Shown: positions 1-64,000 of the stretch, one piece after another
How the letters are laid out: each line of letters starts with the position of its first letter
Numbering within the stretch: the first letter of the stretch is position 1
NCBI GenBank assembly: GCA_004297165.1
Contig: SCUJ01000006.1
Location: 806,001-870,000, forward strand
Direction: 5' to 3'
Length of the DNA: 64,000 nucleotides
From: Gammaproteobacteria bacterium
GTDB taxonomy: Bacteria; Pseudomonadota; Gammaproteobacteria; Eutrophobiales; Eutrophobiaceae
Notes under the pieces: generated by a model
Seen by the model: the letters and a program-made list of their open reading frames with translations, nothing else
Told to the model about the DNA's origin: nothing
Databases searched by the model: none
Program-made: the position numbers and the translations under genes

Positions 1-2
1 GC

Positions 3-1328
3 ATCAACGGGTTGCGCGCCGCTTGGTCCGACCTGCCTGAAACGGACCGGGAAACCGCCACGAATTCGGTCATACTGGATCAGATGACCAATGCCATTCA
101 CCGGCAACTACTGGAAGAGCGCGCCCTGATTGGCTTGAGGGATGACGCCAGCGTGATCTTCAAACAACAATTACTCATTGCCCTGGCAGGAGATCTCGGG
201 ATTAACGATCCCAGGATGATCGTTGAAACGCCGGCAACAAAAATACAGCCCCCAGAGAATCCACCAACTGACACGGCAAGCCCGGCATCCTCTATTGCGG
301 ACACCGTTCAGCCCTCCGTGGCGACGGGGGAAACCACCATGGATGAAATCCCAACCGCCATACTGCCAACACCAGATGAATCCTCTGCGACGGAACCGGC
401 GCCGATCGTGGCGGCAACCGCGGATGTTACCCCCAACAATCTGACAGAAGCCGCAGAAACCTCTCCTTCCAAACCCGATGCGCAGACAGTCACCCCCGAA
501 CCGGAGGTTGAGGTTGCGAAAGTAGTTCCACCGTCTGCTGCAGAAGAACCCACAGTGGCGGAACGCCAGAGTGGAGGCAGCGCCTGCAAACCCTCGCTGG
601 TTAACAGCAGACGGCCATATTGTCGTGAGAAATTGTCCGAGGGGCTGGGCGACGGACCCACCATGGTGGCGATACCAGCCGGCCGCTTTTTGATGGGCGG
701 TTCGGAGGCAGCGGAGAAACCCGCGCACGAAGTAACCATCGCCAAGGCCTTCGCCATGTCCGTACATGAAGTGACTTATGGCGAATACCAGCAATTCTGC
801 AAGAACGCCGGAAAAACCTGTCCTGTGCAACCCTGGACCGGCAAGGACTATCCGGTAGTCAATGTCACCTGGTCGGACGCCGTGGCCTATGCGGACTGGT
901 TGTCCGAAAAAACCGGGCGTACCTATCGCTTGCCGAGCGAGGCGGAATGGGAATACGCGGCACGCGGCGGGACGACCACCATCTATCCATTCGGCGATGA
1001 GATAGATTTCAGCTTCGCGGTGTTCTCTTACAGAAGCAAGCTGAACTCGCCACTGCCCAAGACGGATCGCAGCATCAATCGCAATCCGTTCCGGCTCTAT
1101 CACATCATCGGCAACGTCAGGGAATGGGTGGCCGATAACTGGAATGACAGCTACGCGGGGGCGCCACAGTCCGCAATGTCCAGGACGGACGGCGATGCAA
1201 GTCGGAGGGTGATTCGCGGCGGTTCCTATAACGACCCGGCGGAGGAATTGCGATCTGGCGCCAGGGTTTCCCTGCCCGTGAACAGCGCGGACCGCTACAC
1301 CGGGTTCCGGGTTATTCAGGAGATGTAG
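3..1328 (+). CDS. SUMF1/FGE-fold protein, 5'-partial
   Basis: The frame is open to the window edge, so the N-terminus is probably missing; a TTG at 12 is the first possible start inside. The first ~215 residues are a helical stretch followed by a long Pro/Thr/Ala/Glu-rich linker. From about residue 218 there is a formylglycine-generating-enzyme (SUMF1) fold: MVAIPAGRFLMGG, the LPSEAEWEYAARGG signature, GNVREWVADNW and a C-terminal RGGSY...GFRV. The catalytic cysteines of true sulfatase-activating enzymes, which lie just after RGGSW, are absent (RGGSYNDPAEELRSGAR). It is therefore more likely a binding or scaffold version of the fold. Its 3' end overlaps the convergent mlaA by 17 bases. Confidence 0.8.
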   Translation: MNGLRAAWSDLPETDRETATNSVILDQMTNAIHRQLLEERALIGLRDDASVIFKQQLLIALAGDLGINDPRMIVETPATKIQPPENPPTDTASPASSIADTVQPSVATGETTMDEIPTAILPTPDESSATEPAPIVAATADVTPNNLTEAAETSPSKPDAQTVTPEPEVEVAKVVPPSAAEEPTVAERQSGGSACKPSLVNSRRPYCREKLSEGLGDGPTMVAIPAGRFLMGGSEAAEKPAHEVTIAKAFAMSVHEVTYGEYQQFCKNAGKTCPVQPWTGKDYPVVNVTWSDAVAYADWLSEKTGRTYRLPSEAEWEYAARGGTTTIYPFGDEIDFSFAVFSYRSKLNSPLPKTDRSINRNPFRLYHIIGNVREWVADNWNDSYAGAPQSAMSRTDGDASRRVIRGGSYNDPAEELRSGARVSLPVNSADRYTGFRVIQEM

Positions 1329-2061
1329 CCGGATCCTCGAAGTCCTCGAATTCCCCGGCGCCTGATTCCTTGTCCTCGATTAAATTCTCGCGGCGACTGA
1401 GATAGGCGCTCTTGGTAAAGTCGTACTCGTCCAGCGCCGCTTCCTCGACCAGACTGCCGGTGCTCTGCGCATCAGACTTGTAGTCGATATAGTTCATGGA
1501 TAACAACCCTGCCTGATGCGCGGGTTCGGGGACATAGGCGACCGGTGAGACGAGGGCGCTGTCGACGCCGTAACCCACCACGTCCCGAATCGTGCTCGGC
1601 CCAAGGAAGGGCACGATCACGTATGGCCCCGAATGAATCCCCCATCTGGCAAGCGTCTGCCCGAAGTCCTCGTTATGTTTTTCCAGGCCCGCGCCGGTGG
1701 CGACATCGAAGAACCCGCCCAGTCCCAGGGTGGAATTGATCGCAAGCCGGGAGAGATCGTAAACCGCCTGGCGCAATTTGAACTGAAGGATATCGTTCAC
1801 GACCACAACGACGTCGTTGATGTTGCTGAAGATATTCGAGATCCCCTCATCGATGAGACTCGGCGTGATCGCCTGATAAAGACGGGCGAACGGATGAAAC
1901 AACGCCTTGTCCATCCCCTGATTGAATTTATAGGTGTTGCGATTGAGGCTTTCGAAGGGATCGCGCGGATCGGTGTTCACGCCCATGCTGGCGCATCCAC
2001 TCAGGGCGATCAGGGCCGTTGCCGCCAGCAGTGCGCAGGCGCGACGTTGCAGATCTTTCAT
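1312..2061 (-). CDS. mlaA: MlaA (VacJ) outer-membrane lipoprotein
   Basis: This 249 aa protein is the outer-membrane component of the Mla pathway, which keeps the outer membrane asymmetric by moving phospholipids back to the inner membrane. The start chosen (codon 2059-2061) gives a lipoprotein signal with lipobox LSGC and Cys at residue 23; a longer frame from 2100 would put 13 extra residues ahead of it. Family motifs are DPRDPFESLNRNTYKFNQ, the helical INDVVVVVNDILQFKL segment, and GPYVIVPFLGPSTIRD. The C-terminal tail is acidic. No other mla genes are adjacent here. Confidence 0.93.
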   Translation of the reverse strand: MKDLQRRACALLAATALIALSGCASMGVNTDPRDPFESLNRNTYKFNQGMDKALFHPFARLYQAITPSLIDEGISNIFSNINDVVVVVNDILQFKLRQAVYDLSRLAINSTLGLGGFFDVATGAGLEKHNEDFGQTLARWGIHSGPYVIVPFLGPSTIRDVVGYGVDSALVSPVAYVPEPAHQAGLLSMNYIDYKSDAQSTGSLVEEAALDEYDFTKSAYLSRRENLIEDKESGAGEFEDFEDPATSPE

Positions 2062-2292
2062 AAGGCGTTCCTTTTGTTCCATCCAGGATGGGATATTCAT
2101 CTTGATCTCCGACGATTCACCGTAGCAGGGTTAACTCAGGACTGACACAGTAATTCGATTCAGCGTAAAATGTAGGGCATGGATTGCTATCAGGCAACTC
2201 GAATTTTATCTGAATACCGCGGATTGCTCAAAACCGAAAACCCCATAGTGTTGAAGGATTCCGCTTAATTTTCGAATATCGAAACATCTCTG

Positions 2293-2997
2293 ATGCTGCA
2301 CGAACCCGATATCGACCCGAGCGAACTGGAAAAATTCAGCGCGGCGGCGCGACAGTGGTGGAACCCGCATGGGGCGATGCGCACCTTGCATCACATGAAT
2401 CCGCTGCGACTGAGTTATATCGATAATGCGGTGCAACTGTACGGTAAAAAAGTCCTGGATCTCGGCTGCGGCGGGGGGATCCTTGCGGAATCGATGGCGG
2501 GGAAAGGCGCCAGCGTCACCGGTCTCGATCCCAGCGGTGAACTAATCGCCATAGCGAGGGGTCATGCGCATCAGACCGGGGCTCGGGTGGAGTACGTCAT
2601 CGGCACGGCCGCGGAACACACCAGAATGAGTCCGAACGCTTATGACGTCATCACTTGCATGGAACTGCTCGAACACGTTCCGGATGTCTCTGCCCTGCTC
2701 GCCGCCTGTGCCCAATTGCTGCGCCCGGGCGGACATCTGGTGTTCTCGACCCTGAACCGGACCTGGCGATCCTTTGCCGCGGCGATAATCGGCGGCGAAT
2801 ATGTGTTGCGGTTACTGCCCAGAGGCACGCACACTTACGATAAATTCATCCGCCCGGCGGAATTGAGCGCACAACTGCGTAATCTTGGCTTCGAGGTGCG
2901 GGACATCTCCGGGGTCTTATACCTCCCCTACGTCAATCGTTGTTCCTTGACCTCAGACCCCGGCGTGAATTACCTGCTGCACGCAACGCTGCCTTGA
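2293..2997 (+). CDS. ubiG: Ubiquinone biosynthesis O-methyltransferase UbiG
   Basis: UbiG catalyses the two SAM-dependent O-methylations in ubiquinone synthesis. The 234 aa length is normal. The N-terminus (DPSELEKFSAAARQWWNPHGAMRTLHHMNPLRLSYI) is diagnostic of UbiG. The SAM-binding glycine motif DLGCGGG lies at residues 56-62, followed by GLDPSGELI (acidic end of beta-2) and MELLEHVPD. The next gene begins within 16 bases, so the two are probably co-transcribed. The ubiG-HAD phosphatase order is common in gammaproteobacteria. Confidence 0.94.
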   Translation: MLHEPDIDPSELEKFSAAARQWWNPHGAMRTLHHMNPLRLSYIDNAVQLYGKKVLDLGCGGGILAESMAGKGASVTGLDPSGELIAIARGHAHQTGARVEYVIGTAAEHTRMSPNAYDVITCMELLEHVPDVSALLAACAQLLRPGGHLVFSTLNRTWRSFAAAIIGGEYVLRLLPRGTHTYDKFIRPAELSAQLRNLGFEVRDISGVLYLPYVNRCSLTSDPGVNYLLHATLP

Positions 2998-3012
2998 GAT
3001 CGGGTGGCTGGC

Positions 3013-3675
3013 ATGATTGATTACGTACTCTTCGACCTGGACGGCACGCTTGCGGATACGGGACCGGACCTCGCCGGCGCCCTGAACCTGTTACTGCGCG
3101 AGGAAGGCCGCGAACCCCTGCCTTATCGGACGATCCGGCCGCTGGTTTCACACGGAGGTCTGATTATGATCAGCAGTTGCCTCGGGATAGCTGTCGATTC
3201 GATGGAGATGCGGCGCTTGCATCGCCGTTTTCTGGAGATCTACCGGACACGGATCGCCGCGGAAACGGATTTATTCCAAGGGATGGATGAAGTCCTGGCC
3301 TCGCTCGAAGCCTTGGCCTTGCCTTGGGGCATCGTTACCAACAAACCCGAGTTTCTCACAACCCCCCTGATAGCCGCCCTGCGGCTCGATCATCGCGCCG
3401 CCTGTGTAGTCTCCGGCGATACGCTCGAATACAGCAAACCTCATCCCGCCCCGTTGTTGCATGCCTGCCAGGTCGCGGGACGGGCGCCATCGCGGAGCTT
3501 GTACATCGGGGATGCCCGGCGCGATATCGAGGCCGGTTTGAATGCGGGAATGCGCACACTGGTCGCGCTCTACGGTTACCTGGGAGCGGATGATCGACCG
3601 GAAACGTGGGGAGCTACCGGTATGATTCAAGATCCCGCTGAGTTACTGGCCTGGCTTGAGGAATCCCGAACCTGA
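3013..3675 (+). CDS. HAD phosphatase (Gph/MupP type)
   Basis: This is a 220 aa haloacid-dehalogenase phosphatase. Motif I DLDGT has the nucleophile Asp8 and Asp10; motif II is VTNKP, the motif III lysine is in SKPHP, and motif IV is GDARRDIEAG. The helical cap matches phosphoglycolate phosphatases. The ATG at 3013 is preferred over the upstream GTG at 3004 because MIDYVLFDLDGT is the usual beginning. Position directly behind ubiG is where Pseudomonas carries mupP (MurNAc-6-phosphate phosphatase), so cell-wall recycling is as likely as 2-phosphoglycolate salvage; sequence alone does not separate them. Confidence 0.88.
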   Translation: MIDYVLFDLDGTLADTGPDLAGALNLLLREEGREPLPYRTIRPLVSHGGLIMISSCLGIAVDSMEMRRLHRRFLEIYRTRIAAETDLFQGMDEVLASLEALALPWGIVTNKPEFLTTPLIAALRLDHRAACVVSGDTLEYSKPHPAPLLHACQVAGRAPSRSLYIGDARRDIEAGLNAGMRTLVALYGYLGADDRPETWGATGMIQDPAELLAWLEESRT

Positions 3676-3681
3676 CGCTGC

Positions 3682-4134
3682 TCAGATCTCGGCAGGCGGA
3701 TTGTTGGGGTAGCGCAGTCGCACCCTGAGGCGCCGCAACGCATCGGCATCCAGATTATCGCGGCACAGAATTAAGGTGTGTCTTGCTTTCGTATCATCTA
3801 CGAACCGCAGGATAATCATCCCGGGATGCACGAATGATCCGGGCAACAAACCAAGCCTTCGATCCCCCGCCTCCTGTTTCCGTAACCACCAGCGATTTTC
3901 ACTGTCCAGGATGAATCGCTGGGCAGGAGGGTATTGAGCGGAATCCCGCCATTGCCGGAATCTCCACGCGAGGCTGCCGAGCACTACCAGGGAACCGGGC
4001 AGGCTGAAGGCCAAGTGCAGATGGCTGTACCACACCGCTAACAATGCGAAGAAATGCAGTAACAGCAGGTAAATCCATACGCCGCGTGAAAGGCGATAAT
4101 CGATGACTATAGGTTGCAGAAATGCGTTGTTCAT
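3682..4134 (-). CDS. ygfX: YgfX (CptA)-like membrane protein
   Basis: The 150 aa protein has two adjacent membrane segments (about residues 18-37 and 40-58), then a soluble domain with LDSENRWWLRK and LILCRDNLDADALRRLRVRLR, the YgfX/CptA layout. In E. coli YgfX is an inner-membrane protein encoded with SdhE and has been described as a toxin acting on FtsZ/MreB. Here it is divergent from the SdhE-YgfZ fusion gene, with 100 bases between starts, which preserves the ygfX/sdhE/ygfZ neighbourhood and supports the call. Confidence 0.8.
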   Translation of the reverse strand: MNNAFLQPIVIDYRLSRGVWIYLLLLHFFALLAVWYSHLHLAFSLPGSLVVLGSLAWRFRQWRDSAQYPPAQRFILDSENRWWLRKQEAGDRRLGLLPGSFVHPGMIILRFVDDTKARHTLILCRDNLDADALRRLRVRLRYPNNPPAEI

Positions 4135-4234
4135 TCCCTGAATTTTCTCTGGTCGCAGGCGACTGTTTGACGACCGGCTTTGCTCCCCACGCCGTTGTCG
4201 TTATGATAGGTCCAATGATTGAAGGTCTCAAGCG

Positions 4235-5425
4235 ATGACAAGCACCGATACCGAATTGTCTCGTCTGCGTTGGCGCTGCCGGCGGGGGACTCTTGAGTTG
4301 GACCTGCTGTTCGAACGCTTTCTCGCCGAGGCATATCCGTCTCTCAATCCAACCGAGCGCAGCATATTCGACGAATTTCTCAATGCCACGGACCCGCTCA
4401 TCATGGCCTGGCTAGCGGGCAGGGCGAAACCGGCGCAGCCGGAATTCATGCGGATAATCGAACTCTTGCGATCGGGCGGGAAACACACTGGAGATAATCC
4501 TGATTTCGTCACGGACCTGAGCGATATGTCGATCCTGAAGATCGGCGGCAAGGATTGCGTGGATTTTCTCCACGCCCAACTGACGAACGACGTCAGTGGC
4601 CTGGCTCATGGAACACTTGGAATGACCTCGTGGTGCAATCCAAAAGGCCGGATGCTGATGAATGGTTATCTGATCCGCGAATTGGATCACTTCCTGTTGC
4701 TGCTTGACTCCTCCCTGCTGGAAACCATCAGCAAAAACCTGTCCAGATTCATCCTCCGCTCCCAGGTCGATATCGAAGTCATGAACAATTCCCTGACATT
4801 GATTGGCGTTACCTGCGCCACAGCCGCGGAGGCGGAAAGTCTCCTTGGCCCGGATCTACCTGAATCTGCACGGGTCCTCTCCCGAGACAGATTGATGTTC
4901 GCAAGGGTTCGCGATGCCACCGCCCGATACCTCATCCTCGGCGCAACGGCGCAGATCCAGTCTTTCCGTGCCCAGCTCGGACAAAACCTGCGCCCCGCGG
5001 ACAGGGACTACTGGAGACTGCGGGATATCCTGAGCGGTCTCGCCTGGGTGGATATGCGAAGCTCAGGTGAATTCCTCCCGCTGGATTTCAATCTCGATGC
5101 CTTGGGCGGTCTCTGTTTCAGCAAGGGCTGTTATCCCGGACAGGAGATCGTCACGCGCATACGTCATCGCAGCCATATTAAAAAACGGCTGTTTCTGGCA
5201 CGCGTGGCCGGTGGTCCGCCGCCGCATCCCGGCGAGGCGCTCGTCGTCGCGGATGAACCGCGTCATGTAGGCGTCATAGTCGCGTTTGCCCCCTTGCATG
5301 CCGATGCACATGCTGTACTCGCGGTCATCGAATGCGACCTGGTCCCGGCAACGACAGTAACGACCGCGGAGGGGAGCCAGTCTTTGCAATACCTTCCCCC
5401 GCCCTATGACGTCCCCACGGCATGA
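4235..5425 (+). CDS. SdhE-YgfZ fusion protein
   Basis: One uninterrupted 396 aa frame carries two proteins that are normally separate. Residues ~7-80 are SdhE (YgfY/CptB), the flavinylation factor of succinate dehydrogenase, with the key RRGTLELD motif at 16-23 and LNATDPLIMAWLAGRAKP. Residues ~95-390 are YgfZ, the folate-binding protein that helps repair or assemble certain Fe-S enzymes. YgfZ marks are DFLHAQLTNDVSGL, WCNPKGRM, GEFLPLDFNLDALGG and KGCYPGQE with Cys299. The genes are neighbours in E. coli, so a fusion is plausible. It would couple FAD loading and Fe-S maturation of the same enzyme (inference). Start ATG follows GAAGG. Confidence 0.92.
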   Translation: MTSTDTELSRLRWRCRRGTLELDLLFERFLAEAYPSLNPTERSIFDEFLNATDPLIMAWLAGRAKPAQPEFMRIIELLRSGGKHTGDNPDFVTDLSDMSILKIGGKDCVDFLHAQLTNDVSGLAHGTLGMTSWCNPKGRMLMNGYLIRELDHFLLLLDSSLLETISKNLSRFILRSQVDIEVMNNSLTLIGVTCATAAEAESLLGPDLPESARVLSRDRLMFARVRDATARYLILGATAQIQSFRAQLGQNLRPADRDYWRLRDILSGLAWVDMRSSGEFLPLDFNLDALGGLCFSKGCYPGQEIVTRIRHRSHIKKRLFLARVAGGPPPHPGEALVVADEPRHVGVIVAFAPLHADAHAVLAVIECDLVPATTVTTAEGSQSLQYLPPPYDVPTA

Positions 5426-5481
5426 CAGCATTCAACAAGCGCCTTACAATAACGGGCGATTAATCCGGGACTCCATCGAAC

Positions 5482-5982
5482 ATGAAACCACCGAGAAATT
5501 TCTATCTGGCCGTTGCGTTGTTGTGCGGGGGATTGCTGAGTTTCGGATATTATCTTCAGTTTCACAAAGGCATCGAACCGTGCCCCTTGTGTATCTTTCA
5601 GCGTATCGCCTTCATCTCGATCATAATCATCGCCCTCGCGGGCACATTGCACGGCCCGGCCAATTTCATGCTGCGAGTCTATAGCGGACTGATTGGCGTC
5701 GCGGCGCTGATCGGCGGCGGCATCGCCGCCTGGCAGGTACGGTTGATTCACCTCCCGCCCGAGGCTGTCCCCGCATGCAGCCCCGGATTGGACTACATGC
5801 TGGACGTCTTTCCCCTGACGGAGACCATCCGGATGGCCTTTACGGGTTCAGGCGAGTGCGCGGAGGTGAAGTGGACCTTTCTCAGCTTCAGCATCCCGGA
5901 ATGGAGCCTGTTCTGGTTCACGTTGCTGGTCATCGCCGCCATCACGCATGGCGTGTTTAAACGGTTGTATGGGAGATTTTGA
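5482..5982 (+). CDS. dsbB: Disulfide bond formation protein DsbB
   Basis: This 166 aa inner-membrane quinone reductase reoxidises DsbA. It has four hydrophobic segments. The periplasmic redox pair CPLC is at residues 34-37, followed by the conserved FQR. The second pair comes from PACSPGLDYML and GSGECAEV in the second periplasmic loop. All four functional cysteines are present and the length is typical. The gene is convergent with ffh, leaving only 7 bases between stop codons. Confidence 0.95.
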   Translation: MKPPRNFYLAVALLCGGLLSFGYYLQFHKGIEPCPLCIFQRIAFISIIIIALAGTLHGPANFMLRVYSGLIGVAALIGGGIAAWQVRLIHLPPEAVPACSPGLDYMLDVFPLTETIRMAFTGSGECAEVKWTFLSFSIPEWSLFWFTLLVIAAITHGVFKRLYGRF

Positions 5983-5989
5983 AAGGCTG

Positions 5990-7348
5990 CTAGCGCCGGA
6001 ACCCCCGTGGCAAGTTTGCACTCAACCCCCGCATCAGATTCTTCATGCCGCCCTTCTTGTTCAGGCGTTTCATCATCTTCTGCATCTGGTCGAACTGTTT
6101 GAGCAGGCGATTCACGTCCTGAATCTGCATACCTGAGCCGTTCGCAATCCGTTTTTTTCTGGAACCGTTGATGGTGGCGGGGAAGCGGCGTTCTCCCGGC
6201 GTCATCGAATCGATAATCGCCGCCAGCCTGATGAGTTCCCGGTCGTTATGCTGCTGCATGGCGCCTTCCGGCAGTTTGGGCAGGCCGGGCAATTTGTCCA
6301 TCAGCGACGCGATCCCGCCCATCTTCCGCATCTGATCCAATTGCTCCCTGAAATCCACCAGCGAGAAACTACCGCCCTTGGTTAGCTTCTTGGCGAGTTT
6401 TTCCGTCTTGTCCCGATCCGTTTTTTGCTCAACCTCCTCGATGAGACTGAGCACATCGCCCATCCCCAGGATCCTGGAGGCGACCCTATCAGCGTGAAAA
6501 ACGGACAACTCATCAATCTTTTCGCCCGTGCCCATGAAGAGGATCGGCTTGCCGGTTACATGACGCACCGACAGCGCCGCACCGCCGCGCGCATCGCCAT
6601 CGGCCTTGGTAAGGATGATCCCCGACAGCGGCAGGGCCTGGTTGAAGGCGCTCGCGGAATTCACGGCATCCTGTCCCAGCATGCTGTCGACGATAAACAA
6701 AGTGTCCGACGGTTTGATGGCGGCGTGGATCTGCACGATCTCCCCCATCATCTCCTTATCGACGTGCAAGCGGCCCGCCGTATCGACGAGCAGGACATCC
6801 ATGAATCGCGACCTGGCCTTCTGCATGGCCGCCTCGGCGATCGCTAGCGGCGCTTGCGCCGGGTCGCCGGGAAAGATCTCGAAATCGTGCTGCCGGCCCA
6901 AAACCGCGAGTTGCTCAATTGCCGCGGGCCGGTAAACATCGCAACTGACCGCCATGACCTTCTTGCCGTGACGCTTTCGCAACCAGCAGGCCAATTTGGC
7001 CACGGTGGTGGTCTTGCCCGCACCCTGCAAACCAGCCATGAGAATGACGGCCGGCGCGGGCACATTAAGGTTAAGTTCACCACCGAGCCCCATGAGCGCG
7101 ATCAACTCGGCATGCACGATCTTGATGATGTACTGCCCGGGCGTGAGGCTCGAATTCAGTTCCTGTCCATCGATGCGCCCCCGCACATGATCGATGAAGT
7201 CCTTCACCACCGGCACGGCGACATCGGCCTCCAGCAGCGCCATCCGGACTTCCCGCAAGGTCGCCGAAATATCCTCCTCGGTGAGCCGGGCCTGACCGCG
7301 CAATTTGCTGATTACCGAGGATAATCTGCCTGTTAAATTTTCGAACAT
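5990..7348 (-). CDS. ffh: Signal recognition particle protein Ffh
   Basis: This 452 aa SRP GTPase targets nascent membrane proteins to FtsY. The N domain is followed by a G domain with P-loop GLQGAGKTTT (about residue 105), the DTAGRLHVD box, TKADGDARGGAALS, and GxGEKxDEL-type contacts. The C-terminal M domain is methionine-rich (FDQMQKMMKRLNKKGGMKNLMRG) and contains the 4.5S RNA-binding stretch around SRKKRIANGSG. It is divergent from a CcsA-like gene and then corB, the E. coli ffh-ypjD-yfjD neighbourhood. Confidence 0.97.
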   Translation of the reverse strand: MFENLTGRLSSVISKLRGQARLTEEDISATLREVRMALLEADVAVPVVKDFIDHVRGRIDGQELNSSLTPGQYIIKIVHAELIALMGLGGELNLNVPAPAVILMAGLQGAGKTTTVAKLACWLRKRHGKKVMAVSCDVYRPAAIEQLAVLGRQHDFEIFPGDPAQAPLAIAEAAMQKARSRFMDVLLVDTAGRLHVDKEMMGEIVQIHAAIKPSDTLFIVDSMLGQDAVNSASAFNQALPLSGIILTKADGDARGGAALSVRHVTGKPILFMGTGEKIDELSVFHADRVASRILGMGDVLSLIEEVEQKTDRDKTEKLAKKLTKGGSFSLVDFREQLDQMRKMGGIASLMDKLPGLPKLPEGAMQQHNDRELIRLAAIIDSMTPGERRFPATINGSRKKRIANGSGMQIQDVNRLLKQFDQMQKMMKRLNKKGGMKNLMRGLSANLPRGFRR

Positions 7349-7518
7349 GAGGACACCGTTTCTTGAGCTTTCATGGATTAGCCGATACCATCCGGATTCA
7401 TTCTTAAGGGCTGGTCAGGAACTGGCTGGCGCGGAAATTTTAACAGGATTCGTTACGAGTCTATACTGTCGATTGCCGCCGCCGCGAGTTGCCATTACCG
7501 GATAAATATGAGCCACGC

Positions 7519-8328
7519 ATGAATCTGATCCTGGTCGCCGTCACGATAGCCTTGTACCTCTTGACCACCGCGTGGCTCGGTTACCGCCTGTTCGGGCTGA
7601 AGATTGCGGGAGGCATGAACAAACTGCACCTGCTTCCAGGTTGCGGGATCGCGCTCATCCTGCACGCCGTCGTGATCTATCAGAGCATCGTGGCGCCGGA
7701 TGGAATCAACCTCGGCTTTTACAACGCCTTCTCCCTGATGTCCTGGGCGGTGGTCCTGCTCGTATGCATCACCGTGATCTTCAAACCCGTTGAAAATCTC
7801 GCCTTGTTCTTTCTGCCGGTGGCCGCCCTTTCTCTCGGTCTCGCACAACTGTTTCCCATGACAAGGATAATCACCGACAGTTATGCGCTCGGTCTCCAGT
7901 TGCACATCCTGCTTTCGGTCACAGCCTTCAGTCTGTTCGTAATGGCGTCTTTGCAGGCTATTGTCCTGTCGATCCAGGAAAAACAGCTCAGGAACAAACA
8001 TCCGGTCCAGATCATGCAGATACTCCCCCCGCTCCAGATCATGGAAGAACTGCTGGTGCAACTGGTGGCCATAGGCACGTTCCTGCTCAGCCTGAGTCTG
8101 GCAACCGGGGTGATGTTCGTTCATGATTTGTTTGCCCAACATCTGGTGCACAAAACCGTGTTGTCGTTCTTTGGCTGGCTGATCTTCGCGGTCCTTCTGT
8201 GGGGCCGCTGGACGCGGGGCTGGCGCGGCAAGATGCTGGTGCGTTGGACACTGGGCGGGTTCATATCCTTGTTACTGGCCTATTTTGGCACGAAGTTCGT
8301 GCTGGAACTTATCCTGAAAAGAGTCTGA
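7519..8328 (+). CDS. ypjD: CcsA/YpjD-family membrane protein
   Basis: This 269 aa polytopic membrane protein (about eight hydrophobic segments) belongs to the cytochrome c assembly/CcsA-HemX family. The stretch FYNAFSLMSWAVVLL is a recognisable signature and several conserved histidines are present. Its position between ffh and a corB homologue matches E. coli ypjD, whose exact role is not established; heme handling is suggested only by the family. The start chosen is ATG 7519; a TTG at 7489 would add ten residues with no hydrophobic character. Confidence 0.85.
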   Translation: MNLILVAVTIALYLLTTAWLGYRLFGLKIAGGMNKLHLLPGCGIALILHAVVIYQSIVAPDGINLGFYNAFSLMSWAVVLLVCITVIFKPVENLALFFLPVAALSLGLAQLFPMTRIITDSYALGLQLHILLSVTAFSLFVMASLQAIVLSIQEKQLRNKHPVQIMQILPPLQIMEELLVQLVAIGTFLLSLSLATGVMFVHDLFAQHLVHKTVLSFFGWLIFAVLLWGRWTRGWRGKMLVRWTLGGFISLLLAYFGTKFVLELILKRV

Positions 8329-8340
8329 GGCGCTGACGGG

Positions 8341-9630
8341 TTGACCGATATTCCCTTGTCCCTGCTCTTCGGGAGTCTGTTTCTGTTACTGGTGCTGGCA
8401 GCGTTCTTCGCCAGCGCCGAAACCAGCATGATGGCGATCAATCGTTATCGTTTATTGCACCTGGTGAAAGAAAAACATCGAGGCGCCATGTTGGTCAACC
8501 GCTTGTTGTCCCACCCCGACCGGTTACTCGGCATGATTCTATGCTGTAACAATCTGGTGAATAACATCGCCGCCGCGGTAGTTACATTACTCACCATCAA
8601 ACTGGTGGGCGAAGATGGCATCCTCGCGGCATCCTTCGCGCTTACGGTCATTTTCCTCATCTTTGGAGAGGTGGCGCCGAAGACCTTGGCGGCGCTCTCT
8701 CCTGAGCGAATCGCCTTCCCGTATGCCTATATCCTGTTGCCGCTGAGCTACCTGGCGCATCCATTTGTGTGGGTGATCAATCAATTTGCCAACGGCCTGT
8801 TGCGCCTGTTCGGGATCCATGCCGGCGCCGCCGTCGGCGATGAGTCCCTGACCATTGACGAACTCCGGACCGTGGTGCGCGAGGCTGGCAACATGATCCC
8901 GAAGCGGCATCGCAAAATGTTGATCAGCATCCTCGACCTGGAAACGGTAACGGTCGAGGACATCATGGTGCATCGCAACGAGATCGTGGGCATCGACATC
9001 AACGAACCGCCGGCGGATATCCTCAATTTCCTGAAGAACTGCCAGCACACACGCCTGCCCGTTTATCGGGAGAATATCGACAACATCATCGGGATGTTGC
9101 ACGTCAGGCACATACTGCGTGTGCTGCGGGACAAGGACGATATTACGGTGGAAGATCTCAAGCACGTCATCGTGGAACCTTATTTCGTGCCGCTGAACAC
9201 GCAACTGCATATTCAGTTGCGAAACTTCCAGAAACAAAAGATCCGGATTGGACTCGTGGTTGACGAATACGGATCCGTGCAGGGGCTCGTTACCATGGAG
9301 GACATACTCGAGGAGATCGTGGGCGAGTTCACGACGGACTTGCAGACCTACGACCAGGATATCCATCCGCAGGAGGACGGCAGTTACATCATCGACGGGG
9401 CGGCGACCCTGCGCGATATCAACCGGCAACTGCACTGGGACCTGCCGATCGATGGCGCCAAGACCCTGAACGGGCTCATTCTAGAATACCTCGAACAGAT
9501 CCCGGAGGCCGGCACGGGACTGCGAATCGGAAAGTTTGCCCTGGAAGTGACTCAGGCCGCGGACAACGCCGTGAAGACCGTGCGCATTATGCCACTGCCT
9601 GGGAGCAGGTCAGAGAATACCGCCGCCTGA
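8341..9630 (+). CDS. corB: CorB/HlyC-CorC family CBS transporter
   Basis: The 429 aa protein has the CNNM/CorB architecture: an N-terminal DUF21 membrane domain (residues ~1-190, with the conserved FASAETSMMAINRYRL start), two CBS domains (~200-330, MVHRNEIVGIDI, HTRLPVYRENIDNIIGMLHV, GLVVDEYGSVQGLVTMEDILEEIVGE) and a C-terminal CorC_HlyC domain. The family is linked to Mg2+/Co2+ transport or resistance. It begins 12 bases after the CcsA-like gene with a TTG codon, so the two are probably one transcript. The stop codon lies inside a strong hairpin. Confidence 0.92.
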   Translation: MTDIPLSLLFGSLFLLLVLAAFFASAETSMMAINRYRLLHLVKEKHRGAMLVNRLLSHPDRLLGMILCCNNLVNNIAAAVVTLLTIKLVGEDGILAASFALTVIFLIFGEVAPKTLAALSPERIAFPYAYILLPLSYLAHPFVWVINQFANGLLRLFGIHAGAAVGDESLTIDELRTVVREAGNMIPKRHRKMLISILDLETVTVEDIMVHRNEIVGIDINEPPADILNFLKNCQHTRLPVYRENIDNIIGMLHVRHILRVLRDKDDITVEDLKHVIVEPYFVPLNTQLHIQLRNFQKQKIRIGLVVDEYGSVQGLVTMEDILEEIVGEFTTDLQTYDQDIHPQEDGSYIIDGAATLRDINRQLHWDLPIDGAKTLNGLILEYLEQIPEAGTGLRIGKFALEVTQAADNAVKTVRIMPLPGSRSENTAA

Positions 9631-9652
9631 CATTATTCAGGCGGCGGTATTC
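9615..9652. terminator. Perfect 16-bp inverted repeat, probable bidirectional terminator
   Basis: Bases 9615-9630 pair perfectly with 9637-9652 around the 6-base loop CATTAT, giving a GC-rich stem. It covers the stop of corB and ends 11 bases before the stop of the convergent yceI gene. There is no clean U-tract on either strand, so it may block read-through or protect 3' ends rather than act as a textbook intrinsic terminator. Confidence 0.7.
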
Positions 9653-9663
9653 ACGAAAAAAAC

Positions 9664-10284
9664 TTAATTCGTCAGACCAAACTCACCTTCGAACTGGAGG
9701 CTCAGTTCATCGCCGACCATCGGCGTCATCATGCCCATGCCGAATTCGGAGCGGTTGAATTTGCCGGTCGCCGAGAAGCCCAGCACCGGTTTTTTGCTCA
9801 TGGGATGCTCGCCCGCTTTATTCAGGCGCACATCCAGGGTGACCGGTTTGGTTACGCCCTTGATCGTCAGATCGCCGGTCAGAGTGGCAGTGTCTTTGCC
9901 GGTAGTTTTATAGGCAGTTGAAACGAAGGTAATCTCCGGAAACTTGGCGGCGTCCAGAAATTTATCTCCCACGAGTTCGTTATTCAAATTGGCGACCCCG
10001 GAATCGATGCTGTTCACCGCGATGGTGACTTTCGCAGTGCTGTTGTCGATCTTCGCGCCATCATATTGAATCTCGGTGTCGAAGTTGGTGAAGCGGAGCA
10101 GCGGATGGGAAAAACCCAGGTGCAGATAGGAAAACACCAGATACCCATGATTCTTGTCCATCTTGTAGACGCCGGACGGCAAGGCCGGGGCAGCGGCGGC
10201 GGCCGGCGCCTGTTGCGCGTGCGCGGCGGACAACGTTAAAAGCAGCAAGGCAAAAGCAATAAAGCTTGATTTGAACTTAACCAT
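9664..10284 (-). CDS. YceI-family periplasmic lipocalin-like protein
   Basis: A 206 aa exported protein with a clear signal peptide (MVKFKSSFIAFALLLLTLSA, cleavage after AHA) followed by the YceI beta-barrel domain. Typical stretches are YKMDKNHGYLVFSYLHLGFSHPLLRF, VNSIDSGVANLNNEL, KFPEITFVST and TGDLTIKGVTKPVTLDV. YceI proteins bind isoprenoid-type lipids in the periplasm. The start at 10284 has an AAGGGGAAA ribosome site eight bases upstream; a longer frame to 10326 lacks this. No membrane cytochrome b561 partner is adjacent, although one is present at 59691. Confidence 0.93.
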   Translation of the reverse strand: MVKFKSSFIAFALLLLTLSAAHAQQAPAAAAAPALPSGVYKMDKNHGYLVFSYLHLGFSHPLLRFTNFDTEIQYDGAKIDNSTAKVTIAVNSIDSGVANLNNELVGDKFLDAAKFPEITFVSTAYKTTGKDTATLTGDLTIKGVTKPVTLDVRLNKAGEHPMSKKPVLGFSATGKFNRSEFGMGMMTPMVGDELSLQFEGEFGLTN

Positions 10285-10392
10285 AATTTTCCCCTTTTCG
10301 TGATTGACAGTATGGACACTTGTCATAATGGACTTATCCCATTAAGGTAGCGACCTTTTCCTACCGACCAAGGCCTTGCCTGGGAGCCCCGT

Positions 10393-11646
10393 TTGACCAA
10401 CAGTGTCGAGAATATTTTAGAACCTGTCCAAGGTCAATCCACACCGGCGCATTTCCTTCTGTTTCTGGCCTTGATGATAGCCGCGACCCCGTTTGCCCTG
10501 GATGCCTATCTTCCCGCGTTGCCCGTGATGGCCAAGGACTTTGCCGTGGATATCGTGGCCATGAACAATACCATCAGCACTTTTTTGATGGGCAATGCCC
10601 TGGGCGTCGTCATCGCCGGCCCGATCTCCGACTGCAAGGGTCGTAAACCGGTTGGAATTGCCGGTCTGGCGTTGTTCCTGGTCTCATCCTTCGTCATGGT
10701 TTTCGCCACCGACGTGATCCAAATCCAGGTGCTCAGGTTCATGCAGGCCATCGGCTCGGGCATGTGCACGGTCATCTGTATGCCCTCGATCCGGGATGTG
10801 TACGACGTCAGGGAGACCGGCAGCAAGCTGGCCATTGTCATGATGATCATGGGTCTCGCCCCCCTGCTTGCCCCCGTACTCGGCGCCGTACTGTTGCAGA
10901 TCAATTGGCAGGCGATCTTTATCACCCTGGGGTGCTATGGCGTCTTGTTGATCGTGTGGTATGCGCTGGGCATCCGCGAGACGCGCCCAGGTCCGACCAG
11001 AAAGATCTCGACCGGGAAGGTGATCGAACAATATCTTGCGGTTTTCAATCACCGTATCGATGGCAGGCGCGTGGCAATCCGGTATGCCCTGTCCATGTCC
11101 CTGATGAGCGGGGTGCTCTTGACCTTTCTCACCAACGCCTCCTTCGCCTATATCCAGTATTTCGGCGTCAGCGAGGCTGTCTTTCCCGTGTTCTTCGGAT
11201 TCTCCCCCATCGCCATGATCGCCGCGAATTACCTGAGCATGCATCTGATCCGCAGATTCGATCCGCAACGCATCTACCGCCTGGCGAACCTGGCTCAATT
11301 ACTGCTGATGACACTGCTGACGTTGGTGGTGGCAACGGGAGCGGATTCACTGCTGACCGTAGTCCCCCTGATCGTCTGCGGGGTCGCTATGGTGGGATTG
11401 ATCAATCCGGCCGGTTCCATGCTGTACATGAGTCATTTCCGGGAGTTGAGCGGCAGCGCGACCTCCATCATCACCACCGGGATGTACGTCCTCGGCGCCG
11501 GCTTCGGCTGGATCTCCGGGGTTTTGCATGACGGCACCCTGCTGGCCATGGCCGTGACGATGTTGTCTGCAACCTTACTAGCCAACCTGGTCGCCTGGCT
11601 CACCCCAGATATCTCTCTGGAGCATGCACAGATGCACCGGCCATAG
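10393..11646 (+). CDS. Bcr/CflA-family MFS drug exporter
   Basis: This 417 aa major-facilitator protein has about 12 hydrophobic helices. The opening (FALDAYLPALPVMAKDF) is the Bcr/CflA signature, and the loop 2-3 motif A is GPISDCKGRKPVGIAG, with a Cys in the normal R/K position. Motif C (GLAPLLAPVLGAVL) indicates a proton antiporter of the DHA1 family. No ATG precedes the first helix, so the TTG at 10393 is taken as start. Substrate cannot be inferred. The 3' end precedes the next gene by 34 bases. Confidence 0.88.
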   Translation: MTNSVENILEPVQGQSTPAHFLLFLALMIAATPFALDAYLPALPVMAKDFAVDIVAMNNTISTFLMGNALGVVIAGPISDCKGRKPVGIAGLALFLVSSFVMVFATDVIQIQVLRFMQAIGSGMCTVICMPSIRDVYDVRETGSKLAIVMMIMGLAPLLAPVLGAVLLQINWQAIFITLGCYGVLLIVWYALGIRETRPGPTRKISTGKVIEQYLAVFNHRIDGRRVAIRYALSMSLMSGVLLTFLTNASFAYIQYFGVSEAVFPVFFGFSPIAMIAANYLSMHLIRRFDPQRIYRLANLAQLLLMTLLTLVVATGADSLLTVVPLIVCGVAMVGLINPAGSMLYMSHFRELSGSATSIITTGMYVLGAGFGWISGVLHDGTLLAMAVTMLSATLLANLVAWLTPDISLEHAQMHRP

Positions 11647-11680
11647 TGATCGAATCCGTATAGTCTTTTATCATAACCAC

Positions 11681-13228
11681 ATGCGTCACATCGACCCGGC
11701 ACTGCCGAATTACCCGACTATCATCCATGCGCTGGCCGATGCCGTAGCGCAAACGCCGGACCACATCGCCTCGATCTGCTCCGGAAGATCCTTGAGTTTT
11801 GCCGAATTGGGGCGGGCGGTGACCGGATTGCGCCAGCGGATCCGCGCCCAAGTCCCCGCGGATAGCAGGGTGATGATCATGCTGTCCAATTCCCTCGAGA
11901 TGGAGGTCGCGGTATTCGCGGCGATGGCGGCGCAGACCCAGGTCATCCCCGCCAATCCGTTTTTGACGGAGCGCGAGTTAGTCTCTGTCCTCAATGCGGC
12001 CGAACCAGCGCTGGTGATTTATGACCTCAAACTGGCGGACAAGCTTCTCCCGCTGTTAAGGAATGCCGGGATCGATCTAACCCTGCCAGTCAATCTCCAG
12101 GACGGCGGCACCTTGAATAAATGGCTGGAGACTGAAACCGCAGGATTTCCGGACGACCTGATGCCGGCGCCGGACAAACCCGGTCTCATGTTCCTGAGCG
12201 GCGGGACGACCGGCACTCCCAAATGCGTGAATCATCTGCACCGGGGTTTGATTACATCCGTGCGCCTGCACGTTCACACCTGGCCGCTGAATTTCACCCG
12301 TGAGAGATTCCTGACCGTGGCGCCGATGTACCACATCTGGGGGCTCGGCTATTCCGTGTTCGTGCCGGTCTACGCCAAGAGCACGCTCGTCATCATTCCG
12401 AAGTACAACCCCGAGGCGGTGCTGCAATCCCTGCATGAATACAAGACAACCGTCTTTGCGGGGGGCCCCGCGCCCATCTACATGGGGCTGCTGGACCATC
12501 CCCTGATTAAACAGGCCGATTTCAGCCAGCTCAAATATTCGCTCTCGGGCGGCGCCCCGTGTCCTGAGGATCTCCATGTGCAATGGGAACAGATCACGGG
12601 TTGCATCCTGTATGAAGGCTGGGGCATGTCGGAGGGCGCACCGCTCTGCCTGAATCCCGCGGGCTTCAAGCGCAAACTGGGTTCCGTCGGCATCCCCGTC
12701 CCGGAGACCGAGATCCGGGCGGTGCATATCGACACACGGGCCCTGCTCGCAACCGGCGAGGTTGGCGAGATTCAGGTCCGCGGCCCGCATCTAACGACCG
12801 GCTACCGCAACAACCCCGAAGAGACCGCGGCATTGTATTCGGACGGCTGGCTCAACACGGGCGATATGGGTTACATCGACGAGGAAGGTTTTCTCTTCCT
12901 GGTGGATCGCAAGAAGGATATGGCCATCGTCGGCGGTTATAACGTCTATCCCAGGGAGATCGACGAGGTGTTATTCAATCATCCCAAGATTGTCGAGGCG
13001 GCGGCGCTGGGGGCTCCTGACAAACGACTGGGCGAAGTCATCGTGGCCTTCGTCGTCCTCAAACAGGGCGCGACGATGACTGAAGAGGAATTTTTCAGTT
13101 ACTGCAACGAGAAGCTCGTCAAATACAAGCGGCCGGTCGCCGTGACCTTTCTGGAATCCCTCCCGCGCACCGGCGCCAACAAGATTAACAAGCGCGCCCT
13201 CAAGGAGAATTACCACAGAACCGGATAA
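11681..13228 (+). CDS. AMP-forming acyl-CoA synthetase
   Basis: A 515 aa class I adenylate-forming enzyme: ATP-dependent activation of a carboxylic acid to its CoA thioester. Motifs are the P-loop FLSGGTTGTPK, the aromatic/ACS box YEGWGMSEG, the motif STGD equivalent LNTGDMGYIDEEG, the hinge DRKKDMAIVGGYNVYPREIDEV, and the C-terminal catalytic lysine in RTGANKINKR. ATG 11681 is favoured over an upstream frame start at 11624 that overlaps the exporter. The long- or medium-chain fatty acid ligase subgroup fits best; the exact substrate is unknown. Confidence 0.88.
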   Translation: MRHIDPALPNYPTIIHALADAVAQTPDHIASICSGRSLSFAELGRAVTGLRQRIRAQVPADSRVMIMLSNSLEMEVAVFAAMAAQTQVIPANPFLTERELVSVLNAAEPALVIYDLKLADKLLPLLRNAGIDLTLPVNLQDGGTLNKWLETETAGFPDDLMPAPDKPGLMFLSGGTTGTPKCVNHLHRGLITSVRLHVHTWPLNFTRERFLTVAPMYHIWGLGYSVFVPVYAKSTLVIIPKYNPEAVLQSLHEYKTTVFAGGPAPIYMGLLDHPLIKQADFSQLKYSLSGGAPCPEDLHVQWEQITGCILYEGWGMSEGAPLCLNPAGFKRKLGSVGIPVPETEIRAVHIDTRALLATGEVGEIQVRGPHLTTGYRNNPEETAALYSDGWLNTGDMGYIDEEGFLFLVDRKKDMAIVGGYNVYPREIDEVLFNHPKIVEAAALGAPDKRLGEVIVAFVVLKQGATMTEEEFFSYCNEKLVKYKRPVAVTFLESLPRTGANKINKRALKENYHRTG

Positions 13229-13229
13229 T

Positions 13230-13248
13230 CGCGCCCACATGGGGCGCG
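13230..13248. terminator. Hairpin between convergent genes
   Basis: CGCGCCC pairs with GGGCGCG around a 5-base loop directly behind the stop of the acyl-CoA synthetase gene and ahead of the convergent ppk2 stop. It is a likely transcription terminator, without a following T-run. Confidence 0.5.
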
Positions 13249-13271
13249 TCTAACCGGCACTCATTCGATCT

Positions 13272-14168
13272 TTAATAGACTTCCGGTATAAAGGTCTGAT
13301 CCGTAATGGGCGGCCGGACATATCCATGCCGGCGTTTTTCCCGCGGCGGTATTTCAATGGGTTCCGGCGCCAGGTCCTCGTACTTGATCAGGGACAACAA
13401 GTGGGAGATGACATTCAGCCTGGCCCGTTTCTTGTCCTCGCCGTTGACCACATACCAGGGCGCCTGCTTGATGTCGGTGTGGGCGAACATCTCGTCTTTC
13501 GCCTTGGAATACTCAATCCACCGCGTCAACGATTCGAGGTCCATGGGACTCAGCTTCCAGCGTTTGGTCGGATGGCCGTTTCTTTCCTTGAAGCGCCGCT
13601 CCTGCTCTTCATCGCTCACGGAGAACCAGTACTTGATTACCTGGACCCCCGAACGCACCAGCATGCGTTCAAACTCGGGACAGGACCGCAGAAATTCACG
13701 GTGCTCGGGCTCGGTGCAAAAGCCCATGACCACCTCGACGCCAGCGCGGTTGTACCAGGACCTGTCAAAGATCACCATTTCGCCGCCAGCCGGCAAATGC
13801 TGGGCGTAACGCTGAAAATACCACTGAGTCCGCTCGCGTTCCGTCGGGGCTGGCAAGGCAATGACCCGGCATACCCGCGGATTCAGGCATTCCGTGATGC
13901 GCTTGATGCAACCCCCTTTGCCGGCGGCATCGCGGCCTTCGAAGATGACGACTATCTTGAGATTCTTTTTCTTTATCCATTCCTGGAGTTTCACCAACTC
14001 GACGTGCAGCTTGCCAAGTTCCTTTTCATAAACCTTGTTTTTCAGTTTCTTTATTTCCTTTTTCTCCGCCTGCTCTCCATTGCCACTGGATGCCTCCATG
14101 CCACCTCCGGTTGATTCCATCGAGTTCTTATCCTTGTCCTTCTTCTTTTCTTTGTCTTTTTTGCTCAT
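13272..14168 (-). CDS. ppk2: Polyphosphate kinase 2 (PPK2)
   Basis: The 298 aa protein uses polyphosphate and nucleoside phosphates reversibly. The PPK2 core shows Walker A GRDAAGKGG, Walker B region VIFDRSWYNRAGVE, the lid PTERERTQWYFQRY and KERNGHPTKRWKLSPMD. It is a single-domain PPK2 preceded by a very lysine/aspartate-rich tail (residues 1-35), which is low complexity and probably disordered. Start ATG 14168 has GGAGA seven bases upstream. The choice between PPK2 classes (NDP or NMP acceptor) is not safe from sequence alone; single-domain class I is likely. Confidence 0.93.
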   Translation of the reverse strand: MSKKDKEKKKDKDKNSMESTGGGMEASSGNGEQAEKKEIKKLKNKVYEKELGKLHVELVKLQEWIKKKNLKIVVIFEGRDAAGKGGCIKRITECLNPRVCRVIALPAPTERERTQWYFQRYAQHLPAGGEMVIFDRSWYNRAGVEVVMGFCTEPEHREFLRSCPEFERMLVRSGVQVIKYWFSVSDEEQERRFKERNGHPTKRWKLSPMDLESLTRWIEYSKAKDEMFAHTDIKQAPWYVVNGEDKKRARLNVISHLLSLIKYEDLAPEPIEIPPREKRRHGYVRPPITDQTFIPEVY

Positions 14169-14243
14169 GGCCGTCTCCAATGGTGGGTTGTCGACTATCG
14201 TCTTAATATAGTCTCTGACCGCCGTCCCGGCAATTTCAAAAGA

Positions 14244-15407
14244 CTAACAGTTGGATAAGGAATCCGTTGCCGCGACAGCCTGGCTCTCGTTCAGCAGCCC
14301 CAGGAGCTCCCGTCCAGCCAGATGCTGCCGCCAGCCATGCAGCAGTTGCGCGTGCGTTCCTGTCCGCACCAGGGTCTCCAGGCCCTTGCGGGTGACGATG
14401 ATATTCTCCGCCAGGTTATAGAGTTTTTCCTTGCGTTTCACCAGCTCATCCATGCGATCCACCAACTGCCTTTGCGCCGGATTCAGGACTGATCTTTGTT
14501 CCACCCATTCGGGTTCGACCACGATCGCCGGCGCCGGCTTGTTCATGGCAGACAGCAAGGTTTGACCGTGTTTTGCGACAAAGCGCGCATTCAACCCCGG
14601 GACCGCGGACAACGCCTCAGGCGTGCGCGGCCGCAGTTTCAGGAGACTCAACATCACGGCATCGCTCAACACCCAGTTTCTGGGGAGATTCTCCATCCGC
14701 GCGGCGATCTCCCGCCAGGCCGCAAGTTCACGGAGCAAGGGGATCTCGTCCGGCGGGAGGCGTTTTGCCGGACGCAACTTTTTCCAGCAGACATAAGGAT
14801 CGACGGCGTAGAGCGTGGGGTCCGCGAGGGCGGCAAAATCGTCCGCCAGCCAGGCGAGCATGCCGGCCTCGCTCAGACGTTGTCTGACGGACTCGTAGAT
14901 TCGCGCCAGATAATAGACATCTTCGGCGGCATAGCGCAGTTGTCCAGGCGACAAGGGTCGGCGCTTCCAGTCGGTCCTGGTGTGGGCCTTCTCCAGATCG
15001 ATGCCCAGCAGGTTTTTCACCATTCCGGCATAGGAGGATTGCGCCGGCAGGCCGAGCAATTGCCCGGCGATCTGGGTATCGAAGACAGGCACGGGGACCT
15101 TGCCATACAGATTATGAAATATCTCCAGGTCCTGGCGGGCGGCATGAAATACCTTGGTGACCCGCGGATCGAACAGCAAGTCTTCGAGCGGGGTCATGGC
15201 CTTGAGTTTCAAGGGGTCAACCAGAAAGACCTTATGACCTGCGGCGATCTGGGTCAGGCACAACTCCGGATAGTAGGTGCAGGTGCGCTCGAATTCCGTA
15301 TCGACAGCCACCCAGTCATGCCCCGCCAGCTCGCGGCAGGCCGCGGCAAGCGTGGATTCCGATTCGATCAACTGAATCTCGAACCCGTTGTGTGTGTGTC
15401 CTGACAT
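14244..15407 (-). CDS. rnd: Ribonuclease D
   Basis: A 387 aa 3'-5' exoribonuclease involved in tRNA 3' maturation and RNA turnover. The DEDDy nuclease core is intact: VDTEFERTCTYYPELCLTQI (D and E), KVFHAARQDLEIFHN (D), and RYAAEDVYYLARIY (Tyr and final Asp). A C-terminal HRDC domain follows (LRELAAWREIAARMENLPRNWVLSD and a second helical repeat). Length is normal. Start Met is taken as the MSGHT codon at 15405-15407. Confidence 0.93.
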   Translation of the reverse strand: MSGHTHNGFEIQLIESESTLAAACRELAGHDWVAVDTEFERTCTYYPELCLTQIAAGHKVFLVDPLKLKAMTPLEDLLFDPRVTKVFHAARQDLEIFHNLYGKVPVPVFDTQIAGQLLGLPAQSSYAGMVKNLLGIDLEKAHTRTDWKRRPLSPGQLRYAAEDVYYLARIYESVRQRLSEAGMLAWLADDFAALADPTLYAVDPYVCWKKLRPAKRLPPDEIPLLRELAAWREIAARMENLPRNWVLSDAVMLSLLKLRPRTPEALSAVPGLNARFVAKHGQTLLSAMNKPAPAIVVEPEWVEQRSVLNPAQRQLVDRMDELVKRKEKLYNLAENIIVTRKGLETLVRTGTHAQLLHGWRQHLAGRELLGLLNESQAVAATDSLSNC

Positions 15408-15429
15408 TCGCACCGGTCCGGCGAGTCGA

Positions 15430-18400
15430 TCAGGGGCCGGCCTGGGTTCTTAAATCATCCAGCCGTCTGGCAATCGCGTTGGGCGAGGCGGTAGAGCGCG
15501 CCAGCAGGGAATAAAACACAGGGACGATAAACAAGGTCAGGAGCGTGGCGAAGCTCACCCCCGAGAAAAGCACGATGCCCAGGATTCGGCGGCTCTCCGC
15601 TCCGGGGCCTTCGGTCAGCATCAGCGGCAGGGAACCCATGACTGTGGCGATGGAGGTCATCACCACCGGACGGAAGCGCAGACGCGCCCCTTCGATGACC
15701 GCAGCGCCGAATTCCATCCCCGCATCGCGCATCTGGTTGATGAAATCGACTATCAGGACGCCGTTCTTGGCCGCGATGCCGATCAGGATCACCAGCCCGA
15801 TCTGGCTGAAGATATTGAGCGTGCCATTGCTGAGGACCAGGCCGGCGAGTCCGCCCACCAGCGCGAGAGGCACCGTCAGCATGATGACGCCAGGCTGGAC
15901 GAAGCTTTCGAATTGTCCCGCGAGCACCAGAAACACCACCAGCAACGAAATGCCGAAGGTAAAATAGATGGCGCCGAAGGATTCCTTGTATTCCAGGGAT
16001 TCACCCCGGTAATCGACGCTGGAACCTTCCGGCAGATCCTCGCGCACCACTTTTTCCAGGAAATCCAGGGCGTCGCCCAGGGTGTAACCCGGCGTCACAT
16101 TGGCGCTGATCGTCACGGCCCGGGTCCGGTTATACCGGTTGAGCGAGGCCGCCCCGGCGATCTTCTCGACCCTGGTCAGATTGGTCAGGGGGATGAGCTC
16201 GCCGCTGTTTTCCGAGCGCACGTAAATATTCTGCAAGTCCGCCGCGGTCGCGCGCTGCTCGTCCCGTGCCTGAAGGATGACGTCGTACTCTTCGCCGTCC
16301 ACGACATAAGACGTTACCTGCTGCTCGCTCATCATGGTCTGGAGCGTGCGCCCGATGCTCTGTACCGATATCCCCAGGGCCGCCGCCCGATCCTTGTCGA
16401 TGCGCACGATCACCTGCGGTTGCGTCTCCTTGAGATCATGGTCCACCCGGGTCAGACCGGGATATTCTTCCGCCCGTTCGAGGATGATATCCCGCCACCT
16501 GGCCAGGGTTTCATAATCGGGTCCGCCGATCACGAACTGCACCGGCTGCCCCCCGCTCCGGCGCGACAAACCCGAATTCACCCTGGTGAAGATGCGGACT
16601 CCCGGAATCTCGCTCCAGGCGCTGGTCAGTATGCGCTGCAGATCCGCAGTACTGATCTTGCGCTCGTTCCAGGGCGCCAGATTGATGAAGGTGACGCCCG
16701 AATTCGCGGAGTTGTTGCCGCCGAAACCGGGGATGCGCACGATTGCCCGGACGACATCTCCGGATTCGATGTAGGGTTTGATCGGCGCCTCGATCTCATC
16801 GACGAATTGACTCATCCGGTTGAAGCTGGTGCCTTCCGCGGCGGTGATCATCCCCATGAAGGTGCCCTGATCCTCGGTTGGGGCGTATTCCTGCGGCAGC
16901 CTGGTCACGAGACCATATGCCGACAAGGCCAGCACGGTCAGCACGAGTATCGAGACCCAGCGATAGTGCAATGCCTTCTCCAGCAGGTTGCCATAGAGGT
17001 GATCGATGCGATGAAAGACGTGATCGACTAACACTTCGATCTTCCGCTTGCCGGTATTGGGGGCCAGTAGTTTTGAGGCCATCATCGGCGTCAGCGACAG
17101 GGCGAGCACCGCGGATACGATGATTGCCGCGCAGATGGTGACAGCCAGCTCGGAAAACAATTGTCCCATGTTGTCCTTGAGGAAAATGATCGGGGCGAAC
17201 ACCGATACCAGGACCACGGTCGTGGCGATCACGGCGAAGGCAACCTGCCGCGATCCGTTGAAGGCGGCAAGCAGGGGCGCCTCCCCCTCCTCGACCCGCC
17301 GGTGAATGTTCTCCAGCACGACGATGGAATCGTCCACCACCAGGCCGATCGACAGGACCAGCGCCAGCAGGGTGATGAGATTGATGGAATAACCGAATGC
17401 GGCGAGCGCGATGAACGACGAGACCAGACATATGGGGATGGTCACAACCGGGATCCACATGGCGCGGAGACTGCCGAGGAAGAGCAGGATCACCACGCTT
17501 ACTAGGATCGTCGTCTCCAGGATCGTCATGTATACGGAATCGATGGCGGCCCGGATATAGAGCGAATCGTCGGTGCTGGCCACCAGACTCATCCCCGGTG
17601 GCAATTCCTTGTTGATCCGCTTGATGACCTGCTTGACCTCATCCAGCACCGCAACGGTGTTGGCAGTGGATTGTTTAATAATCCCCATGCCGATCATGTT
17701 GGAGGCATTGGTGCGGAACAGCGAACGGACATTGCGCGGGGCGACCTCGACCCGCGCGATCTCGCCGAGGCGGATCAAATGGTCATCCGGACCCTGCCGG
17801 ATGACCAGGTTCCGGAAATCCTCGGCGGTCTGGTAATTCCGGGCGATGCGCACGGTGTATTCGCGTTCGACCGACTCCAGCCGGCCGGCCGGCAACTCGA
17901 TGTTCTCGCGGCGCAGGGCCTCTGTGACATCCGTGACGGTAAGTCCACGCGCGGCCATCTCGGTGCGATCCAGCCAGACCCTCATCGAGGGCCGCCCCGA
18001 ACCGCTGACGTTGAGACCCGAGATGCCGGGGATCACGGAAAACCGATCCACGATATGCCGCTCGGCGTAATCGGTGAGTTCCATGAGGCCCAGGTTTTCG
18101 CTGATGAGGCTGATGTACATGATGGGGCTGGAATCCGATTCCTGCTTGGTGACCCGCGGCATCTCGATGTCGTCCGGGAGGCGGTTGATGATCCGGTTGA
18201 CGCGATCGCGCACATCATTGGCCGCGTCATCCATGTCCATGCCGAGCTCAAACTCGAGATTGATGCCGGACCGGCCGTCCCGGCTGGAGGAATCGATGCT
18301 CACTACCCCGGCGATGCCGCTCAGATCGCCTTCGAGTTGCTGGGTGATCCGGGATTCCACAATGTCCGCCGAGGCCCCGGGATAGTCCGTTTCCACGGAG

Positions 18401-18534
18401 ACCACGGGGGAGGAGATATCCGGATACTCCCGGACGGATAATTCCTGGAAGGAAAGAATGCCAAGCGACACCAGCAACAGGCTGAGGACCGTGGCGAAGA
18501 CCGGCCGTTTTACCGATAGATCCGAAAGGAACAT
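15430..18534 (-). CDS. RND (HAE1) multidrug efflux transporter
   Basis: A 1034 aa inner-membrane proton-driven efflux pump of the AcrB/MexB type. The start MFLSDLSVKRPVFATVLSL is the normal HAE1 opening; an upstream frame extension would overlap the adaptor gene. The proton-relay residues are in place: the Asp pair in GLVVDDSIVVLENIHRR and the Lys in GIAAKNGVLIVDF. Two large periplasmic loops sit after TM1 and TM7. It follows its adaptor gene by 19 bases on the minus strand. No outer-membrane TolC-type gene is adjacent, so it probably uses one encoded elsewhere. Confidence 0.93.
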   Translation of the reverse strand: MFLSDLSVKRPVFATVLSLLLVSLGILSFQELSVREYPDISSPVVSVETDYPGASADIVESRITQQLEGDLSGIAGVVSIDSSSRDGRSGINLEFELGMDMDDAANDVRDRVNRIINRLPDDIEMPRVTKQESDSSPIMYISLISENLGLMELTDYAERHIVDRFSVIPGISGLNVSGSGRPSMRVWLDRTEMAARGLTVTDVTEALRRENIELPAGRLESVEREYTVRIARNYQTAEDFRNLVIRQGPDDHLIRLGEIARVEVAPRNVRSLFRTNASNMIGMGIIKQSTANTVAVLDEVKQVIKRINKELPPGMSLVASTDDSLYIRAAIDSVYMTILETTILVSVVILLFLGSLRAMWIPVVTIPICLVSSFIALAAFGYSINLITLLALVLSIGLVVDDSIVVLENIHRRVEEGEAPLLAAFNGSRQVAFAVIATTVVLVSVFAPIIFLKDNMGQLFSELAVTICAAIIVSAVLALSLTPMMASKLLAPNTGKRKIEVLVDHVFHRIDHLYGNLLEKALHYRWVSILVLTVLALSAYGLVTRLPQEYAPTEDQGTFMGMITAAEGTSFNRMSQFVDEIEAPIKPYIESGDVVRAIVRIPGFGGNNSANSGVTFINLAPWNERKISTADLQRILTSAWSEIPGVRIFTRVNSGLSRRSGGQPVQFVIGGPDYETLARWRDIILERAEEYPGLTRVDHDLKETQPQVIVRIDKDRAAALGISVQSIGRTLQTMMSEQQVTSYVVDGEEYDVILQARDEQRATAADLQNIYVRSENSGELIPLTNLTRVEKIAGAASLNRYNRTRAVTISANVTPGYTLGDALDFLEKVVREDLPEGSSVDYRGESLEYKESFGAIYFTFGISLLVVFLVLAGQFESFVQPGVIMLTVPLALVGGLAGLVLSNGTLNIFSQIGLVILIGIAAKNGVLIVDFINQMRDAGMEFGAAVIEGARLRFRPVVMTSIATVMGSLPLMLTEGPGAESRRILGIVLFSGVSFATLLTLFIVPVFYSLLARSTASPNAIARRLDDLRTQAGP

Positions 18535-18553
18535 GCGACGACTGAGGCTCCGC

Positions 18554-19681
18554 CTAAGAGGCTGTGCTTGGCGCAGCCCCGCCGGGCATGGGGCGTCCGC
18601 GTGGGTCGGCATCCTGTCCCTTGACTCCCTTGACGCGGTACTGCAAGCCATCCCGCAACTTCCCTACGCCTTCAATAACAATGCGATCCCCGACATTGAG
18701 TCCGTTCAGGATCTCTATCATCCCGTTGCGGGAGGTTCCGATCTCCACCGTCCGCTTGGTCGCAACGTTGCCCGGACCGGCCGCATACACGAAGCTCTCG
18801 TTCCCGACCTGGATTAATGCCGCCTCCGAGATGGCCACCACCTCGCGGGCGCGCGACTCGATGCGGACGGTCAGCAGCATGCCCGGCCGCAAGAGGGCCT
18901 CACGGTTGTCGATCATCGCCCTGACGGTTACCGCGCGGGTAACGGGATTGACCCTGGAGTTTACCGTGCTGATCTCCCCTTCGAACTGGCGATCGCTCCA
19001 GGCGGCGCTGCGGGCAAAAATCTTCAGTCCCGATTTAATCTCGCTCAGATACAGCTCGGGGACGGAAAAATCGAGTTTCACGACCGCGATGTCATCGAGC
19101 GTGGTGATCGGCGTGTTCGTGGTCAACAACGTGCCGGGACTGACCTCCCGGAAACCCAGCAATCCGGAATAAGGCGCCCGCACCAGTCTGTCGTTCAACC
19201 GGGCGATGATGGCGTCGTATCGCCCCTTGGCCGCATCCGCCTGCGCCCTGGCCTGATCGAGTTCGGAGATCGACACCAGATTGCGTCCGCCCATATCCTC
19301 CAGACGCCGGAGTTTGGCCAGCATGTCATCGACATTCGCCCTGGCCTCGGCAAGCAACGCGGATTGTTCGGTATTGGTCTGCTCCACCAGGATCTGACCG
19401 GCCTCGACGAAATCGCCATCGGAAAAATTGACCTTGCTGACGGTGTCGGTGACCTTGGCTGTGAGGATGACCGATTCGTTGGCCGAGGTCGTGCCGATGG
19501 CCTCTATGCTATCGGTGAAGGTCTCGCGGCCGACCTCGCCCACGAGCACCACGGGAATATCCTGGGGCGGTCCGCCCGCGCCCGGACCGGCAAAATTCCC
19601 GGCGTCGTCAGGACGGCTGAAATACCACCAACCGATCCCGCCGATTGCCAGGACCGAAAAAATCAGGATTGCTCTCGCCAA
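18554..19681 (-). CDS. RND periplasmic adaptor (membrane fusion protein)
   Basis: A 375 aa HlyD/AcrA-family adaptor linking the pump to an outer-membrane channel. There is an N-terminal membrane anchor (MARAILIFSVLAIGGIGWWYF), then a lipoyl/barrel-sandwich half (VILTAKVTDTVSKVNFSDGDFVEAGQILVE), a short coiled-coil hairpin, the second lipoyl half (LVRAPYSGLLGFREVSPGTLLT), and beta-barrel/MPD domains. It is co-oriented with and directly upstream of the transporter. The C-terminal tail is Pro/Gly rich. The group resembles MexH/MdtA-like single-span adaptors. Confidence 0.9.
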   Translation of the reverse strand: MARAILIFSVLAIGGIGWWYFSRPDDAGNFAGPGAGGPPQDIPVVLVGEVGRETFTDSIEAIGTTSANESVILTAKVTDTVSKVNFSDGDFVEAGQILVEQTNTEQSALLAEARANVDDMLAKLRRLEDMGGRNLVSISELDQARAQADAAKGRYDAIIARLNDRLVRAPYSGLLGFREVSPGTLLTTNTPITTLDDIAVVKLDFSVPELYLSEIKSGLKIFARSAAWSDRQFEGEISTVNSRVNPVTRAVTVRAMIDNREALLRPGMLLTVRIESRAREVVAISEAALIQVGNESFVYAAGPGNVATKRTVEIGTSRNGMIEILNGLNVGDRIVIEGVGKLRDGLQYRVKGVKGQDADPRGRPMPGGAAPSTAS

Positions 19682-19748
19682 ACTTTTATCCTCAAGCTGT
19701 TGATTTCAGTATACGTTCCATTCATGCAAATAATGTGCATATCCGTGT

Positions 19749-20126
19749 TTATTGTTCGATCGCGCCAACGCCGCAGGGGTATTTCCTCGCGAGAATCGTC
19801 TCGGCTGCCAGGGCGGGGCTTTGCGGCAACAACTCGGGAGATTCTTCCAGGCCCTGGATGACGTCCCGCGCCAATTGCGCGTCAGTCGCAGCGGCAGGGA
19901 GGCAGATCGCCTTCTCGTCTTCCGGACCGGGGATGTCGCAGGCGCATGGTCTTACATACCAGGCGCAGAACTGGCCATCCAGTCCGGAAAAATCCTTCTT
20001 GAGCGCGCGCTGACAGGCCGCCTTCAGGTCCTGGCCATTAAGCTCACCAGAGGGGGCATCCCGTGCGGCAAGACAGAGCAACGGGGTAATGAGCAGAATG
20101 GGCAGAAGTCGTGACATATAATTCAT
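19749..20126 (-). CDS. Rap1a/Tai-domain exported protein
   Basis: A 125 aa protein with a signal peptide (RLLPILLITPLLCLAARDA) and the Rap1a/Tai pattern: GQDLKAACQRAL, a central cysteine-bearing helix, ICLPAAATDAQLARDVIQGLEESPELL and the terminal ARKYPC. The family is named for type VI secretion immunity proteins, but many members occur outside T6SS loci and their roles are unknown. No effector or T6SS gene lies nearby. It precedes the efflux adaptor by 67 bases on the same strand and could be co-transcribed. Alternative start at the fourth residue (20117). Confidence 0.75.
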   Translation of the reverse strand: MNYMSRLLPILLITPLLCLAARDAPSGELNGQDLKAACQRALKKDFSGLDGQFCAWYVRPCACDIPGPEDEKAICLPAAATDAQLARDVIQGLEESPELLPQSPALAAETILARKYPCGVGAIEQ

Positions 20127-20306
20127 CGTCCAGCGTCAGTTGACAGGGGATGCCAAGTGTAAACGATTCTATGGTAACCCATATCTGGTATGATCCTCCG
20201 CCGCATGGTTCCTGTCAGTTCTGGTCAACAAGCAAGTTGCTCCTCCAGAAATATTTCAGGTCACAGATACAACTCAGCGTCACCCTAAGGAAGAAAAATT
20301 ACGACT

Positions 20307-21086
20307 ATGAAAATGTTCGATTTGAGCGGCAAGAATGCCATCATCACCGGCGGAAACGGCGGCATCGGGCTCGCCATGGCCAAGGCGCTTGCCGAGGCCG
20401 GATGCACGATCAGCATCTGGGGCAGAAACCCCGAAAAGACCGCGGCGGCGGCCCACAGTGCAGGACCGGGCGGATCCCCTGTTCATTATCGATGCTGCGA
20501 CCTGACCGATTTTGCGGCGACCACCCAGTCCTTCAACGAGACAGCGGCGCAATTGGGCCGGATCGACGGCTGTTTCATCAATGCCGGCGTCGGCGGCGGC
20601 GGCCGGGGTTCATTCCTCAAGCGCGACTTCGCCGAGTGGCAGGACATGTTCAAGATCAACGTGGACAGCGCCTTCCACCTCTTTCAACTGACCGCGCGGC
20701 ACATGGTCGACAACCCTCGCAACGGCAGCACGGCCGGCCGCCTGGTGGCGACCTCGAGCATCGGCACGCTCTTCGGGGTCGGACGCAACGAACACTATGG
20801 CGCGAGCAAACTGGCCCTGAACGGACTGGTGCGGGCCCTAGGGGTCGAGCTGGGCCGGTACGGCATTACCGCGAACGCCATCCTGCCGGGCTATTCCGAC
20901 ACGGAAATGACCCGGGACCTCTTCGCCAACCAGCAATTCTCGCAGGCGGTGATCCCGCGCATCCCGATGCGCCGTTACGGGAAGCCGGAAGACTTTGGCG
21001 GGATCGCGGTTTATCTCCAGAGCGACGCCTCCGCCTACCATACGGCGGACTGCATCGTGATCGACGGCGGCTATTCCGCTTACTAG
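20307..21086 (+). CDS. SDR-family NAD(P) oxidoreductase
   Basis: A 259 aa classical short-chain dehydrogenase/reductase. The cofactor loop is TGGNGGIG (residues ~15-22), NAG is followed by VGGGGRG, the catalytic triad is Ser in ATSSIGTLFG, then YGASK (Tyr/Lys), and the C-terminus has IDGGYSAY. The Arg in WGRN after beta-2 suggests NADP preference. An AAGGAAG ribosome site precedes the ATG. It starts a nine-gene co-directional run with an acyl-CoA dehydrogenase 25 bases downstream, so a hydroxyacyl- or ketoacyl-CoA step in the same pathway is likely. Confidence 0.9.
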   Translation: MKMFDLSGKNAIITGGNGGIGLAMAKALAEAGCTISIWGRNPEKTAAAAHSAGPGGSPVHYRCCDLTDFAATTQSFNETAAQLGRIDGCFINAGVGGGGRGSFLKRDFAEWQDMFKINVDSAFHLFQLTARHMVDNPRNGSTAGRLVATSSIGTLFGVGRNEHYGASKLALNGLVRALGVELGRYGITANAILPGYSDTEMTRDLFANQQFSQAVIPRIPMRRYGKPEDFGGIAVYLQSDASAYHTADCIVIDGGYSAY

Positions 21087-21111
21087 AACCCATCTCAACA
21101 ACCTTGACTAT

Positions 21112-22902
21112 ATGACCGAACTCATCAAACGCCGCGATATCGATTTTCTGTTGTATGAATTCCTGAATGTGGAACAACTCCTCGCGCACCCGCGTTACGC
21201 CGATCACGATCGCAAGGTATTCGACGCCATCATCGACACGGCGGTGAAGATCGCCGAGGAAAAATTCCAGACCTGCGCCAAGGACCTGGACAACAACGAA
21301 CCGTCTTTCGACGGCCAGAAGGTGACCCTCATTCCCCAGGTAAAGGAGGCCCTGCGGGCCTTCGCGGAGGCCGGATTCCCCGCGGCGACGTACGCCAACG
21401 AACAGGATGGGCTGCAACTGCCCTGGACGGTCTTTCAGGCCGCCATGGCCTACTTTCACGCCGCCAACATCAGCCTCAGCGCCTATCCCCTGTTGACTGG
21501 CGCCGCCGCCAATCTCCTCAACGCCCACGGCTCGGTGGAACAGAAGGCCCTTTATCTCCCGCATATGTTGAGCGGCCGGTTCTTCGGCACCATGTGCCTG
21601 TCCGAGACCCAGGCCGGCTCCTCGCTGTCGGATATCCGCACGCGGGCGGAGCCGACCGATCAGGGCTATTACCTTATTAAAGGAACCAAGATGTGGATCT
21701 CGGGCGGCGAGCATGATCTCGCCGAAAACATCATCCACATGGTGCTGGCGAAGATCCCGGGCGGCCCGCCGGGCGTCAAGGGCATCTCGCTCTTCATCGT
21801 GCCGAAGATCCATGTCCAGCCGGATGGCAGTCTCGGCGAACGCAATGACGTGGCGCTCGCGGGGCTCAACCACAAGATGGGTTACCGCGGCACCGTCAAC
21901 ACGGTGATGAGCTTCGGCGAAAAGGACAACTGCAAGGGTTACCTGATCGGCGAGCCGCACAAGGGCCTGGAATGCATGTTCCACATGATGAACGAGGCGC
22001 GGATCGGGATCGGCATGGGCGCCACGACGATCGGTTACGCGGGTTACCTTTACAGCCTGGATTACGCCCGGCAAAGACCGCAGGGCCGCCATCCCCTGAA
22101 CAAAAACCCGCAATCGCCGCAGGTGCCGATCATCGAGCATGCGGATATCCGGCGCCTGTTGCTGACCCAGAAATCCTACGTCGAGGGGGCGCTGGCCCTC
22201 CAGTTGTATTGCGCCATGCTCGTGGATGAACAGAAGATCAGCGCCGATACGAATCGCAAACAGGTTCTGGCCCTGCTGCTCGATATTCTCACCCCGATCG
22301 CCAAATCCTGGCCCTCCGAATTCTGTCTGGAGGCGAACAAACTCGCGATGCAGATCCTGGGCGGTTACGGTTATACCCGCGAATATCCGCTGGAACGGTT
22401 GTATCGGGATAATCGCCTGAATCCGATCCACGAGGGCACACACGGCATCCACGGCATCGATCTGCTCGGCCGGAAGGTCAGGATGGCGGGCGGGAAGGCG
22501 TTCACTACCCTACTGGATCACATCCGCGAAACCATTCGTGAGGCCTCTGGAAATCGAACATTGCAGGCGTACGCCGGGCAACTCTCCAATACGTTGCAGG
22601 AAGTGGAAAAAACCACTGCCGTCCTCATTGCCTGTGAAAACCTCAATCTCTCGCTCGCCAACTCGACGATCTATCTCGACATGCTGGGACATGTCGTCAT
22701 CGCCTGGACCTGGCTGCGGCAGGCGATCGTCGTCGCGGCAAACGCGGGGAATGCAACCGGGGATGACAAGGATTTCTATCAGGGCAAACTCGCGGCGTGC
22801 CGGTACTTCTTCCATTATGAACTGCCGAAGACCCACGGCATGATGCAATTGCTGCAGAGCCTGGATGACACGTGTCTGAATATCACCTCCAGTCAGCTCT
22901 AA
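21112..22902 (+). CDS. Acyl-CoA dehydrogenase (long, DmdC/FadE-like)
   Basis: A 596 aa FAD-dependent acyl-CoA dehydrogenase that introduces an alpha,beta double bond. N-terminal helical domain, the FAD/substrate signature GTMCLSETQAGSSLSDIRTRAEP, IKGTKMWISGGEHDL, then the C-terminal helical bundle with LGGYGYTREYPLERLYRDNRLNPIHEGTHGI; the Glu in IHEGT is the predicted catalytic base. An extra ~130-residue helical C-terminal domain puts it in the 590-600 aa group that includes DmdC. Substrate unknown. It is the second gene of the operon. Confidence 0.93.
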   Translation: MTELIKRRDIDFLLYEFLNVEQLLAHPRYADHDRKVFDAIIDTAVKIAEEKFQTCAKDLDNNEPSFDGQKVTLIPQVKEALRAFAEAGFPAATYANEQDGLQLPWTVFQAAMAYFHAANISLSAYPLLTGAAANLLNAHGSVEQKALYLPHMLSGRFFGTMCLSETQAGSSLSDIRTRAEPTDQGYYLIKGTKMWISGGEHDLAENIIHMVLAKIPGGPPGVKGISLFIVPKIHVQPDGSLGERNDVALAGLNHKMGYRGTVNTVMSFGEKDNCKGYLIGEPHKGLECMFHMMNEARIGIGMGATTIGYAGYLYSLDYARQRPQGRHPLNKNPQSPQVPIIEHADIRRLLLTQKSYVEGALALQLYCAMLVDEQKISADTNRKQVLALLLDILTPIAKSWPSEFCLEANKLAMQILGGYGYTREYPLERLYRDNRLNPIHEGTHGIHGIDLLGRKVRMAGGKAFTTLLDHIRETIREASGNRTLQAYAGQLSNTLQEVEKTTAVLIACENLNLSLANSTIYLDMLGHVVIAWTWLRQAIVVAANAGNATGDDKDFYQGKLAACRYFFHYELPKTHGMMQLLQSLDDTCLNITSSQL

Positions 22903-22920
22903 CTGACTGTTTTCGATTAC

Positions 22921-22940
22921 ATAATTAAATATTTAATTAT
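22921..22940. promoter_or_regulatory. 20-bp perfect AT-only palindrome, candidate operator
   Basis: The sequence ATAATTAAATATTTAATTAT is a perfect palindrome starting 18 bases after the acyl-CoA dehydrogenase stop, inside the only sizeable gap (142 bases) of an otherwise tightly packed operon. It stands out against a GC-rich background. A possible promoter overlaps it (TTAATT about 16 bases before TATTCT). A site for the operon's own GntR regulator or an internal promoter is inferred. Confidence 0.5.
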
Positions 22941-23044
22941 ATTTTCAATCATGCTATTCTACACCGCGTCTAAACTACCCTAGACAAGAAAGCAATCGTA
23001 TCAACCTGCCGGTCCCTTCTCCGGCGCTGAATAAAGGACCCCCT

Positions 23045-23764
23045 ATGGGCGACATACTCGAAATTATCAGCAGCAGAAAGAGCATCCGGCGCTTCAAGCC
23101 GGACCCGATTCCGGATGAGATGCTCGACAAGATCCTGGAAGCAGCCCGCTGGGCGCCGACCGGCGAAAACTACCAGCCGTGGCGTTTCGTCGTCATCCGC
23201 GACCAGGAGACCCGCAACAAGATCGGCGATCTGGCCAAGGTCGGCAGCGGCTCGCGCATGACAGCGTGGTATTGCCTCGGACACATGCAGGAACGGTTCA
23301 TGAAAATTGAGGACCCGGTGAAGCGGGCCGAGGTGCTGCGCTTCATGTATTCCGGCGAGGTCTCCGAATTTGCCAAGGTCGCCCCGGTCGTCATCGGCGT
23401 GCTTGGCAGTTTGCAGGTCGGGTCGGTCGATGTGCCGTATGACCTTTCCGCCGCCATCGAGAACATGCTGCTCGAAGCGCACTCACTCGGTCTCGGCGGC
23501 TGCTGGGTGCATGGTCCCGTGGCCAGCTCGCGCGACGCCGCCAAGTTCAAGAAGATCCTGAAAGTCCCGACCGAGATGAGCGCTTATAAAGTCATTGCCT
23601 ATCTCGCGTTCGGTTGGGCCCTTGAACAGCGTCGCCACCCGCGCCCGAAACTCCCGCTTTCGGAACTGGTGTACTGGGAGGAATACGGCAAGACCAGCCG
23701 CCCCAAGCTGCCTCTGGAAGCGATTGTCTCCTACGAAGAATTCGGCAAGAGGGAGAAAAAATAA
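23045..23764 (+). CDS. Nitroreductase-family flavoprotein with duplicated tail
   Basis: A 239 aa FMN-dependent nitroreductase-fold protein. It opens with ILEIISSRKSIRRFKPDPIP (the RxSxRxF FMN phosphate contact), then ILEAARWAPTGENYQPWRFVVI, and AIENMLLEAHSLGLGGCWV. The C-terminus carries the motif RPKLPLxxxVxxEEzGK twice in tandem (about residues 200-216 and 219-235), where family members have it once. In this operon it may reduce an activated C=C or dehalogenate rather than act on nitro groups; that is inference. Its stop overlaps the next ATG. Confidence 0.85.
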   Translation: MGDILEIISSRKSIRRFKPDPIPDEMLDKILEAARWAPTGENYQPWRFVVIRDQETRNKIGDLAKVGSGSRMTAWYCLGHMQERFMKIEDPVKRAEVLRFMYSGEVSEFAKVAPVVIGVLGSLQVGSVDVPYDLSAAIENMLLEAHSLGLGGCWVHGPVASSRDAAKFKKILKVPTEMSAYKVIAYLAFGWALEQRRHPRPKLPLSELVYWEEYGKTSRPKLPLEAIVSYEEFGKREKK

Positions 23765-24291
23765 TGGATCAAATGACCTATCTGAACGACCTGCTCGCGC
23801 GACACGAGGAGCTTTTCTACCACGAACTGTCCGATTGCGCCGGCTGGAAAACCGAGTTCATCGGCATCGATTACATCCAGTCCAAGGGCATCAAGGGCAA
23901 GACGCCGGCCGAGATTATCGAAGGCTGCGCCAAGGCAATTACAGCGGATGGGCTGGCGAAATCAGTAGCGTACGCGATTGCCGGCAATGACATTCTGCTG
24001 TGTCTCGATGTCGCCGGCTGCGCGCACCTGCCGAAGGAAATCACGCTGACCAAACGCGGCATCAAGCCTTACAACTGTCTGATTGCGAACATGATCAACG
24101 ATCGACTGATCGAGGTGCTCGGCTTCGAGACGGCTTACGTCGCGCACATCCATGTCGACGGCGGCGCCAGCCGCTGCCGGATCCAGGTCGCCATCTACGA
24201 GAATCCGTCGAAGATCGGCGCCGTCAGCGACTGGGCCGAGGAGATCCGCCGGCTCGACGCGACCAACGGCTGGAAGAAGGTCACGGCCTGA
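23764..24291 (+). CDS. Unknown conserved-looking 175 aa protein in acyl-CoA operon
   Basis: I do not recognise this family. The 175 aa protein is soluble, mixed alpha/beta, with no signal peptide or membrane segment. It contains cysteines in YHELSDCAGW, IIEGCAK and LCLDVAGCAHLPKE, and a C-terminal GGASRCRIQVAIYENPSKIG. Translational coupling is clear: its ATG overlaps the nitroreductase stop by one base and its own stop overlaps the next start (TGATG). That places it as an integral member of the mutase/carboxyltransferase pathway, possibly a small subunit or accessory protein for a neighbour. Confidence 0.75.
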   Translation: MDQMTYLNDLLARHEELFYHELSDCAGWKTEFIGIDYIQSKGIKGKTPAEIIEGCAKAITADGLAKSVAYAIAGNDILLCLDVAGCAHLPKEITLTKRGIKPYNCLIANMINDRLIEVLGFETAYVAHIHVDGGASRCRIQVAIYENPSKIGAVSDWAEEIRRLDATNGWKKVTA

Positions 24292-25880
24292 TGACGGACC
24301 AGGGCCCCGACCAGACTGCCGATCCGGCGCGGAGCTGGGACTCGGTCATTGCCGAGTTCGGAGCGCGCGAGGCGGTCGCCCGCGCCGGCGGCGGCGCGGA
24401 CAAACAACAGGAACAGCGCGCGCGCGGCCGGCTGACCGCGCGCGAGCGCATTGAAACGCTGCTCGATGCGGGCAGTTTCACCGAGCTGAACACGCTTGCC
24501 GAGCACCAGTGCCGCGACTTCGGCATGGATCAAAAGGTTTTTCCGGGCGATGGCGTCATCACCGGACACGGCACGATTGCCGGACGGCGCGTGTTCGTAT
24601 TCTCCGAGGACGAAACGGTGCTCGGCGGCTCGATGGGTCGTGTCCACGGCGAAAAGATCCATTACATGCTGCGGCTCGCGCGCGAGATGCTGGCGCCGGT
24701 CATCGGCCTTTACGCCTCGGGCGGCGCGCGCATCCAGGAAGGCATGGACAACGTATACGGCGTGACCGGCATGTTCTACCAGAACGCGCTGAACTCCGGC
24801 GTCGTGCCGCAGATCGCCGCAATCATGGGCACCGCCTCGGGCGGCGGCGCGTATTCGCCGGCCTTGTGCGATTTCATTCTCCAGATCAAGGGCACGGCGA
24901 TGTTCCTGACCGGCCCGGCGGTGATCAAGGAAGTGACCGGCGAGGAAGTATCGTTCGAGGACCTGGGCGGAACGCGCGTGCATGCGAGCAAGTCGGGGGT
25001 CGTGCATCTCACGGCGAACGACGACCGCCATTGTCTGGAAACGATCCGCGAACTCTTCGGTTTTCTCCCGCAAAACAATCGCGAACGGCCGCCGCGCGTT
25101 GTGTCCAGCGATCCGGTCGATCGCCAGTTGCCTGAACTTACCGGCATCGTCCCGATCGAGCCGAACAAGCCGTATGACATGCGCAAGGTGATCCGCGCGA
25201 TCGCCGATGACGGCGGCTTCTTCGAGATCCATGGCGCCTACGCCAGAAATATCGTCGTCGGTTTCATCCGCATCGGCGGGGGTCCGGTCGGCGTGGTCGC
25301 GAACAACCCGCAGTTCATAGGCGGTTGTCTCGACCTCGACGCCGCGGACAAGGCCGCGCGTTTTATCCGTACCTGCGATGCCTACAATATTCCGTTGCTG
25401 ACGCTTGCGGATACGCCCGGCTTCCGTCCGGGCATCAAGCAGGAGCACGCCGGCATAATCCGCCACGGCGCCAAGATGCTGTACGCCTGGACCGAGGCGA
25501 GCGTGCCGAAGGTCATCGTCATCCTGCGCAAGCTCTATGGCGGCTCAATCCCGGCGATGGGCGTACACGAGATCGGCTTCGATCAGGTGTTCGCATGGCC
25601 GGCGGCCGAGATGCAGATGGTCGGCGCCGAGGCCGCGGTGCGGATCCTGTACCGTCGCGAGATCGCGAAGGCCCCGGATCCGGACGCCTTCTTCGCCGCC
25701 AGGGTCAAGGAGTATCAGGATCTGTATCTCACGCCGTATCACTCGGCGGGCCGCAAGGTCGTCGACGCGGTCATTGCGCCGGCCGACACGCGCCGCCAGA
25801 TCCACGCCGCGCTCGCGATGCTCGAGAACAAGACCGAGCCGGCGCGCGCGTTCCGCAAGCACGGCAATATCCCGCTTTAG
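24291..25880 (+). CDS. Acyl-CoA carboxylase carboxyltransferase (beta) subunit
   Basis: A 529 aa protein of the PccB/MmdA carboxyltransferase family with both crotonase-like halves: RGRLTARERIETLLDAGSF, YASGGARIQEGMDN, MGTASGGGAYSPALCD, then LTLADTPGFRPGIKQE and the second oxyanion region. The loop that is GGAYDVM in propionyl-CoA carboxylases reads GGSIPAM here, so the Asp used for substrate choice is missing. No biotin carboxylase or biotin carrier gene is adjacent. It may work with a distant alpha subunit or as a decarboxylase subunit. Start ATG at 24291 overlaps the preceding stop. Confidence 0.88.
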   Translation: MTDQGPDQTADPARSWDSVIAEFGAREAVARAGGGADKQQEQRARGRLTARERIETLLDAGSFTELNTLAEHQCRDFGMDQKVFPGDGVITGHGTIAGRRVFVFSEDETVLGGSMGRVHGEKIHYMLRLAREMLAPVIGLYASGGARIQEGMDNVYGVTGMFYQNALNSGVVPQIAAIMGTASGGGAYSPALCDFILQIKGTAMFLTGPAVIKEVTGEEVSFEDLGGTRVHASKSGVVHLTANDDRHCLETIRELFGFLPQNNRERPPRVVSSDPVDRQLPELTGIVPIEPNKPYDMRKVIRAIADDGGFFEIHGAYARNIVVGFIRIGGGPVGVVANNPQFIGGCLDLDAADKAARFIRTCDAYNIPLLTLADTPGFRPGIKQEHAGIIRHGAKMLYAWTEASVPKVIVILRKLYGGSIPAMGVHEIGFDQVFAWPAAEMQMVGAEAAVRILYRREIAKAPDPDAFFAARVKEYQDLYLTPYHSAGRKVVDAVIAPADTRRQIHAALAMLENKTEPARAFRKHGNIPL

Positions 25881-25904
25881 GCAACCGGCATGGGGAGCAC
25901 GACA

Positions 25905-27572
25905 ATGGACAAGCTGACAACCGCAATGACGAACTGGGAGGCGTCGGTCCTGAAACCGGCCCTCGCCGAATCGCCGGAGACGCAGACCGAGTTTACGACC
26001 GCGAGCGGTATTCCGGTGAAACGTCTGTATACGCCGCTCGATGTCGCGGGGATCGATTACGAAAGCGAAATTGGCTTCCCCGGCGAACATCCGTATACCC
26101 GCGGCGTCTATCCGTCGATGTATCGCGGCCGGCCGTGGACGATGCGGATCTACGCCGGTTTCGGCACCGCCGAGGACACCAATCAGCGCTTCCGGCATCT
26201 GCTCGATCAGGGCATGCGCGGACTGTCGATCGCCTTCGATCTGCCGACGCAGACCGGCTATGACTCCGATCACCCGATGGCCGAAGGTGCGGTCGGGCGC
26301 GTCGGCGTCGCGGTCGACACCTTGGCGGACATGGAGACGATCTTCCGCAATATCCCGCTCGACAAGGTTTCGACCTCGATGACGATCAACGCGCCGGCGA
26401 CGATCCTCCTCGCGATGTACGTCGCGGTCGGCGAGAAGCAGGGCGTGCCGACGAAGAAACTTTCCGGCACGACGCAGAACGACATCCTCAAGGAATTCAT
26501 CGCCCGCGGCAGCTACATCTTCCCGCTCGAACCGAGCATGAAACTGTCGATGGATGTCGTCGAATACTGTTTCCATAATCTGCCGAAGTGGAACACGATG
26601 AGCATCGCCGGCTACCACATCCGCGAGGCCGGGGCCGACGCCGTGCAGGAACTCGCGTTCACGCTGGCGGATGCCATCGCCTACATCGACGCGGCGCGCG
26701 AGCGCGGGCTGGACGTCGACGAGTTCGCCTCGCGGCTTTCGTACAGCCTCGGCTGCCACCGCGACCTGTTCGAGGAAGTCGCGAAATTCCGCGCCGCGCG
26801 CAAGCTGTTTGCGCGCATCATGCGCGATCGCTATGGCGCGAAGGACCCGCGCAGTTGCCTGTTCCGCACCTTCAGCGGATCCTGCGGCTCGACGCTGGTC
26901 GCGCAACAGCCGTTGAACAACACCGTGCGCATCGCCCTGCACGCACTGATGGCGGTGCTGGGAGGCCACCAGGCGATCCATACCGCGAGTTGGGACGAGG
27001 GCCATGCGATCCCGACCGAGGAGGCGGCGACGCTTGCATTGCGCACACAGCAAATCCTGCTGCACGAAACCGGGCTAAGCAACACTATCGATCCGTTGGC
27101 GGGATCCTATTATGTGGAATCCCTGACCGACGAGATCGCGCGCCGCGCCCAGGTTTATCTCGATCAAATAGATGCGATGGGCGGCATGCTGCGCGCGATC
27201 GAAAGCGGTTACATCGCCTCCGAACTCCAAAAGGCGAGCGTCAAGCTGCAACAGCGGGTCGATGCGGGCGATCTCGTCATCGTCGGCCAGAACCGTTATA
27301 CCGAGGAAGAGACGCCAGCGGAACCCGCGGTATATTTCGAGCTGGATGAACGCGTCGAGCGCCAGCAGCGCCAGCGCCTGGCCGAGGTCAAGTCGCAGCG
27401 CGACGGGGCGGCGGTGCAAACGGCCTTGCGGGAAATCGGCGACACCATACGGCACGGCGGCAACGTCATGCCGGCGCTGATCCACGCGGTGCAAAGTTAC
27501 GCGACCTTGGGCGAAATCTGCGCGGTGATGCGCGAACACTGGGGAGAATTCAATGCATCAACCCATTTCTGA
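25905..27572 (+). CDS. B12-dependent acyl-CoA mutase, large subunit
   Basis: A 555 aa TIM-barrel subunit of the methylmalonyl-CoA mutase family without its own cobalamin domain. GGGGAG sits seven bases before ATG 25905, which is favoured over ATG 25890. Family marks: YPSMYRGRPWTMRIYAGFG, GLSIAFDLPTQTGYDSDHP, SGTTQNDILKEFIARGSYIFP, and HTASWDEGHAIPTEEAATLALRTQ. The Tyr before AGF and the Arg in FIAR correspond to Tyr89/Arg207 of Propionibacterium methylmalonyl-CoA mutase, which hold the substrate carboxylate; isobutyryl-type mutases have Phe/Gln. A dicarboxylic acyl-CoA substrate is therefore predicted. It overlaps the small-subunit gene by 20 bases. Confidence 0.92.
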   Translation: MDKLTTAMTNWEASVLKPALAESPETQTEFTTASGIPVKRLYTPLDVAGIDYESEIGFPGEHPYTRGVYPSMYRGRPWTMRIYAGFGTAEDTNQRFRHLLDQGMRGLSIAFDLPTQTGYDSDHPMAEGAVGRVGVAVDTLADMETIFRNIPLDKVSTSMTINAPATILLAMYVAVGEKQGVPTKKLSGTTQNDILKEFIARGSYIFPLEPSMKLSMDVVEYCFHNLPKWNTMSIAGYHIREAGADAVQELAFTLADAIAYIDAARERGLDVDEFASRLSYSLGCHRDLFEEVAKFRAARKLFARIMRDRYGAKDPRSCLFRTFSGSCGSTLVAQQPLNNTVRIALHALMAVLGGHQAIHTASWDEGHAIPTEEAATLALRTQQILLHETGLSNTIDPLAGSYYVESLTDEIARRAQVYLDQIDAMGGMLRAIESGYIASELQKASVKLQQRVDAGDLVIVGQNRYTEEETPAEPAVYFELDERVERQQRQRLAEVKSQRDGAAVQTALREIGDTIRHGGNVMPALIHAVQSYATLGEICAVMREHWGEFNASTHF

Positions 27573-27990
27573 ACGAGTCGGCGCCAGTCCGACGCGCGCG
27601 CCGCGCGTCGTCATCGCCAAGGTCGGTCTCGACGGGCACGATCGCGGCGCGCGATTGGTCGCGAACGCGCTGCGCGCGGCGGGAATGGAAGTCGTCTATA
27701 CCGGTTTGCGGCGCACCATCGACCAGGTGGTCGATACCGTCATCGAACACCGCGCCGATTACCTGGGCTTGAGCCTGCTCGCCGGCGACCACATGATTCA
27801 GACGCCGAAGGTCATCGCGGCGCTGAAGGCGCGCGGCGCGGGCGACACGAAGGTTACGGTCGGCGGCATCATCGCCCGCCAGCAGGTCCCGGAACTTCTG
27901 GCGCATGGCGTCAGGCAGGTCTTCCTTCCCGGCACTCCGCTCGCGGAGATTGAAAAATTCATCGTTCAGGATTTCGGCATTCAACAATAG
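27553..27990 (+). CDS. B12-dependent acyl-CoA mutase, cobalamin-binding subunit
   Basis: A 145 aa Rossmann-type B12-binding protein with the DxHxxG lower-ligand motif in VGLDGHDRGARLV, the loop LSLLAGDHM and TVGGIIARQQVPEL, which contact the nucleotide tail. It complements the barrel subunit encoded immediately upstream, making a heterodimeric enzyme as in 2-hydroxyisobutyryl- and isobutyryl-CoA mutases rather than the fused methylmalonyl form. No MeaB/ArgK-type chaperone gene is in the cluster. The N-terminal ~15 residues have no counterpart in the domain. Confidence 0.93.
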   Translation: MHQPISERVGASPTRAPRVVIAKVGLDGHDRGARLVANALRAAGMEVVYTGLRRTIDQVVDTVIEHRADYLGLSLLAGDHMIQTPKVIAALKARGAGDTKVTVGGIIARQQVPELLAHGVRQVFLPGTPLAEIEKFIVQDFGIQQ

Positions 27991-28003
27991 AGGTAACCAG
28001 GAA

Positions 28004-28921
28004 ATGATCATCGATACCCACGTCCATTGCACCCGTCCCAATTTCGTCCGCAGCCGCTTCCTTGCGAACAACTCGCGCATGGCGGCCTCGCTGTATAACC
28101 GGGTGCATAAAACCAATATCAAGCCGGAAGATTACGTCAACATGGTGCGGGAGAAATCCGATCCGGACGGTTCCAAACTTCTCGCGGAGATGAACGATGC
28201 CGGCATCGACAAGTCGGTAATCTTCCAGGTTGACTGGGCCTATGGCGTCACCGGCGAGCCCCGGATGCGCAACCAGGATCAGAACAAGGTCCTGGCGGAC
28301 TACGCCAAGGAGCATCCCGGCCGTTTCATCCCCTTGTGCGCCATCGATCCGCGCCGTCCCGATGTCATCGAGCAGGCGACCGTGGCCATCGAGGAATGGG
28401 GCATGAGGGGTTTCAAGCTCATGCCCTCGGCCGGATTCAGCGCCAGCGATCGCCTGTGTTACCCGCTTTACGAAAAATGCGCCGACTGGAAGGTGCCAAT
28501 CGTTTTCCACAGCGGCGGACTGGAGTTCAACTGGGAGTTGAGTTCCCCCAATTCCATCGCGAGTGCCGCGGAGGATTTTCCGGAGGTCAACATGGTCATG
28601 GCCCACGCCGGTCTGGAATCCTGGGAACAGTGCCGGCTGGCCTGCGCCGCCCTGCCCAACTGCTTCATGGATCTGTCCATCCGCCAGTTCGATTACATGA
28701 TCAACCCGAAGAAATTCTACGAGTGGCTGCGCGACTTGATCGATTGGTCCGGCGCGCACAAGATCTTCTTCGCCTCCGATCGTCCCCTGCCGACTTATTA
28801 CCTGCCGACGAAGGATTGGGTGAAGGTGTTCGACGATCCGCAGACCGACATCGAGTTCACCCGCGAGGAGCGCGACCTGATCCTGGGCAAGGCGGCCGCG
28901 GCGGTGTTCGACTGTAAATAA
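28004..28921 (+). CDS. Amidohydrolase-2 (ACMSD-like) family hydrolase/decarboxylase
   Basis: A 305 aa metal-dependent TIM-barrel enzyme. The N-terminal IIDTHVHC gives the HxH metal ligands; further barrel marks are GFKLMPSAGF, VPIVFHSGG (His), VNMVMAHAG (His) and the late FASDRPLP Asp. Family members hydrolyse lactones or C-N bonds or decarboxylate aromatic acids, so the reaction cannot be fixed. The gene is 13 bases behind the mutase small subunit and abuts the regulator gene, so it is part of the pathway. The ATG at 28004 follows CCAGGA and matches the family start. Confidence 0.87.
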   Translation: MIIDTHVHCTRPNFVRSRFLANNSRMAASLYNRVHKTNIKPEDYVNMVREKSDPDGSKLLAEMNDAGIDKSVIFQVDWAYGVTGEPRMRNQDQNKVLADYAKEHPGRFIPLCAIDPRRPDVIEQATVAIEEWGMRGFKLMPSAGFSASDRLCYPLYEKCADWKVPIVFHSGGLEFNWELSSPNSIASAAEDFPEVNMVMAHAGLESWEQCRLACAALPNCFMDLSIRQFDYMINPKKFYEWLRDLIDWSGAHKIFFASDRPLPTYYLPTKDWVKVFDDPQTDIEFTREERDLILGKAAAAVFDCK

Positions 28922-29641
28922 ATGGAAAACAAAAAGACCCGGATAGAGAGCGCCTGTCAGCGGATCAAGGAGATGATCTTCGATCAGCAGTTGATCCCCG
29001 GACAGAAGCTCATCTATTCGGATCTGAGCCGGAGTTTTCACATGTCGCAGACTCCGGTGATCAATGCCCTCTATCGCCTGGAGCACGAGGGCTTCGTGTC
29101 GTGCGAGCCATTCAAGGGCTTTTACGTCAAGAAGATCGACCTGCAGGAGGCCTGGGATCTGTTCGATCTGCGCGAGGCCCTCGAGACCTGGCTGGTCGAG
29201 CGGGTCATACGTCTGGCGACGCCGGAGGACCTGCGACATCTCGAGGAAAAATTCGCCGCCCACACCTCCTACACGCCCGAGGTCTATGACCGGAAACGTT
29301 TCAAGCTGGACAGCGATTTCCACTTGCAGATCGCGGCGATCAGCGGGAACAAGGTCCTCACCCGGCAACTAAGCAGGACCTTCGAACATTTCTATATCCG
29401 CTTCCGGTTCGAGAACATGGATACCGGCCGCTTGGAAAGCTCGGTCAGCGAACACCGCCGTATCCTCGATTGCATAAAATTAAAGGACGTCAGCGGGGCG
29501 CGGGAAACCGTGCGCCTGCACGTGCAAAACGCCAGGGATAACATCATCCGGACCCTGCAGAACGAGGATTTCGACCAGCAGCGGCCGGCGGCCGGTTCAC
29601 CAGGCCAGACAGTTCCTGCCGTTTTTCTTGGCCCGATATAA
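28922..29641 (+). CDS. GntR-family (FCD) transcriptional regulator
   Basis: A 239 aa regulator with an N-terminal winged helix (RIKEMIFDQQLIPGQKLIYSDLSRSFHMSQTPVINALYRLEHEGFV) and a C-terminal all-helical FCD effector domain. FCD metal/ligand residues appear in LDSDFHLQIAAISGN, SEHRRILD and RLHVQNARD. The ATG directly follows the stop of the amidohydrolase gene, so it is the last operon gene and probably a ligand-responsive repressor of it. The 3' end overlaps the convergent cyclase gene by 45 bases, and its last ~20 residues look like an unconserved tail. Confidence 0.93.
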   Translation: MENKKTRIESACQRIKEMIFDQQLIPGQKLIYSDLSRSFHMSQTPVINALYRLEHEGFVSCEPFKGFYVKKIDLQEAWDLFDLREALETWLVERVIRLATPEDLRHLEEKFAAHTSYTPEVYDRKRFKLDSDFHLQIAAISGNKVLTRQLSRTFEHFYIRFRFENMDTGRLESSVSEHRRILDCIKLKDVSGARETVRLHVQNARDNIIRTLQNEDFDQQRPAAGSPGQTVPAVFLGPI

Positions 29642-30811
29642 GGCGGTATCGGCCGCCTTCATGACCACGGCGGGGGTATTTCCATTCTCATTCGGTTCCG
29701 CCAGGCCGATGCTAATCGTTACCGAAACCGCCTGAATCCCTCGGTTGCCGGCTCTGCGACCGCGCCGCTGCGCGCCTTGTTCGGGATCCCGCGGGCGCTG
29801 GGCATGATTGCGCAACGACATGGAGTAATTTTCGATATCGCTCCGGAGTTGTTCCAGAAACGGATGGCTGTACTCGATATCGCGTCCGGGGAAGACCACG
29901 CAGAATTCCTCGCCGCCGAAACGGTAGGGCAGCCCCCCGCCCTTGATCCGGGCGATGTGCCGCGCGACCATTTTCAGGACTTCGTCCCCCATGTCATGCC
30001 CGTGGGTATCGTTGAATTTCTTGAAATGATCCACGTCCAGCATGGCGATGACATATTGCTTTCCCAGACCTTTAAGCCGCTCATTCAGGGCGCGCCGGCC
30101 GGGCAGCCCGGTAAGCTCGTCCCGATAGGCGAGATCGCGGGCGCCCTGCAACAGAACGATGATCAATCCCAACCCCGCGGCGCATATCATGAATGTGGAG
30201 ATCAAGGCGCGATCGAACAAGGCGAGCATGAGAAAGACGGCGCTCAGTACGATTATCGCCGGGATTACGCCGTCATGCCGCCGCCGCAACAACAACCCGA
30301 TCAGGAGCGTGCAACCGAAGAGGATGCTGGCCTGCCAGGACAGGATATAACCCGGCCAGGGTCTCACCGGCATGGCGGAAACCCAGGACTCAAACACGGT
30401 ATTTCCCGGCAATAATTTCAAAAGTCCGTAGCCCAATCCCATAATACCGGGGGCGATGACGCCAACCAGTATCCCCCGGACGCTGCGCAGACCGCGTTCG
30501 GGCAGGGAGATGATCAGCAGGAGACAGACCGGAACCGTCACGCTCAAAAAGCCGAACGCCGCCAATGGCGCAGTCTGATTCAGGGGACTTTGAAGTTCCA
30601 CATTCACCAAGCCCAAGGTCATCAACAGAACCAACGCCGCCGAGCATTGCAGGGATCGGTTGAACCAGACAGTCAACGCCAGGGTGATGGCGATTACGAC
30701 CCAGGGCAGGCCGCGCAGGATCAGGCCATATTCGGGCGGCAGGTCCACGGCATATCCCCTAAAAACGATCGCGCTGACAAGCAGGATCGCGGGCAGGATC
30801 AAACGGGTCAT
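29597..30811 (-). CDS. Membrane diguanylate cyclase (GGDEF)
   Basis: A 404 aa protein with seven or eight N-terminal hydrophobic helices (residues 1-~220) and a C-terminal GGDEF domain starting at YRDELTGLPGRRALNERL. The active-site loop is RFGGEEF, and DVDHFKKFND and ADTALYRAKKNGRN are intact, so c-di-GMP synthesis is likely. The RxxD inhibitory site expected just upstream of GGEEF is not present, which suggests no product feedback through that site. An insert of basic/Gln residues (RDPEQGAQRRGRRAG) interrupts the domain near residue 350. The membrane sensor part is not a family I recognise. Confidence 0.9.
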   Translation of the reverse strand: MTRLILPAILLVSAIVFRGYAVDLPPEYGLILRGLPWVVIAITLALTVWFNRSLQCSAALVLLMTLGLVNVELQSPLNQTAPLAAFGFLSVTVPVCLLLIISLPERGLRSVRGILVGVIAPGIMGLGYGLLKLLPGNTVFESWVSAMPVRPWPGYILSWQASILFGCTLLIGLLLRRRHDGVIPAIIVLSAVFLMLALFDRALISTFMICAAGLGLIIVLLQGARDLAYRDELTGLPGRRALNERLKGLGKQYVIAMLDVDHFKKFNDTHGHDMGDEVLKMVARHIARIKGGGLPYRFGGEEFCVVFPGRDIEYSHPFLEQLRSDIENYSMSLRNHAQRPRDPEQGAQRRGRRAGNRGIQAVSVTISIGLAEPNENGNTPAVVMKAADTALYRAKKNGRNCLAW

Positions 30812-30907
30812 GCGAGTGCTACTGTGCGCGGGAAAGACAGACTAAATACTCCCTTCGCCCTCCGTGGACAGGGCTGGGGATGACGGAAATGCCAGGGGCA
30901 CTGAATG

Positions 30908-31180
30908 TTATTGCTGCTTGGCCGCCAATTGCTGGCGGAAATTCTCCAGTTCCTCGTCCAGTTTTTTGATCTGCTGCTCGTATTCGGCGACCTTGTCCTC
31001 GTATTCCTTGATCTTCGCCTTGAGCCCCGCATTTTCCTCCTGCATGCGCGTAATCTCGGCCTGCTTTTCCTCAAGCTGGCCGCGTTTTTCCTGCAAGGAT
31101 GCCTCATCCGCAGCGAGCGGCGCCGCCATCCCGGAGAAAAGCGTGCCCCAGACTAACAGAGAAATTATCGTCTTCTTCAT
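30908..31180 (-). CDS. Small exported coiled-coil protein
   Basis: A 90 aa protein with a clear signal peptide (MKKTIISLLVWGTLFSGMA, cleavage near APLAAD) and a mature part that is one continuous coiled coil rich in E, K and Q with heptad spacing. It resembles the short periplasmic coiled-coil proteins related in look to Lpp or YbgF N-termini, but no specific family is claimed. No lipobox is present. It stands alone on the minus strand between an esterase gene and the cyclase gene. Confidence 0.7.
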   Translation of the reverse strand: MKKTIISLLVWGTLFSGMAAPLAADEASLQEKRGQLEEKQAEITRMQEENAGLKAKIKEYEDKVAEYEQQIKKLDEELENFRQQLAAKQQ

Positions 31181-31305
31181 CGGTATCGCCTTAGTGTATG
31201 AGTTGTCGAGGTCGCGTTACGAATGAAACTTTATATGCGCTATAACATACATGCCGGACCTGAAGTATTCCAGCAATTTCATCCGTCACTTATCGTCCCG
31301 TCGGA

Positions 31306-31884
31306 CTACCTGCCGGAGAGAAAAAGAATCGCCGCGGGTATATGCCGCTCGAAACCGATGAATCCGTGATCGCCCCCCTCCTCCACCAGTTGTGCGCAGC
31401 CCCGGTATTTTTCCACCGCCAGTCGATAATCCAGCGTTTCATCCCCCGTCTGGACCATCAGCCAGTAATTGTTGAGCCGCCGGATTGCCGGCGAGGACAG
31501 GGCCTTCAGTTCGGCGATATGCGCCTCCGACAGGACATAGCGATCGCCCGTGTGGTAATTCTGTAATACCACACCGATATAGCCATCATCCAGGACCGAG
31601 GGCTGCACGGCGGGATTGATCAGCACCGCCCGCAGGTCATATTTCTCCGCGAGCCAGGTCGCGAGGTATCCCCCCATTGAACTCCCCATCAGATAAACCG
31701 GATCGGGCAACCGTTCTTTGACCAGCGCCTCCAGGGTCTGCGCCGTCTCGCCGAAATACGGGGTCAGCAACGGACATCGATATTCAATGTCCGGGCGATG
31801 ATGAGCCAGCCACTCGCGCACCTGCACCGCCTTGCTCGATGCGGGCGAACTGAGAAACCCGTGCAGGTAAAGCAACATCGGCAC
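31306..31884 (-). CDS. YqiA-like alpha/beta-hydrolase esterase
   Basis: A 192 aa compact alpha/beta hydrolase of the YqiA/YcfP (UPF0227) type. MLLYLHGFLSSPASSKAVQ is the usual start; the nucleophile elbow is GSSMGG, and the His is in GGDHGFIGFERH near the C-terminus; an Asp in TGDETLDYR may complete the triad. Such proteins hydrolyse short acyl esters in vitro; the physiological substrate is unknown. The gene follows the protease-like gene on the minus strand with a 22-base gap, so co-transcription is likely. Confidence 0.88.
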   Translation of the reverse strand: MPMLLYLHGFLSSPASSKAVQVREWLAHHRPDIEYRCPLLTPYFGETAQTLEALVKERLPDPVYLMGSSMGGYLATWLAEKYDLRAVLINPAVQPSVLDDGYIGVVLQNYHTGDRYVLSEAHIAELKALSSPAIRRLNNYWLMVQTGDETLDYRLAVEKYRGCAQLVEEGGDHGFIGFERHIPAAILFLSGR

Positions 31885-31906
31885 GATTACCGGCCCTCCG
31901 GAACCA

Positions 31907-32845
31907 TCAATTGATCGAAGCGGAAACTTTCGGCGAGTAATACTCGACCCGATCCTTGCTGTGTATCAGGTGGCGCCGCAGGCGTCCCGCGCGGGTGATG
32001 GTCACGGGCACGGTGACGCCCGCGCTGCCGAGGCTCCAAACCTTGCGCAACAGGTCGGAAAGTCCCGTCACCGGTTCGTCGTTCACCGCGACGATGATGT
32101 CCCCCGGGGCGAGTCCCGCCTCGTGGGCCGGACAATGATTGTAGATCCCCACCAGGATCAACTTGCCCTCGTACTCCTGGATCAGCGTCCCCAGCCATGG
32201 CCGGGGCGGCGTCAGGCGGCGCCCGCAGGCGCACATCTCGTCGATCCAGGGCGTGATCAATTGCAGGGGTATGAACATGTTGCCCGGCGCGGTGGCGAAG
32301 GCCGAGACCGGGATGTCGAGCATGAGCGAGCCGATGCCGCAAACCTCGCCGGTATCGTTGAGCAGGGCGGCGCCGGCCCAATCTTCAATGGGTGGCGTGA
32401 CATACAAGGCCTCATCCAGCAGATATTCCCACCGACCGGCGAATTCCTGTTTGGCGACCAGCTTGTGACGGCTCGGGATCTTTTCCCCTAGATGACAGAT
32501 CTGGACCTGATCGCCCGGATAGAGATTCTCGCAGGTCCCTGGTTGCAGGATATCGGCGCCGATGGGCACGGCGGTTCCGAGCAGGGCAAGACCCGAGTCG
32601 TAATCGTGCGCGACGATGTACCCCGGCGCGCCGCGTCCATCGCTGGAGGTGATCCAGACCTGTTCGGCCTCGATCACCAGATAACCGGCGGTAACGATCA
32701 AGCCATCCTCGCGCAACCGCACGCCCTGACCGGATCGATTGGTCCCGAGCACCCCGGCGGACATGGCCTGTTCCGGAACCTGGCTCTGTATGGAGACCAT
32801 GGCGGCGTTGGTGACGCGGCCTGGCAAACTGGATTTGCGCGACAT
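31907..32845 (-). CDS. Catalytically dead S1C (HtrA-like) protein with PDZ domain
   Basis: A 312 aa protein with a trypsin-like half (~1-200) and a C-terminal PDZ domain (~205-300, GIYNHCPAHEAGLAPGDIIVAVNDEPVTGLSDLLRKV). Compared with DegP/DegS, the catalytic His position (usually TNNHV) reads TAGYLV, and the Ser position (GNSGG) reads WAGAAL; only the Asp region DSGLALL remains. It therefore cannot work as a serine protease and is probably a binding or scaffold protein. No signal peptide is seen. A GTG at 32878 is an alternative start overlapping the upstream gene. Confidence 0.85.
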   Translation of the reverse strand: MSRKSSLPGRVTNAAMVSIQSQVPEQAMSAGVLGTNRSGQGVRLREDGLIVTAGYLVIEAEQVWITSSDGRGAPGYIVAHDYDSGLALLGTAVPIGADILQPGTCENLYPGDQVQICHLGEKIPSRHKLVAKQEFAGRWEYLLDEALYVTPPIEDWAGAALLNDTGEVCGIGSLMLDIPVSAFATAPGNMFIPLQLITPWIDEMCACGRRLTPPRPWLGTLIQEYEGKLILVGIYNHCPAHEAGLAPGDIIVAVNDEPVTGLSDLLRKVWSLGSAGVTVPVTITRAGRLRRHLIHSKDRVEYYSPKVSASIN

Positions 32846-32852
32846 ATCTGAA

Positions 32853-33713
32853 TTATACAATCCGCCGCCGCTTGCCACAGTCGCGCAGGATGCTCTCTAT
32901 GCCGGGATAATCCCGCGCCATGATGACAAACTTCCGGCCCGCATCGCCCACGCGCTCATCCGCCTTGAGGCGCTGCAAGGCCAGAGCGGCGTCGATGACC
33001 TCCGATCCGCCGATGGCCGTCACGCCGCGTTTGAACAAAGGATCCGGAAAAAAACCCGCCGTGGGTCCGATGATTGCGAGTTCCTCCGCGCCGGATGCGG
33101 CGGCGAGGATCTCGTCGATGGAATTGTTCAGCAAGGTGGAGGCGGTCGAGACCACCTTGTTGCAATCCCCAAGACCGGCGGGATCGAGGGTCACGCGAAA
33201 CAACTCGCCCTCTTCCACATACTCGCTCTTCTTCTCCAGCACGGTGAGCGGGATGCGCCGCTCCCGCAGTTTCTCCACCAGCGAGGGGAAATAGCCAACC
33301 ATGCCGACGCGATCCCCGTTCTCGAATTGCATCCCGCCCAGGGAATTTCCGGCCGGGGGACGCACATAGCCCGCGCGGCGGAACAGGGAACTCGTCAGGG
33401 CGTTGATCGTGGCGAGTCCCAGCGAACATTTCGCGGGGTCATCGCTCCGGTAATACGCCAGCAATTCCCTGACCGGCATGCCCCGGAAATGCTCGGGCGC
33501 ATAACGGGTATCCATATCCTCCTGCCCTTCTCCCAGCCAGGCGAAATAGAGCCCGGCCGATCCGTCATCGAGCGTGACGATGCCGAATTCCGCCTCCTTG
33601 TCCGGCGCGGGCTCGGGATCCGGGAGATACACATCCCGCACGGTCTCGATGCCGCAGATAGCGACGGCGGTCTCCGCCAGGTCCAGCAATTCCGATTTAA
33701 CCGACACAATCAA
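32853..33713 (-). CDS. DUF364/DUF4213 (putative metal-chelation) protein
   Basis: A 286 aa protein with the two-part layout of the DUF4213-DUF364 family: an N-terminal domain containing YYRSDDPAKCSLGLATINALTSSLFRR and a Rossmann-like C-terminal domain with VGMVGYFPSLVEKLRERRIPLTVLEK, CNKVVSTASTLLNNSIDEIL, and IIGPTAGFFPDPLFKRGVTAIGGSEV. The family is described as putative heavy-metal chelating and some members sit near metal or cofactor genes; function is not established. The pseudo-protease gene starts 7 bases after its stop and the reductase gene ends 9 bases before its start, suggesting one operon. Confidence 0.82.
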   Translation of the reverse strand: MIVSVKSELLDLAETAVAICGIETVRDVYLPDPEPAPDKEAEFGIVTLDDGSAGLYFAWLGEGQEDMDTRYAPEHFRGMPVRELLAYYRSDDPAKCSLGLATINALTSSLFRRAGYVRPPAGNSLGGMQFENGDRVGMVGYFPSLVEKLRERRIPLTVLEKKSEYVEEGELFRVTLDPAGLGDCNKVVSTASTLLNNSIDEILAAASGAEELAIIGPTAGFFPDPLFKRGVTAIGGSEVIDAALALQRLKADERVGDAGRKFVIMARDYPGIESILRDCGKRRRIV

Positions 33714-33722
33714 CCTCCAAAA

Positions 33723-34694
33723 TCATTCACAGAGCAGCACCTTGCCCAGACGGCCCGGCGCCAATGCCTGTTCGACGCCCCGCTTGAAATCAGCGAGCGG
33801 ATGAACCCCCGCCACCGGAATCGAGAGTTGCCCCTGGCGAAACCCGTCTTCCAATTCGCGGAATGTCCGCTGTTTTTCCTCCCGGCTTGCGGTCGCATAC
33901 CAGGGCGCGAGCCAGAAACCCTTGACGTTGAGGTCATTGCCGGCGAGCTGCATGGCATTGACCGGCACGGCCTCGCCCGACAAGGCGCCATACAGGATCA
34001 GTTCGCCGCCCTTGGAGAGTACGGCCAGCAGCGCCTGGCCGGTCGCACCCGCCACGGGATCGAAGGCGGCGATTATTGGTTCACCGCCCGCAGCCTCCCA
34101 CACCTGATCCTGCCAGTTCTGATCGCTGGTGAGGATCACATGCCGGCACCCGCGGGCCTTGAGATCGGCCGCGGTATCGGCCCGGCGCACCAAGTTTACG
34201 AGAGTCCGGCCCTGCCGCGCGGCGATCTGATTCACCAGCCGCCCCACCGCCGAGCCGGCCGCGGTCTGGACGATGGCGCCGGGGCGGGTCACCGTTTGCA
34301 ACAGCAACAGGGCTGTAAGCGGATTAACCGACAACTGGCACGCGACTTCGTCGCTCAGGTCATCAGCGACCGGCATGAGGGCCTTGGCTGGGACCGCCAT
34401 GAAGTCCGCCCAGGTCCCGCGATACCGGGAGACGATGCAACGCTGACCGATGGCCACATTGACAACCCCCGCGCCAAGCGCGGCCACCGTCCCCACAGCC
34501 TCCATGCCTGGACTCGCCGGCCAGGATTCTGGCGGGACATAGCGCCCGGTAATGTAAGCTATATCCGCGGGATTGATGGGCCGCATGCGGATCTTCAGCA
34601 GCACTTCGCCCGGCCGTGGCTTTGGGTCCGGCGCCTCGGCGAGATACAGCACCTCGGGAGGCGGACCGAAGCGATCAAATTGTACGCGTTTCAT
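33723..34694 (-). CDS. MDR-family reductase (enoyl-CoA reductase/quinone reductase-like)
   Basis: A 323 aa medium-chain dehydrogenase/reductase without the zinc ligands. GEVLLKIRMRPINPADIAYITGRY is the start typical of the mitochondrial trans-2-enoyl-CoA reductase (MECR) subgroup, followed by PGMEAVGTV and a nucleotide-binding region with AAGSAVGRLVNQIA rather than a standard GxGxxG. NADPH dependence and 2-enoyl or quinone substrates are likely. It is the first gene of a minus-strand group ending with the YqiA-like esterase. Confidence 0.83.
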   Translation of the reverse strand: MKRVQFDRFGPPPEVLYLAEAPDPKPRPGEVLLKIRMRPINPADIAYITGRYVPPESWPASPGMEAVGTVAALGAGVVNVAIGQRCIVSRYRGTWADFMAVPAKALMPVADDLSDEVACQLSVNPLTALLLLQTVTRPGAIVQTAAGSAVGRLVNQIAARQGRTLVNLVRRADTAADLKARGCRHVILTSDQNWQDQVWEAAGGEPIIAAFDPVAGATGQALLAVLSKGGELILYGALSGEAVPVNAMQLAGNDLNVKGFWLAPWYATASREEKQRTFRELEDGFRQGQLSIPVAGVHPLADFKRGVEQALAPGRLGKVLLCE

Positions 34695-34806
34695 GAAATG
34701 CTCCTGGACATTGCTTGCAGCCGGACAGTTACTGGAATGCCGGCAACATTACCATCGAATGGCGCGGAACCCAAACGGTTGAGCGTGAGGTGTGGCAATG
34801 CTAAGG

Positions 34807-34836
34807 TTAGTCTCCAATCACCCTGGGCGATACAAT
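34807..34836 (+). promoter_or_regulatory. Possible hicBA promoter
   Basis: TTAGTC (34807-34812) and TACAAT (34831-34836) are separated by 18 bases and lie 42 bases upstream of the hicB start. The -10 match is good and the -35 weak, so this is a candidate only. Confidence 0.35.
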
Positions 34837-34862
34837 CAGTGTGCCCACGCGGTCAGTACTTA
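34837..34862 (+). repeat. Partial, decayed copy of the palindromic element
   Basis: TGTGCCCACGCGGT followed by a degraded ACTTAGA matches the internal half of the full elements at 35319 and 47564 (read on the opposite strand). It forms the leader just upstream of the hicB ribosome site, so the copy may supply part of its transcript leader. Confidence 0.5.
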
Positions 34863-34877
34863 GAAAGGAGACCCTTT

Positions 34878-35084
34878 ATGAGATATACAGTTGAAACAGA
34901 GCGTGAAGATGATGGCCGTTGGATAGCGGAAGTAGTTGAATTGCCCGGCGTCTTGAAATACGGACAAACCCGCGATGAGGCAATCGCCCATGCGGAAGCC
35001 CTTGCCTTACGCGTGATGGCGGATCGCATTGAGCACGGTGAACATATCGTCGAGCCCATTCAGATCACGTTTGCAGCCGCATGA
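34878..35084 (+). CDS. hicB: HicB-family antitoxin
   Basis: A 68 aa HicB-fold antitoxin (MRYTVETEREDDGRWIAEVVELPGVLKYGQTRDEAIAHAEALAL is the RNase-H-like HicB core). It lacks the C-terminal DNA-binding domain of longer HicB proteins, so autoregulation would need the complex or another factor. AGAAAGGAG lies 7 bases before the ATG. Its stop overlaps the next start (ATGA), with antitoxin first, the reverse of the classic hicA-hicB order but common for this short type. Confidence 0.92.
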   Translation: MRYTVETEREDDGRWIAEVVELPGVLKYGQTRDEAIAHAEALALRVMADRIEHGEHIVEPIQITFAAA

Positions 35085-35293
35085 CGCGATGGCCAAGCGT
35101 AAAAGCGAAGCGGCTATTCTCAGCGCTGGAGCGTATTGGCTGGAAAGTCAAACGAGTTGCCGGTTCGCATAAAGTACTCGCGCGGTCAGGATTCCCTGAC
35201 TATGTGTTTGCCTTTCACGATCAAGAAGAGATCGGACCGAAGATGGTGGCCAGGGTGGCAAAAAGAACTGGATTACAGCCGCATAACCTTTAA
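35081..35293 (+). CDS. hicA: HicA-family mRNA interferase toxin
   Basis: A 70 aa HicA toxin with a dsRBD-like fold that cleaves mRNA. Key residues: LERIGWKVKRVAGSHKVLAR contains the catalytic His of the GSH motif, and VFAFHDQEEIGPKMVARVAKRTGL is the conserved second half. It is translationally coupled to hicB. Only 25 bases downstream begins the palindromic element that marks the left edge of the island, so the pair sits just outside it. Confidence 0.93.
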   Translation: MTRWPSVKAKRLFSALERIGWKVKRVAGSHKVLARSGFPDYVFAFHDQEEIGPKMVARVAKRTGLQPHNL

Positions 35294-35318
35294 CGTTCAA
35301 TACTTTGAACCAGTCATC

Positions 35319-35402
35319 GTAGGGTGGGCACGTCGTTTGTGCCCACGTGGGCAGGGCTCTAAATAATTTACCGCGTGGGCACAAACGACGTGCCCACCCT
35401 AC
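35319..35402. repeat. REP/MITE-like palindromic element, full copy
   Basis: Two perfect 29-base inverted arms (35319-35347 and 35374-35402) surround a 26-base centre. Each arm begins GTAGGGTGGGCACG and contains TTTGTGCCCACG, itself internally complementary, so several hairpins are possible. A second copy lies at 47564-47643. Elements with this GTAGGGTGGGCAC core are widespread dispersed repeats in bacteria; no transposase lies nearby. Confidence 0.9.
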
Positions 35403-35444
35403 TCCGCTCGCTACTCGCTTCGAAAAGATCAAACCCAAGAGGGT

Positions 35445-36941
35445 TTAAATCGCCTCGATAATCTCCGGCTTCATCTGCCGCAAAATCTCAGCCGCAGCCC
35501 CGGCCAGCCGCCGGATGACTTCAACACCGTCCGATAAGCGCGCCAGGGCCAGCGCCAATCCGAACCAACCCGCCAGTAAAACCTTTTTGCCGATACCCGC
35601 CACCATGCCGGCCAGTTGCACTGCGAAACGCGCCGAAACGGCAAACAACCGGCAATGCAGGCCGAATTCCCTGAGGAAGGCGGCGACCGGTGCGGGGTCC
35701 GCTTGTTTATCGACAAGCAGCGAGAGATCGAAGTCCCGATCCCGCAGCAGCAAAATGGCATCGGAGCCCGGCGGTTTGTAACTGGAGCATAAAACGAACC
35801 GGAGCGAGGCGGCGCAGGCCTCCAGGAGCGTGCGGGCATCCCGGTAGAGACCCAGGGCCGCGGTCTTGATGACGCGGGCGAGATTGGTGATGCGGTTGGT
35901 GAGCCTGCCAATCCCCGCGAGCTTCGAGGAAAGCCAGCACATGGCCCGCCGGATCCCGTCCCACAACCGGGCGCCCAGGGTCCGCATCTGCGTCTTTACG
36001 CCCTCCGCCATATTCTTGTCGCCGATGACCTCTTCCACCAGGGGCGAGAGACGCTGGATCGTCTGGACCTGCGCCGCGCGCGTCAGTTGCCGCAGGCGGG
36101 TAAAAAATTCCCCGCTGATCTCCAGGCGTTCGCTCGGTCGCGGTCGTTCCGCTTCCGGCTGCGACCTCCAGAATTCCGTCATCGCTTGGTTCAGGCTTTG
36201 TTCCGTTCCGACGGGATCATAGTCGAACTGCCGGCGCGGTTTGGTCGCGAAGCCCGCGAGCCATAATTCGATCCGCGCGATGCCACGGACGAAATCGATG
36301 ACCAGCAGATTGTCTTCCCTCTTCTCGCCCGCGCCCGCGCCGGCGCGATGCCGCACGGTCATACCTCGGCCCATCTCCGCCAACCGGTCCACCAGCCTGT
36401 CCTGATCGAAAAGTATCTTCAAGGTATCTGGAACGAGATCAGGCGCGAGGGGATTTTCGCTGAGCCGCAACAGGCGGACGACGCGGACAAAACGATCCAG
36501 CCCCGTCTTTAACTCACGCTCCTGCGCGCCTTGTTTGAGTCTTTCGCCGGTCGGCTTGACCAGATTATCCAGCAACCCGAAGGCCAACAGCCGCAGATGC
36601 GCCGCGCGGGCCAGGACCGGCAAGGGGACGCCATCCCGAAACCAGCGATCGAGATCCGTGTGCGACTCAAATCCGACCAGTTGTTCGAGAGCGAGCCAGC
36701 TCGCGTCATCGAGCGCCTGATTAAGTGATAATCCGGCCTCGGTCTGAAAGCTTTCTAATGCAGAGAGAAAATCAGGATCGGTGTCCTGACGCTGATTATC
36801 CTTCCACAGGTAGCCGAGATTATAGAGGCGGCTGCGCGTGACGCCGATCCGATCAGGCGCGATACTTGGATCCGTGGCGGCGCCGAAACCTTCGGTGTCC
36901 GCGTCCGCGAGCGCCGCATCCAGCATGGCATAGGCGTGCAT
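35445..36941 (-). CDS. Unknown 498 aa protein with PG-binding-like N-domain
   Basis: The N-terminal ~90 residues resemble a peptidoglycan_binding_1 helical domain (SRLYNLGYLWKDNQRQDTDPDFLSALESFQTEAGLSLNQALDDASW). Such domains are found in conflict and secretion proteins as well as cell-wall enzymes. The remaining ~400 residues are helical, with no motif I know; there is a hydrophobic Ala/Gly/Leu segment near 455-475 (VLLAGWFGLALALARL) that could be membrane-active. No signal peptide. It starts 27 bases downstream of the 113 aa gene on the same strand, and both are divergent from the patatin-like gene, suggesting one functional module. Confidence 0.75.
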   Translation of the reverse strand: MHAYAMLDAALADADTEGFGAATDPSIAPDRIGVTRSRLYNLGYLWKDNQRQDTDPDFLSALESFQTEAGLSLNQALDDASWLALEQLVGFESHTDLDRWFRDGVPLPVLARAAHLRLLAFGLLDNLVKPTGERLKQGAQERELKTGLDRFVRVVRLLRLSENPLAPDLVPDTLKILFDQDRLVDRLAEMGRGMTVRHRAGAGAGEKREDNLLVIDFVRGIARIELWLAGFATKPRRQFDYDPVGTEQSLNQAMTEFWRSQPEAERPRPSERLEISGEFFTRLRQLTRAAQVQTIQRLSPLVEEVIGDKNMAEGVKTQMRTLGARLWDGIRRAMCWLSSKLAGIGRLTNRITNLARVIKTAALGLYRDARTLLEACAASLRFVLCSSYKPPGSDAILLLRDRDFDLSLLVDKQADPAPVAAFLREFGLHCRLFAVSARFAVQLAGMVAGIGKKVLLAGWFGLALALARLSDGVEVIRRLAGAAAEILRQMKPEIIEAI

Positions 36942-36968
36942 ATGCGCCGTTCGCCCCTGGAGTGCGTG

Positions 36969-37310
36969 TCAGACGATGGACTTTACTGCGCCGACGACGA
37001 TGCTGTAGAGCGCCTCGCGGGATTCCTGCCCGGCCGTCACGGCCTCGAAATGCGCCTTTTTGAGGTCATCGGAGATGTTGTCGCTGGTGAGGAATTGATC
37101 CAGATCCCCGCCGATCTCAATCTCGGTTTGCGCGACCAGCTTGATATTGCCCTTGGCCTTGGCGTCTTTGAGGATTTCCTCCAGCGACAATTTGGGCGGG
37201 GCCGCGTTATCGCCGATGACCGCGGACAGGCTGCCTGTGTAGGTGCGGACCGTGAGGGTCTTGATATCCTTGAGGGCCGCTTCGAGTTTGTTGATGGTAT
37301 CTTCGAACAT
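36969..37310 (-). CDS. Unknown 113 aa protein, patatin module
   Basis: I do not recognise this family. The protein begins MFEDTINKLEAALKDIKTLT, has a central beta-rich stretch (VRTYTGSLSAVIG, NIKLVAQTEIEIGGDLDQFL) and ends with a helix (ESREALYSIVVGAVKSIV). It is acidic and soluble. The start at 37310 has GGGAGG nine bases upstream; a longer frame does not. It forms the first gene of the minus-strand pair that faces the patatin-like gene across a 174-base promoter region, and could be a sensor, inhibitor or adaptor of that enzyme. Confidence 0.7.
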   Translation of the reverse strand: MFEDTINKLEAALKDIKTLTVRTYTGSLSAVIGDNAAPPKLSLEEILKDAKAKGNIKLVAQTEIEIGGDLDQFLTSDNISDDLKKAHFEAVTAGQESREALYSIVVGAVKSIV

Positions 37311-37484
37311 GTTGATTTGCCTCCCTGGTATTTCAGCCTCCCGCTTGCCGTTATGGCGCCGGTGAGGCATGTTGAAAAAAACAACCCGACCACTTCTGTA
37401 TCATAGTAACAGGATCCGTTCTTGCAAGAACAATGTCCCGTTTGTGGCTATAATCATTGCAGGGTAATAGGGGAGGACACGGAG

Positions 37485-39836
37485 ATGTTGAATTATTTCA
37501 AGAACGAATCCGGGCTTATTGGATTCGACCAGGTATTTACCGCGGAACTTGAGGCGATCAACGCCCGGCGCAATGGGCATAATACCCAACCGGATCAAAC
37601 GCTGAGCCGCTTCCAACAGCTTGAGCGGGGGATCGCCACGCCGCCCGAGAGTACAGAGAGCGGATTTGGCATCGAGCCATTTCCCGCGGGCGAACGGACT
37701 AACGCCTTCAACAACGTGCTGGACCAGCTTCAGGACACGGAACAGAACGATCGCTGGGAGCGCCACGGTCGTGAAACCGGACAACCGGCGCGCCAGGACC
37801 TCGTCGGACTCGCCTTCTCGGGCGGCGGCATCCGCTCCGCCACCTTCAACCTCGGCATCCTCCAGGCACTGGCCAGGGTAAGGCTGTTCAAATTTGTCGA
37901 TTACCTGTCCACCGTTTCCGGCGGCGGGTATCTCGGCTCGTGCCTCAGCTCGCTCTACGCCTCGCCGACGCGCGAATTCCCCTTTCCGCACAAGCAGGGC
38001 GAGGTGGAATCGCCTGCCTTCCGGCATCTGCGCAACAATGCGGAATATCTCGCGCCGAACGGGCTGTTCGACACCCTGCGCATCCCGATGCTGCTGCTGC
38101 GCGGGCTGTTCATCAACCTGCTGGTTGTCCTGCCCTATATCGTCGCCGCCGCACTGGTCACCGCGATGCTCAATGCCGATCTCGCTGCCCTCAAGATGCA
38201 TTTGTTGCGCAGATTTTTTGTTTTGAACAACTGGCCCCTGCCTGACTGGCTGGGCACTCATTTCCTGTTGCTGAAGATTTCCTTTGTGGCGTTGCTGGGC
38301 ATTTTTTTCCTGTACCCGATCGGCTACCTGCTGTTTCAGCGATCTCGCTTCTGGCTGTTCGATTTTACCTGGCCATCGCGCGATCGCGTGGGCCGCTGCC
38401 TGAGCTGGGCCGCCGTCATCCTCGGCCTGCTGGCCTTTGTCGAGATCCAACCTGTCGCCATCCTGTATATGGCGAAGCTGGCCGAAGCGGCAAGGGACAC
38501 TGGCGATATCGTCACTTTTTATCATCAGGTCGCCACCGTATTGACCGGACTGACCGTCCTCCCGGCCTTTCTCGCGCACTGGGCCGGCAAGCAGGCCGCG
38601 CGCCTTTCGACGGATGCGGTGCTGACCTTGATCGGGGTCTGCGGGATCGCGGTCTTCTGGCTGCTCTATCTGTTCTTGTCTTACTATTTCATCGACGGGC
38701 AACTCGGCGGTAACTGGTGCATCTGGTTGAGTGTCCTGGCGCTCTGGTCGTACACGGTCATCTTCATCGACATCAACTTCACCAGCCTGCACGGCTTCTA
38801 CCGGGACCGGCTGTCCCGCGCCTATCTCGTGAAATTTGCCGGGAAATCTGGCGCGAGCGTGGATAAAACGACACTGAAGCACGATGATGAGCAACTGCTG
38901 TCAACATTAAATACCGCTGACGGGCCGTATCATCTGATCAACGCGGCGATCAACCTGCGCGAACTGGACGAGGATTACAAAAAAGGCCGCCACGCGCAGG
39001 CATTCCTGTTCAGCAAGTGTTTCATCGGCAGCGAGGCCACCGGTTATCGCCCGACCGGCGTGATGGAATCGCAAAGCCGGAACGTCAATCTCGGCACCGC
39101 GATGGCGATCTCCGGCGCCGCCGCCTCTCCGCAGATGGGCAGAAACACCAACCGCATGCTGGCCTTCGTCCTGGCCATGGCCAACGTCCGCCTGAATCAC
39201 TGGCTGCCAAATCCGCGCTACGCGCAGGATCGCACAGGGGCGAAACTGCCGCGTTCGCCCCTGACGCGGGTGGGTCCCCTGTATCTGCTGCGGGAGATGA
39301 TCGGCAATCTGAATGCCCGGGGCCTGAACGTCAATCTCTCCGACGGCGGACATTTCGAGAACCTGGGGCTCTATGAACTCCTGCGCCGGGAGTGCCGCTT
39401 CATCATCTGCGGGGACGGCGAGGCGGACCCGACCCTGACCTTCGACGGCCTGGCGAACGCGATCCGCATGGCGCAGATCGATTTCGGCATCAAGGTGGCA
39501 ATGGAGGGGCTCGACGAGATCCGGGCCGGCGAGCAGAACCACGCCATCGGCAAGATCCATTACTCCGGCGGGCTGATCGGCTGGCTGCTGTACCTCAAGC
39601 TCTCCCTGCTCGGCGACAACAACCTGATCAGCACCCTGAATGAAAGCGCCTACGAGACTTCGCCGAGGCGCGACGACAACCGCCGCTTCGACGACAACGC
39701 CTATATCGCCCAGTACAAGAGCCGGCACCCGGATTTTCCCCATCAATCCACTGCGGACCAGTTCTTCGACGAACAGCAGTTCGAGGCCTATCGAGCACTG
39801 GGATTCCTGGTCGGGATGCGCGCGCTGACGCGGTGA
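37485..39836 (+). CDS. Large membrane-embedded patatin-like phospholipase
   Basis: A 783 aa protein with a split patatin-like lipase domain around a membrane region. The oxyanion loop is SGGGIRSATFNLGILQALA, the nucleophile elbow STVSGGGYLGS, and the catalytic Asp lies in LSDGGHFENLGLYELLRR. Between elbow and Asp are about six hydrophobic helices (roughly residues 200-450). The N-terminal ~95 residues are poorly conserved-looking. Start ATG 37485 has GGGGAGG eight bases upstream; a TTG at 37422 would add a Cys-rich 21 residues. Lipid hydrolysis at the membrane is predicted; setting suggests a defence effector or regulated lipase. Confidence 0.85.
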   Translation: MLNYFKNESGLIGFDQVFTAELEAINARRNGHNTQPDQTLSRFQQLERGIATPPESTESGFGIEPFPAGERTNAFNNVLDQLQDTEQNDRWERHGRETGQPARQDLVGLAFSGGGIRSATFNLGILQALARVRLFKFVDYLSTVSGGGYLGSCLSSLYASPTREFPFPHKQGEVESPAFRHLRNNAEYLAPNGLFDTLRIPMLLLRGLFINLLVVLPYIVAAALVTAMLNADLAALKMHLLRRFFVLNNWPLPDWLGTHFLLLKISFVALLGIFFLYPIGYLLFQRSRFWLFDFTWPSRDRVGRCLSWAAVILGLLAFVEIQPVAILYMAKLAEAARDTGDIVTFYHQVATVLTGLTVLPAFLAHWAGKQAARLSTDAVLTLIGVCGIAVFWLLYLFLSYYFIDGQLGGNWCIWLSVLALWSYTVIFIDINFTSLHGFYRDRLSRAYLVKFAGKSGASVDKTTLKHDDEQLLSTLNTADGPYHLINAAINLRELDEDYKKGRHAQAFLFSKCFIGSEATGYRPTGVMESQSRNVNLGTAMAISGAAASPQMGRNTNRMLAFVLAMANVRLNHWLPNPRYAQDRTGAKLPRSPLTRVGPLYLLREMIGNLNARGLNVNLSDGGHFENLGLYELLRRECRFIICGDGEADPTLTFDGLANAIRMAQIDFGIKVAMEGLDEIRAGEQNHAIGKIHYSGGLIGWLLYLKLSLLGDNNLISTLNESAYETSPRRDDNRRFDDNAYIAQYKSRHPDFPHQSTADQFFDEQQFEAYRALGFLVGMRALTR

Positions 39837-40191
39837 GAGGTTGATGAACAAACCCCTCTACCCCCGGGAGACGACTACATGGAAGTAGTCGGTTGGCCGC
39901 GCCGGGAGCATGCGGCCCAGGGGCCGGGGGGAGGGTTGGTGGGGCGAAAGATTTTTCGGCCCTATGGAATCCGTGACAATCAGTAGGATCTCGCGGCGGC
40001 TTGGTAAATCCGTTCCAAAAAAGCAAACTGGACACTCTGGATATAGGCTGCCTATACTCCGTCCAACATAAAGCTACAAACAATAAAGGGTTTCACTGCT
40101 GTCCACGGTCAAACTTACAGTTTCTTTTTGGTCTACGCGGCCTGTATAACCTAGATATTCGCTTAAGTACGCACAACCCACATTTAATCAG
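39837..40191. other. Non-coding gap with hairpins before the restriction locus
   Basis: No convincing gene is seen. The first ~120 bases are GC-rich with several inverted repeats, including GACTAC...GTAGTC (39878-39895) and runs of C and G that can pair (CCCCTCTACCCCC with GGGGGGAGGG). The rest is more AT-rich than its surroundings and could contain the promoter of the hsdR transcript. A 64-codon open frame at 40001 looks like chance. Confidence 0.5.
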
Positions 40192-40278
40192 ATGACTGAC
40201 GTGTTAGATGATTTTGATAAGTTTGCGCCAATCGCTTCAAGCAAATGCCTCTCAACCAATATCGGATGCTTCCTGTAG
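40192..40278 (+). CDS. Possible 28-codon leader ORF upstream of hsdR
   Basis: ATG at 40192 opens a 28-codon frame (MTDVLDDFDKFAPIASSKCL...) ending with TAG three bases before the hsdR ATG. No strong ribosome site is visible. It might be a leader peptide that couples translation to hsdR, or the remnant of an older gene. Support is weak. Confidence 0.3.
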   Translation: MTDVLDDFDKFAPIASSKCLSTNIGCFL

Positions 40279-40281
40279 AAG

Positions 40282-43278
40282 ATGACTGAACAAGAAATAG
40301 AGTTGGCCTTGATCGAGAAACTGGGCGATCTCAAATACACCTACCGCCCGGACATCCGCGACCGCGCCGCGTTGGAAGCCAACTTCCGCCAGCATTTCGA
40401 GGCGTTCAACCGCATTCATCTCACCGACGCCGAATTCACCCGCCTGCTGGAGAACATCGTCACCCCCGACGTGTTTGCCGCCGCCAAACACCTGCGCGTG
40501 CGCAACAGCTTCGAGCGCGACGACGGCACGCCGCTCTACTACACGCTGGTCAACATCAAGGACTGGTGCAAGAACCGCTTCGAGGTAATCAACCAGCTCC
40601 GCATCAGCACAGATTACAGCCATCACCGTTACGACGTGATCCTGCTCATCAACGGCATCCCGGTCGTCCAGATCGAACTGAAGACATTGGCTATCAGCCC
40701 GCGCCGGGCCATGCAGCAGATCGTCGATTACAAGCACGACCCCGGCAACGGCTACAGCAAAACCCTGCTTTGCTTCCTGCAACTCTTCATCGTCAGCAAC
40801 CGCAGCGACACCTGGTATTTCGCCAACAACAACAGCCGTCACTTCAGCTTCAATGCCGACGAACGCTTCCTGCCGCTCTACCAGTTCGCGGACGTGGACA
40901 ACAGCAAGATCACGCATCTGGACAGCTTTGCCGACGCCTTCCTCGCCAAGTGCACGCTAGGCGAGATGATCAGCCGCTACATGGTGCTGGTAGCCAGCGA
41001 GCAAAAGCTGATGATGATGCGGCCGTATCAAATCTATGCCGTCAAGGCGATTGTCGATTGCATCCATCAGCACTGCGGCAACGGCTACATCTGGCACACC
41101 ACCGGCAGCGGCAAGACGCTCACTTCCTTCAAGGCATCGACCCTGCTCAAGGACAACCCGGATATCGACAAATGCCTGTTCGTGGTGGATCGCAAAGACC
41201 TCGACCGGCAGACGCGGGAGGAATTCAATAAATTCCAGGAAGGCTGTGTCGAGGAGAACACCAACACCGAAACCCTGGTGCGCCGCCTGCTATCCGACGA
41301 CTACGCCGACAAGGTGATCGTCACCACCATCCAAAAGCTGGGCCTAGCGCTCGACGAAAACAGCAAGCGCAACAAACAAAAGGAAAAGCAGGGCAAAGAG
41401 ACCTACAAACAACGTCTCGCGCCTCTTGCCGACCAGCGCATGGTCTTCATCTTCGATGAATGCCACCGCTCGCAATTCGGAGAGAACCACAAGGCCATCA
41501 AGGAATTCTTCCCCAACGCCCAGCTTTTCGGCTTCACCGGCACACCGATCTTCGACGAAAACGCCAGCTACCAACAGATCGAAGGCCAGCAGGCATCCTT
41601 CAAGACCACCCAAGACATCTTCCAGCAGCAACTGCACGCCTACACCATCACCCACGCCATCGAAGACCGCAACGTCCTGCGCTTCCATGTCGATTACTAC
41701 AAGCCCGAAGGCAAGAACAAACCCAAGCCGGGCGAGACGCTGGCCAAAAAGGCCATCGTCGAAGCGATTCTCGCCAAGCACGATGCCGCCACCAACGGGC
41801 GCAAGTTCAATGCGATTCTGGCCACGGCATCGATCAATGACGCGATTGAATATCACGCCCTGTTCAAAACCCTACACGCGGACAAACAGGCCACGGATGA
41901 AAACTTCCAGCCGCTGAACATCGCCTGCGTCTTCTCCCCGCCTGCCGAGGGCAACAAGGATGTGCAGCAGATTCAGGAAGACCTGCCGCAGGAAAAGGCT
42001 GATAACTTACAAGCGCCGGACGAAAAGAAGGCGGCTCTCAAGGCTATCATCGCTGACTATAACGCCCAATACGGCAGCAACCACGGCATCGGCGAATTCG
42101 ACCTCTACTATCAGGACGTGCAAAAGCGCATCAAGGATCAGCAGTATCCCAACGCCGACCTGCCTCATGCGCAGAAGATCGATATCGTCATCGTGGTGGA
42201 TATGCTGCTCACCGGCTTCGATTCCAAATACCTCAACACCCTCTACGTCGACAAGAACCTCAAGTACCACGGCCTGATTCAGGCGTTTTCGCGCACCAAC
42301 CGCGTGCTCAACGACACCAAGCCCTACGGCAACATCCTCGACTTCCGCCAACAACAAGACGCCGTGGATACCGCCATCGGCCTCTTCTCCGGCCAGGCCG
42401 GCAAGCCCGCCAAGGAAATCTGGCTGGTAGAGCCCGCCGCCGAAGTCATACTCAAATATGAGGCGGCAGTCGCTGGCATGGCGGGCTTCATGCGGGACAA
42501 GAATCTGGTTTGTGAGCCCGAACAGGTCTACAACCTGAAAGGCGATATCGCTCGCATCGAATTCATCAATCGCTTCAAGGAAGTGCAGCGCCTCAAAACG
42601 CAACTCGACCAGTACACTGATCTTAACTACGCACAAATGGCCCGAATAGATTCCATCCTTCCGCGGGATCAGCTACTGAGCTTCAGAGGCACCTATCTTG
42701 AAACTGCCCAGCGCCTGAAAGCGCAACAGGACAAGGGCGACGACAAAGCCGAACCGCAAGTCCAGCAACTCGATTTCGAGTTCGTGCTGTTCGCCTCCGC
42801 TCTCATCGATTACGACTACATCATGGCCCTCATCACCCGCTACGCCAGCCAGACGCCGGGCAAGCAGAAGATGAGCCGCGAACAGCTCATCAGCCTGATC
42901 CAGTCCGATGCCAAGTTCATGGACGCCCGCGACGACATCGCCGATTACATCGATACACTGGAAGCGGGCAAAGGGCTGGATGAAAAAGCCATCCGCGCCG
43001 GCTTCGAGCGCTTCAAGGCCGAGAAGCATGCCCGCCAGATCAAAGCCATCGCCAACCAGCACCGTCTCGCCAGCGCCGACTTGCAAGCCTTTGTGGACGG
43101 CATCCTGCGCCGCATGATCTTCGACGGCGAACAACTGAGTGACCTCATGGCCCCGCTGGAACTGGGCTGGAAAGCCCGCACCCAGGCCGAACTGGCGCTG
43201 ATGGAAGACCTGATCCCGCTACTGCGCAAACTCGCCCAAGGGCGCGAGATTTCAGGGCTGGGGGCGTATGAGCAATAA
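40282..43278 (+). CDS. hsdR: Type I restriction enzyme, R subunit
   Basis: A 998 aa motor/nuclease subunit. N-terminal PD-(D/E)xK nuclease domain: HHRYDVILLINGIPVVQIELKT (~residues 115-135). SF2 translocase motifs follow: Walker A HTTGSGKTLTSF (~270), DECHRSQFG (DEAD-type box, ~395), FGFTGTPIF (motif III), DMLLTGFDSKYLNTLY and QAFSRTNRV (motif VI). C-terminal helical domain to the end. The frame is full length and intact. Its 3' end overlaps hsdS by 11 bases, so they are translationally coupled. Confidence 0.95.
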   Translation: MTEQEIELALIEKLGDLKYTYRPDIRDRAALEANFRQHFEAFNRIHLTDAEFTRLLENIVTPDVFAAAKHLRVRNSFERDDGTPLYYTLVNIKDWCKNRFEVINQLRISTDYSHHRYDVILLINGIPVVQIELKTLAISPRRAMQQIVDYKHDPGNGYSKTLLCFLQLFIVSNRSDTWYFANNNSRHFSFNADERFLPLYQFADVDNSKITHLDSFADAFLAKCTLGEMISRYMVLVASEQKLMMMRPYQIYAVKAIVDCIHQHCGNGYIWHTTGSGKTLTSFKASTLLKDNPDIDKCLFVVDRKDLDRQTREEFNKFQEGCVEENTNTETLVRRLLSDDYADKVIVTTIQKLGLALDENSKRNKQKEKQGKETYKQRLAPLADQRMVFIFDECHRSQFGENHKAIKEFFPNAQLFGFTGTPIFDENASYQQIEGQQASFKTTQDIFQQQLHAYTITHAIEDRNVLRFHVDYYKPEGKNKPKPGETLAKKAIVEAILAKHDAATNGRKFNAILATASINDAIEYHALFKTLHADKQATDENFQPLNIACVFSPPAEGNKDVQQIQEDLPQEKADNLQAPDEKKAALKAIIADYNAQYGSNHGIGEFDLYYQDVQKRIKDQQYPNADLPHAQKIDIVIVVDMLLTGFDSKYLNTLYVDKNLKYHGLIQAFSRTNRVLNDTKPYGNILDFRQQQDAVDTAIGLFSGQAGKPAKEIWLVEPAAEVILKYEAAVAGMAGFMRDKNLVCEPEQVYNLKGDIARIEFINRFKEVQRLKTQLDQYTDLNYAQMARIDSILPRDQLLSFRGTYLETAQRLKAQQDKGDDKAEPQVQQLDFEFVLFASALIDYDYIMALITRYASQTPGKQKMSREQLISLIQSDAKFMDARDDIADYIDTLEAGKGLDEKAIRAGFERFKAEKHARQIKAIANQHRLASADLQAFVDGILRRMIFDGEQLSDLMAPLELGWKARTQAELALMEDLIPLLRKLAQGREISGLGAYEQ

Positions 43279-44521
43279 GGCGGAAGAAAGCGGACTGGCG
43301 CCCAAGTGGCGCTTTCCTGAATTTCGGGAGGCGGGGGAGTGGGATGCTCTTCCACTCGGTCAGTTGGCAAAACGCAGCACGCAGAAAAACAACGATGGGA
43401 AGTTGAATCGTGTGCTTACCAACTCCGCCGAGTTCGGTGTGGTTGACCAGCGGGACTTCTTTGATAAAGACATAGCTAATCAAAGTAATTTGGCAGGCTA
43501 TTTTGTCGTTGAAAAAGGGGATTACGTTTATAACCCTCGCATCTCAACAATGGCCCCGGTCGGCCCAATCTCAAAGAACAATGTTGCAACAGGGGTCATG
43601 TCGCCCTTGTATACCGTCTTCCGATTCAATGATAGCCATAACGATTTTTACGCATACTTTTTCAAGACAGCGGGCTGGCATCAATACATGCGGCAGGCAT
43701 CCAGTACCGGTGCCAGACACGACAGAATGGCCATTTCGAACGACGATTTCATGGCCATGCCGTTGCCCGTTGCATCGCCAGAAGAACAACAAAAAATCGC
43801 CGACTGCCTCGCTTCACTCGACGAACTGCTCACCCTGGAGGCGCAAAAGCTAGCCACGCTCAAGACCCATAAAAAAGGGCTGATGCAGCAGCTTTTCCCC
43901 GCCGAAGGCGAAACCCTGCCCAAACTGCGCTTCCCCGAGTTTCGGGATGCGGGGGAGTGGGAAGAAAACACTTTAGGAAACTTAGTTGAAATCAGAAGCG
44001 GCAATAGTCCCTCACAGTACGAATTGGGTGAGGATGGCAAATATCCCTTCGTGAAAGTCGAAGATTTGAACAACAGTGAAAAATACCAAGTAGAGGCAAG
44101 GGAATATAGCAATGACACCGACGGGCTAGTTCCGCGTAACTCCGTCATATTTCCAAAGCGGGGGGCAGCGATCGCACTCAACAAGGTTAGGTTAAGCAAA
44201 CGTGACCTACTCATGGACACGAACATGATGGCGCTAACGCCAAATGATGCGTACCGCGCGGACTTTTTGTTCCACTACCTTTCGCAAATTGGGCTCGACA
44301 GAATTGCTGACAACTCTACGATCCCTCAGATCAACAATAAGCACATCATTCCGTTCCGGGCTCTAGTTCCATTGCCCGAGGAACAACAAAATATCGCCGA
44401 CTGCCTCGCTTCCCTCGACGACCTCATCACCTCCCAAACTCAAAAACTCGTCGCGCTCAAGACACATAAAAAAGGACTGATGCAGCAGCTTTTCCCCGCG
44501 CTGGACGAGGTAACCGCATGA
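43268..44521 (+). CDS. hsdS: Type I restriction enzyme, specificity subunit
   Basis: A 417 aa DNA-recognition subunit with two target-recognition domains, each opened by RFPEFR(E/D)AGEW and closed by a conserved helical spacer (EEQQxIADCLASLDxLxxxxxQKLxxLKTHKKGLMQQLFP). The two spacers are about 119 bases of near-identical DNA, so the gene has a circularly repeated structure. The TRD coding stretches are visibly more AT-rich than the spacers, as expected for laterally exchanged specificity modules. Its stop overlaps the ATG of the rhuM-like remnant (ATGA). Confidence 0.94.
   Translation: MSNKAEESGLAPKWRFPEFREAGEWDALPLGQLAKRSTQKNNDGKLNRVLTNSAEFGVVDQRDFFDKDIANQSNLAGYFVVEKGDYVYNPRISTMAPVGPISKNNVATGVMSPLYTVFRFNDSHNDFYAYFFKTAGWHQYMRQASSTGARHDRMAISNDDFMAMPLPVASPEEQQKIADCLASLDELLTLEAQKLATLKTHKKGLMQQLFPAEGETLPKLRFPEFRDAGEWEENTLGNLVEIRSGNSPSQYELGEDGKYPFVKVEDLNNSEKYQVEAREYSNDTDGLVPRNSVIFPKRGAAIALNKVRLSKRDLLMDTNMMALTPNDAYRADFLFHYLSQIGLDRIADNSTIPQINNKHIIPFRALVPLPEEQQNIADCLASLDDLITSQTQKLVALKTHKKGLMQQLFPALDEVTA
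43784..43902 (+). repeat. hsdS spacer repeat, copy 1
   Basis: This 119-base segment encodes the central helical spacer and is closely repeated at 44381-44499 in the same orientation and frame. Long identical runs include ATCGCCGACTGCCTCGCTTC and the LMQQLFP codons. A shorter matching block (RFPEFR, near 43311 and 43928) precedes each TRD. Confidence 0.85.
44381..44499 (+). repeat. hsdS spacer repeat, copy 2
   Basis: Second copy of the spacer repeat, at the C-terminal end of hsdS. Recombination between copies would delete or exchange the second recognition domain. Confidence 0.85.
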
Positions 44522-44694
44522 CGCAGCTCATCCTCTACACCTGCGAAGACGGGGATTCAGTTGTAAAGGAATCCTTGACAACTCAAAACAGGGTCGGCCC
44601 TGCTGCGGGTCCAGACCATTTTCGTGGCGTCAAGAAAATGGTCGCCCACGGCAAGGGCAATGTGCGTAGAGTGAATGACGAAGCGACACAATGA
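44518..44694 (+). pseudogene. rhuM-like remnant
   Basis: A 58-codon frame coupled by ATGA at both ends to hsdS and the DUF1016 gene. It begins MTQLILYTCEDG, the usual RhuM-family N-terminus, then jumps directly to DSVVKESLTT, which in intact RhuM proteins follows about 50 residues later; the remainder (QNRVGPAAGPDHF...) matches nothing. RhuM genes commonly sit inside type I restriction operons. This looks like an internal deletion plus truncation, kept perhaps only as a translational bridge. Confidence 0.6.
44566..44578 (+). repeat. 13-base direct repeat flanking yhcG, left
   Basis: AAGGAATCCTTGA is repeated exactly at 45718-45730; with the following bases 17 of 20 match. The two copies bracket the DUF1016 gene. 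Confidence 0.6.
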
Positions 44695-45716
44695 ACACAT
44701 TGACCACATTTCACGCCGACATCAAAAACATCCTCGAACAGGCGCGTAGCAAGGCACGCTCGGCGGTGAATGCCGCCATGGTGGAAGCCTATTGGCTGAT
44801 TGGCCGGCGGATTGTTGAAGAGGAGCAGCGCGGGCAGCACAAAGCCGAATACGGCACACGTTTGCTGGAAAACCTGTCCAAAGTGCTTTCCGAGAGTTTC
44901 GGCAAGGGCTTTTCGTATGCCAATCTGCGTAATTTCCGCCAGTTTTATCTCACCTATCCCGATCAGGCGATTTGCTACACAGTGTGTAGCAAATTGAGCT
45001 GGAGCCATAACCGGCTCATCATGCGCGTGGATGACCCCAAGGCCAGAGCTTATTACCTGGCGGAGGGGGTGGCGCAGCAATGGAGTGTCAGACAACTGGA
45101 GCGCAACATTCAGACCCACAGCTTTCAGCGCTTGATCTCCTCGCAGGGCGGCGACGCAGAGGGTAATACGGTCCACGGCAATACGCTGGGCGACTTTATC
45201 AAAGATCCGTATGTGCTGGAGTTCCTGCAACTACCGGAAGCGAGCCCGCTAAAAGAGAGCCGGCTGGAGCAGGCAATTATTGATGAGCTGCAGAAGTTCC
45301 TGCTGGAACTGGGCAAGGGATTTTCGTTCGTCGCCCGGCAAATGCGCATCAGCACCGAGACCAGCCATTTTTTCATCGACCTGGTTTTCTACAATTATCT
45401 GCTTAAGTGCTTTGTTATCATCGACCTGAAAACCGGCCGTCTCAGCCATCAGGATATCGGCCAGATGGACATGTATGTGCGCATGTTCGACGACCTCAAG
45501 CGCGGCGAAGACGACAACCCCACCATTGGCATCATTCTTTGCGATAGCAAGGATGAAACTGTCGTCAAGTATTCGGTCATCCAGGAAAGTCAGCAACTTT
45601 TCGCCTCCAAGTATCGGCGGATATTGCCGACCGAAGAAGAGCTAGTCGCAGAGATTGAGAGAGAGAAGCGCTTGATCGAGGAGGCGCATGACACGACTGG
45701 CAATGGCGGCAACTGA
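44691..45716 (+). CDS. yhcG: YhcG-type PD-(D/E)xK nuclease (DUF1016)
   Basis: A 341 aa protein with both DUF1016 parts: the N-terminal helical domain (VEAYWLIGRRIVEEEQRG...YGTRLLENLSKVLSESFGKGFSYANLRNFRQFYLTYP, then LSWSHNRLIMRVDDPKARAYYL) and the C-terminal nuclease domain (FFIDLVFYNYLLKCFVIIDLKTG, giving the D...DxK core, then DIGQMDMYVRMFDDL). Length and end (LPTEEELVAEIEREKRLIEE) are normal, so it is intact. DUF1016 genes are frequent passengers of type I restriction loci; the role there is not settled. Here it separates hsdS from hsdM and is bracketed by a 13-base direct repeat. Confidence 0.93.
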   Translation: MNTLTTFHADIKNILEQARSKARSAVNAAMVEAYWLIGRRIVEEEQRGQHKAEYGTRLLENLSKVLSESFGKGFSYANLRNFRQFYLTYPDQAICYTVCSKLSWSHNRLIMRVDDPKARAYYLAEGVAQQWSVRQLERNIQTHSFQRLISSQGGDAEGNTVHGNTLGDFIKDPYVLEFLQLPEASPLKESRLEQAIIDELQKFLLELGKGFSFVARQMRISTETSHFFIDLVFYNYLLKCFVIIDLKTGRLSHQDIGQMDMYVRMFDDLKRGEDDNPTIGIILCDSKDETVVKYSVIQESQQLFASKYRRILPTEEELVAEIEREKRLIEEAHDTTGNGGN

Positions 45717-45717
45717 C

Positions 45718-45730
45718 AAGGAATCCTTGA
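45718..45730 (+). repeat. 13-base direct repeat flanking yhcG, right
   Basis: Second copy of AAGGAATCCTTGA, just after the yhcG stop. Read in frame it gives KESL, as the left copy does, followed by a short frame ending at 45801 before hsdM. Confidence 0.6.
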
Positions 45731-45808
45731 TAGTTCAGATTCAAGCAAACGATAACTCAACTACCGAGGAATGCTCGGCAGTTTATGTGATGAGTGAATA
45801 AGGCAAAA

Positions 45809-47416
45809 ATGACCGAACAAGATCAAAAACAACTGGGCAACACCCTGTGGGGCATTGCCGACCAACTGCGCGGCGCGATGAACGCGGACGACTTCCGCGA
45901 TTACATGCTCTCCTTCCTGTTCCTGCGCTATCTGTCGGACAACTACGAAACGGCGGCGCGAAAGGAACTGGGGCCGGATTATCCCAAGCTGGATGCCGGC
46001 GACCGCCGTACGCCGCTGGCGGTGTGGTACGCGCAAAACCCGGACGACACTGCGGAGTTTGAAAAGCAGATGCGCCGCAAGACGCATTACGTGATCCAGC
46101 CCGCCTACCTGTGGGGCAGCATTGCGGAGATGGCGCGCACGCAGGACGGGGAACTGCTGCACACCCTGCAAAAGGGTTTCGACTACATCGAGAACGAATC
46201 CTTCGCCAGCACCTTCGGCGGGTTGTTTTCCGAGATCAATCTGAATTCTGAAAAGCTCGGCAAGGGCTACGAGGCGCGCAATGCCGTACTCTGCACCATC
46301 ATCAAGGCCATTGCCGAGGGACTGGCGAAGTTCTCCACCGACAGAGACACTCTCGGTGATGCCTATGAATACCTGATCGGTCAGTTTGCCGCCGGCTCTG
46401 GCAAAAAGGCGGGCGAGTTCTACACGCCACAACAGATTTCCGACATTTTGTCGGGCATTGTCACGCTGGACAGCCAGGAACCTGCCACCGGCAAGAAAAA
46501 GCAACTGGAAAGCGTGTTCGACTTTGCCTGCGGCTCCGGTTCCTTGCTGCTGAATGTGCGTCACCGCATGGGGGTGCACGGCATCGGCAAGATATTCGGC
46601 CAGGAAAAGAACATCACCACCTACAACCTGGCCCGCATGAACATGTTGCTGCACGGTGTGAAGGATTCCGAGTTCGAGATTTATCACGGCGACACGCTGA
46701 CCAACGACTGGGACATGCTGCGCGAGACGAACCCGGCCCGGATGCCGAAGTTCGATGCGGTGGTCGCCAACCCGCCGTTCAGCTACCGCTGGGAGCCGAC
46801 CGACGCGCTGGGCGAGGACATGCGCTTTAAGAACTATGGCATGGCCCCCAAGTCCGCCGCCGACTTCGCCTTTTTGCTGCACGGTTTTCACTACCTGAAG
46901 CCCGAAGGCGTGATGGCCATCATCCTGCCCCACGGCGTGTTGTTCCGAGGTGGCGCGGAAGAACGCATCCGCACCAAGCTGCTGAAGGACGGCCACGTCG
47001 ACACGGTGATCGGCCTGCCCGCCAATCTGTTTTTCTCCACCGGCATTCCGGTGTGCATTCTGGTGTTGAAAAAATGCAAGAAGCCCGATGACGTGCTGTT
47101 CATCAATGCGGCAGAGCACTTCGAAAAAGGCAAGCGGCAAAACCGTCTGTTGCCGGAGCACATCGACAAGATCATCGACACCTACCAGTTCCGCAGGGAA
47201 GAGGAACGCTACGCCCGGCGTGTGCCGATGGAAGAGATCGAGGTGAACGTCTACAACCTGAATATCTCGCGTTACATCAGCACGGCGCAGGCAGAAGAAG
47301 AGATTGATCTTCAGGCAGTCAATGCGGAGTTAGCTTCACTTTCGCAATGCATTAAAGCGGCAAGGGATAAACACAATGCGTTCCTCAAAGAGCTGGGTCT
47401 GCCAGCTTTGCCGTGA
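45809..47416 (+). CDS. hsdM: Type I DNA adenine methyltransferase, M subunit
   Basis: A 535 aa N6-adenine methyltransferase. N-terminal helical domain (LGNTLWGIADQLRGAMNADDFRDYMLSFLFLRYLSD), GEFYTPQQISDIL, SAM motif I VFDFACGSGSLLLNV and catalytic motif IV VVANPPFSYRW; the C-terminal helices contact HsdS. The start ATG 45809 is chosen because TEQDQKQLGNTLW is the normal opening. The gene is unusually placed last, after yhcG, instead of next to hsdS on its upstream side. No strong ribosome site is visible (AAGGC only). Confidence 0.94.
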   Translation: MTEQDQKQLGNTLWGIADQLRGAMNADDFRDYMLSFLFLRYLSDNYETAARKELGPDYPKLDAGDRRTPLAVWYAQNPDDTAEFEKQMRRKTHYVIQPAYLWGSIAEMARTQDGELLHTLQKGFDYIENESFASTFGGLFSEINLNSEKLGKGYEARNAVLCTIIKAIAEGLAKFSTDRDTLGDAYEYLIGQFAAGSGKKAGEFYTPQQISDILSGIVTLDSQEPATGKKKQLESVFDFACGSGSLLLNVRHRMGVHGIGKIFGQEKNITTYNLARMNMLLHGVKDSEFEIYHGDTLTNDWDMLRETNPARMPKFDAVVANPPFSYRWEPTDALGEDMRFKNYGMAPKSAADFAFLLHGFHYLKPEGVMAIILPHGVLFRGGAEERIRTKLLKDGHVDTVIGLPANLFFSTGIPVCILVLKKCKKPDDVLFINAAEHFEKGKRQNRLLPEHIDKIIDTYQFRREEERYARRVPMEEIEVNVYNLNISRYISTAQAEEEIDLQAVNAELASLSQCIKAARDKHNAFLKELGLPALP

Positions 47417-47563
47417 ATATCACAGCAATTCAATGCAACCGCATCCGGGGCACAATACCGGATGGTACGCTTTGTGACCCGCTGCTGATCTGGAGCGTTC
47501 GACTCTGCTGTCCAGTTGGTACAAGTGCGCAACAATCAGGCCACCCAGCATGAGGTCAACCTC

Positions 47564-47643
47564 GTAGGGCACGCCGTTTGTGCCCACGTGGACATGGCTC
47601 TTTATAACTTACCGCGTGGGCACAGAAAACGTGCCCACCCTAC
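47564..47643. repeat. REP/MITE-like palindromic element, second copy
   Basis: Same element as at 35319-35402 in the same orientation, with a four-base deletion in the left arm (GTAGGGCACG instead of GTAGGGTGGGCACG) and a few changes in the right arm. The two copies bracket 12.2 kb containing the patatin module and the restriction locus. Confidence 0.85.
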
Positions 47644-47673
47644 TCGCTGCTGCGCCAGGCATAACGCCCCGCA

Positions 47674-48681
47674 TCACCCCTGCCCCTTGTCGCGCAACTG
47701 ACTCGCGATCTCGTCGAAGAGATCGTCGACAGCGCCGCGAGATGATTTCTTGCTTTTTGCCTTCGCCTTCGCGTCGTCTTCCGGCGAATCCATGATGATC
47801 TCCAGGTCGTCTTCCTGTTGTTTCTGGATGTCGGCTTGTTGCTCCAGTTTCCAGCGCGATTTCGCAAGTTCGTCTTCCACGGCCTTGTGCTCCTGATCGG
47901 CCTGCTTGACCTCGTTCTGTGTTCGTTCCAGGCGCAATTCCGCCGCCTGTCTCTGCTGTTGCAGTAATTTCAGGGCATTGCTGTCGAGCGTCGCCTTGAC
48001 CTCGCGCATCTGCGCCTCCAGCCGCTCCAGATCCTTCTCGGCCTGCTGTCTGGCCGCTTCCGCCTCGCGTTTGGATTTTTCTATCACTGTGAGCAGCTTG
48101 AGGTGCTTTTCGAGTTGCGCCTTCAGCTTCTCCCGTTCGGCCGTCATGCGCGCCTCTTCCTTGCGTTGCGCCGCCTTGTATTTGGCCATGTATTCGCTAT
48201 AGATCTTGCGCGCCTCAATCTTAGCGACCTGGCGCGCGGCCTCCAGGGCATTGTCGCGCACCTGCTGCATCCGGCGTCTGGCGCAGGCATCGACTATTGC
48301 CTCGGCGAGGGTTTCCATCGTGTCCAGCTTGAGCGTCTGCTTGCGTAAATAATCGTGTACGCCGGCCTTCATCGCGCGGACGGAGATCTCTTCGTTGCCA
48401 GCCCCCGTCAGCATGACGACCGCCGGAAAATCTTCCGTGCCCGCAAACCGTTCGAGGACATCCAGCCCGGTTACGCCTTCAATCCCCAGGTTGTAATCGA
48501 GCAGCAGGACATCGTAGATCGACCAGTCGAAGCCAGGGGCGGGGATGCCATGATGCCGGGGATCGTATTCATCCAGCGTCGCCGCGCCGAAATGCCTCCG
48601 CAATCCGAGCAGCAACAGTCTCCGGTAATCCGGATCGTCGTCGAGGATGAGGAGGCGCTTGATAGATATTGTCGCGCTCAT
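47674..48681 (-). CDS. Response-regulator receiver with long coiled-coil tail
   Basis: A 335 aa protein. Residues ~8-130 are a CheY-like receiver: acidic DDD after beta-1, phospho-acceptor Asp in LLLDYNLGIEGVTGLDVL, Thr in VMLTGAG, and Lys in YLRKQ. Residues ~140-300 are a nearly uninterrupted charged coiled coil (Glu/Lys/Gln/Ala), ending in a KAKAKSKKSSRG linker and an amphipathic DDLFDEIASQLRDKG. There is no DNA-binding or enzymatic output domain, so output is probably by protein contact or assembly. No histidine kinase is adjacent. It lies next to the right-hand palindromic element. Confidence 0.85.
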   Translation of the reverse strand: MSATISIKRLLILDDDPDYRRLLLLGLRRHFGAATLDEYDPRHHGIPAPGFDWSIYDVLLLDYNLGIEGVTGLDVLERFAGTEDFPAVVMLTGAGNEEISVRAMKAGVHDYLRKQTLKLDTMETLAEAIVDACARRRMQQVRDNALEAARQVAKIEARKIYSEYMAKYKAAQRKEEARMTAEREKLKAQLEKHLKLLTVIEKSKREAEAARQQAEKDLERLEAQMREVKATLDSNALKLLQQQRQAAELRLERTQNEVKQADQEHKAVEDELAKSRWKLEQQADIQKQQEDDLEIIMDSPEDDAKAKAKSKKSSRGAVDDLFDEIASQLRDKGQG

Positions 48682-48844
48682 GGAAATTACGGCCTTGACG
48701 GAATTATTTTGCGGATTATCCAGGACTTCATGACCCCGGCAGTATACTTCTCAAGGCATGGGGATCCAATTGTAACCAACTGACCCGACAGGCACGGAAC
48801 CGGGACTGTGCTAAGCTGTTTTCAGAGACCCCATACCCGCCATC

Positions 48845-50014
48845 ATGAATCGCTTCGAATTCGCCATCCTCGCCGCCACGATGTTCATCTCCATGCTCGG
48901 CTTCGGCTTCATCGTGCCGTTGTTGCCGATCTATGCCGACACCCTGGGGGCGAACAGCGTCCAACTGGGGCTGATCGTCGCCAGCAGCAGTTTCAGCAAC
49001 CTCCTGTGCCTGCCGTTCATGGGGCCGTTGTCCGATCGCTTCGGCCGCAAGATCTTCCTCCTGGTCGGACTCCTGATACTGGGCTGCGCCTTTCTGGGAC
49101 TTGCCTGGGTGAAGGATATCGAGCATCTCATCCTCCTCCGTTGCATCCAGGGCATCGCCATGAGCATGCACCTGCCGGTGGCGCAGGCCTACCTCGGCGA
49201 TCTGACCCCGGTCGGCGAGGAAGGCCGCTGGATGGGTTATCTCAACGCCATCCTGTTTGGCGGGGTCGGCGCCGGACCGTTCTTCGGCGGGATGATGAAC
49301 GACCTCTTCGGCTTCGAGTCGGTGTTTCTCATCTCCGCGCTCCTGCTGTTCCTGAGCTTCCTCCTTACCCTGTTCTTTCTCAAAGGGGGAAAACAGCGCC
49401 AGCAACGGGCGCGACGCAGCGTTTCCCTCGGCCTGCTCTGGAGCAACAAGACGCTGCGGGCCGTGGTCATCCTGCAGATGGGCAGCGGGATGATGACCGG
49501 AGTCTCGATGGCCTTCCTTCCGGTGCTGGCCACCGTCAAGCTCGGCCTCTCCACCACCCTGGTGGGACTCATCCTCGCCTCGCGCACGCCGATATCGATG
49601 CTCCAGACGGTCTCCGGCCGCTTCGCCGATACGCACAACCGCAAGATCCAGATGACCGCCGGCAGCCTGACCTCGGCCATCGCCCTCGTGCTCATCACCT
49701 TCTGCGGCAGTTTCTGGACGCTGCTCGCGTCCTTCTCCCTGCTCGCGCTCGGCACCGTCATGCTGCAACCGGCCTCCTCGGCCTACATGCTGGAGGAAGG
49801 CCGCCGATCCGGCATGGGTGCGATGATGTCCATGCTCCTCATGAGCATGCAGCTCGGGGCGAGCCTCGGGCCGGTCGCCATGGGCCGGGTCGCCGATGCC
49901 TTCGGCCAGCCCGCAGCCTTTCATGGCGCCGCCGCGATCAACGGCGTGGCCCTGCTCGCCTTCCTCTGGATGATGCGGGGGAACTCCGGAAGGAAGGTAC
50001 AACAGGCCAAATAA
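48845..50014 (+). CDS. MFS transporter (MdtG/TetA-like)
   Basis: A 389 aa 12-helix major-facilitator exporter. Loop 2-3 motif A is GPLSDRFGRKIFLLVG, motif B follows in LRCIQGIAM, and motif C-like NAILFGGVGAGPFFGGMM indicates drug/H+ antiport of the DHA1 group. A second motif A-like SGRFADTHNRKIQM occurs between helices 8 and 9. Substrate unknown. It is divergent from the receiver/coiled-coil gene across 163 bases. Confidence 0.88.
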   Translation: MNRFEFAILAATMFISMLGFGFIVPLLPIYADTLGANSVQLGLIVASSSFSNLLCLPFMGPLSDRFGRKIFLLVGLLILGCAFLGLAWVKDIEHLILLRCIQGIAMSMHLPVAQAYLGDLTPVGEEGRWMGYLNAILFGGVGAGPFFGGMMNDLFGFESVFLISALLLFLSFLLTLFFLKGGKQRQQRARRSVSLGLLWSNKTLRAVVILQMGSGMMTGVSMAFLPVLATVKLGLSTTLVGLILASRTPISMLQTVSGRFADTHNRKIQMTAGSLTSAIALVLITFCGSFWTLLASFSLLALGTVMLQPASSAYMLEEGRRSGMGAMMSMLLMSMQLGASLGPVAMGRVADAFGQPAAFHGAAAINGVALLAFLWMMRGNSGRKVQQAK

Positions 50015-50050
50015 TCCCTGTCCACTTCGGTAAGCTCTCACGTTGCGCTA

Positions 50051-50065
50051 CACGTAGTTTACGTG
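50051..50065. promoter_or_regulatory. Inverted repeat, candidate vapBC operator
   Basis: CACGTA-GTT-TACGTG is a perfect 6+3+6 inverted repeat 40 bases upstream of the vapB start. VapBC operons are normally autorepressed through short inverted repeats in this place; direct proof is lacking. Confidence 0.45.
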
Positions 50066-50105
50066 CAAAATTCCATTATCTTGTACCTCACAAAGCGAAG
50101 CATTT

Positions 50106-50339
50106 ATGAAACGAAACATCACCGTCTCTCTCGATGCCGCCACCCTGCAACAAGCCAAACAACTGGCGGCACAGCGTAACTTGAGTGTCAGCAAACTACT
50201 GGCGGCCGATCTGGCCGGGCAAGTGGACAAGGAACGCCATTACGAACAAGCCAGGCGGCAAGCGCTTGCCTGGTTAAAAATCGGCGAGCTCGATATGGGC
50301 GGTCAATATCTCAACCGGACTGAGGCCCATGAGCGTTGA
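50106..50339 (+). CDS. vapB: VapB-type antitoxin (RHH)
   Basis: A 77 aa antitoxin with a ribbon-helix-helix N-terminus (KRNITVSLDAATLQQAKQLAAQRNLSVSKLLAADLAGQ) for DNA binding and a C-terminal stretch (ARRQALAWLKIGELDMGGQYLNRTEAHER) that would wrap the toxin. It overlaps the downstream PIN toxin gene by 11 bases, the usual antitoxin-first order. The RHH type resembles antitoxins of PIN toxins annotated as DUF6364 or CopG-like rather than AbrB-type VapB. Confidence 0.87.
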   Translation: MKRNITVSLDAATLQQAKQLAAQRNLSVSKLLAADLAGQVDKERHYEQARRQALAWLKIGELDMGGQYLNRTEAHER

Positions 50340-50763
50340 CGCTCCCAAAGCAGCTTTCATCGATACCAACATCCTGCTCTATGCCCACGACCGTAACGCG
50401 GGCGACAAACAAACCAAAGCCGCGCAACTACTGACCCGATTATGGGAGAACCGCAGCGGCATCCTCAGCACCCAGGTGTTGCAAGAGTTTTTGGTTAACG
50501 CCACGCGCAAGTTACCAACCCCAATTGCCTTGCCGAAGGCCCGCGATATCGTGCGCACTTATGGCCTCTGGGTAACACGAGAAACCCAGGTTTCCGATGT
50601 TCTACGCGCCACCGAGTTGATGGAGATCGCCGGCTTCAACTTTTGGGACAGCCTCATTCTCGCCTGCGCGGAAGCCGCCGGAGCAGAAGTGCTCTACAGC
50701 GAAGATATGCAGCATGGGCAACAGGTGGCGGGGCTGACTATTCGCAATCCGTTCATTGAATGA
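50329..50763 (+). CDS. vapC: VapC-type PIN-domain toxin
   Basis: A 144 aa PIN ribonuclease. Acidic metal-binding residues: Asp in AFIDTNILLYAHD, Glu in VLQEFLVNATRK, Asp in FNFWDSLILACAEAAGA and Asp in YSEDMQHG, all in the canonical order. Such toxins cleave tRNA or rRNA. Coupled to the vapB gene by an 11-base overlap. Confidence 0.92.
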   Translation: MSVDAPKAAFIDTNILLYAHDRNAGDKQTKAAQLLTRLWENRSGILSTQVLQEFLVNATRKLPTPIALPKARDIVRTYGLWVTRETQVSDVLRATELMEIAGFNFWDSLILACAEAAGAEVLYSEDMQHGQQVAGLTIRNPFIE

Positions 50764-50793
50764 ATGACACTTTATCGAGGAGCGAGCCGATCC

Positions 50794-51771
50794 ATGAAGA
50801 CTCAAGCCATACGCATCGAAACAACCGGCGGTCCGGAGGTCATGCGGCTGACGGAAATCGACCTGCCCGATCCGGCGCCCGATCAGGTGCAGGTCAACAT
50901 CCGCGCCTGCGGCGTGAATTTCATCGACACCTACCAGCGCTCCGGTCTCTATCCGCTCACCCTGCCCTCTGGGCTCGGCAATGAGGCCGCCGGCATCGTC
51001 AGCAAGGTGGGCAACGCCGTGCGCCATCTGCGCGAAGGCGATCGCGTGGCCTACGCCTCCGGTCCGGCGGGCACGTATGCCCAGGCCCACAATGCCCCAG
51101 CCAACCGCGTGGCGAAACTGCCGGATGCGATCGGTTTCGAGGAAGGCGCGGCCATGATGTTGAAAGGGCTCACGGTGCGCTATCTGTTCAAGGAGACTTA
51201 CCCGCTAAAGTCCGGCGAGACCATCCTCTTTCATGCCGCGGCGGGCGGCGTGGGCCTCATCGCGTGCCAGTGGGCGCGCCATCTCGGCGTCAACATGATC
51301 GGCACGGTGGGATCGGAAGAAAAGGCTAGGCTCGCCAGTGAGCACGGCTGTGCGCATACCATCCTGTACCGGACTGAGGATGTCCCGGCCAAGGTGCGCG
51401 CGATCACCGGAGGGCGCGGGGTTCCGGTGGTATACGACTCCGTGGGCAAGGCCACCTTCGAGGCCTCGCTCGACTGCCTGCAAAGACGCGGGCTGATGGT
51501 GAGCTTCGGCAACGCCTCGGGGCCGGTGACCGGGGTAAATCTAGGCCTGCTGATGACGAAGGGTTCGCTCTACGTCACCCGGCCCACGGCCGCGCACTAT
51601 CTGAGCACGGATGAGGAGTTCAATACCGCCGTGGCGGATCTGTTCGCAGTGGTCGAAAGCGGCGCGGTAAAGATCCCTGTACGCCACCGCTATCCCCTCT
51701 CGGAGGCGGCGCGCTGCCATGAGGACCTTGAAGGCCGCCGCACTACCGGGGCCTCGGTACTGCTGCCGTGA
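50794..51771 (+). CDS. Quinone oxidoreductase (QorA-like)
   Basis: A 325 aa zinc-free medium-chain reductase of the NADPH:quinone oxidoreductase (QOR) type. It has GVNFIDTYQRSGLYPLTLPSGLGNEAAGIV, and the cofactor signature AAAGGVGLIACQWA. GxxG...SVGKATFEASLDCL and the C-terminal HRYPLSEAARCHEDLEGRRTTGASVLLP match QOR. Start ATG 50794 is preceded by GAGGAG at eleven bases; the ATG at 50764 gives a 10-residue unconserved extension. It is convergent with another MDR gene 3 bases away. Confidence 0.92.
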   Translation: MKTQAIRIETTGGPEVMRLTEIDLPDPAPDQVQVNIRACGVNFIDTYQRSGLYPLTLPSGLGNEAAGIVSKVGNAVRHLREGDRVAYASGPAGTYAQAHNAPANRVAKLPDAIGFEEGAAMMLKGLTVRYLFKETYPLKSGETILFHAAAGGVGLIACQWARHLGVNMIGTVGSEEKARLASEHGCAHTILYRTEDVPAKVRAITGGRGVPVVYDSVGKATFEASLDCLQRRGLMVSFGNASGPVTGVNLGLLMTKGSLYVTRPTAAHYLSTDEEFNTAVADLFAVVESGAVKIPVRHRYPLSEAARCHEDLEGRRTTGASVLLP

Positions 51772-51774
51772 TCC

Positions 51775-52794
51775 TTAAACGCTGATCACAATTTTACCGA
51801 AGTGCTTCTTCTCCAGCTCGTAGTTGAAGGCGTCATGGACGGCGTCGAAGGGGAAGACTTTGTCCACCACCGGGCGCATCCGGTTGGCCGCGATCGCCCG
51901 GTTCATGTTTTCGAACATCGCGCGGTTGCCGACGAAGATCCCCTGGATGCGGGCGCCCTTCATCATCAACCCATGGGGATTGGTGTCCCCCTCCCTGGTC
52001 AGGACGCCGATCAACGAGACCTGGCCGCCGAATCCCAGCGATTGAATTGAACGCGACAAGGTTCCGGCGCCGCCGACCTCGATCACGTTATCCACGCCGC
52101 GCCCCCCTGTGAGCCGCATAACCTCCTCGTGCCACTCCGGGTATTCGACGTAGTTGATCAGTTCATCCGCGCCGAGCGTCTTGGCCCGTACCAGCTTTGC
52201 GTCGCTGGCCGAGGTTACGATCACCCGCGCCCCATGCAGTTTGGCGAATTGCAGGCCGAAGATCGAAACGCCGCCGGTGCCGAGCACCAGCACCGTATCG
52301 CCGGGCCGGATACGACCGCTCTCCGCCAGCGCGTTCCAGGCCGTGACCCCGGCGCAGGGGAGGCATGCGCCTTCTTCGAACGAGAGGTGCTCCGGCAGCA
52401 AGACCACGCCTTCCTGATCCAGCACCACATACTCCGCCAGCATCCCGTCCAGCGGCGAGCCCAGGGCGGCGAAATTGCTGCGGTCCGGACGCCCATCGAT
52501 CCAGACCTGAAAGAAGGCCCCGGCTACGCGGTCGCCGACCTTGACGCGGGTGACGCCCGGGCCGATCGCGCTCACCTCGCCCGCGCCGTCCGAGAGCGGG
52601 ATGGTATCGCGTTGCACCACGCCGCCGAAATACCGTCCGGTCACGACCGCCTGGTCCCGATAGTTGAGCGAGGCCGCGCGCACGCGGATCTGCACCTGTC
52701 CGTGTCCAGGCGCTGGGATGGGCCGTTCGGCTGGTTGCAATCCGCTGAGTGACGTGCTGCCTGTCTTGATCTCGTATACCTTCATAACGTTCAC
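51775..52794 (-). CDS. Zinc-free MDR-family alcohol dehydrogenase/reductase
   Basis: A 339 aa medium-chain dehydrogenase/reductase. APGHGQVQIRVRAASLNYRDQAVVTGRYFGG is the N-terminal signature, lacking the catalytic-zinc Cys; PLSDGAGEV and LPCAGVTAWNALAESGRIRPGDTVLVLGTGGVSIFGLQFAK (nucleotide site GTGGVS) follow. The subgroup resembles NAD(P)-dependent alcohol dehydrogenases of unknown substrate. The start may be the fourth codon (52785). It ends convergent to the QorA-like gene, and the cupin gene lies upstream on the same strand. Confidence 0.88.
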   Translation of the reverse strand: MNVMKVYEIKTGSTSLSGLQPAERPIPAPGHGQVQIRVRAASLNYRDQAVVTGRYFGGVVQRDTIPLSDGAGEVSAIGPGVTRVKVGDRVAGAFFQVWIDGRPDRSNFAALGSPLDGMLAEYVVLDQEGVVLLPEHLSFEEGACLPCAGVTAWNALAESGRIRPGDTVLVLGTGGVSIFGLQFAKLHGARVIVTSASDAKLVRAKTLGADELINYVEYPEWHEEVMRLTGGRGVDNVIEVGGAGTLSRSIQSLGFGGQVSLIGVLTREGDTNPHGLMMKGARIQGIFVGNRAMFENMNRAIAANRMRPVVDKVFPFDAVHDAFNYELEKKHFGKIVISV

Positions 52795-52807
52795 CTCTGT
52801 CGCTGTT

Positions 52808-53506
52808 TTATTTATTCGCTCCGGACATGCTCTGCCCTTTCAATTCGATCTCGACGATCTCGACCTCGGTAGCGCCCGTGTTGCGCAATGTGTGGGCGAC
52901 ACCCGCGGCATGCCAGGACCAGTTGCCCAACACCGTCTTCGGCGCCACCGGCCAGCCGTGTTCCACGACGTCGGACCGTCCCTCGCTGACCTGCACGATA
53001 ACCACCGGGTATTTGTGCGTATGTTCGGGCACGACGGCGGAGGAGTCGAGCCGATGGCGGCGCGCGCTGAACCACGCATTGTCGAACTCCGCGGCCGGGT
53101 CCTTCCCGGTATCGCCCGTGGATTCGTTGATGATGCCGAGCATGTTGAATTCCGTCTCGCCCACATTCTCGACCTGGTGGTTCTGGGGGATCTGCCCATA
53201 ATCCCGGAATTCGATCGCGCCGACCTTCGCCAGCTCCGCCTGCGGGCCGGTCCATTCGCCGCCCGCCTCCCTGGTGCGCATGAAGGCCGGACTGATGACG
53301 ACATAGAGCGTCGGGTCCCTGTGCGCGTGGAATCCGGAGCGATCGCCGGGGGCAATCCGGGCATTGAAGACCTTGAAGGGGGGCGCATCGAAAACCAGGC
53401 GATGGCGGATCTCCCGGTACACCGGCAGGTTGTCCTCCGCCGCCGCGCACTGGAGAGTCAGCAGGAATGCCACAACCACCCAGACACCCGCACCACGCCG
53501 CTTCAT
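52808..53506 (-). CDS. Exported double-cupin protein
   Basis: A 232 aa protein with a signal peptide (MKRRGAGVWVVVAFLLTLQCAAA) and two cupin-like beta-barrel segments: APGDRSGFHAHRDPTLYVVISP with metal-type histidines, and SSAVVPEHTHKYPVVIVQVSEG with a second H-x-H. The NHQVENVG and GVAHTLRNTG boxes are the second cupin motifs of each half. Catalytic function is not apparent; a periplasmic binding or isomerase role is possible. Its stop lies 14 bases ahead of the dehydrogenase gene, so co-transcription is likely. Confidence 0.8.
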   Translation of the reverse strand: MKRRGAGVWVVVAFLLTLQCAAAEDNLPVYREIRHRLVFDAPPFKVFNARIAPGDRSGFHAHRDPTLYVVISPAFMRTREAGGEWTGPQAELAKVGAIEFRDYGQIPQNHQVENVGETEFNMLGIINESTGDTGKDPAAEFDNAWFSARRHRLDSSAVVPEHTHKYPVVIVQVSEGRSDVVEHGWPVAPKTVLGNWSWHAAGVAHTLRNTGATEVEIVEIELKGQSMSGANK

Positions 53507-53629
53507 TCGCAATTCCCCCGTTTACGATTGGTCTGCGACATTCTAACCGATGTTCGCCCGGATCACTGCCCTGGAGATAATTCAACCTGCTGATCTACAA
53601 TGCAGTGAACCGGAGCCCCGATAAATGTT

Positions 53630-54487
53630 ATGAACAAGCGCTCGATAGGCATACTCCACCCCGGAGAAATGGGCATCTCGCTCGCAGCCGCGGCGCGACA
53701 TTCCGGCATGCAAGTCTTTTGGGCATCCCGCGGGAGAAGCGCGGCCACGCAGGCGCGCGCTGAACAGCAGGGACTGACGGACCTTGAAACCCTGCAACAG
53801 GTTTGCGACAACTGCGATGTGATCATCGGTATCTGTCCGCCACATGCCGCCGAGTCCCTGGCCAATGAGGTGCTGGCTTGCGGTTACCAGGGTTTCTATC
53901 TCGACGCCAATGCCATCTCCCCGCAACGCGCCCGGCGCATCGCGGATAACATGACCACCGCCGGGACCAGATTCATCGACGGCGGCATCATCGGCCCGCC
54001 GGCCTGGAAGCCGGGAACCACATGGCTCTTTCTTTCCGGCGCGGACGCCCATCAGGTCGTGGGCTGTTTCGCTTCAAGCCCGCTGTCCCTCCGTGTGATT
54101 GGCGATATGCCCGGCAAGGCCTCGGCCTTGAAGATGGTCTATGCCGCCCGCACCAAGGGCACGACCGCGCTGATGGCCGCTGTGCTGGCAGCGGCGGAGA
54201 AGTTGGACGTGCGCAAGGAACTGGAGGCGCAATGGAATCTCATGGATCACGGCGCCGTCGCGCGCCTAAGCCAGAACATCGCCGCGGCGGTTCCAAAGGC
54301 CTGGCGCTGGGGCGGCGAGATGGCGGAGATCGCGGCGACCCTGGAAGAGGCAGGCTTGCCGCCGGATTTTCACCATGGCGCACAGGAGATCTACGAACGC
54401 CTCGCCCATTTCAAGGATCAGAATCCGGCGCCAGCGATATCAGAGGTGCTGGAGGCGTTGATCAGAGGAACTGTTTCAGACAGATGA
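53630..54487 (+). CDS. NAD-binding 6PGDH-like oxidoreductase (DUF1932)
   Basis: A 285 aa protein with a Rossmann domain (SIGILHPGEMGISLAAAARHSGMQVFWASRGRS), CDVIIGICPPHAA, and a C-terminal DUF1932-type helical domain (GKASALKMVYAARTKGTTALMAAVLAAAEKLDV, including the conserved Lys). The first glycine motif is GxLxPGxMG as in 3-hydroxyisobutyrate-type dehydrogenases. The substrate is unknown. No close operon partner: the upstream neighbour is divergent and the downstream one convergent. Confidence 0.85.
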   Translation: MNKRSIGILHPGEMGISLAAAARHSGMQVFWASRGRSAATQARAEQQGLTDLETLQQVCDNCDVIIGICPPHAAESLANEVLACGYQGFYLDANAISPQRARRIADNMTTAGTRFIDGGIIGPPAWKPGTTWLFLSGADAHQVVGCFASSPLSLRVIGDMPGKASALKMVYAARTKGTTALMAAVLAAAEKLDVRKELEAQWNLMDHGAVARLSQNIAAAVPKAWRWGGEMAEIAATLEEAGLPPDFHHGAQEIYERLAHFKDQNPAPAISEVLEALIRGTVSDR

Positions 54488-54558
54488 TCTGCTCACCCCC
54501 GGCGAACCCGTCAGGGCTCACCGGGAGTTACATCACCGAAGGGTCAAACGAACAGTGC

Positions 54559-55101
54559 TTATTTGCTGGGGAAGCCCAATTCACCCAGGATCCGGGCGAG
54601 GTCCTTCCCTGCATTTTTTACATCCACTTCCTTGTCGATCTTCTGCACTACGCCTTCCTTGTCGATGTAGTAAGTCCAGCGGTTGGTGAAACCCATGGGA
54701 TGCATCACGCCATAAGCCTCGGCGGTCTTCTTGCCGGGATCGGAGAGGATGGGGAATCCCGCGTTGTGTTCAGCCGCGAATTTGGTGTTGTCTTCGATGC
54801 TGTCCACGCTGGCCATGAAATAGGCCACGTCGAACTTCTGAATCTCAGCGGCGCTGTCACGCAGCGCCTTGCATTGCATGGTTCACCCGCCGGTGAAGGC
54901 CTTGGGAAAGAAGGCAATCACCACGGGTTGCTTGCCGCGGAACTGCGCGAGGGTATAGGTCTTCCCGTCCGATGCCGGCAGGCTGAAATCCGGCGCCTGC
55001 TCGCCGACTTCAAGCGCCATGGCGGGCGGGATCAGAAAAGCGACCAGCGATAACCCGGCCGTAAGGATCCGCCGGATGCCCGATGCGAAAAAAATACTCA
55101 T
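54559..55101 (-). CDS. Exported peroxiredoxin, predicted selenoprotein (TGA = Sec73)
   Basis: Two same-frame segments (55101-54886 and 54882-54559) are separated only by TGA at 54883-54885. Read through, they make one 180 aa AhpC/TSA peroxiredoxin: signal peptide (RRILTAGLSLVAFLIPPAMA), QAPDFSLPASDGKTYTL, FFPKAFTGG-U-TMQCKALRDS, then FMASVDSIEDNTKFAAEHNAGFPILSDP and YYIDKEGVV. In homologues the residue after AFTGG is the peroxidatic Cys, exactly where TGA stands. A 7-bp hairpin 14 bases behind the TGA fits a bacterial SECIS. GAGGAGG precedes the ATG. A single-base null mutation is the alternative. Confidence 0.82.
54850..54868 (-). promoter_or_regulatory. Candidate bacterial SECIS hairpin
   Basis: On the coding strand, 14 bases after the TGA, GGCGCTG pairs perfectly with CAGCGCC around the loop CGTGA. 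The apical loop begins 21 bases from the TGA, is five bases long, and has G in its second position, matching the published general description of bacterial SECIS elements (small loop, early G, 16-37 bases from UGA). Confidence 0.72.
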
Positions 55102-55258
55102 AAAGCCTCCTCATTGACTTTAGTGATGGATGGTCGTTATTGCCGCGTTCAAGGGATTCGCCAATACCTTGTCCACGGTTCATGCTACTCCGACTTGTTC
55201 CGGAATGTATAGTTTTATCGTTACAAAAAGCGCCGCCAGTCTGCGCGGGAGGCAGGTC

Positions 55259-55654
55259 TCAACCTTTACGGGATTTGCGCGGCTTTCCTGCCTTGTCGTC
55301 AGACAGAAAATATTTGAGGTGTTCCTCTTCCAGGGCGTCGATGACCGGTTTAAGTTTCTTGGGCAGGACGTATTGCTGATAGACAAGGTCATTATCCGCG
55401 AGTTGCGTGTCCAGATTCTTGAAGATGTTGTTGAGTAGTTGGCTGACCGCGGCTTTCTGCATCCCCAGATCGTCGATCACCTGCTGGCGGGATTGCCCCT
55501 TGACCAGGATGCGGTGCGCAGCCTCCCGCGCCTTGGCCCGGATGCGCAGGCCCCGGATCGCCAGGGAAAATTGTTTTTCGTTCATGCGTGGACCGTGATC
55601 GTCAATCCATTCCAGGATGTCCCCCGAGACAGGGTGTTCCTTAAGCGCATGCAT
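55259..55654 (-). CDS. KorA/TrfB-like transcriptional regulator
   Basis: A 131 aa protein resembling the TrfB/KorA regulators of broad-host-range plasmids: MNEKQFSLAIRGLRIRAKAREAAHRILVKGQSRQQVIDDLGMQKAAVSQLLNNIF is the DNA-binding domain with a helix-turn-helix, followed by YQQYVLPKKLKPVIDALEEEHL and a basic tail. The start may be 55687, 55654 or the MNEKQ codon at 55585. It is divergent from a small gene over a very AT-rich region with an inverted repeat. No other plasmid genes are present, so it is probably a chromosomal relative. Confidence 0.72.
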   Translation of the reverse strand: MHALKEHPVSGDILEWIDDHGPRMNEKQFSLAIRGLRIRAKAREAAHRILVKGQSRQQVIDDLGMQKAAVSQLLNNIFKNLDTQLADNDLVYQQYVLPKKLKPVIDALEEEHLKYFLSDDKAGKPRKSRKG

Positions 55655-55723
55655 TATATACAGCGTCCTGTGGCAATCACTAACCAATTCAATCCGCCGG
55701 GTTGCTCGTTACCTTTTCTATTA

Positions 55724-55740
55724 TATACTTGTTTAGTATA
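55724..55740. promoter_or_regulatory. Inverted repeat in divergent promoter region
   Basis: TATACT-TTGTT-AGTATA lies in a markedly AT-rich 110-base region between the divergent regulator and small gene. GTTTAGTATAAA resembles the KorA/TrfB operator GTTTAGCTAAAC in its left half, so autoregulation is plausible. Confidence 0.4.
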
Positions 55741-55798
55741 AATGACTTTATATAATTACATTACTTTAAACTATTAGCCATTACGGAGGATGAGGCTC

Positions 55799-56044
55799 AT
55801 GGATGAAATCACCAAAGACCAGCGCCTTTGCGCAATTTACGTCGCGCTGCATGAAGGGAACAATCGCATCGCACACCGTATATTCGACGCGACGGTAAAT
55901 GAATGCGTTAACGAAATGATCGAGAAGATTGCCGGTCTGGCCGAGTCGCATGGCGCTGGTCCGCTGGCCGAGCGGATCCGCTGTCTGCGAGAGGATCGGG
56001 AACAGCGCGCGGACGACGACGGCGCTGTTCGCCATCCTGGTTAA
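55799..56044 (+). CDS. Hypothetical 81 aa protein
   Basis: The small acidic, helical protein (MDEITKDQRLCAIYVALHEGNNRIAHRIFDATVNECVNEMIEKIAGLAESHG) has no recognised family. ATG 55799 is preferred because CGGAGG lies nine bases upstream; the ATG at 55790 abuts that site. It is divergent from the KorA-like gene across an AT-rich intergenic region and probably regulated by it. It ends 20 bases before the convergent permease gene. Confidence 0.6.
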   Translation: MDEITKDQRLCAIYVALHEGNNRIAHRIFDATVNECVNEMIEKIAGLAESHGAGPLAERIRCLREDREQRADDDGAVRHPG

Positions 56045-56064
56045 GGAGCCTCTTATTCAGATGG

Positions 56065-57474
56065 TCAGGAATGCACCTTCAGCGGACTCCGGCGATAGCC
56101 GTAGAAGGCGTAGATCACCATCCCGATCAAACTCCACACCAGAAACCGCACCCAGGTCTCGGTAGGCAGGAACCACATCAATGCCGCGCAACTCAGGATG
56201 GCGGACGTGCCCGTGAACCAGACCCAGGGGCAGCGGAAAGGCCGGTGGCGATCCGGTTGGGTGATGCGAAGGATCATCACCCCGAACGCGACCGCGATGA
56301 AGGCGAACAACGTCCCGATGTTGGAAAGGGCCGCCAGTTCACTGAGGGGCAAGACCCCGGCGATGAAGGCGATCACGAGACCCGTCAGCATCGTCACGAC
56401 ATGCGGCGTATGAAAGCGCGGATGCAACCGGCTGAAAAATTCCGGCAGCAACCCGTCGCGGGACATGACGAAGAAGATCCGCGTCTGCCCATAGATCAAC
56501 ACCAGCAGTACCGTGGTGATCCCGGTGATGGCGCCGATCGCCAGCACGGATGCGACGCCGGGGAAACCAATCGTCCGCAGGACAAGCGCAAGCGGTTCCT
56601 TGCTCTCTCCCAGTTCGGTGTAATTCAATGCGCCGGTCGCCGCCAGCACCACGACAATATATATGACGGTGCAGATCAGCAGGGAACCGAGCAAACCGAT
56701 GGGCAGGTCGCGGTTGGGATTATGAGTCTCCTCGGCGGCCGTGGAGACGGCGTCAAACCCGATATAGGCGAAGAAGATGATGGCCGCGGCGGCGAAGACC
56801 CCGACGTTCTCGCCATAACCCACGCGTTGGAACCAGCCGAAGGGGAGAAAAGGCTGCCAATTGCCGACCTCGATATTGGGGACGGTGAGCAGCACGAAGA
56901 GCCCCAGCACCGCAAGCTTTACGGCAACCAGCAAACGATTGACCCAGGCGCTCTCGCGCGTGCCGATGACCAGCAAGGCGGTCACGACCAGACAGATGAC
57001 TACCGCGGGCAGATCCATGATGCCGCCATTGCGCGTCGCAGTCGTCAGGGATGCGGGCAGACCGAAACCGGCCTGTTCAAGGATCCCGGAGGCATAACCC
57101 GACCAGCCGGCCGCCACGGCGCTGGCGGAGATGGCGTATTCCAAAATCAGATTCCAGCCCACCAGCCAGGCGGCGGCCTCGCCGAGTACGGCATAACTGT
57201 AGGTGTATGCGGAACCGGATACCGGCACCATGGCCGCGAGTTCGGCATAGGCGAACGCCGCAAAGCCGCAGGCCAGCCCCGCGACAATGAACGATATCGT
57301 GAGTCCCGGTCCGGCCATGCCCGCCCCCACCCCGGTGAGCACGAAGATGCCGGTCCCGATGGTGCAGCCGATGCCAAGCAGGAGCAGGTCCATTACGCCC
57401 AGTTGCTTCTTCAGCCGTTTGCGTTCCGCATGTTCGAGGATGACTTCTACAGATTTGATCCGGAGTCGTTTCAT
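56065..57474 (-). CDS. APC-family amino acid permease
   Basis: A 469 aa permease with 12 to 14 hydrophobic helices, of the cationic amino acid transporter-like group. Signature regions: [23 protein letters not shown] (helix 1 glycine motif), [50 protein letters not shown] and [29 protein letters not shown]. The last two helices are followed by [12 protein letters not shown]. Substrate not determinable. Isolated on the minus strand between convergent and divergent neighbours. Confidence 0.9.
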
Positions 57475-57629
57475 ATAGCAGCCGCCATGAGTGTGTTTAC
57501 GATCAAGTTTTATTGTTATCGATGGATACTGTCAGCGATCCTTGCAGGGCATTATATTTCACTGTTCGGGATTCGGCGTAGGCATTTCAACATATCGCAC
57601 GCCCGTTGTGTTATAGTCTCGGCCACGCT

Positions 57630-57914
57630 ATGTACAAATCAAATAAAACAGACGAGACAATTTCCTTTCCGCCTTTGACGTCCTGGAATCCGACGCGGAA
57701 GATTGCCACCATCGCCGCGCAACTTCACGGCGGGCGTATCTTGTGCAGGATTTCGCAGACGGATCTGAACAAAAAATTTCATTGCGCCTCGGTTGACCCC
57801 ATGACCGTGATTAAACAAAACCGCAATACGATCGAAGTGGCCGCGAAAAGAAAGATCGAGGAACAAGCCTTCGAAGAGGATGGCTCGATCAACATTCTTT
57901 ACAAGGACCTTTGA
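57630..57914 (+). CDS. DUF1488-like small protein
   Basis: A 94 aa protein matching the DUF1488 pattern: FPPLTSWNPTRKIATIAAQLHGGRILCRISQTDLNKKF, a gap, then VIKQNRNTIEVAAKRKIEEQAFEEDGSINIL. The family is widespread in proteobacteria without a known function. The start Met of MYKSNKTDET at 57630 is preferred over an in-frame ATG at 57606. It stands alone between a permease and the DEAD-box gene. Confidence 0.72.
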   Translation: MYKSNKTDETISFPPLTSWNPTRKIATIAAQLHGGRILCRISQTDLNKKFHCASVDPMTVIKQNRNTIEVAAKRKIEEQAFEEDGSINILYKDL

Positions 57915-58159
57915 CGCAGTAAAGTATCCCTGTATTAATTCCCGATATCTGTTACAGTGCGCGCACTGGAGATGCTCTACTGCGTTTTCAGCGCGTCATC
58001 TTTAGTTGTCCGCTTGCCCCGCCGCCCAGCCTGCCACCATCGGTCAGCCTGCGTAGTGTCCTGCAATCCCTCCGTTCCGGAGCCAATTACTGCATGCCGC
58101 CTGTGCCATTGGCACAAGACATTGGCAATCCTATTTATCCTATTTAAGGAATGAACATA
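57915..58159 (+). other. Long leader upstream of DEAD-box helicase gene
   Basis: These 245 bases lack a convincing gene. They contain short hairpins (CTCCG...CGGAG; GTGCCA...TGGCAC) and end in AAGGA near the start. RNA-helicase genes often have long structured or cold-responsive leaders; nothing more specific is recognised here. Confidence 0.4.
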
Positions 58160-59287
58160 ATGACTTTTACTACGCTCGGATTATCCGAACCGTTGCTGCG
58201 CGCCGTTGCGGCAACCGGATACACCCAACCCACCCCGATCCAGTCCAAGGCGATACCCGCGGTACTTGCGGGCGCGGACATCATGGCCGCCGCCCAGACC
58301 GGGACCGGCAAGACGGCGGGTTTCACCCTGCCCATGCTGCAACGGCTCGCAGCCCTGCCCCAGCAGAAGCAACCGGCGGTCCGCGCCCTGTTGCTGACCC
58401 CGACCAGGGAACTGGCCGCGCAGGTGCATGCGAGCATCCGCACCTACGGAAAATTTCTGACCCTGCGGTCCACCGTTGTATTCGGCGGCGTCAACATCAA
58501 TCCGCAGATCAAGGAACTCCGTGCCGGCGTCGATATCCTGGTCGCGACACCGGGGCGTCTGCTCGATCTGGTGCAACAAAGGGCGGTACGCCTCGACAGC
58601 GTGAACATCCTCGTGCTGGATGAAGCGGATCGCATGCTGGACATGGGCTTCATACACGACCTCAAGCGGATCATGAGCCTGCTGCCGCGGCAAAGACAGA
58701 CCCTGATGTTCTCCGCGACCTTCTCCCCGGAGATCCGGGCGCTGGCGAGGAACGTCACCAACAATCCGCAGGAGATCGACGTGGCGCCGCGCAACTCCAC
58801 GCTCGATACCATCAGCCAGATGATCTTTCCGGTGGCGAAGGATGGCAAGGCCTCGCTGTTGTCCCATCTGATCCGCACCCGCAACTGGTATCAGGCCCTG
58901 GTGTTCAGCCGCACCAAACACGGCGCCGATAAGCTGGTCAAGCGTCTGGAACGCGACAACATCCAGGCGGCGGCGATCCACAGCAACAAGAGCCAGTCAC
59001 AACGCACCCGCACCCTGGAAAATTTCAAGAAGAACCGGATCCAGATCCTCGTGGCGACCGATATCGCGGCGCGCGGTCTCGATATCCATCAACTCTCTCA
59101 CGTGATCAACTTCGACCTGCCGCATGTGCCGGAGGATTACATCCACCGCATCGGCCGGACCGGACGGGCCGGGGCCAGCGGTCAGGCGATCTCGCTTGTC
59201 AGTCCCGACGAAAACAAACAATTGCAGAGCATCGAGCGGCTGATAAAGCGCCGGATCGAACGCGAAGCCATTCCGGAATTCGCGTAA
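58160..59287 (+). CDS. DEAD-box RNA helicase (RhlE-like)
   Basis: A 375 aa ATP-dependent RNA helicase. Motifs in order: Q motif [11 protein letters not shown]...[17 protein letters not shown] (I), PTRELAAQ (Ia), TPGRLLD (Ib), [11 protein letters not shown] (II), SATFS (III), [13 protein letters not shown] (IV), [11 protein letters not shown] (V) and [10 protein letters not shown] (VI). The RecA core is complete but the basic C-terminal extension of RhlE/CsdA proteins is missing, making a minimal helicase. ATG 58160 is eight bases behind AAGGA; ATG 58151 abuts it. Confidence 0.93.
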
Positions 59288-59400
59288 AACCATTCCGGGA
59301 AAATATGGAAATAAGTAGGACCTTCAGGAGAGGGACTGTTTTTTCCAGGCACCGTCGCTATATTAACTTTACCAATCACACTTTATAGCGAGGTATACAA

Positions 59401-59688
59401 ATGAAAACTTCAGTTAAAGTTCTGGCCATGAGCCTCGGCCTTGGCGTCGCCTGCAGCACCTTTGCCGATGGTCTTGCCACCTGCGATTCCGGCCCCGAAT
59501 CCGGCTGGAAGTCGACGGAAGAACTTACGGCGCAATTGGAAGCGAAGGGTTGGAAGGTCCGCCGGATCAAGGTCGATGGCGGTTGTTACGAAACCTACGC
59601 CCTCGATGACAAGGGTGAGCGCGTCGAAGTTTATTTCGATCCGCGCAACCTTGAACAGGTGCCCACCAAACCGAGGGGCGAGCGTTAG
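59401..59688 (+). CDS. Exported PepSY-domain protein
   Basis: A 95 aa protein with a signal peptide (MKTSVKVLAMSLGLGVACSTFA) and a short PepSY domain (STEELTAQLEAKGWKVRRIKVDGGCYETYALDDKGERVEVYFDPRNLEQV). It is followed two bases later by a cytochrome b561 gene, a pairing seen frequently, in which the PepSY protein is thought to be a periplasmic partner. The two cysteines (one in TCDSGPES, one in GGCYE) could form a disulfide. Confidence 0.87.
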   Translation: MKTSVKVLAMSLGLGVACSTFADGLATCDSGPESGWKSTEELTAQLEAKGWKVRRIKVDGGCYETYALDDKGERVEVYFDPRNLEQVPTKPRGER

Positions 59689-59690
59689 GC

Positions 59691-60248
59691 ATGTCTGCAC
59701 GGATGGAGAAGTCTCCAGCCGTGAAGGTATGGGATCTGCTGGTCCGGGTATTGCACTGGTCGCTGGTGACCAGTGTGGTCCTGGCCTGGTTGACCCGGCA
59801 CGGCCAGGGCGATTTGCATATCAATATCGGCTACTTCGCCCTGGCTGTCGTCCTGCTGCGCTCCTGCTGGGGCTTCGTCGGATCGCGCTACGCCCGCTTC
59901 AGTCATTTTGTCCGTAAACCCGCCTACACGCTGGACTATGCGCGCACGGTGTTCGCCGGCACGGCGCGGCGTTATCTCGGGCACAATCCTCTGGCGGGCT
60001 GGATGTCGATCGCCTTATTGATCATGGTCTTCCTGGTCTGCGTCTCCGGCTGGCTCTATACCACCGACGCCTTCTGGGGCGTGGAGTGGGTCGAGGAGTT
60101 GCACGAAGGGTTGGTAAACATCCTGTTGGGTCTCGTGGCCCTGCATATCATCGGCGCCATCAGCACCTCGCGGCATACCAAAGAGAATCTGGTCGCGGCT
60201 ATGGTCCACGGGAAAAAACGTCCGCCAGGCGGGGATGATATCGATTAG
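59691..60248 (+). CDS. Cytochrome b561 (Ni-Fe hydrogenase b-type family)
   Basis: A 185 aa four-helix membrane cytochrome b. VKVWDLLVRVLHWSLVTSVVLAW begins the first helix with a conserved His; further heme-ligand-type histidines are in LHINIGYFAL, EELHEGLVNIL and VALHIIGAISTSR. It transfers electrons across the inner membrane, probably to or from a soluble periplasmic partner such as the PepSY protein just upstream. Start ATG 59691; ATG 59703 is an alternative. Confidence 0.9.
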   Translation: MSARMEKSPAVKVWDLLVRVLHWSLVTSVVLAWLTRHGQGDLHINIGYFALAVVLLRSCWGFVGSRYARFSHFVRKPAYTLDYARTVFAGTARRYLGHNPLAGWMSIALLIMVFLVCVSGWLYTTDAFWGVEWVEELHEGLVNILLGLVALHIIGAISTSRHTKENLVAAMVHGKKRPPGGDDID

Positions 60249-60333
60249 AATTATGTGGACGGCGCTTCCCTGCGCCTATCAGTGGCCTCTGTACGGGAGG
60301 TTCCACTAATAACAACTCAATAAGGAGCCGCAT

Positions 60334-61554
60334 ATGGACGTCTTCGATATTGATGCCTATTCCCCAGCCCAGATGGCGGCGCGCGTGGAAAAGGCCGGGA
60401 TCACCAAGGGCAACCTGGATCCGCTCTCCACACTGGTTCTCGCCATGCTCGCCGGGGCCTTCATCGCCTTCGGCGCCGCGCTGTATACCTTCGTACTGCA
60501 CGATACGACACTGACCCTCGGCCTGAGCCGTTTGCTGGGCGGATTAGTGTTCTGTCTCGGCCTCATCCTGGTCATCGTCGCCGGGGCCGAATTGTTCACC
60601 GGCAACAACCTGATCGTCATGGCCTATGTCAGCCGCAAGGTGACCGGCAGACAACTGCTGAAGAACTGGGCGATCGTCCTGATTGGCAACCTGCTGGGCG
60701 CCTTGATCATCGTGCTGTTCATCTATCTCAGCAACCATCTGAAGACCGCGGGCGGCGCACTGAGCCTGTTTGCGCTCAAGATCGCCGTGAACAAGGTCAA
60801 TCTCACCTTCATGGAAGCGCTGATGCGGGGCATTCTCTGCAATCTACTGGTCTGTCTCGCGGTCTGGCTCTGTTTCAGCGGACGCTCGGTAACGGACAAG
60901 ATCCTCGCGATCCTGTTCCCGATCACCGCCTTCGTCGCCATGGGCTTCGAACACTGCGTGGCGAACATGTATTTCATCCCCGTCGGCCTCGTCATCGCGA
61001 ACGACAACGCCCTGCTGGAGAGCGCCATGAAACTCGCCACTCAGCCATTGGCCACGGACAGTCTCACCATCGGCGCCTTCCTGTGGAACAACCTCGTCCC
61101 GGTGACCCTCGGCAACATGATCGGCGGGGTGTTTTTCGTCGGCGCGGTATATTGGTTCGTCTATCTGCGCCGGAGCGCTGCGGAGCCGCTGCGCAACATC
61201 ATGACCAAGGGCCCGCCCGCGGTCACGCCGGAAACCCCCATTGCCGAGGCCGTGCGGGTCATGCAGGCGCACAACAGCAGCTCCGTGCTGGTAGGTAAGC
61301 TGGGCGAATCGCTCGGCATCGTCGGGGAAGCGGATATCGTCAAGAAGGCCGTGGCGCAGGGGATGAACCCGGATACCACGCCGGTTAGCGCCATCATGAG
61401 CGCGCCGCTCATCAGCGTGGACATCAGGACCACGATCTACGGCGTATATCGCCTGCTGGCGGAGCGGCGGATCCGCCATGTCGTCATCACCGAGGCAGGC
61501 AAACAGGTCGGTTTCATCTCGGTCAAGGACCTGCTGCGCCGGCCGTTGATCTAA
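60334..61554 (+). CDS. Formate/nitrite channel fused to two CBS domains
   Basis: A 406 aa protein. Residues ~1-275 form a FocA/NirC-like channel with six helices and the conserved signature MGFEHCVANMYFIPVGL, including the central pore His, and LGRL-like FCLGLILVIVAGAELFTGNN. Residues ~285-405 contain two CBS motifs (IMTKGPPAVTPETPIAEAVRVMQAHNSSSVLV and IMSAPLISVDIRTTIYGVYRLLAERRIRHVVI). CBS pairs usually bind adenine nucleotides, so channel gating by energy state is inferred. RBS AAGGAG is six bases ahead. Most FNT proteins lack such a domain. Confidence 0.9.
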   Translation: MDVFDIDAYSPAQMAARVEKAGITKGNLDPLSTLVLAMLAGAFIAFGAALYTFVLHDTTLTLGLSRLLGGLVFCLGLILVIVAGAELFTGNNLIVMAYVSRKVTGRQLLKNWAIVLIGNLLGALIIVLFIYLSNHLKTAGGALSLFALKIAVNKVNLTFMEALMRGILCNLLVCLAVWLCFSGRSVTDKILAILFPITAFVAMGFEHCVANMYFIPVGLVIANDNALLESAMKLATQPLATDSLTIGAFLWNNLVPVTLGNMIGGVFFVGAVYWFVYLRRSAAEPLRNIMTKGPPAVTPETPIAEAVRVMQAHNSSSVLVGKLGESLGIVGEADIVKKAVAQGMNPDTTPVSAIMSAPLISVDIRTTIYGVYRLLAERRIRHVVITEAGKQVGFISVKDLLRRPLI

Positions 61555-61632
61555 TCCCGAATATACCCGCTCACGATCCCATCAAAACTTTGTTATGCTT
61601 GTGTCATTAGATTATTTGTAGAGGAACCTGCC

Positions 61633-62112
61633 ATGGGATTCGCGCCATCCACGATGCAATTGACCAGCACTGCCTTTGAACACCATAAAGCAATCCCGGA
61701 CCGCCACACCGGCGTCGCGGAAAACCTCTCCCCCGCGCTGGCCTGGACGGATGCCCCGAAAGGCGCCCGATCCTTCGCCGTGATCTGTCATGACCCGGAC
61801 GCGCCCCTGGTAACCGCCAAAGGCGCCTATGGTTTCGTCCACTGGGTCCTCTACAACATACCCGCCTCCGTGAACGGTCTCGCGGAAGGGACCCAAGAGT
61901 TTACCGCGGGCGTGAACGATACGGGGAAATCCGGATACACGGGCCCATTGCCCCCACCCGGACACGGCAAGCATCATTATTATTTCTGGGTGCTGGCGCT
62001 CGGCAAGGAGACCAGCCTGCCGCCAGGATTGAGTCTGTGGGACTTGCTCAAGGCCATCGAGCCGGACCTGCTCGGCATGAATCGTGTGATCGGGACTTAC
62101 AAGCGCGCCTAG
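61633..62112 (+). CDS. YbhB/YbcL (PEBP) family protein
   Basis: A 159 aa phosphatidylethanolamine-binding-protein fold. LTSTAFEHHKAIPDRHTGVAENLSPALAWTDAPKGARSFAVICHDPDAP is the anion-pocket region, followed by GFVHWVLYNIPA and GYTGPLPPPGHGKHHYYFWVLAL, matching bacterial Raf-kinase-inhibitor-like proteins. No signal peptide, so cytoplasmic. Function of the bacterial family is not well defined. A GAGGAA ribosome site lies five bases before the ATG. Confidence 0.93.
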   Translation: MGFAPSTMQLTSTAFEHHKAIPDRHTGVAENLSPALAWTDAPKGARSFAVICHDPDAPLVTAKGAYGFVHWVLYNIPASVNGLAEGTQEFTAGVNDTGKSGYTGPLPPPGHGKHHYYFWVLALGKETSLPPGLSLWDLLKAIEPDLLGMNRVIGTYKRA

Positions 62113-62166
62113 TCCCGGCGGAAAGTTCTGTAGAGTGTGATGTAACCAATCGGGAGAACCATCGCC

Positions 62167-62295
62167 ATGTCAAAAGAACGCAACACCCGCAAGGAAACGT
62201 TTAAGAAGGCCACCTTGTCTCTCAAAGAGAAACGGGCGGCTAAAAAGGCCAAGAAGTCGAACAAGCCAACGTCACTCGCATTCGAAAAGAAATAA
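62167..62295 (+). CDS. Small very basic 42 aa protein
   Basis: The 42 aa frame (MSKERNTRKETFKKATLSLK..., ending TSLAFEKK) is rich in Lys/Arg with helix-forming Lys/Ala runs in its centre. GGGAG lies ten bases upstream of the ATG. I have no family name, but similar tiny RNA-binding-like proteins are frequent in proteobacteria. It is followed by the convergent YecA-like gene five bases on. Confidence 0.65.
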   Translation: MSKERNTRKETFKKATLSLKEKRAAKKAKKSNKPTSLAFEKK

Positions 62296-62299
62296 CCGG

Positions 62300-63001
62300 T
62301 TAGTGCAGGCAGCACTTTTTGTATTTCTTGCCGCTGCCGCACGGACAAGGGTCATTACGTCCAGCCTGCGGGACGTCGTAGGTGCGCGGCGCCGCCTTCG
62401 GCATGGGGTTCTCGCGCCGCGTCAACCACCAGGCGTGGATCTTGCGGACGCTCGGTTTGATGCAGAGTTGCAGTTTTTCTATCTCCTCATCCGGGAGGTC
62501 ATCGAGTTCATCCCAGTAGGCCTCATCCACGAAGCGCGCGATGGGTTCAAGAAGTGTTTCCATTTCCTCGCCGCCGACGTCCCATGCGGTCCCGGCCAGG
62601 GATACCCCGCTCATGAAGCCATAACACCATTCATCGACAATCATGTAAAGTTTGCCCTTGACCACCCGCTCCATAAACAGGGGCTCATAATAGTCGGGCG
62701 CTTCCATCAGCATCCCGGCGATCGTGTTCATGTGCCGCAACATGAGATTGAGGATCTGCCGGAATTCCTCTTCATTCTTCCACTCCGGCTCGAATTCGCC
62801 CCACACCACCGGTAGCCACTGCGATGGCGGGATCAGGACCGGTCCGCACAGGATGGCGGTAAAAAAACCGTCCAGTTCGGAGACATCAAGGATCCCCTCA
62901 TCGCTTTCCGGCCCGGCGATGCCTTCAGGCACCCGGTCGAGGAGAAAGTTATCCAGCAGATCGAGCTCGGTATCGCTCAGAGGTTGGTTAAGGTCATGCA
63001 T
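62300..63001 (-). CDS. YecA/UPF0149-family protein with SEC-C zinc motif
   Basis: A 233 aa protein of the UPF0149 (YecA) family: [16 protein letters not shown], MHxG-less [26 protein letters not shown], then [10 protein letters not shown] and the C-terminal SEC-C zinc-binding motif [16 protein letters not shown], similar to the SecA tail. A plausible role is contact with SecB or ribosomes. The start is taken at MHDLNQP (63001); an extended frame to 63133 has an atypical leader. Confidence 0.9.
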
Positions 63002-63285
63002 AACATCGTTGTATAAAACATTCCGGGAGCAGGTTATCCCGGTCGGGACAGGATGCGCGGATTTTATAGCAGATCGTCCGGCCCCTCCACTCCTAAAACA
63101 GTTCGGGCCCGCAGGAGAAGCAGCTGGAAGCAAGTATACCGGCGATTATGTAAACAGCGGGGGTTTCCATGGTTGATGCCGGCTTTATTATGGCGCGATA
63201 ACAGGCGACAGGTATATCATGCGCCGGACAATTTCATAACAGCGTAAGCACACATACTTTTCCAAGAACACGGGAGGAACTCACG

Positions 63286-64000
63286 ATGACTCGCATCCAG
63301 GTTTGGGGACTTGGCGCCCTGTTATCATTATTACTGGCGGGTTGCGACCGCGCCGAGACGCCGGCCCCAGCCGCGCCCGAGACCGCAACTCCGGCCCAGG
63401 CCGTCGCGCCAACAGCCCCTGCCGCCGCCAATGTGACCGCGGAGCGTCTGCTCAATGCCGGCGCCGAACCGGGTCAATGGATGACTTATGGCGGCGCCTA
63501 TGAAGAACAACGCTATAGCCGGCTCACGCAGATAAACAAAGAGAACGTCAAGAGTCTCGGTCTCGTCTGGTTTGCCGATTACGACACCAATCTCCAGCAG
63601 ACCGGTTCACCGCTCTATGTCGACGGCGTGATCTATGTCTCCACCGCCTGGAGCAAGGTATATGCCTTCGACGCCAAGACGGGCAAGGAGCTCTGGAAAT
63701 TCAATCCCAAGGTTCCGGGCGAATGGGCGGTCAAGGTCTGCTGCGGTCTCGTCAACCGCGGGATCGCCGCCTGGAATGGCAAGATTTATGTCGGCACTCT
63801 GGATGCGCGCCTCATCGCCATAGACGCCAAGACCGGCAAGGAAGCCTGGTCCACGCACACCTTCGATGAAACCAAAAAAACCGACGCCTTGTACCGTTAC
63901 TCGATCACCATGGCCCCGCGCGTGGTCAAAGGCAAGGTCATCATCGGCAACTCCGGCGGCGAGTTCGGCGTGCGCGGCTACGTCAGCGCCTACGATGCCG
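63286..64000 (+). CDS. PQQ-dependent alcohol dehydrogenase, 3'-partial
   Basis: The first 238 codons of a quinoprotein dehydrogenase, cut by the window end. The signal is of lipoprotein type (LLLAGC, then a Pro/Ala-rich linker), which is unusual since most PQQ-ADHs are soluble periplasmic proteins. The propeller opens with WMTYGGAYEEQRYSRLTQINKENVKSLGLVW, the first Trp-docking motif AKTGKELWKF, and KVCCGLVNRG with the adjacent Cys-Cys that forms the vicinal disulfide near PQQ. It is oxidising an alcohol or aldehyde in the periplasm. A terminal cytochrome domain cannot be checked. Confidence 0.92.
   Translation, partial: MTRIQVWGLGALLSLLLAGCDRAETPAPAAPETATPAQAVAPTAPAAANVTAERLLNAGAEPGQWMTYGGAYEEQRYSRLTQINKENVKSLGLVWFADYDTNLQQTGSPLYVDGVIYVSTAWSKVYAFDAKTGKELWKFNPKVPGEWAVKVCCGLVNRGIAAWNGKIYVGTLDARLIAIDAKTGKEAWSTHTFDETKKTDALYRYSITMAPRVVKGKVIIGNSGGEFGVRGYVSAYDA

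Follow-up and report, generated by a model that had tools for sequence, protein, structure and literature searches.

Selenocysteine (Sec)-containing peroxiredoxins have been known in bacteria since 2001, from Eubacterium acidaminophilum (cited in PMC13188914), and two survey papers count 43 proteins of the type recognised by a TxxU motif in the pfam00578/COG1225 family for the Sargasso Sea and 253 for the GOS data set (PMC1088965, PMC2398784); the first-pass annotation of the DNA analysed here was right that such proteins exist. The 64,000-nucleotide gammaproteobacterial stretch under study (the window) contains a gene for a pfam00578 protein with the sequence T70-G-G-U73, that is, the same TxxU motif. 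The likeness to the Sargasso Sea and GOS proteins extends to the Pfam family, the motif and the marine abundance, and it is a likeness by description rather than by alignment, the consulted parts of those papers making no mention of export or of a second Cys in UxxxC spacing (PMC1088965, PMC2398784). The window gene is probably a relative of the peroxiredoxins counted in these surveys.

Comparison with curated families places the protein close to several systems and inside none of them. It shares a predicted dependence on Sec with PrxU of Eubacterium acidaminophilum (NF040737, peroxi_PrxU), but scores 55.7 bits against that model, which is 233 positions long and has a cut-off of 270. The best NCBIfam model is that of BCP/PrxQ (NF006960, thioredoxin-dependent thiol peroxidase), with which the fold and the PxxxTxxC pocket are shared, yet here too the score (86.5 bits) falls short of the cut-off (140), and the window protein differs in its predicted Sec, its predicted signal peptide and a second Cys at +4 instead of +5. 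The resolving Cys of BCP/PrxQ lies in helix 2, five residues after the peroxidatic one (+5, CxxxxC). By sequence, the best solved relative is AhpE of Mycobacterium tuberculosis (1xxu, 4x0x, 5id2), at about 32% identity; AhpE is also among the best by fold, but it is a 1-Cys enzyme and does not use Sec. None of the NCBIfam models exceeds its cut-off on the window protein, which would explain misannotation. The literature searched, with partial coverage, yielded no description of a periplasmic Sec-peroxiredoxin or of the UxxxC spacing. Overall, Sec-peroxiredoxins being already known in bacteria, the window gene is a well-supported further example, common to many uncultured Gammaproteobacteria, and its less usual traits are the predicted export and the UxxxC spacing.

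In our main reading, which we hold with a probability of roughly 95%, the in-frame UGA is read as Sec73 in an exported enzyme of the PrxQ/BCP-AhpE fold that reduces peroxides. The features of the locus are the following:

55101-54559, minus strand: predicted Sec-peroxiredoxin gene, ATG at 55101-55099, TAA at 54561-54559, 180 aa with Sec73
55106..55112, minus strand: Shine-Dalgarno-like GAGGAGG, 4 nt 5' of the ATG
55015..55101, minus strand: predicted signal peptide, residues 1-29 (MSIFFASGIRRILTAGLSLVAFLIPPAMA/LEVGE), with a basic/hydrophobic/AxA layout by inspection
54885-54883, minus strand: UGA codon of predicted Sec73, peroxidatic position (P66xxxT70xxU73), 74 TGA and 14 Cys genes
54871..54873, minus strand: codon of Cys77, candidate resolving Cys at +4 (UxxxC), present in 73/73 readable Sec and 14/14 Cys genes
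54850..54868, minus strand: SECIS-type hairpin, 7-bp stem GGCGCTG/CAGCGCC, loop CGTGA, the loop 21 nt after the UGA

The first-pass annotation had the span (54559-55101) right and left out the strand, which is minus. Its view that two peroxiredoxin halves lie in one frame, split by nothing other than TGA, holds as well: the TGA at 54885-54883 is the sole interruption of the 180-codon frame 55101-54559, and the Pfam domain AhpC-TSA extends across it (residues 32-154; E 5e-34, 117 bits vs. a gathering score of 26). With TGA taken as U, the protein begins MSIFFASGIRRILTAGLSLVAFLIPPAMALEVGEQAPDFSLPASDGKTYTLAQFRGKQPVVIAFFPKAFTGGUTMQCKALRDS, the stretch FFPKAFTGGUTMQCK being the context of U73. The AhpC-TSA domain, the PxxxTxx(C/U) motif and the active-site Arg together mark a member of the peroxiredoxin superfamily, and the sequence GAGGAG stands directly upstream of the ATG also in three homologous loci (L021, L022, L053). 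An AlphaFold model, built from an alignment of the window and locus proteins with Cys in place of Sec, reached a pLDDT of 89, and the solved folds closest to this model are archaeal Bcp1 and mycobacterial AhpE (BCP/AhpE). Beyond the TGA, comparison with the gene of a genome of the same genus (G001) gave dN 0.077 and dS 1.6; judging from these sequences, purifying selection is acting on the downstream part of the peroxiredoxin. Split ORFs are indeed what is seen in place of one gene, as had been foreseen for standard annotation, which would split or drop the gene although it apparently encodes a working selenoenzyme at the cell envelope.

For the N-terminal signal peptide proposed earlier, a clear n/h/c layout with AxA can be seen by inspection in the window protein and its homologues, the latter having a short basic and hydrophobic N-terminus that ends in an AxA-like site before the domain; the peroxiredoxin is likely a periplasmic enzyme. 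In the alignment of 41 proteins P66, G72 and R141 are invariant and T70 is nearly so. The UxxxC geometry (U73 with Cys77 at +4), also part of the earlier description, is kept in every one of the 87 readable members (73 Sec and 14 Cys), while nearby and ordinary BCP relatives have their second Cys at +5.

The mechanism that we propose has five steps, the last two less certain than the first three. First, SelB with Sec-tRNA(UCA) would bind the hairpin 14 nt downstream, and because of this binding the UGA at 54885-54883 would be read as Sec73; both the machinery and the signal for this step are evident from the sequence. Second, the signal peptide suggests export of the precursor through the general secretion pathway, with cleavage after Ala29. 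Third, family chemistry suggests that Sec73, as a selenolate in the PxxxTxxU pocket with the invariant Arg141, reduces H2O2 or organic hydroperoxides. Fourth, and less surely, Cys77, one turn along the helix, may resolve the selenenic acid as an Se-S bond, a role that its geometry makes somewhat probable. Fifth, and least surely, the Se-S bond might be reduced by electrons from DsbD, perhaps via a neighbouring membrane-anchored thioredoxin-like protein; DsbD is encoded by a single gene in the genome, the adjoining gene specifies a membrane-anchored WCEPC thioredoxin-like protein, and the assignment of either as the reductant is a tentative guess from gene presence.

The first three steps would also be compatible with a 1-Sec enzyme of the AhpE type, in which an outside thiol resolves Sec73 and Cys77 is not the resolver. 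This is a somewhat doubtful reading, though one to be taken seriously, given that AhpE, to which the nearest solved sequences belong, is a 1-Cys peroxiredoxin, and that the +4 spacing is unlike the +5 of PrxQ; it sits less well with the invariance of Cys77 in all Sec and Cys members examined and with the AlphaFold model, which would place Sec73 and Cys77 on the same helix (71-82).

Much of the evidence for the reading of UGA as Sec is comparative. Codon by codon, 88 genes were compared: the window gene, a second copy from genome G017, six Cys homologues found in related genomes, and the 80 loci that ranked best when GTDB genome contigs were scanned. The peroxidatic codon is TGA in 74 of them, TGC or TGT (Cys) in 14, and nothing else in any, the 14 Cys genes bearing out the earlier placing of the homologues' peroxidatic Cys at this codon; the 80 loci were picked as best by similarity, so the Sec:Cys ratio is not a census. 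The in-frame UGA thus aligns to Cys in homologues, which is the Cys/Sec pairing by which bacterial selenoproteins are recognised. Among 144 related genomes the closest matches keep the TGA (G001, same genus, 77% identity; two copies in G017, 72 and 67%), and the same TGA recurs in dozens of independently assembled genomes. Unrelated disruptions elsewhere in the gene, which the first-pass annotation had said would speak against a selenoprotein, were looked for in the relatives and none was found, the peroxidatic codon being TGA or Cys throughout. Internal-TGA matches in four further genomes (G002, G067, G088, G035) were rejected as Sec-peroxiredoxins, their active-site residue being Cys, and are ordinary BCP proteins. 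The homologues come mostly from Gammaproteobacteria MAGs, many of them marine, and Gammaproteobacteria bacterium RIFCSPLOWO2_02_FULL_56_15, a MAG, is the nearest named genome. Members of the family occur in many Gammaproteobacteria of marine and groundwater origin, so that misannotation of this kind is probably common; the 74 Sec and 14 Cys genes form an alignment that can be used to build a selenoprotein model and to study Sec gain and loss.

The 7-bp stem with loop CGTGA that had been described 14 bases past the TGA is borne out by folding: GGCGCTG-CGTGA-CAGCGCC forms seven perfect pairs at -12.1 kcal/mol. A published bSECIS model sets a loop of 3-9 nt, a stem of 4-16 bp, a G in the first two loop positions, a distance of 16-37 nt from the UGA and an MFE of at most -7.5 (PMC13188914), and the window hairpin, with loop CGUGA (G at position 2, then U), 7 bp, 21 nt and -12.1 kcal/mol, falls within all of these limits. 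Taken alone, the hairpin is weak evidence, with a chance rate of 2-6%: among the TGAs of the window, 5.8% fit the bSECIS model and 2.3% have a nearby perfect stem of at least 7 bp. Against shuffles its folding energy does not stand out (z -0.9), an Rfam search of the window gave no match, and pair covariation is not above that of shuffles because four of the seven pairs never vary. Since neither the energy nor the covariation test is significant, the argument for the hairpin is made from synonymous invariance. Codons +6 to +9, which form the 5' stem and loop, are GCG CTG CGT GAC with hardly any exception among the 74 Sec genes; their normalised entropy is 0.013, and the median for the 33 four-codon windows is 0.75. 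Leu and Arg have six codons each. Other conserved codons of the same genes vary synonymously, Cys homologues that read KAIRDS at the protein level draw on several codons at this site, and the search patterns, being degenerate back-translations of peptides, did not force the SECIS codons. The earlier match to the bacterial SECIS layout is upheld by the model constraints and by this invariance together. Weaker hairpins also occur: in L062 and in five Sec homologues whose residue +11 is Asp, about five good pairs remain, at -5 to -5.4 kcal/mol; the hairpin typical of marine homologues, when folded alone, reaches -6.9, short of the energy threshold of the model. The comparative pattern as a whole (74 genes, the same TGA codon, invariant hairpin nucleotides) is far beyond chance.

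The genome that contains the window (3.53 Mb, 13 contigs, 99% complete) has the decoding machinery on whose presence the first-pass annotation had made its prediction depend. A search for selA, selB, selC and selD found selA (584 bits), selB (363 bits, over cut-off) and tRNA-Sec (70.8 bits; anticodon UCA, given as tca by ARAGORN) in a stretch of some 10 kb of contig C2, with selD (363 bits) on contig C13, so that SelA, SelB, SelD and tRNA-Sec, the genomic equipment expected for a bacterial selenoprotein, are all present. The selD gene itself has an in-frame TGA, and it is one of four further in-frame-UGA genes among those examined, the other three being:

L019:6765-8456 (contig C2), plus strand: UGSC-family selenoprotein gene, UGA in the UGSC motif, in the selA/selB/tRNA-Sec stretch
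L019:11839-13674 (contig C2), minus strand: UGSC-family selenoprotein gene, UGA in the UGSC motif, with a signal peptide, adjoining tRNA-Sec
L142, C13:1081693-1081998, minus strand: peroxiredoxin-like gene with in-frame TGA (LGULPCRGHL, UxxC) and a hairpin of the SECIS model

A hairpin fitting the bSECIS model follows the UGA in 4 of the 5 in-frame-UGA genes examined, the exception being one UGSC gene. Of 15 genomes with the TGA gene, 13 have SelA over cut-off, 12 a clear tRNA-Sec (over 60 bits) and 14 one or the other; the one with neither is a 2.2-Mb MAG that is probably incomplete. In the same stretch of C2, a near-copy of the last ~75 selA codons lies about 1 kb downstream of selA (L019:11017-11337, plus strand), separated from it by a gene for a PEP-CTERM-like protein, and looks like a partial duplication.

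These findings bear on three further explanations of the TGA. That the gene is a pseudogene, an ordinary Cys peroxiredoxin whose TGA arose by nonsense mutation or through an error of sequencing, is very improbable: one base separates TGA from TGC or TGT and standard annotation does give two fragments, but 74 genes in many genomes share the same TGA with no other disruption, dN/dS is low on both sides of it, the hairpin nucleotides are invariant, and the Sec machinery is complete in the genome. Scarcely credible is that translation stops at the TGA and begins anew 3 nt past it, at the ATG at 54879, to give two products; a 106-aa ORF does begin there, but we rejected reinitiation because this Met is not conserved (Met in 62/74, otherwise Ile, Leu or Ala) whereas UGA and hairpin are, each Cys homologue is one protein that has Cys at the UGA codon, and a split would, on the structural model, cut the thioredoxin fold at the active-site helix. 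Insertion of another amino acid, through a recoded genome or a suppressor tRNA, can be dismissed with similar firmness, for although a read-through frame alone cannot identify the inserted residue, the genome has tRNA-Sec (UCA), SelA, SelB and SelD, homologues carry Cys at this residue, and the hairpin suits SelB-dependent decoding.

With the UGA read as Sec, the distribution of Sec and Cys forms can be considered. In a tree rooted on BCP, a basal Cys group branches off as sister to all others and a second Cys group is nested among the Sec genes, which would mean that Sec was gained once and given up for Cys once; since a tree in which all Sec genes are held together is not rejected (AU p 0.149), the return is a suggestion only. 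SelA is over cut-off in 0 of 6 genomes with the basal Cys form, and 5 of 7 genomes of the second Cys group keep both SelA and tRNA-Sec. The nested Cys forms are those of L119, L126, L128, L130, L131, L132, L135 and L139, most of these genomes keeping SelA and tRNA-Sec. At a little short of even odds, we would see here a distinct exported subfamily of Gammaproteobacteria (UxxxC) that passed from Cys to Sec once and in which a Pseudohongiella-like lineage went back to Cys, most of its genomes keeping the Sec machinery.

Gene neighbourhoods show some recurrence among the homologues. In many of the loci L064-L140 the gene for an exported protein lies upstream and that for a membrane-anchored protein downstream, followed by a sulfurtransferase-like (two-domain rhodanese) gene and then a TrhO-like rhodanese gene (names given by eye), an arrangement that is not conserved in the window. 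There, the gene upstream of the peroxiredoxin (55259-55687, minus strand) encodes a KorA/TrfB plasmid repressor domain, which is an unusual feature for a contig of 1.8 Mb, and a gene at 60334-61554 (plus strand) encodes a formate/nitrite transporter fused to two CBS domains.
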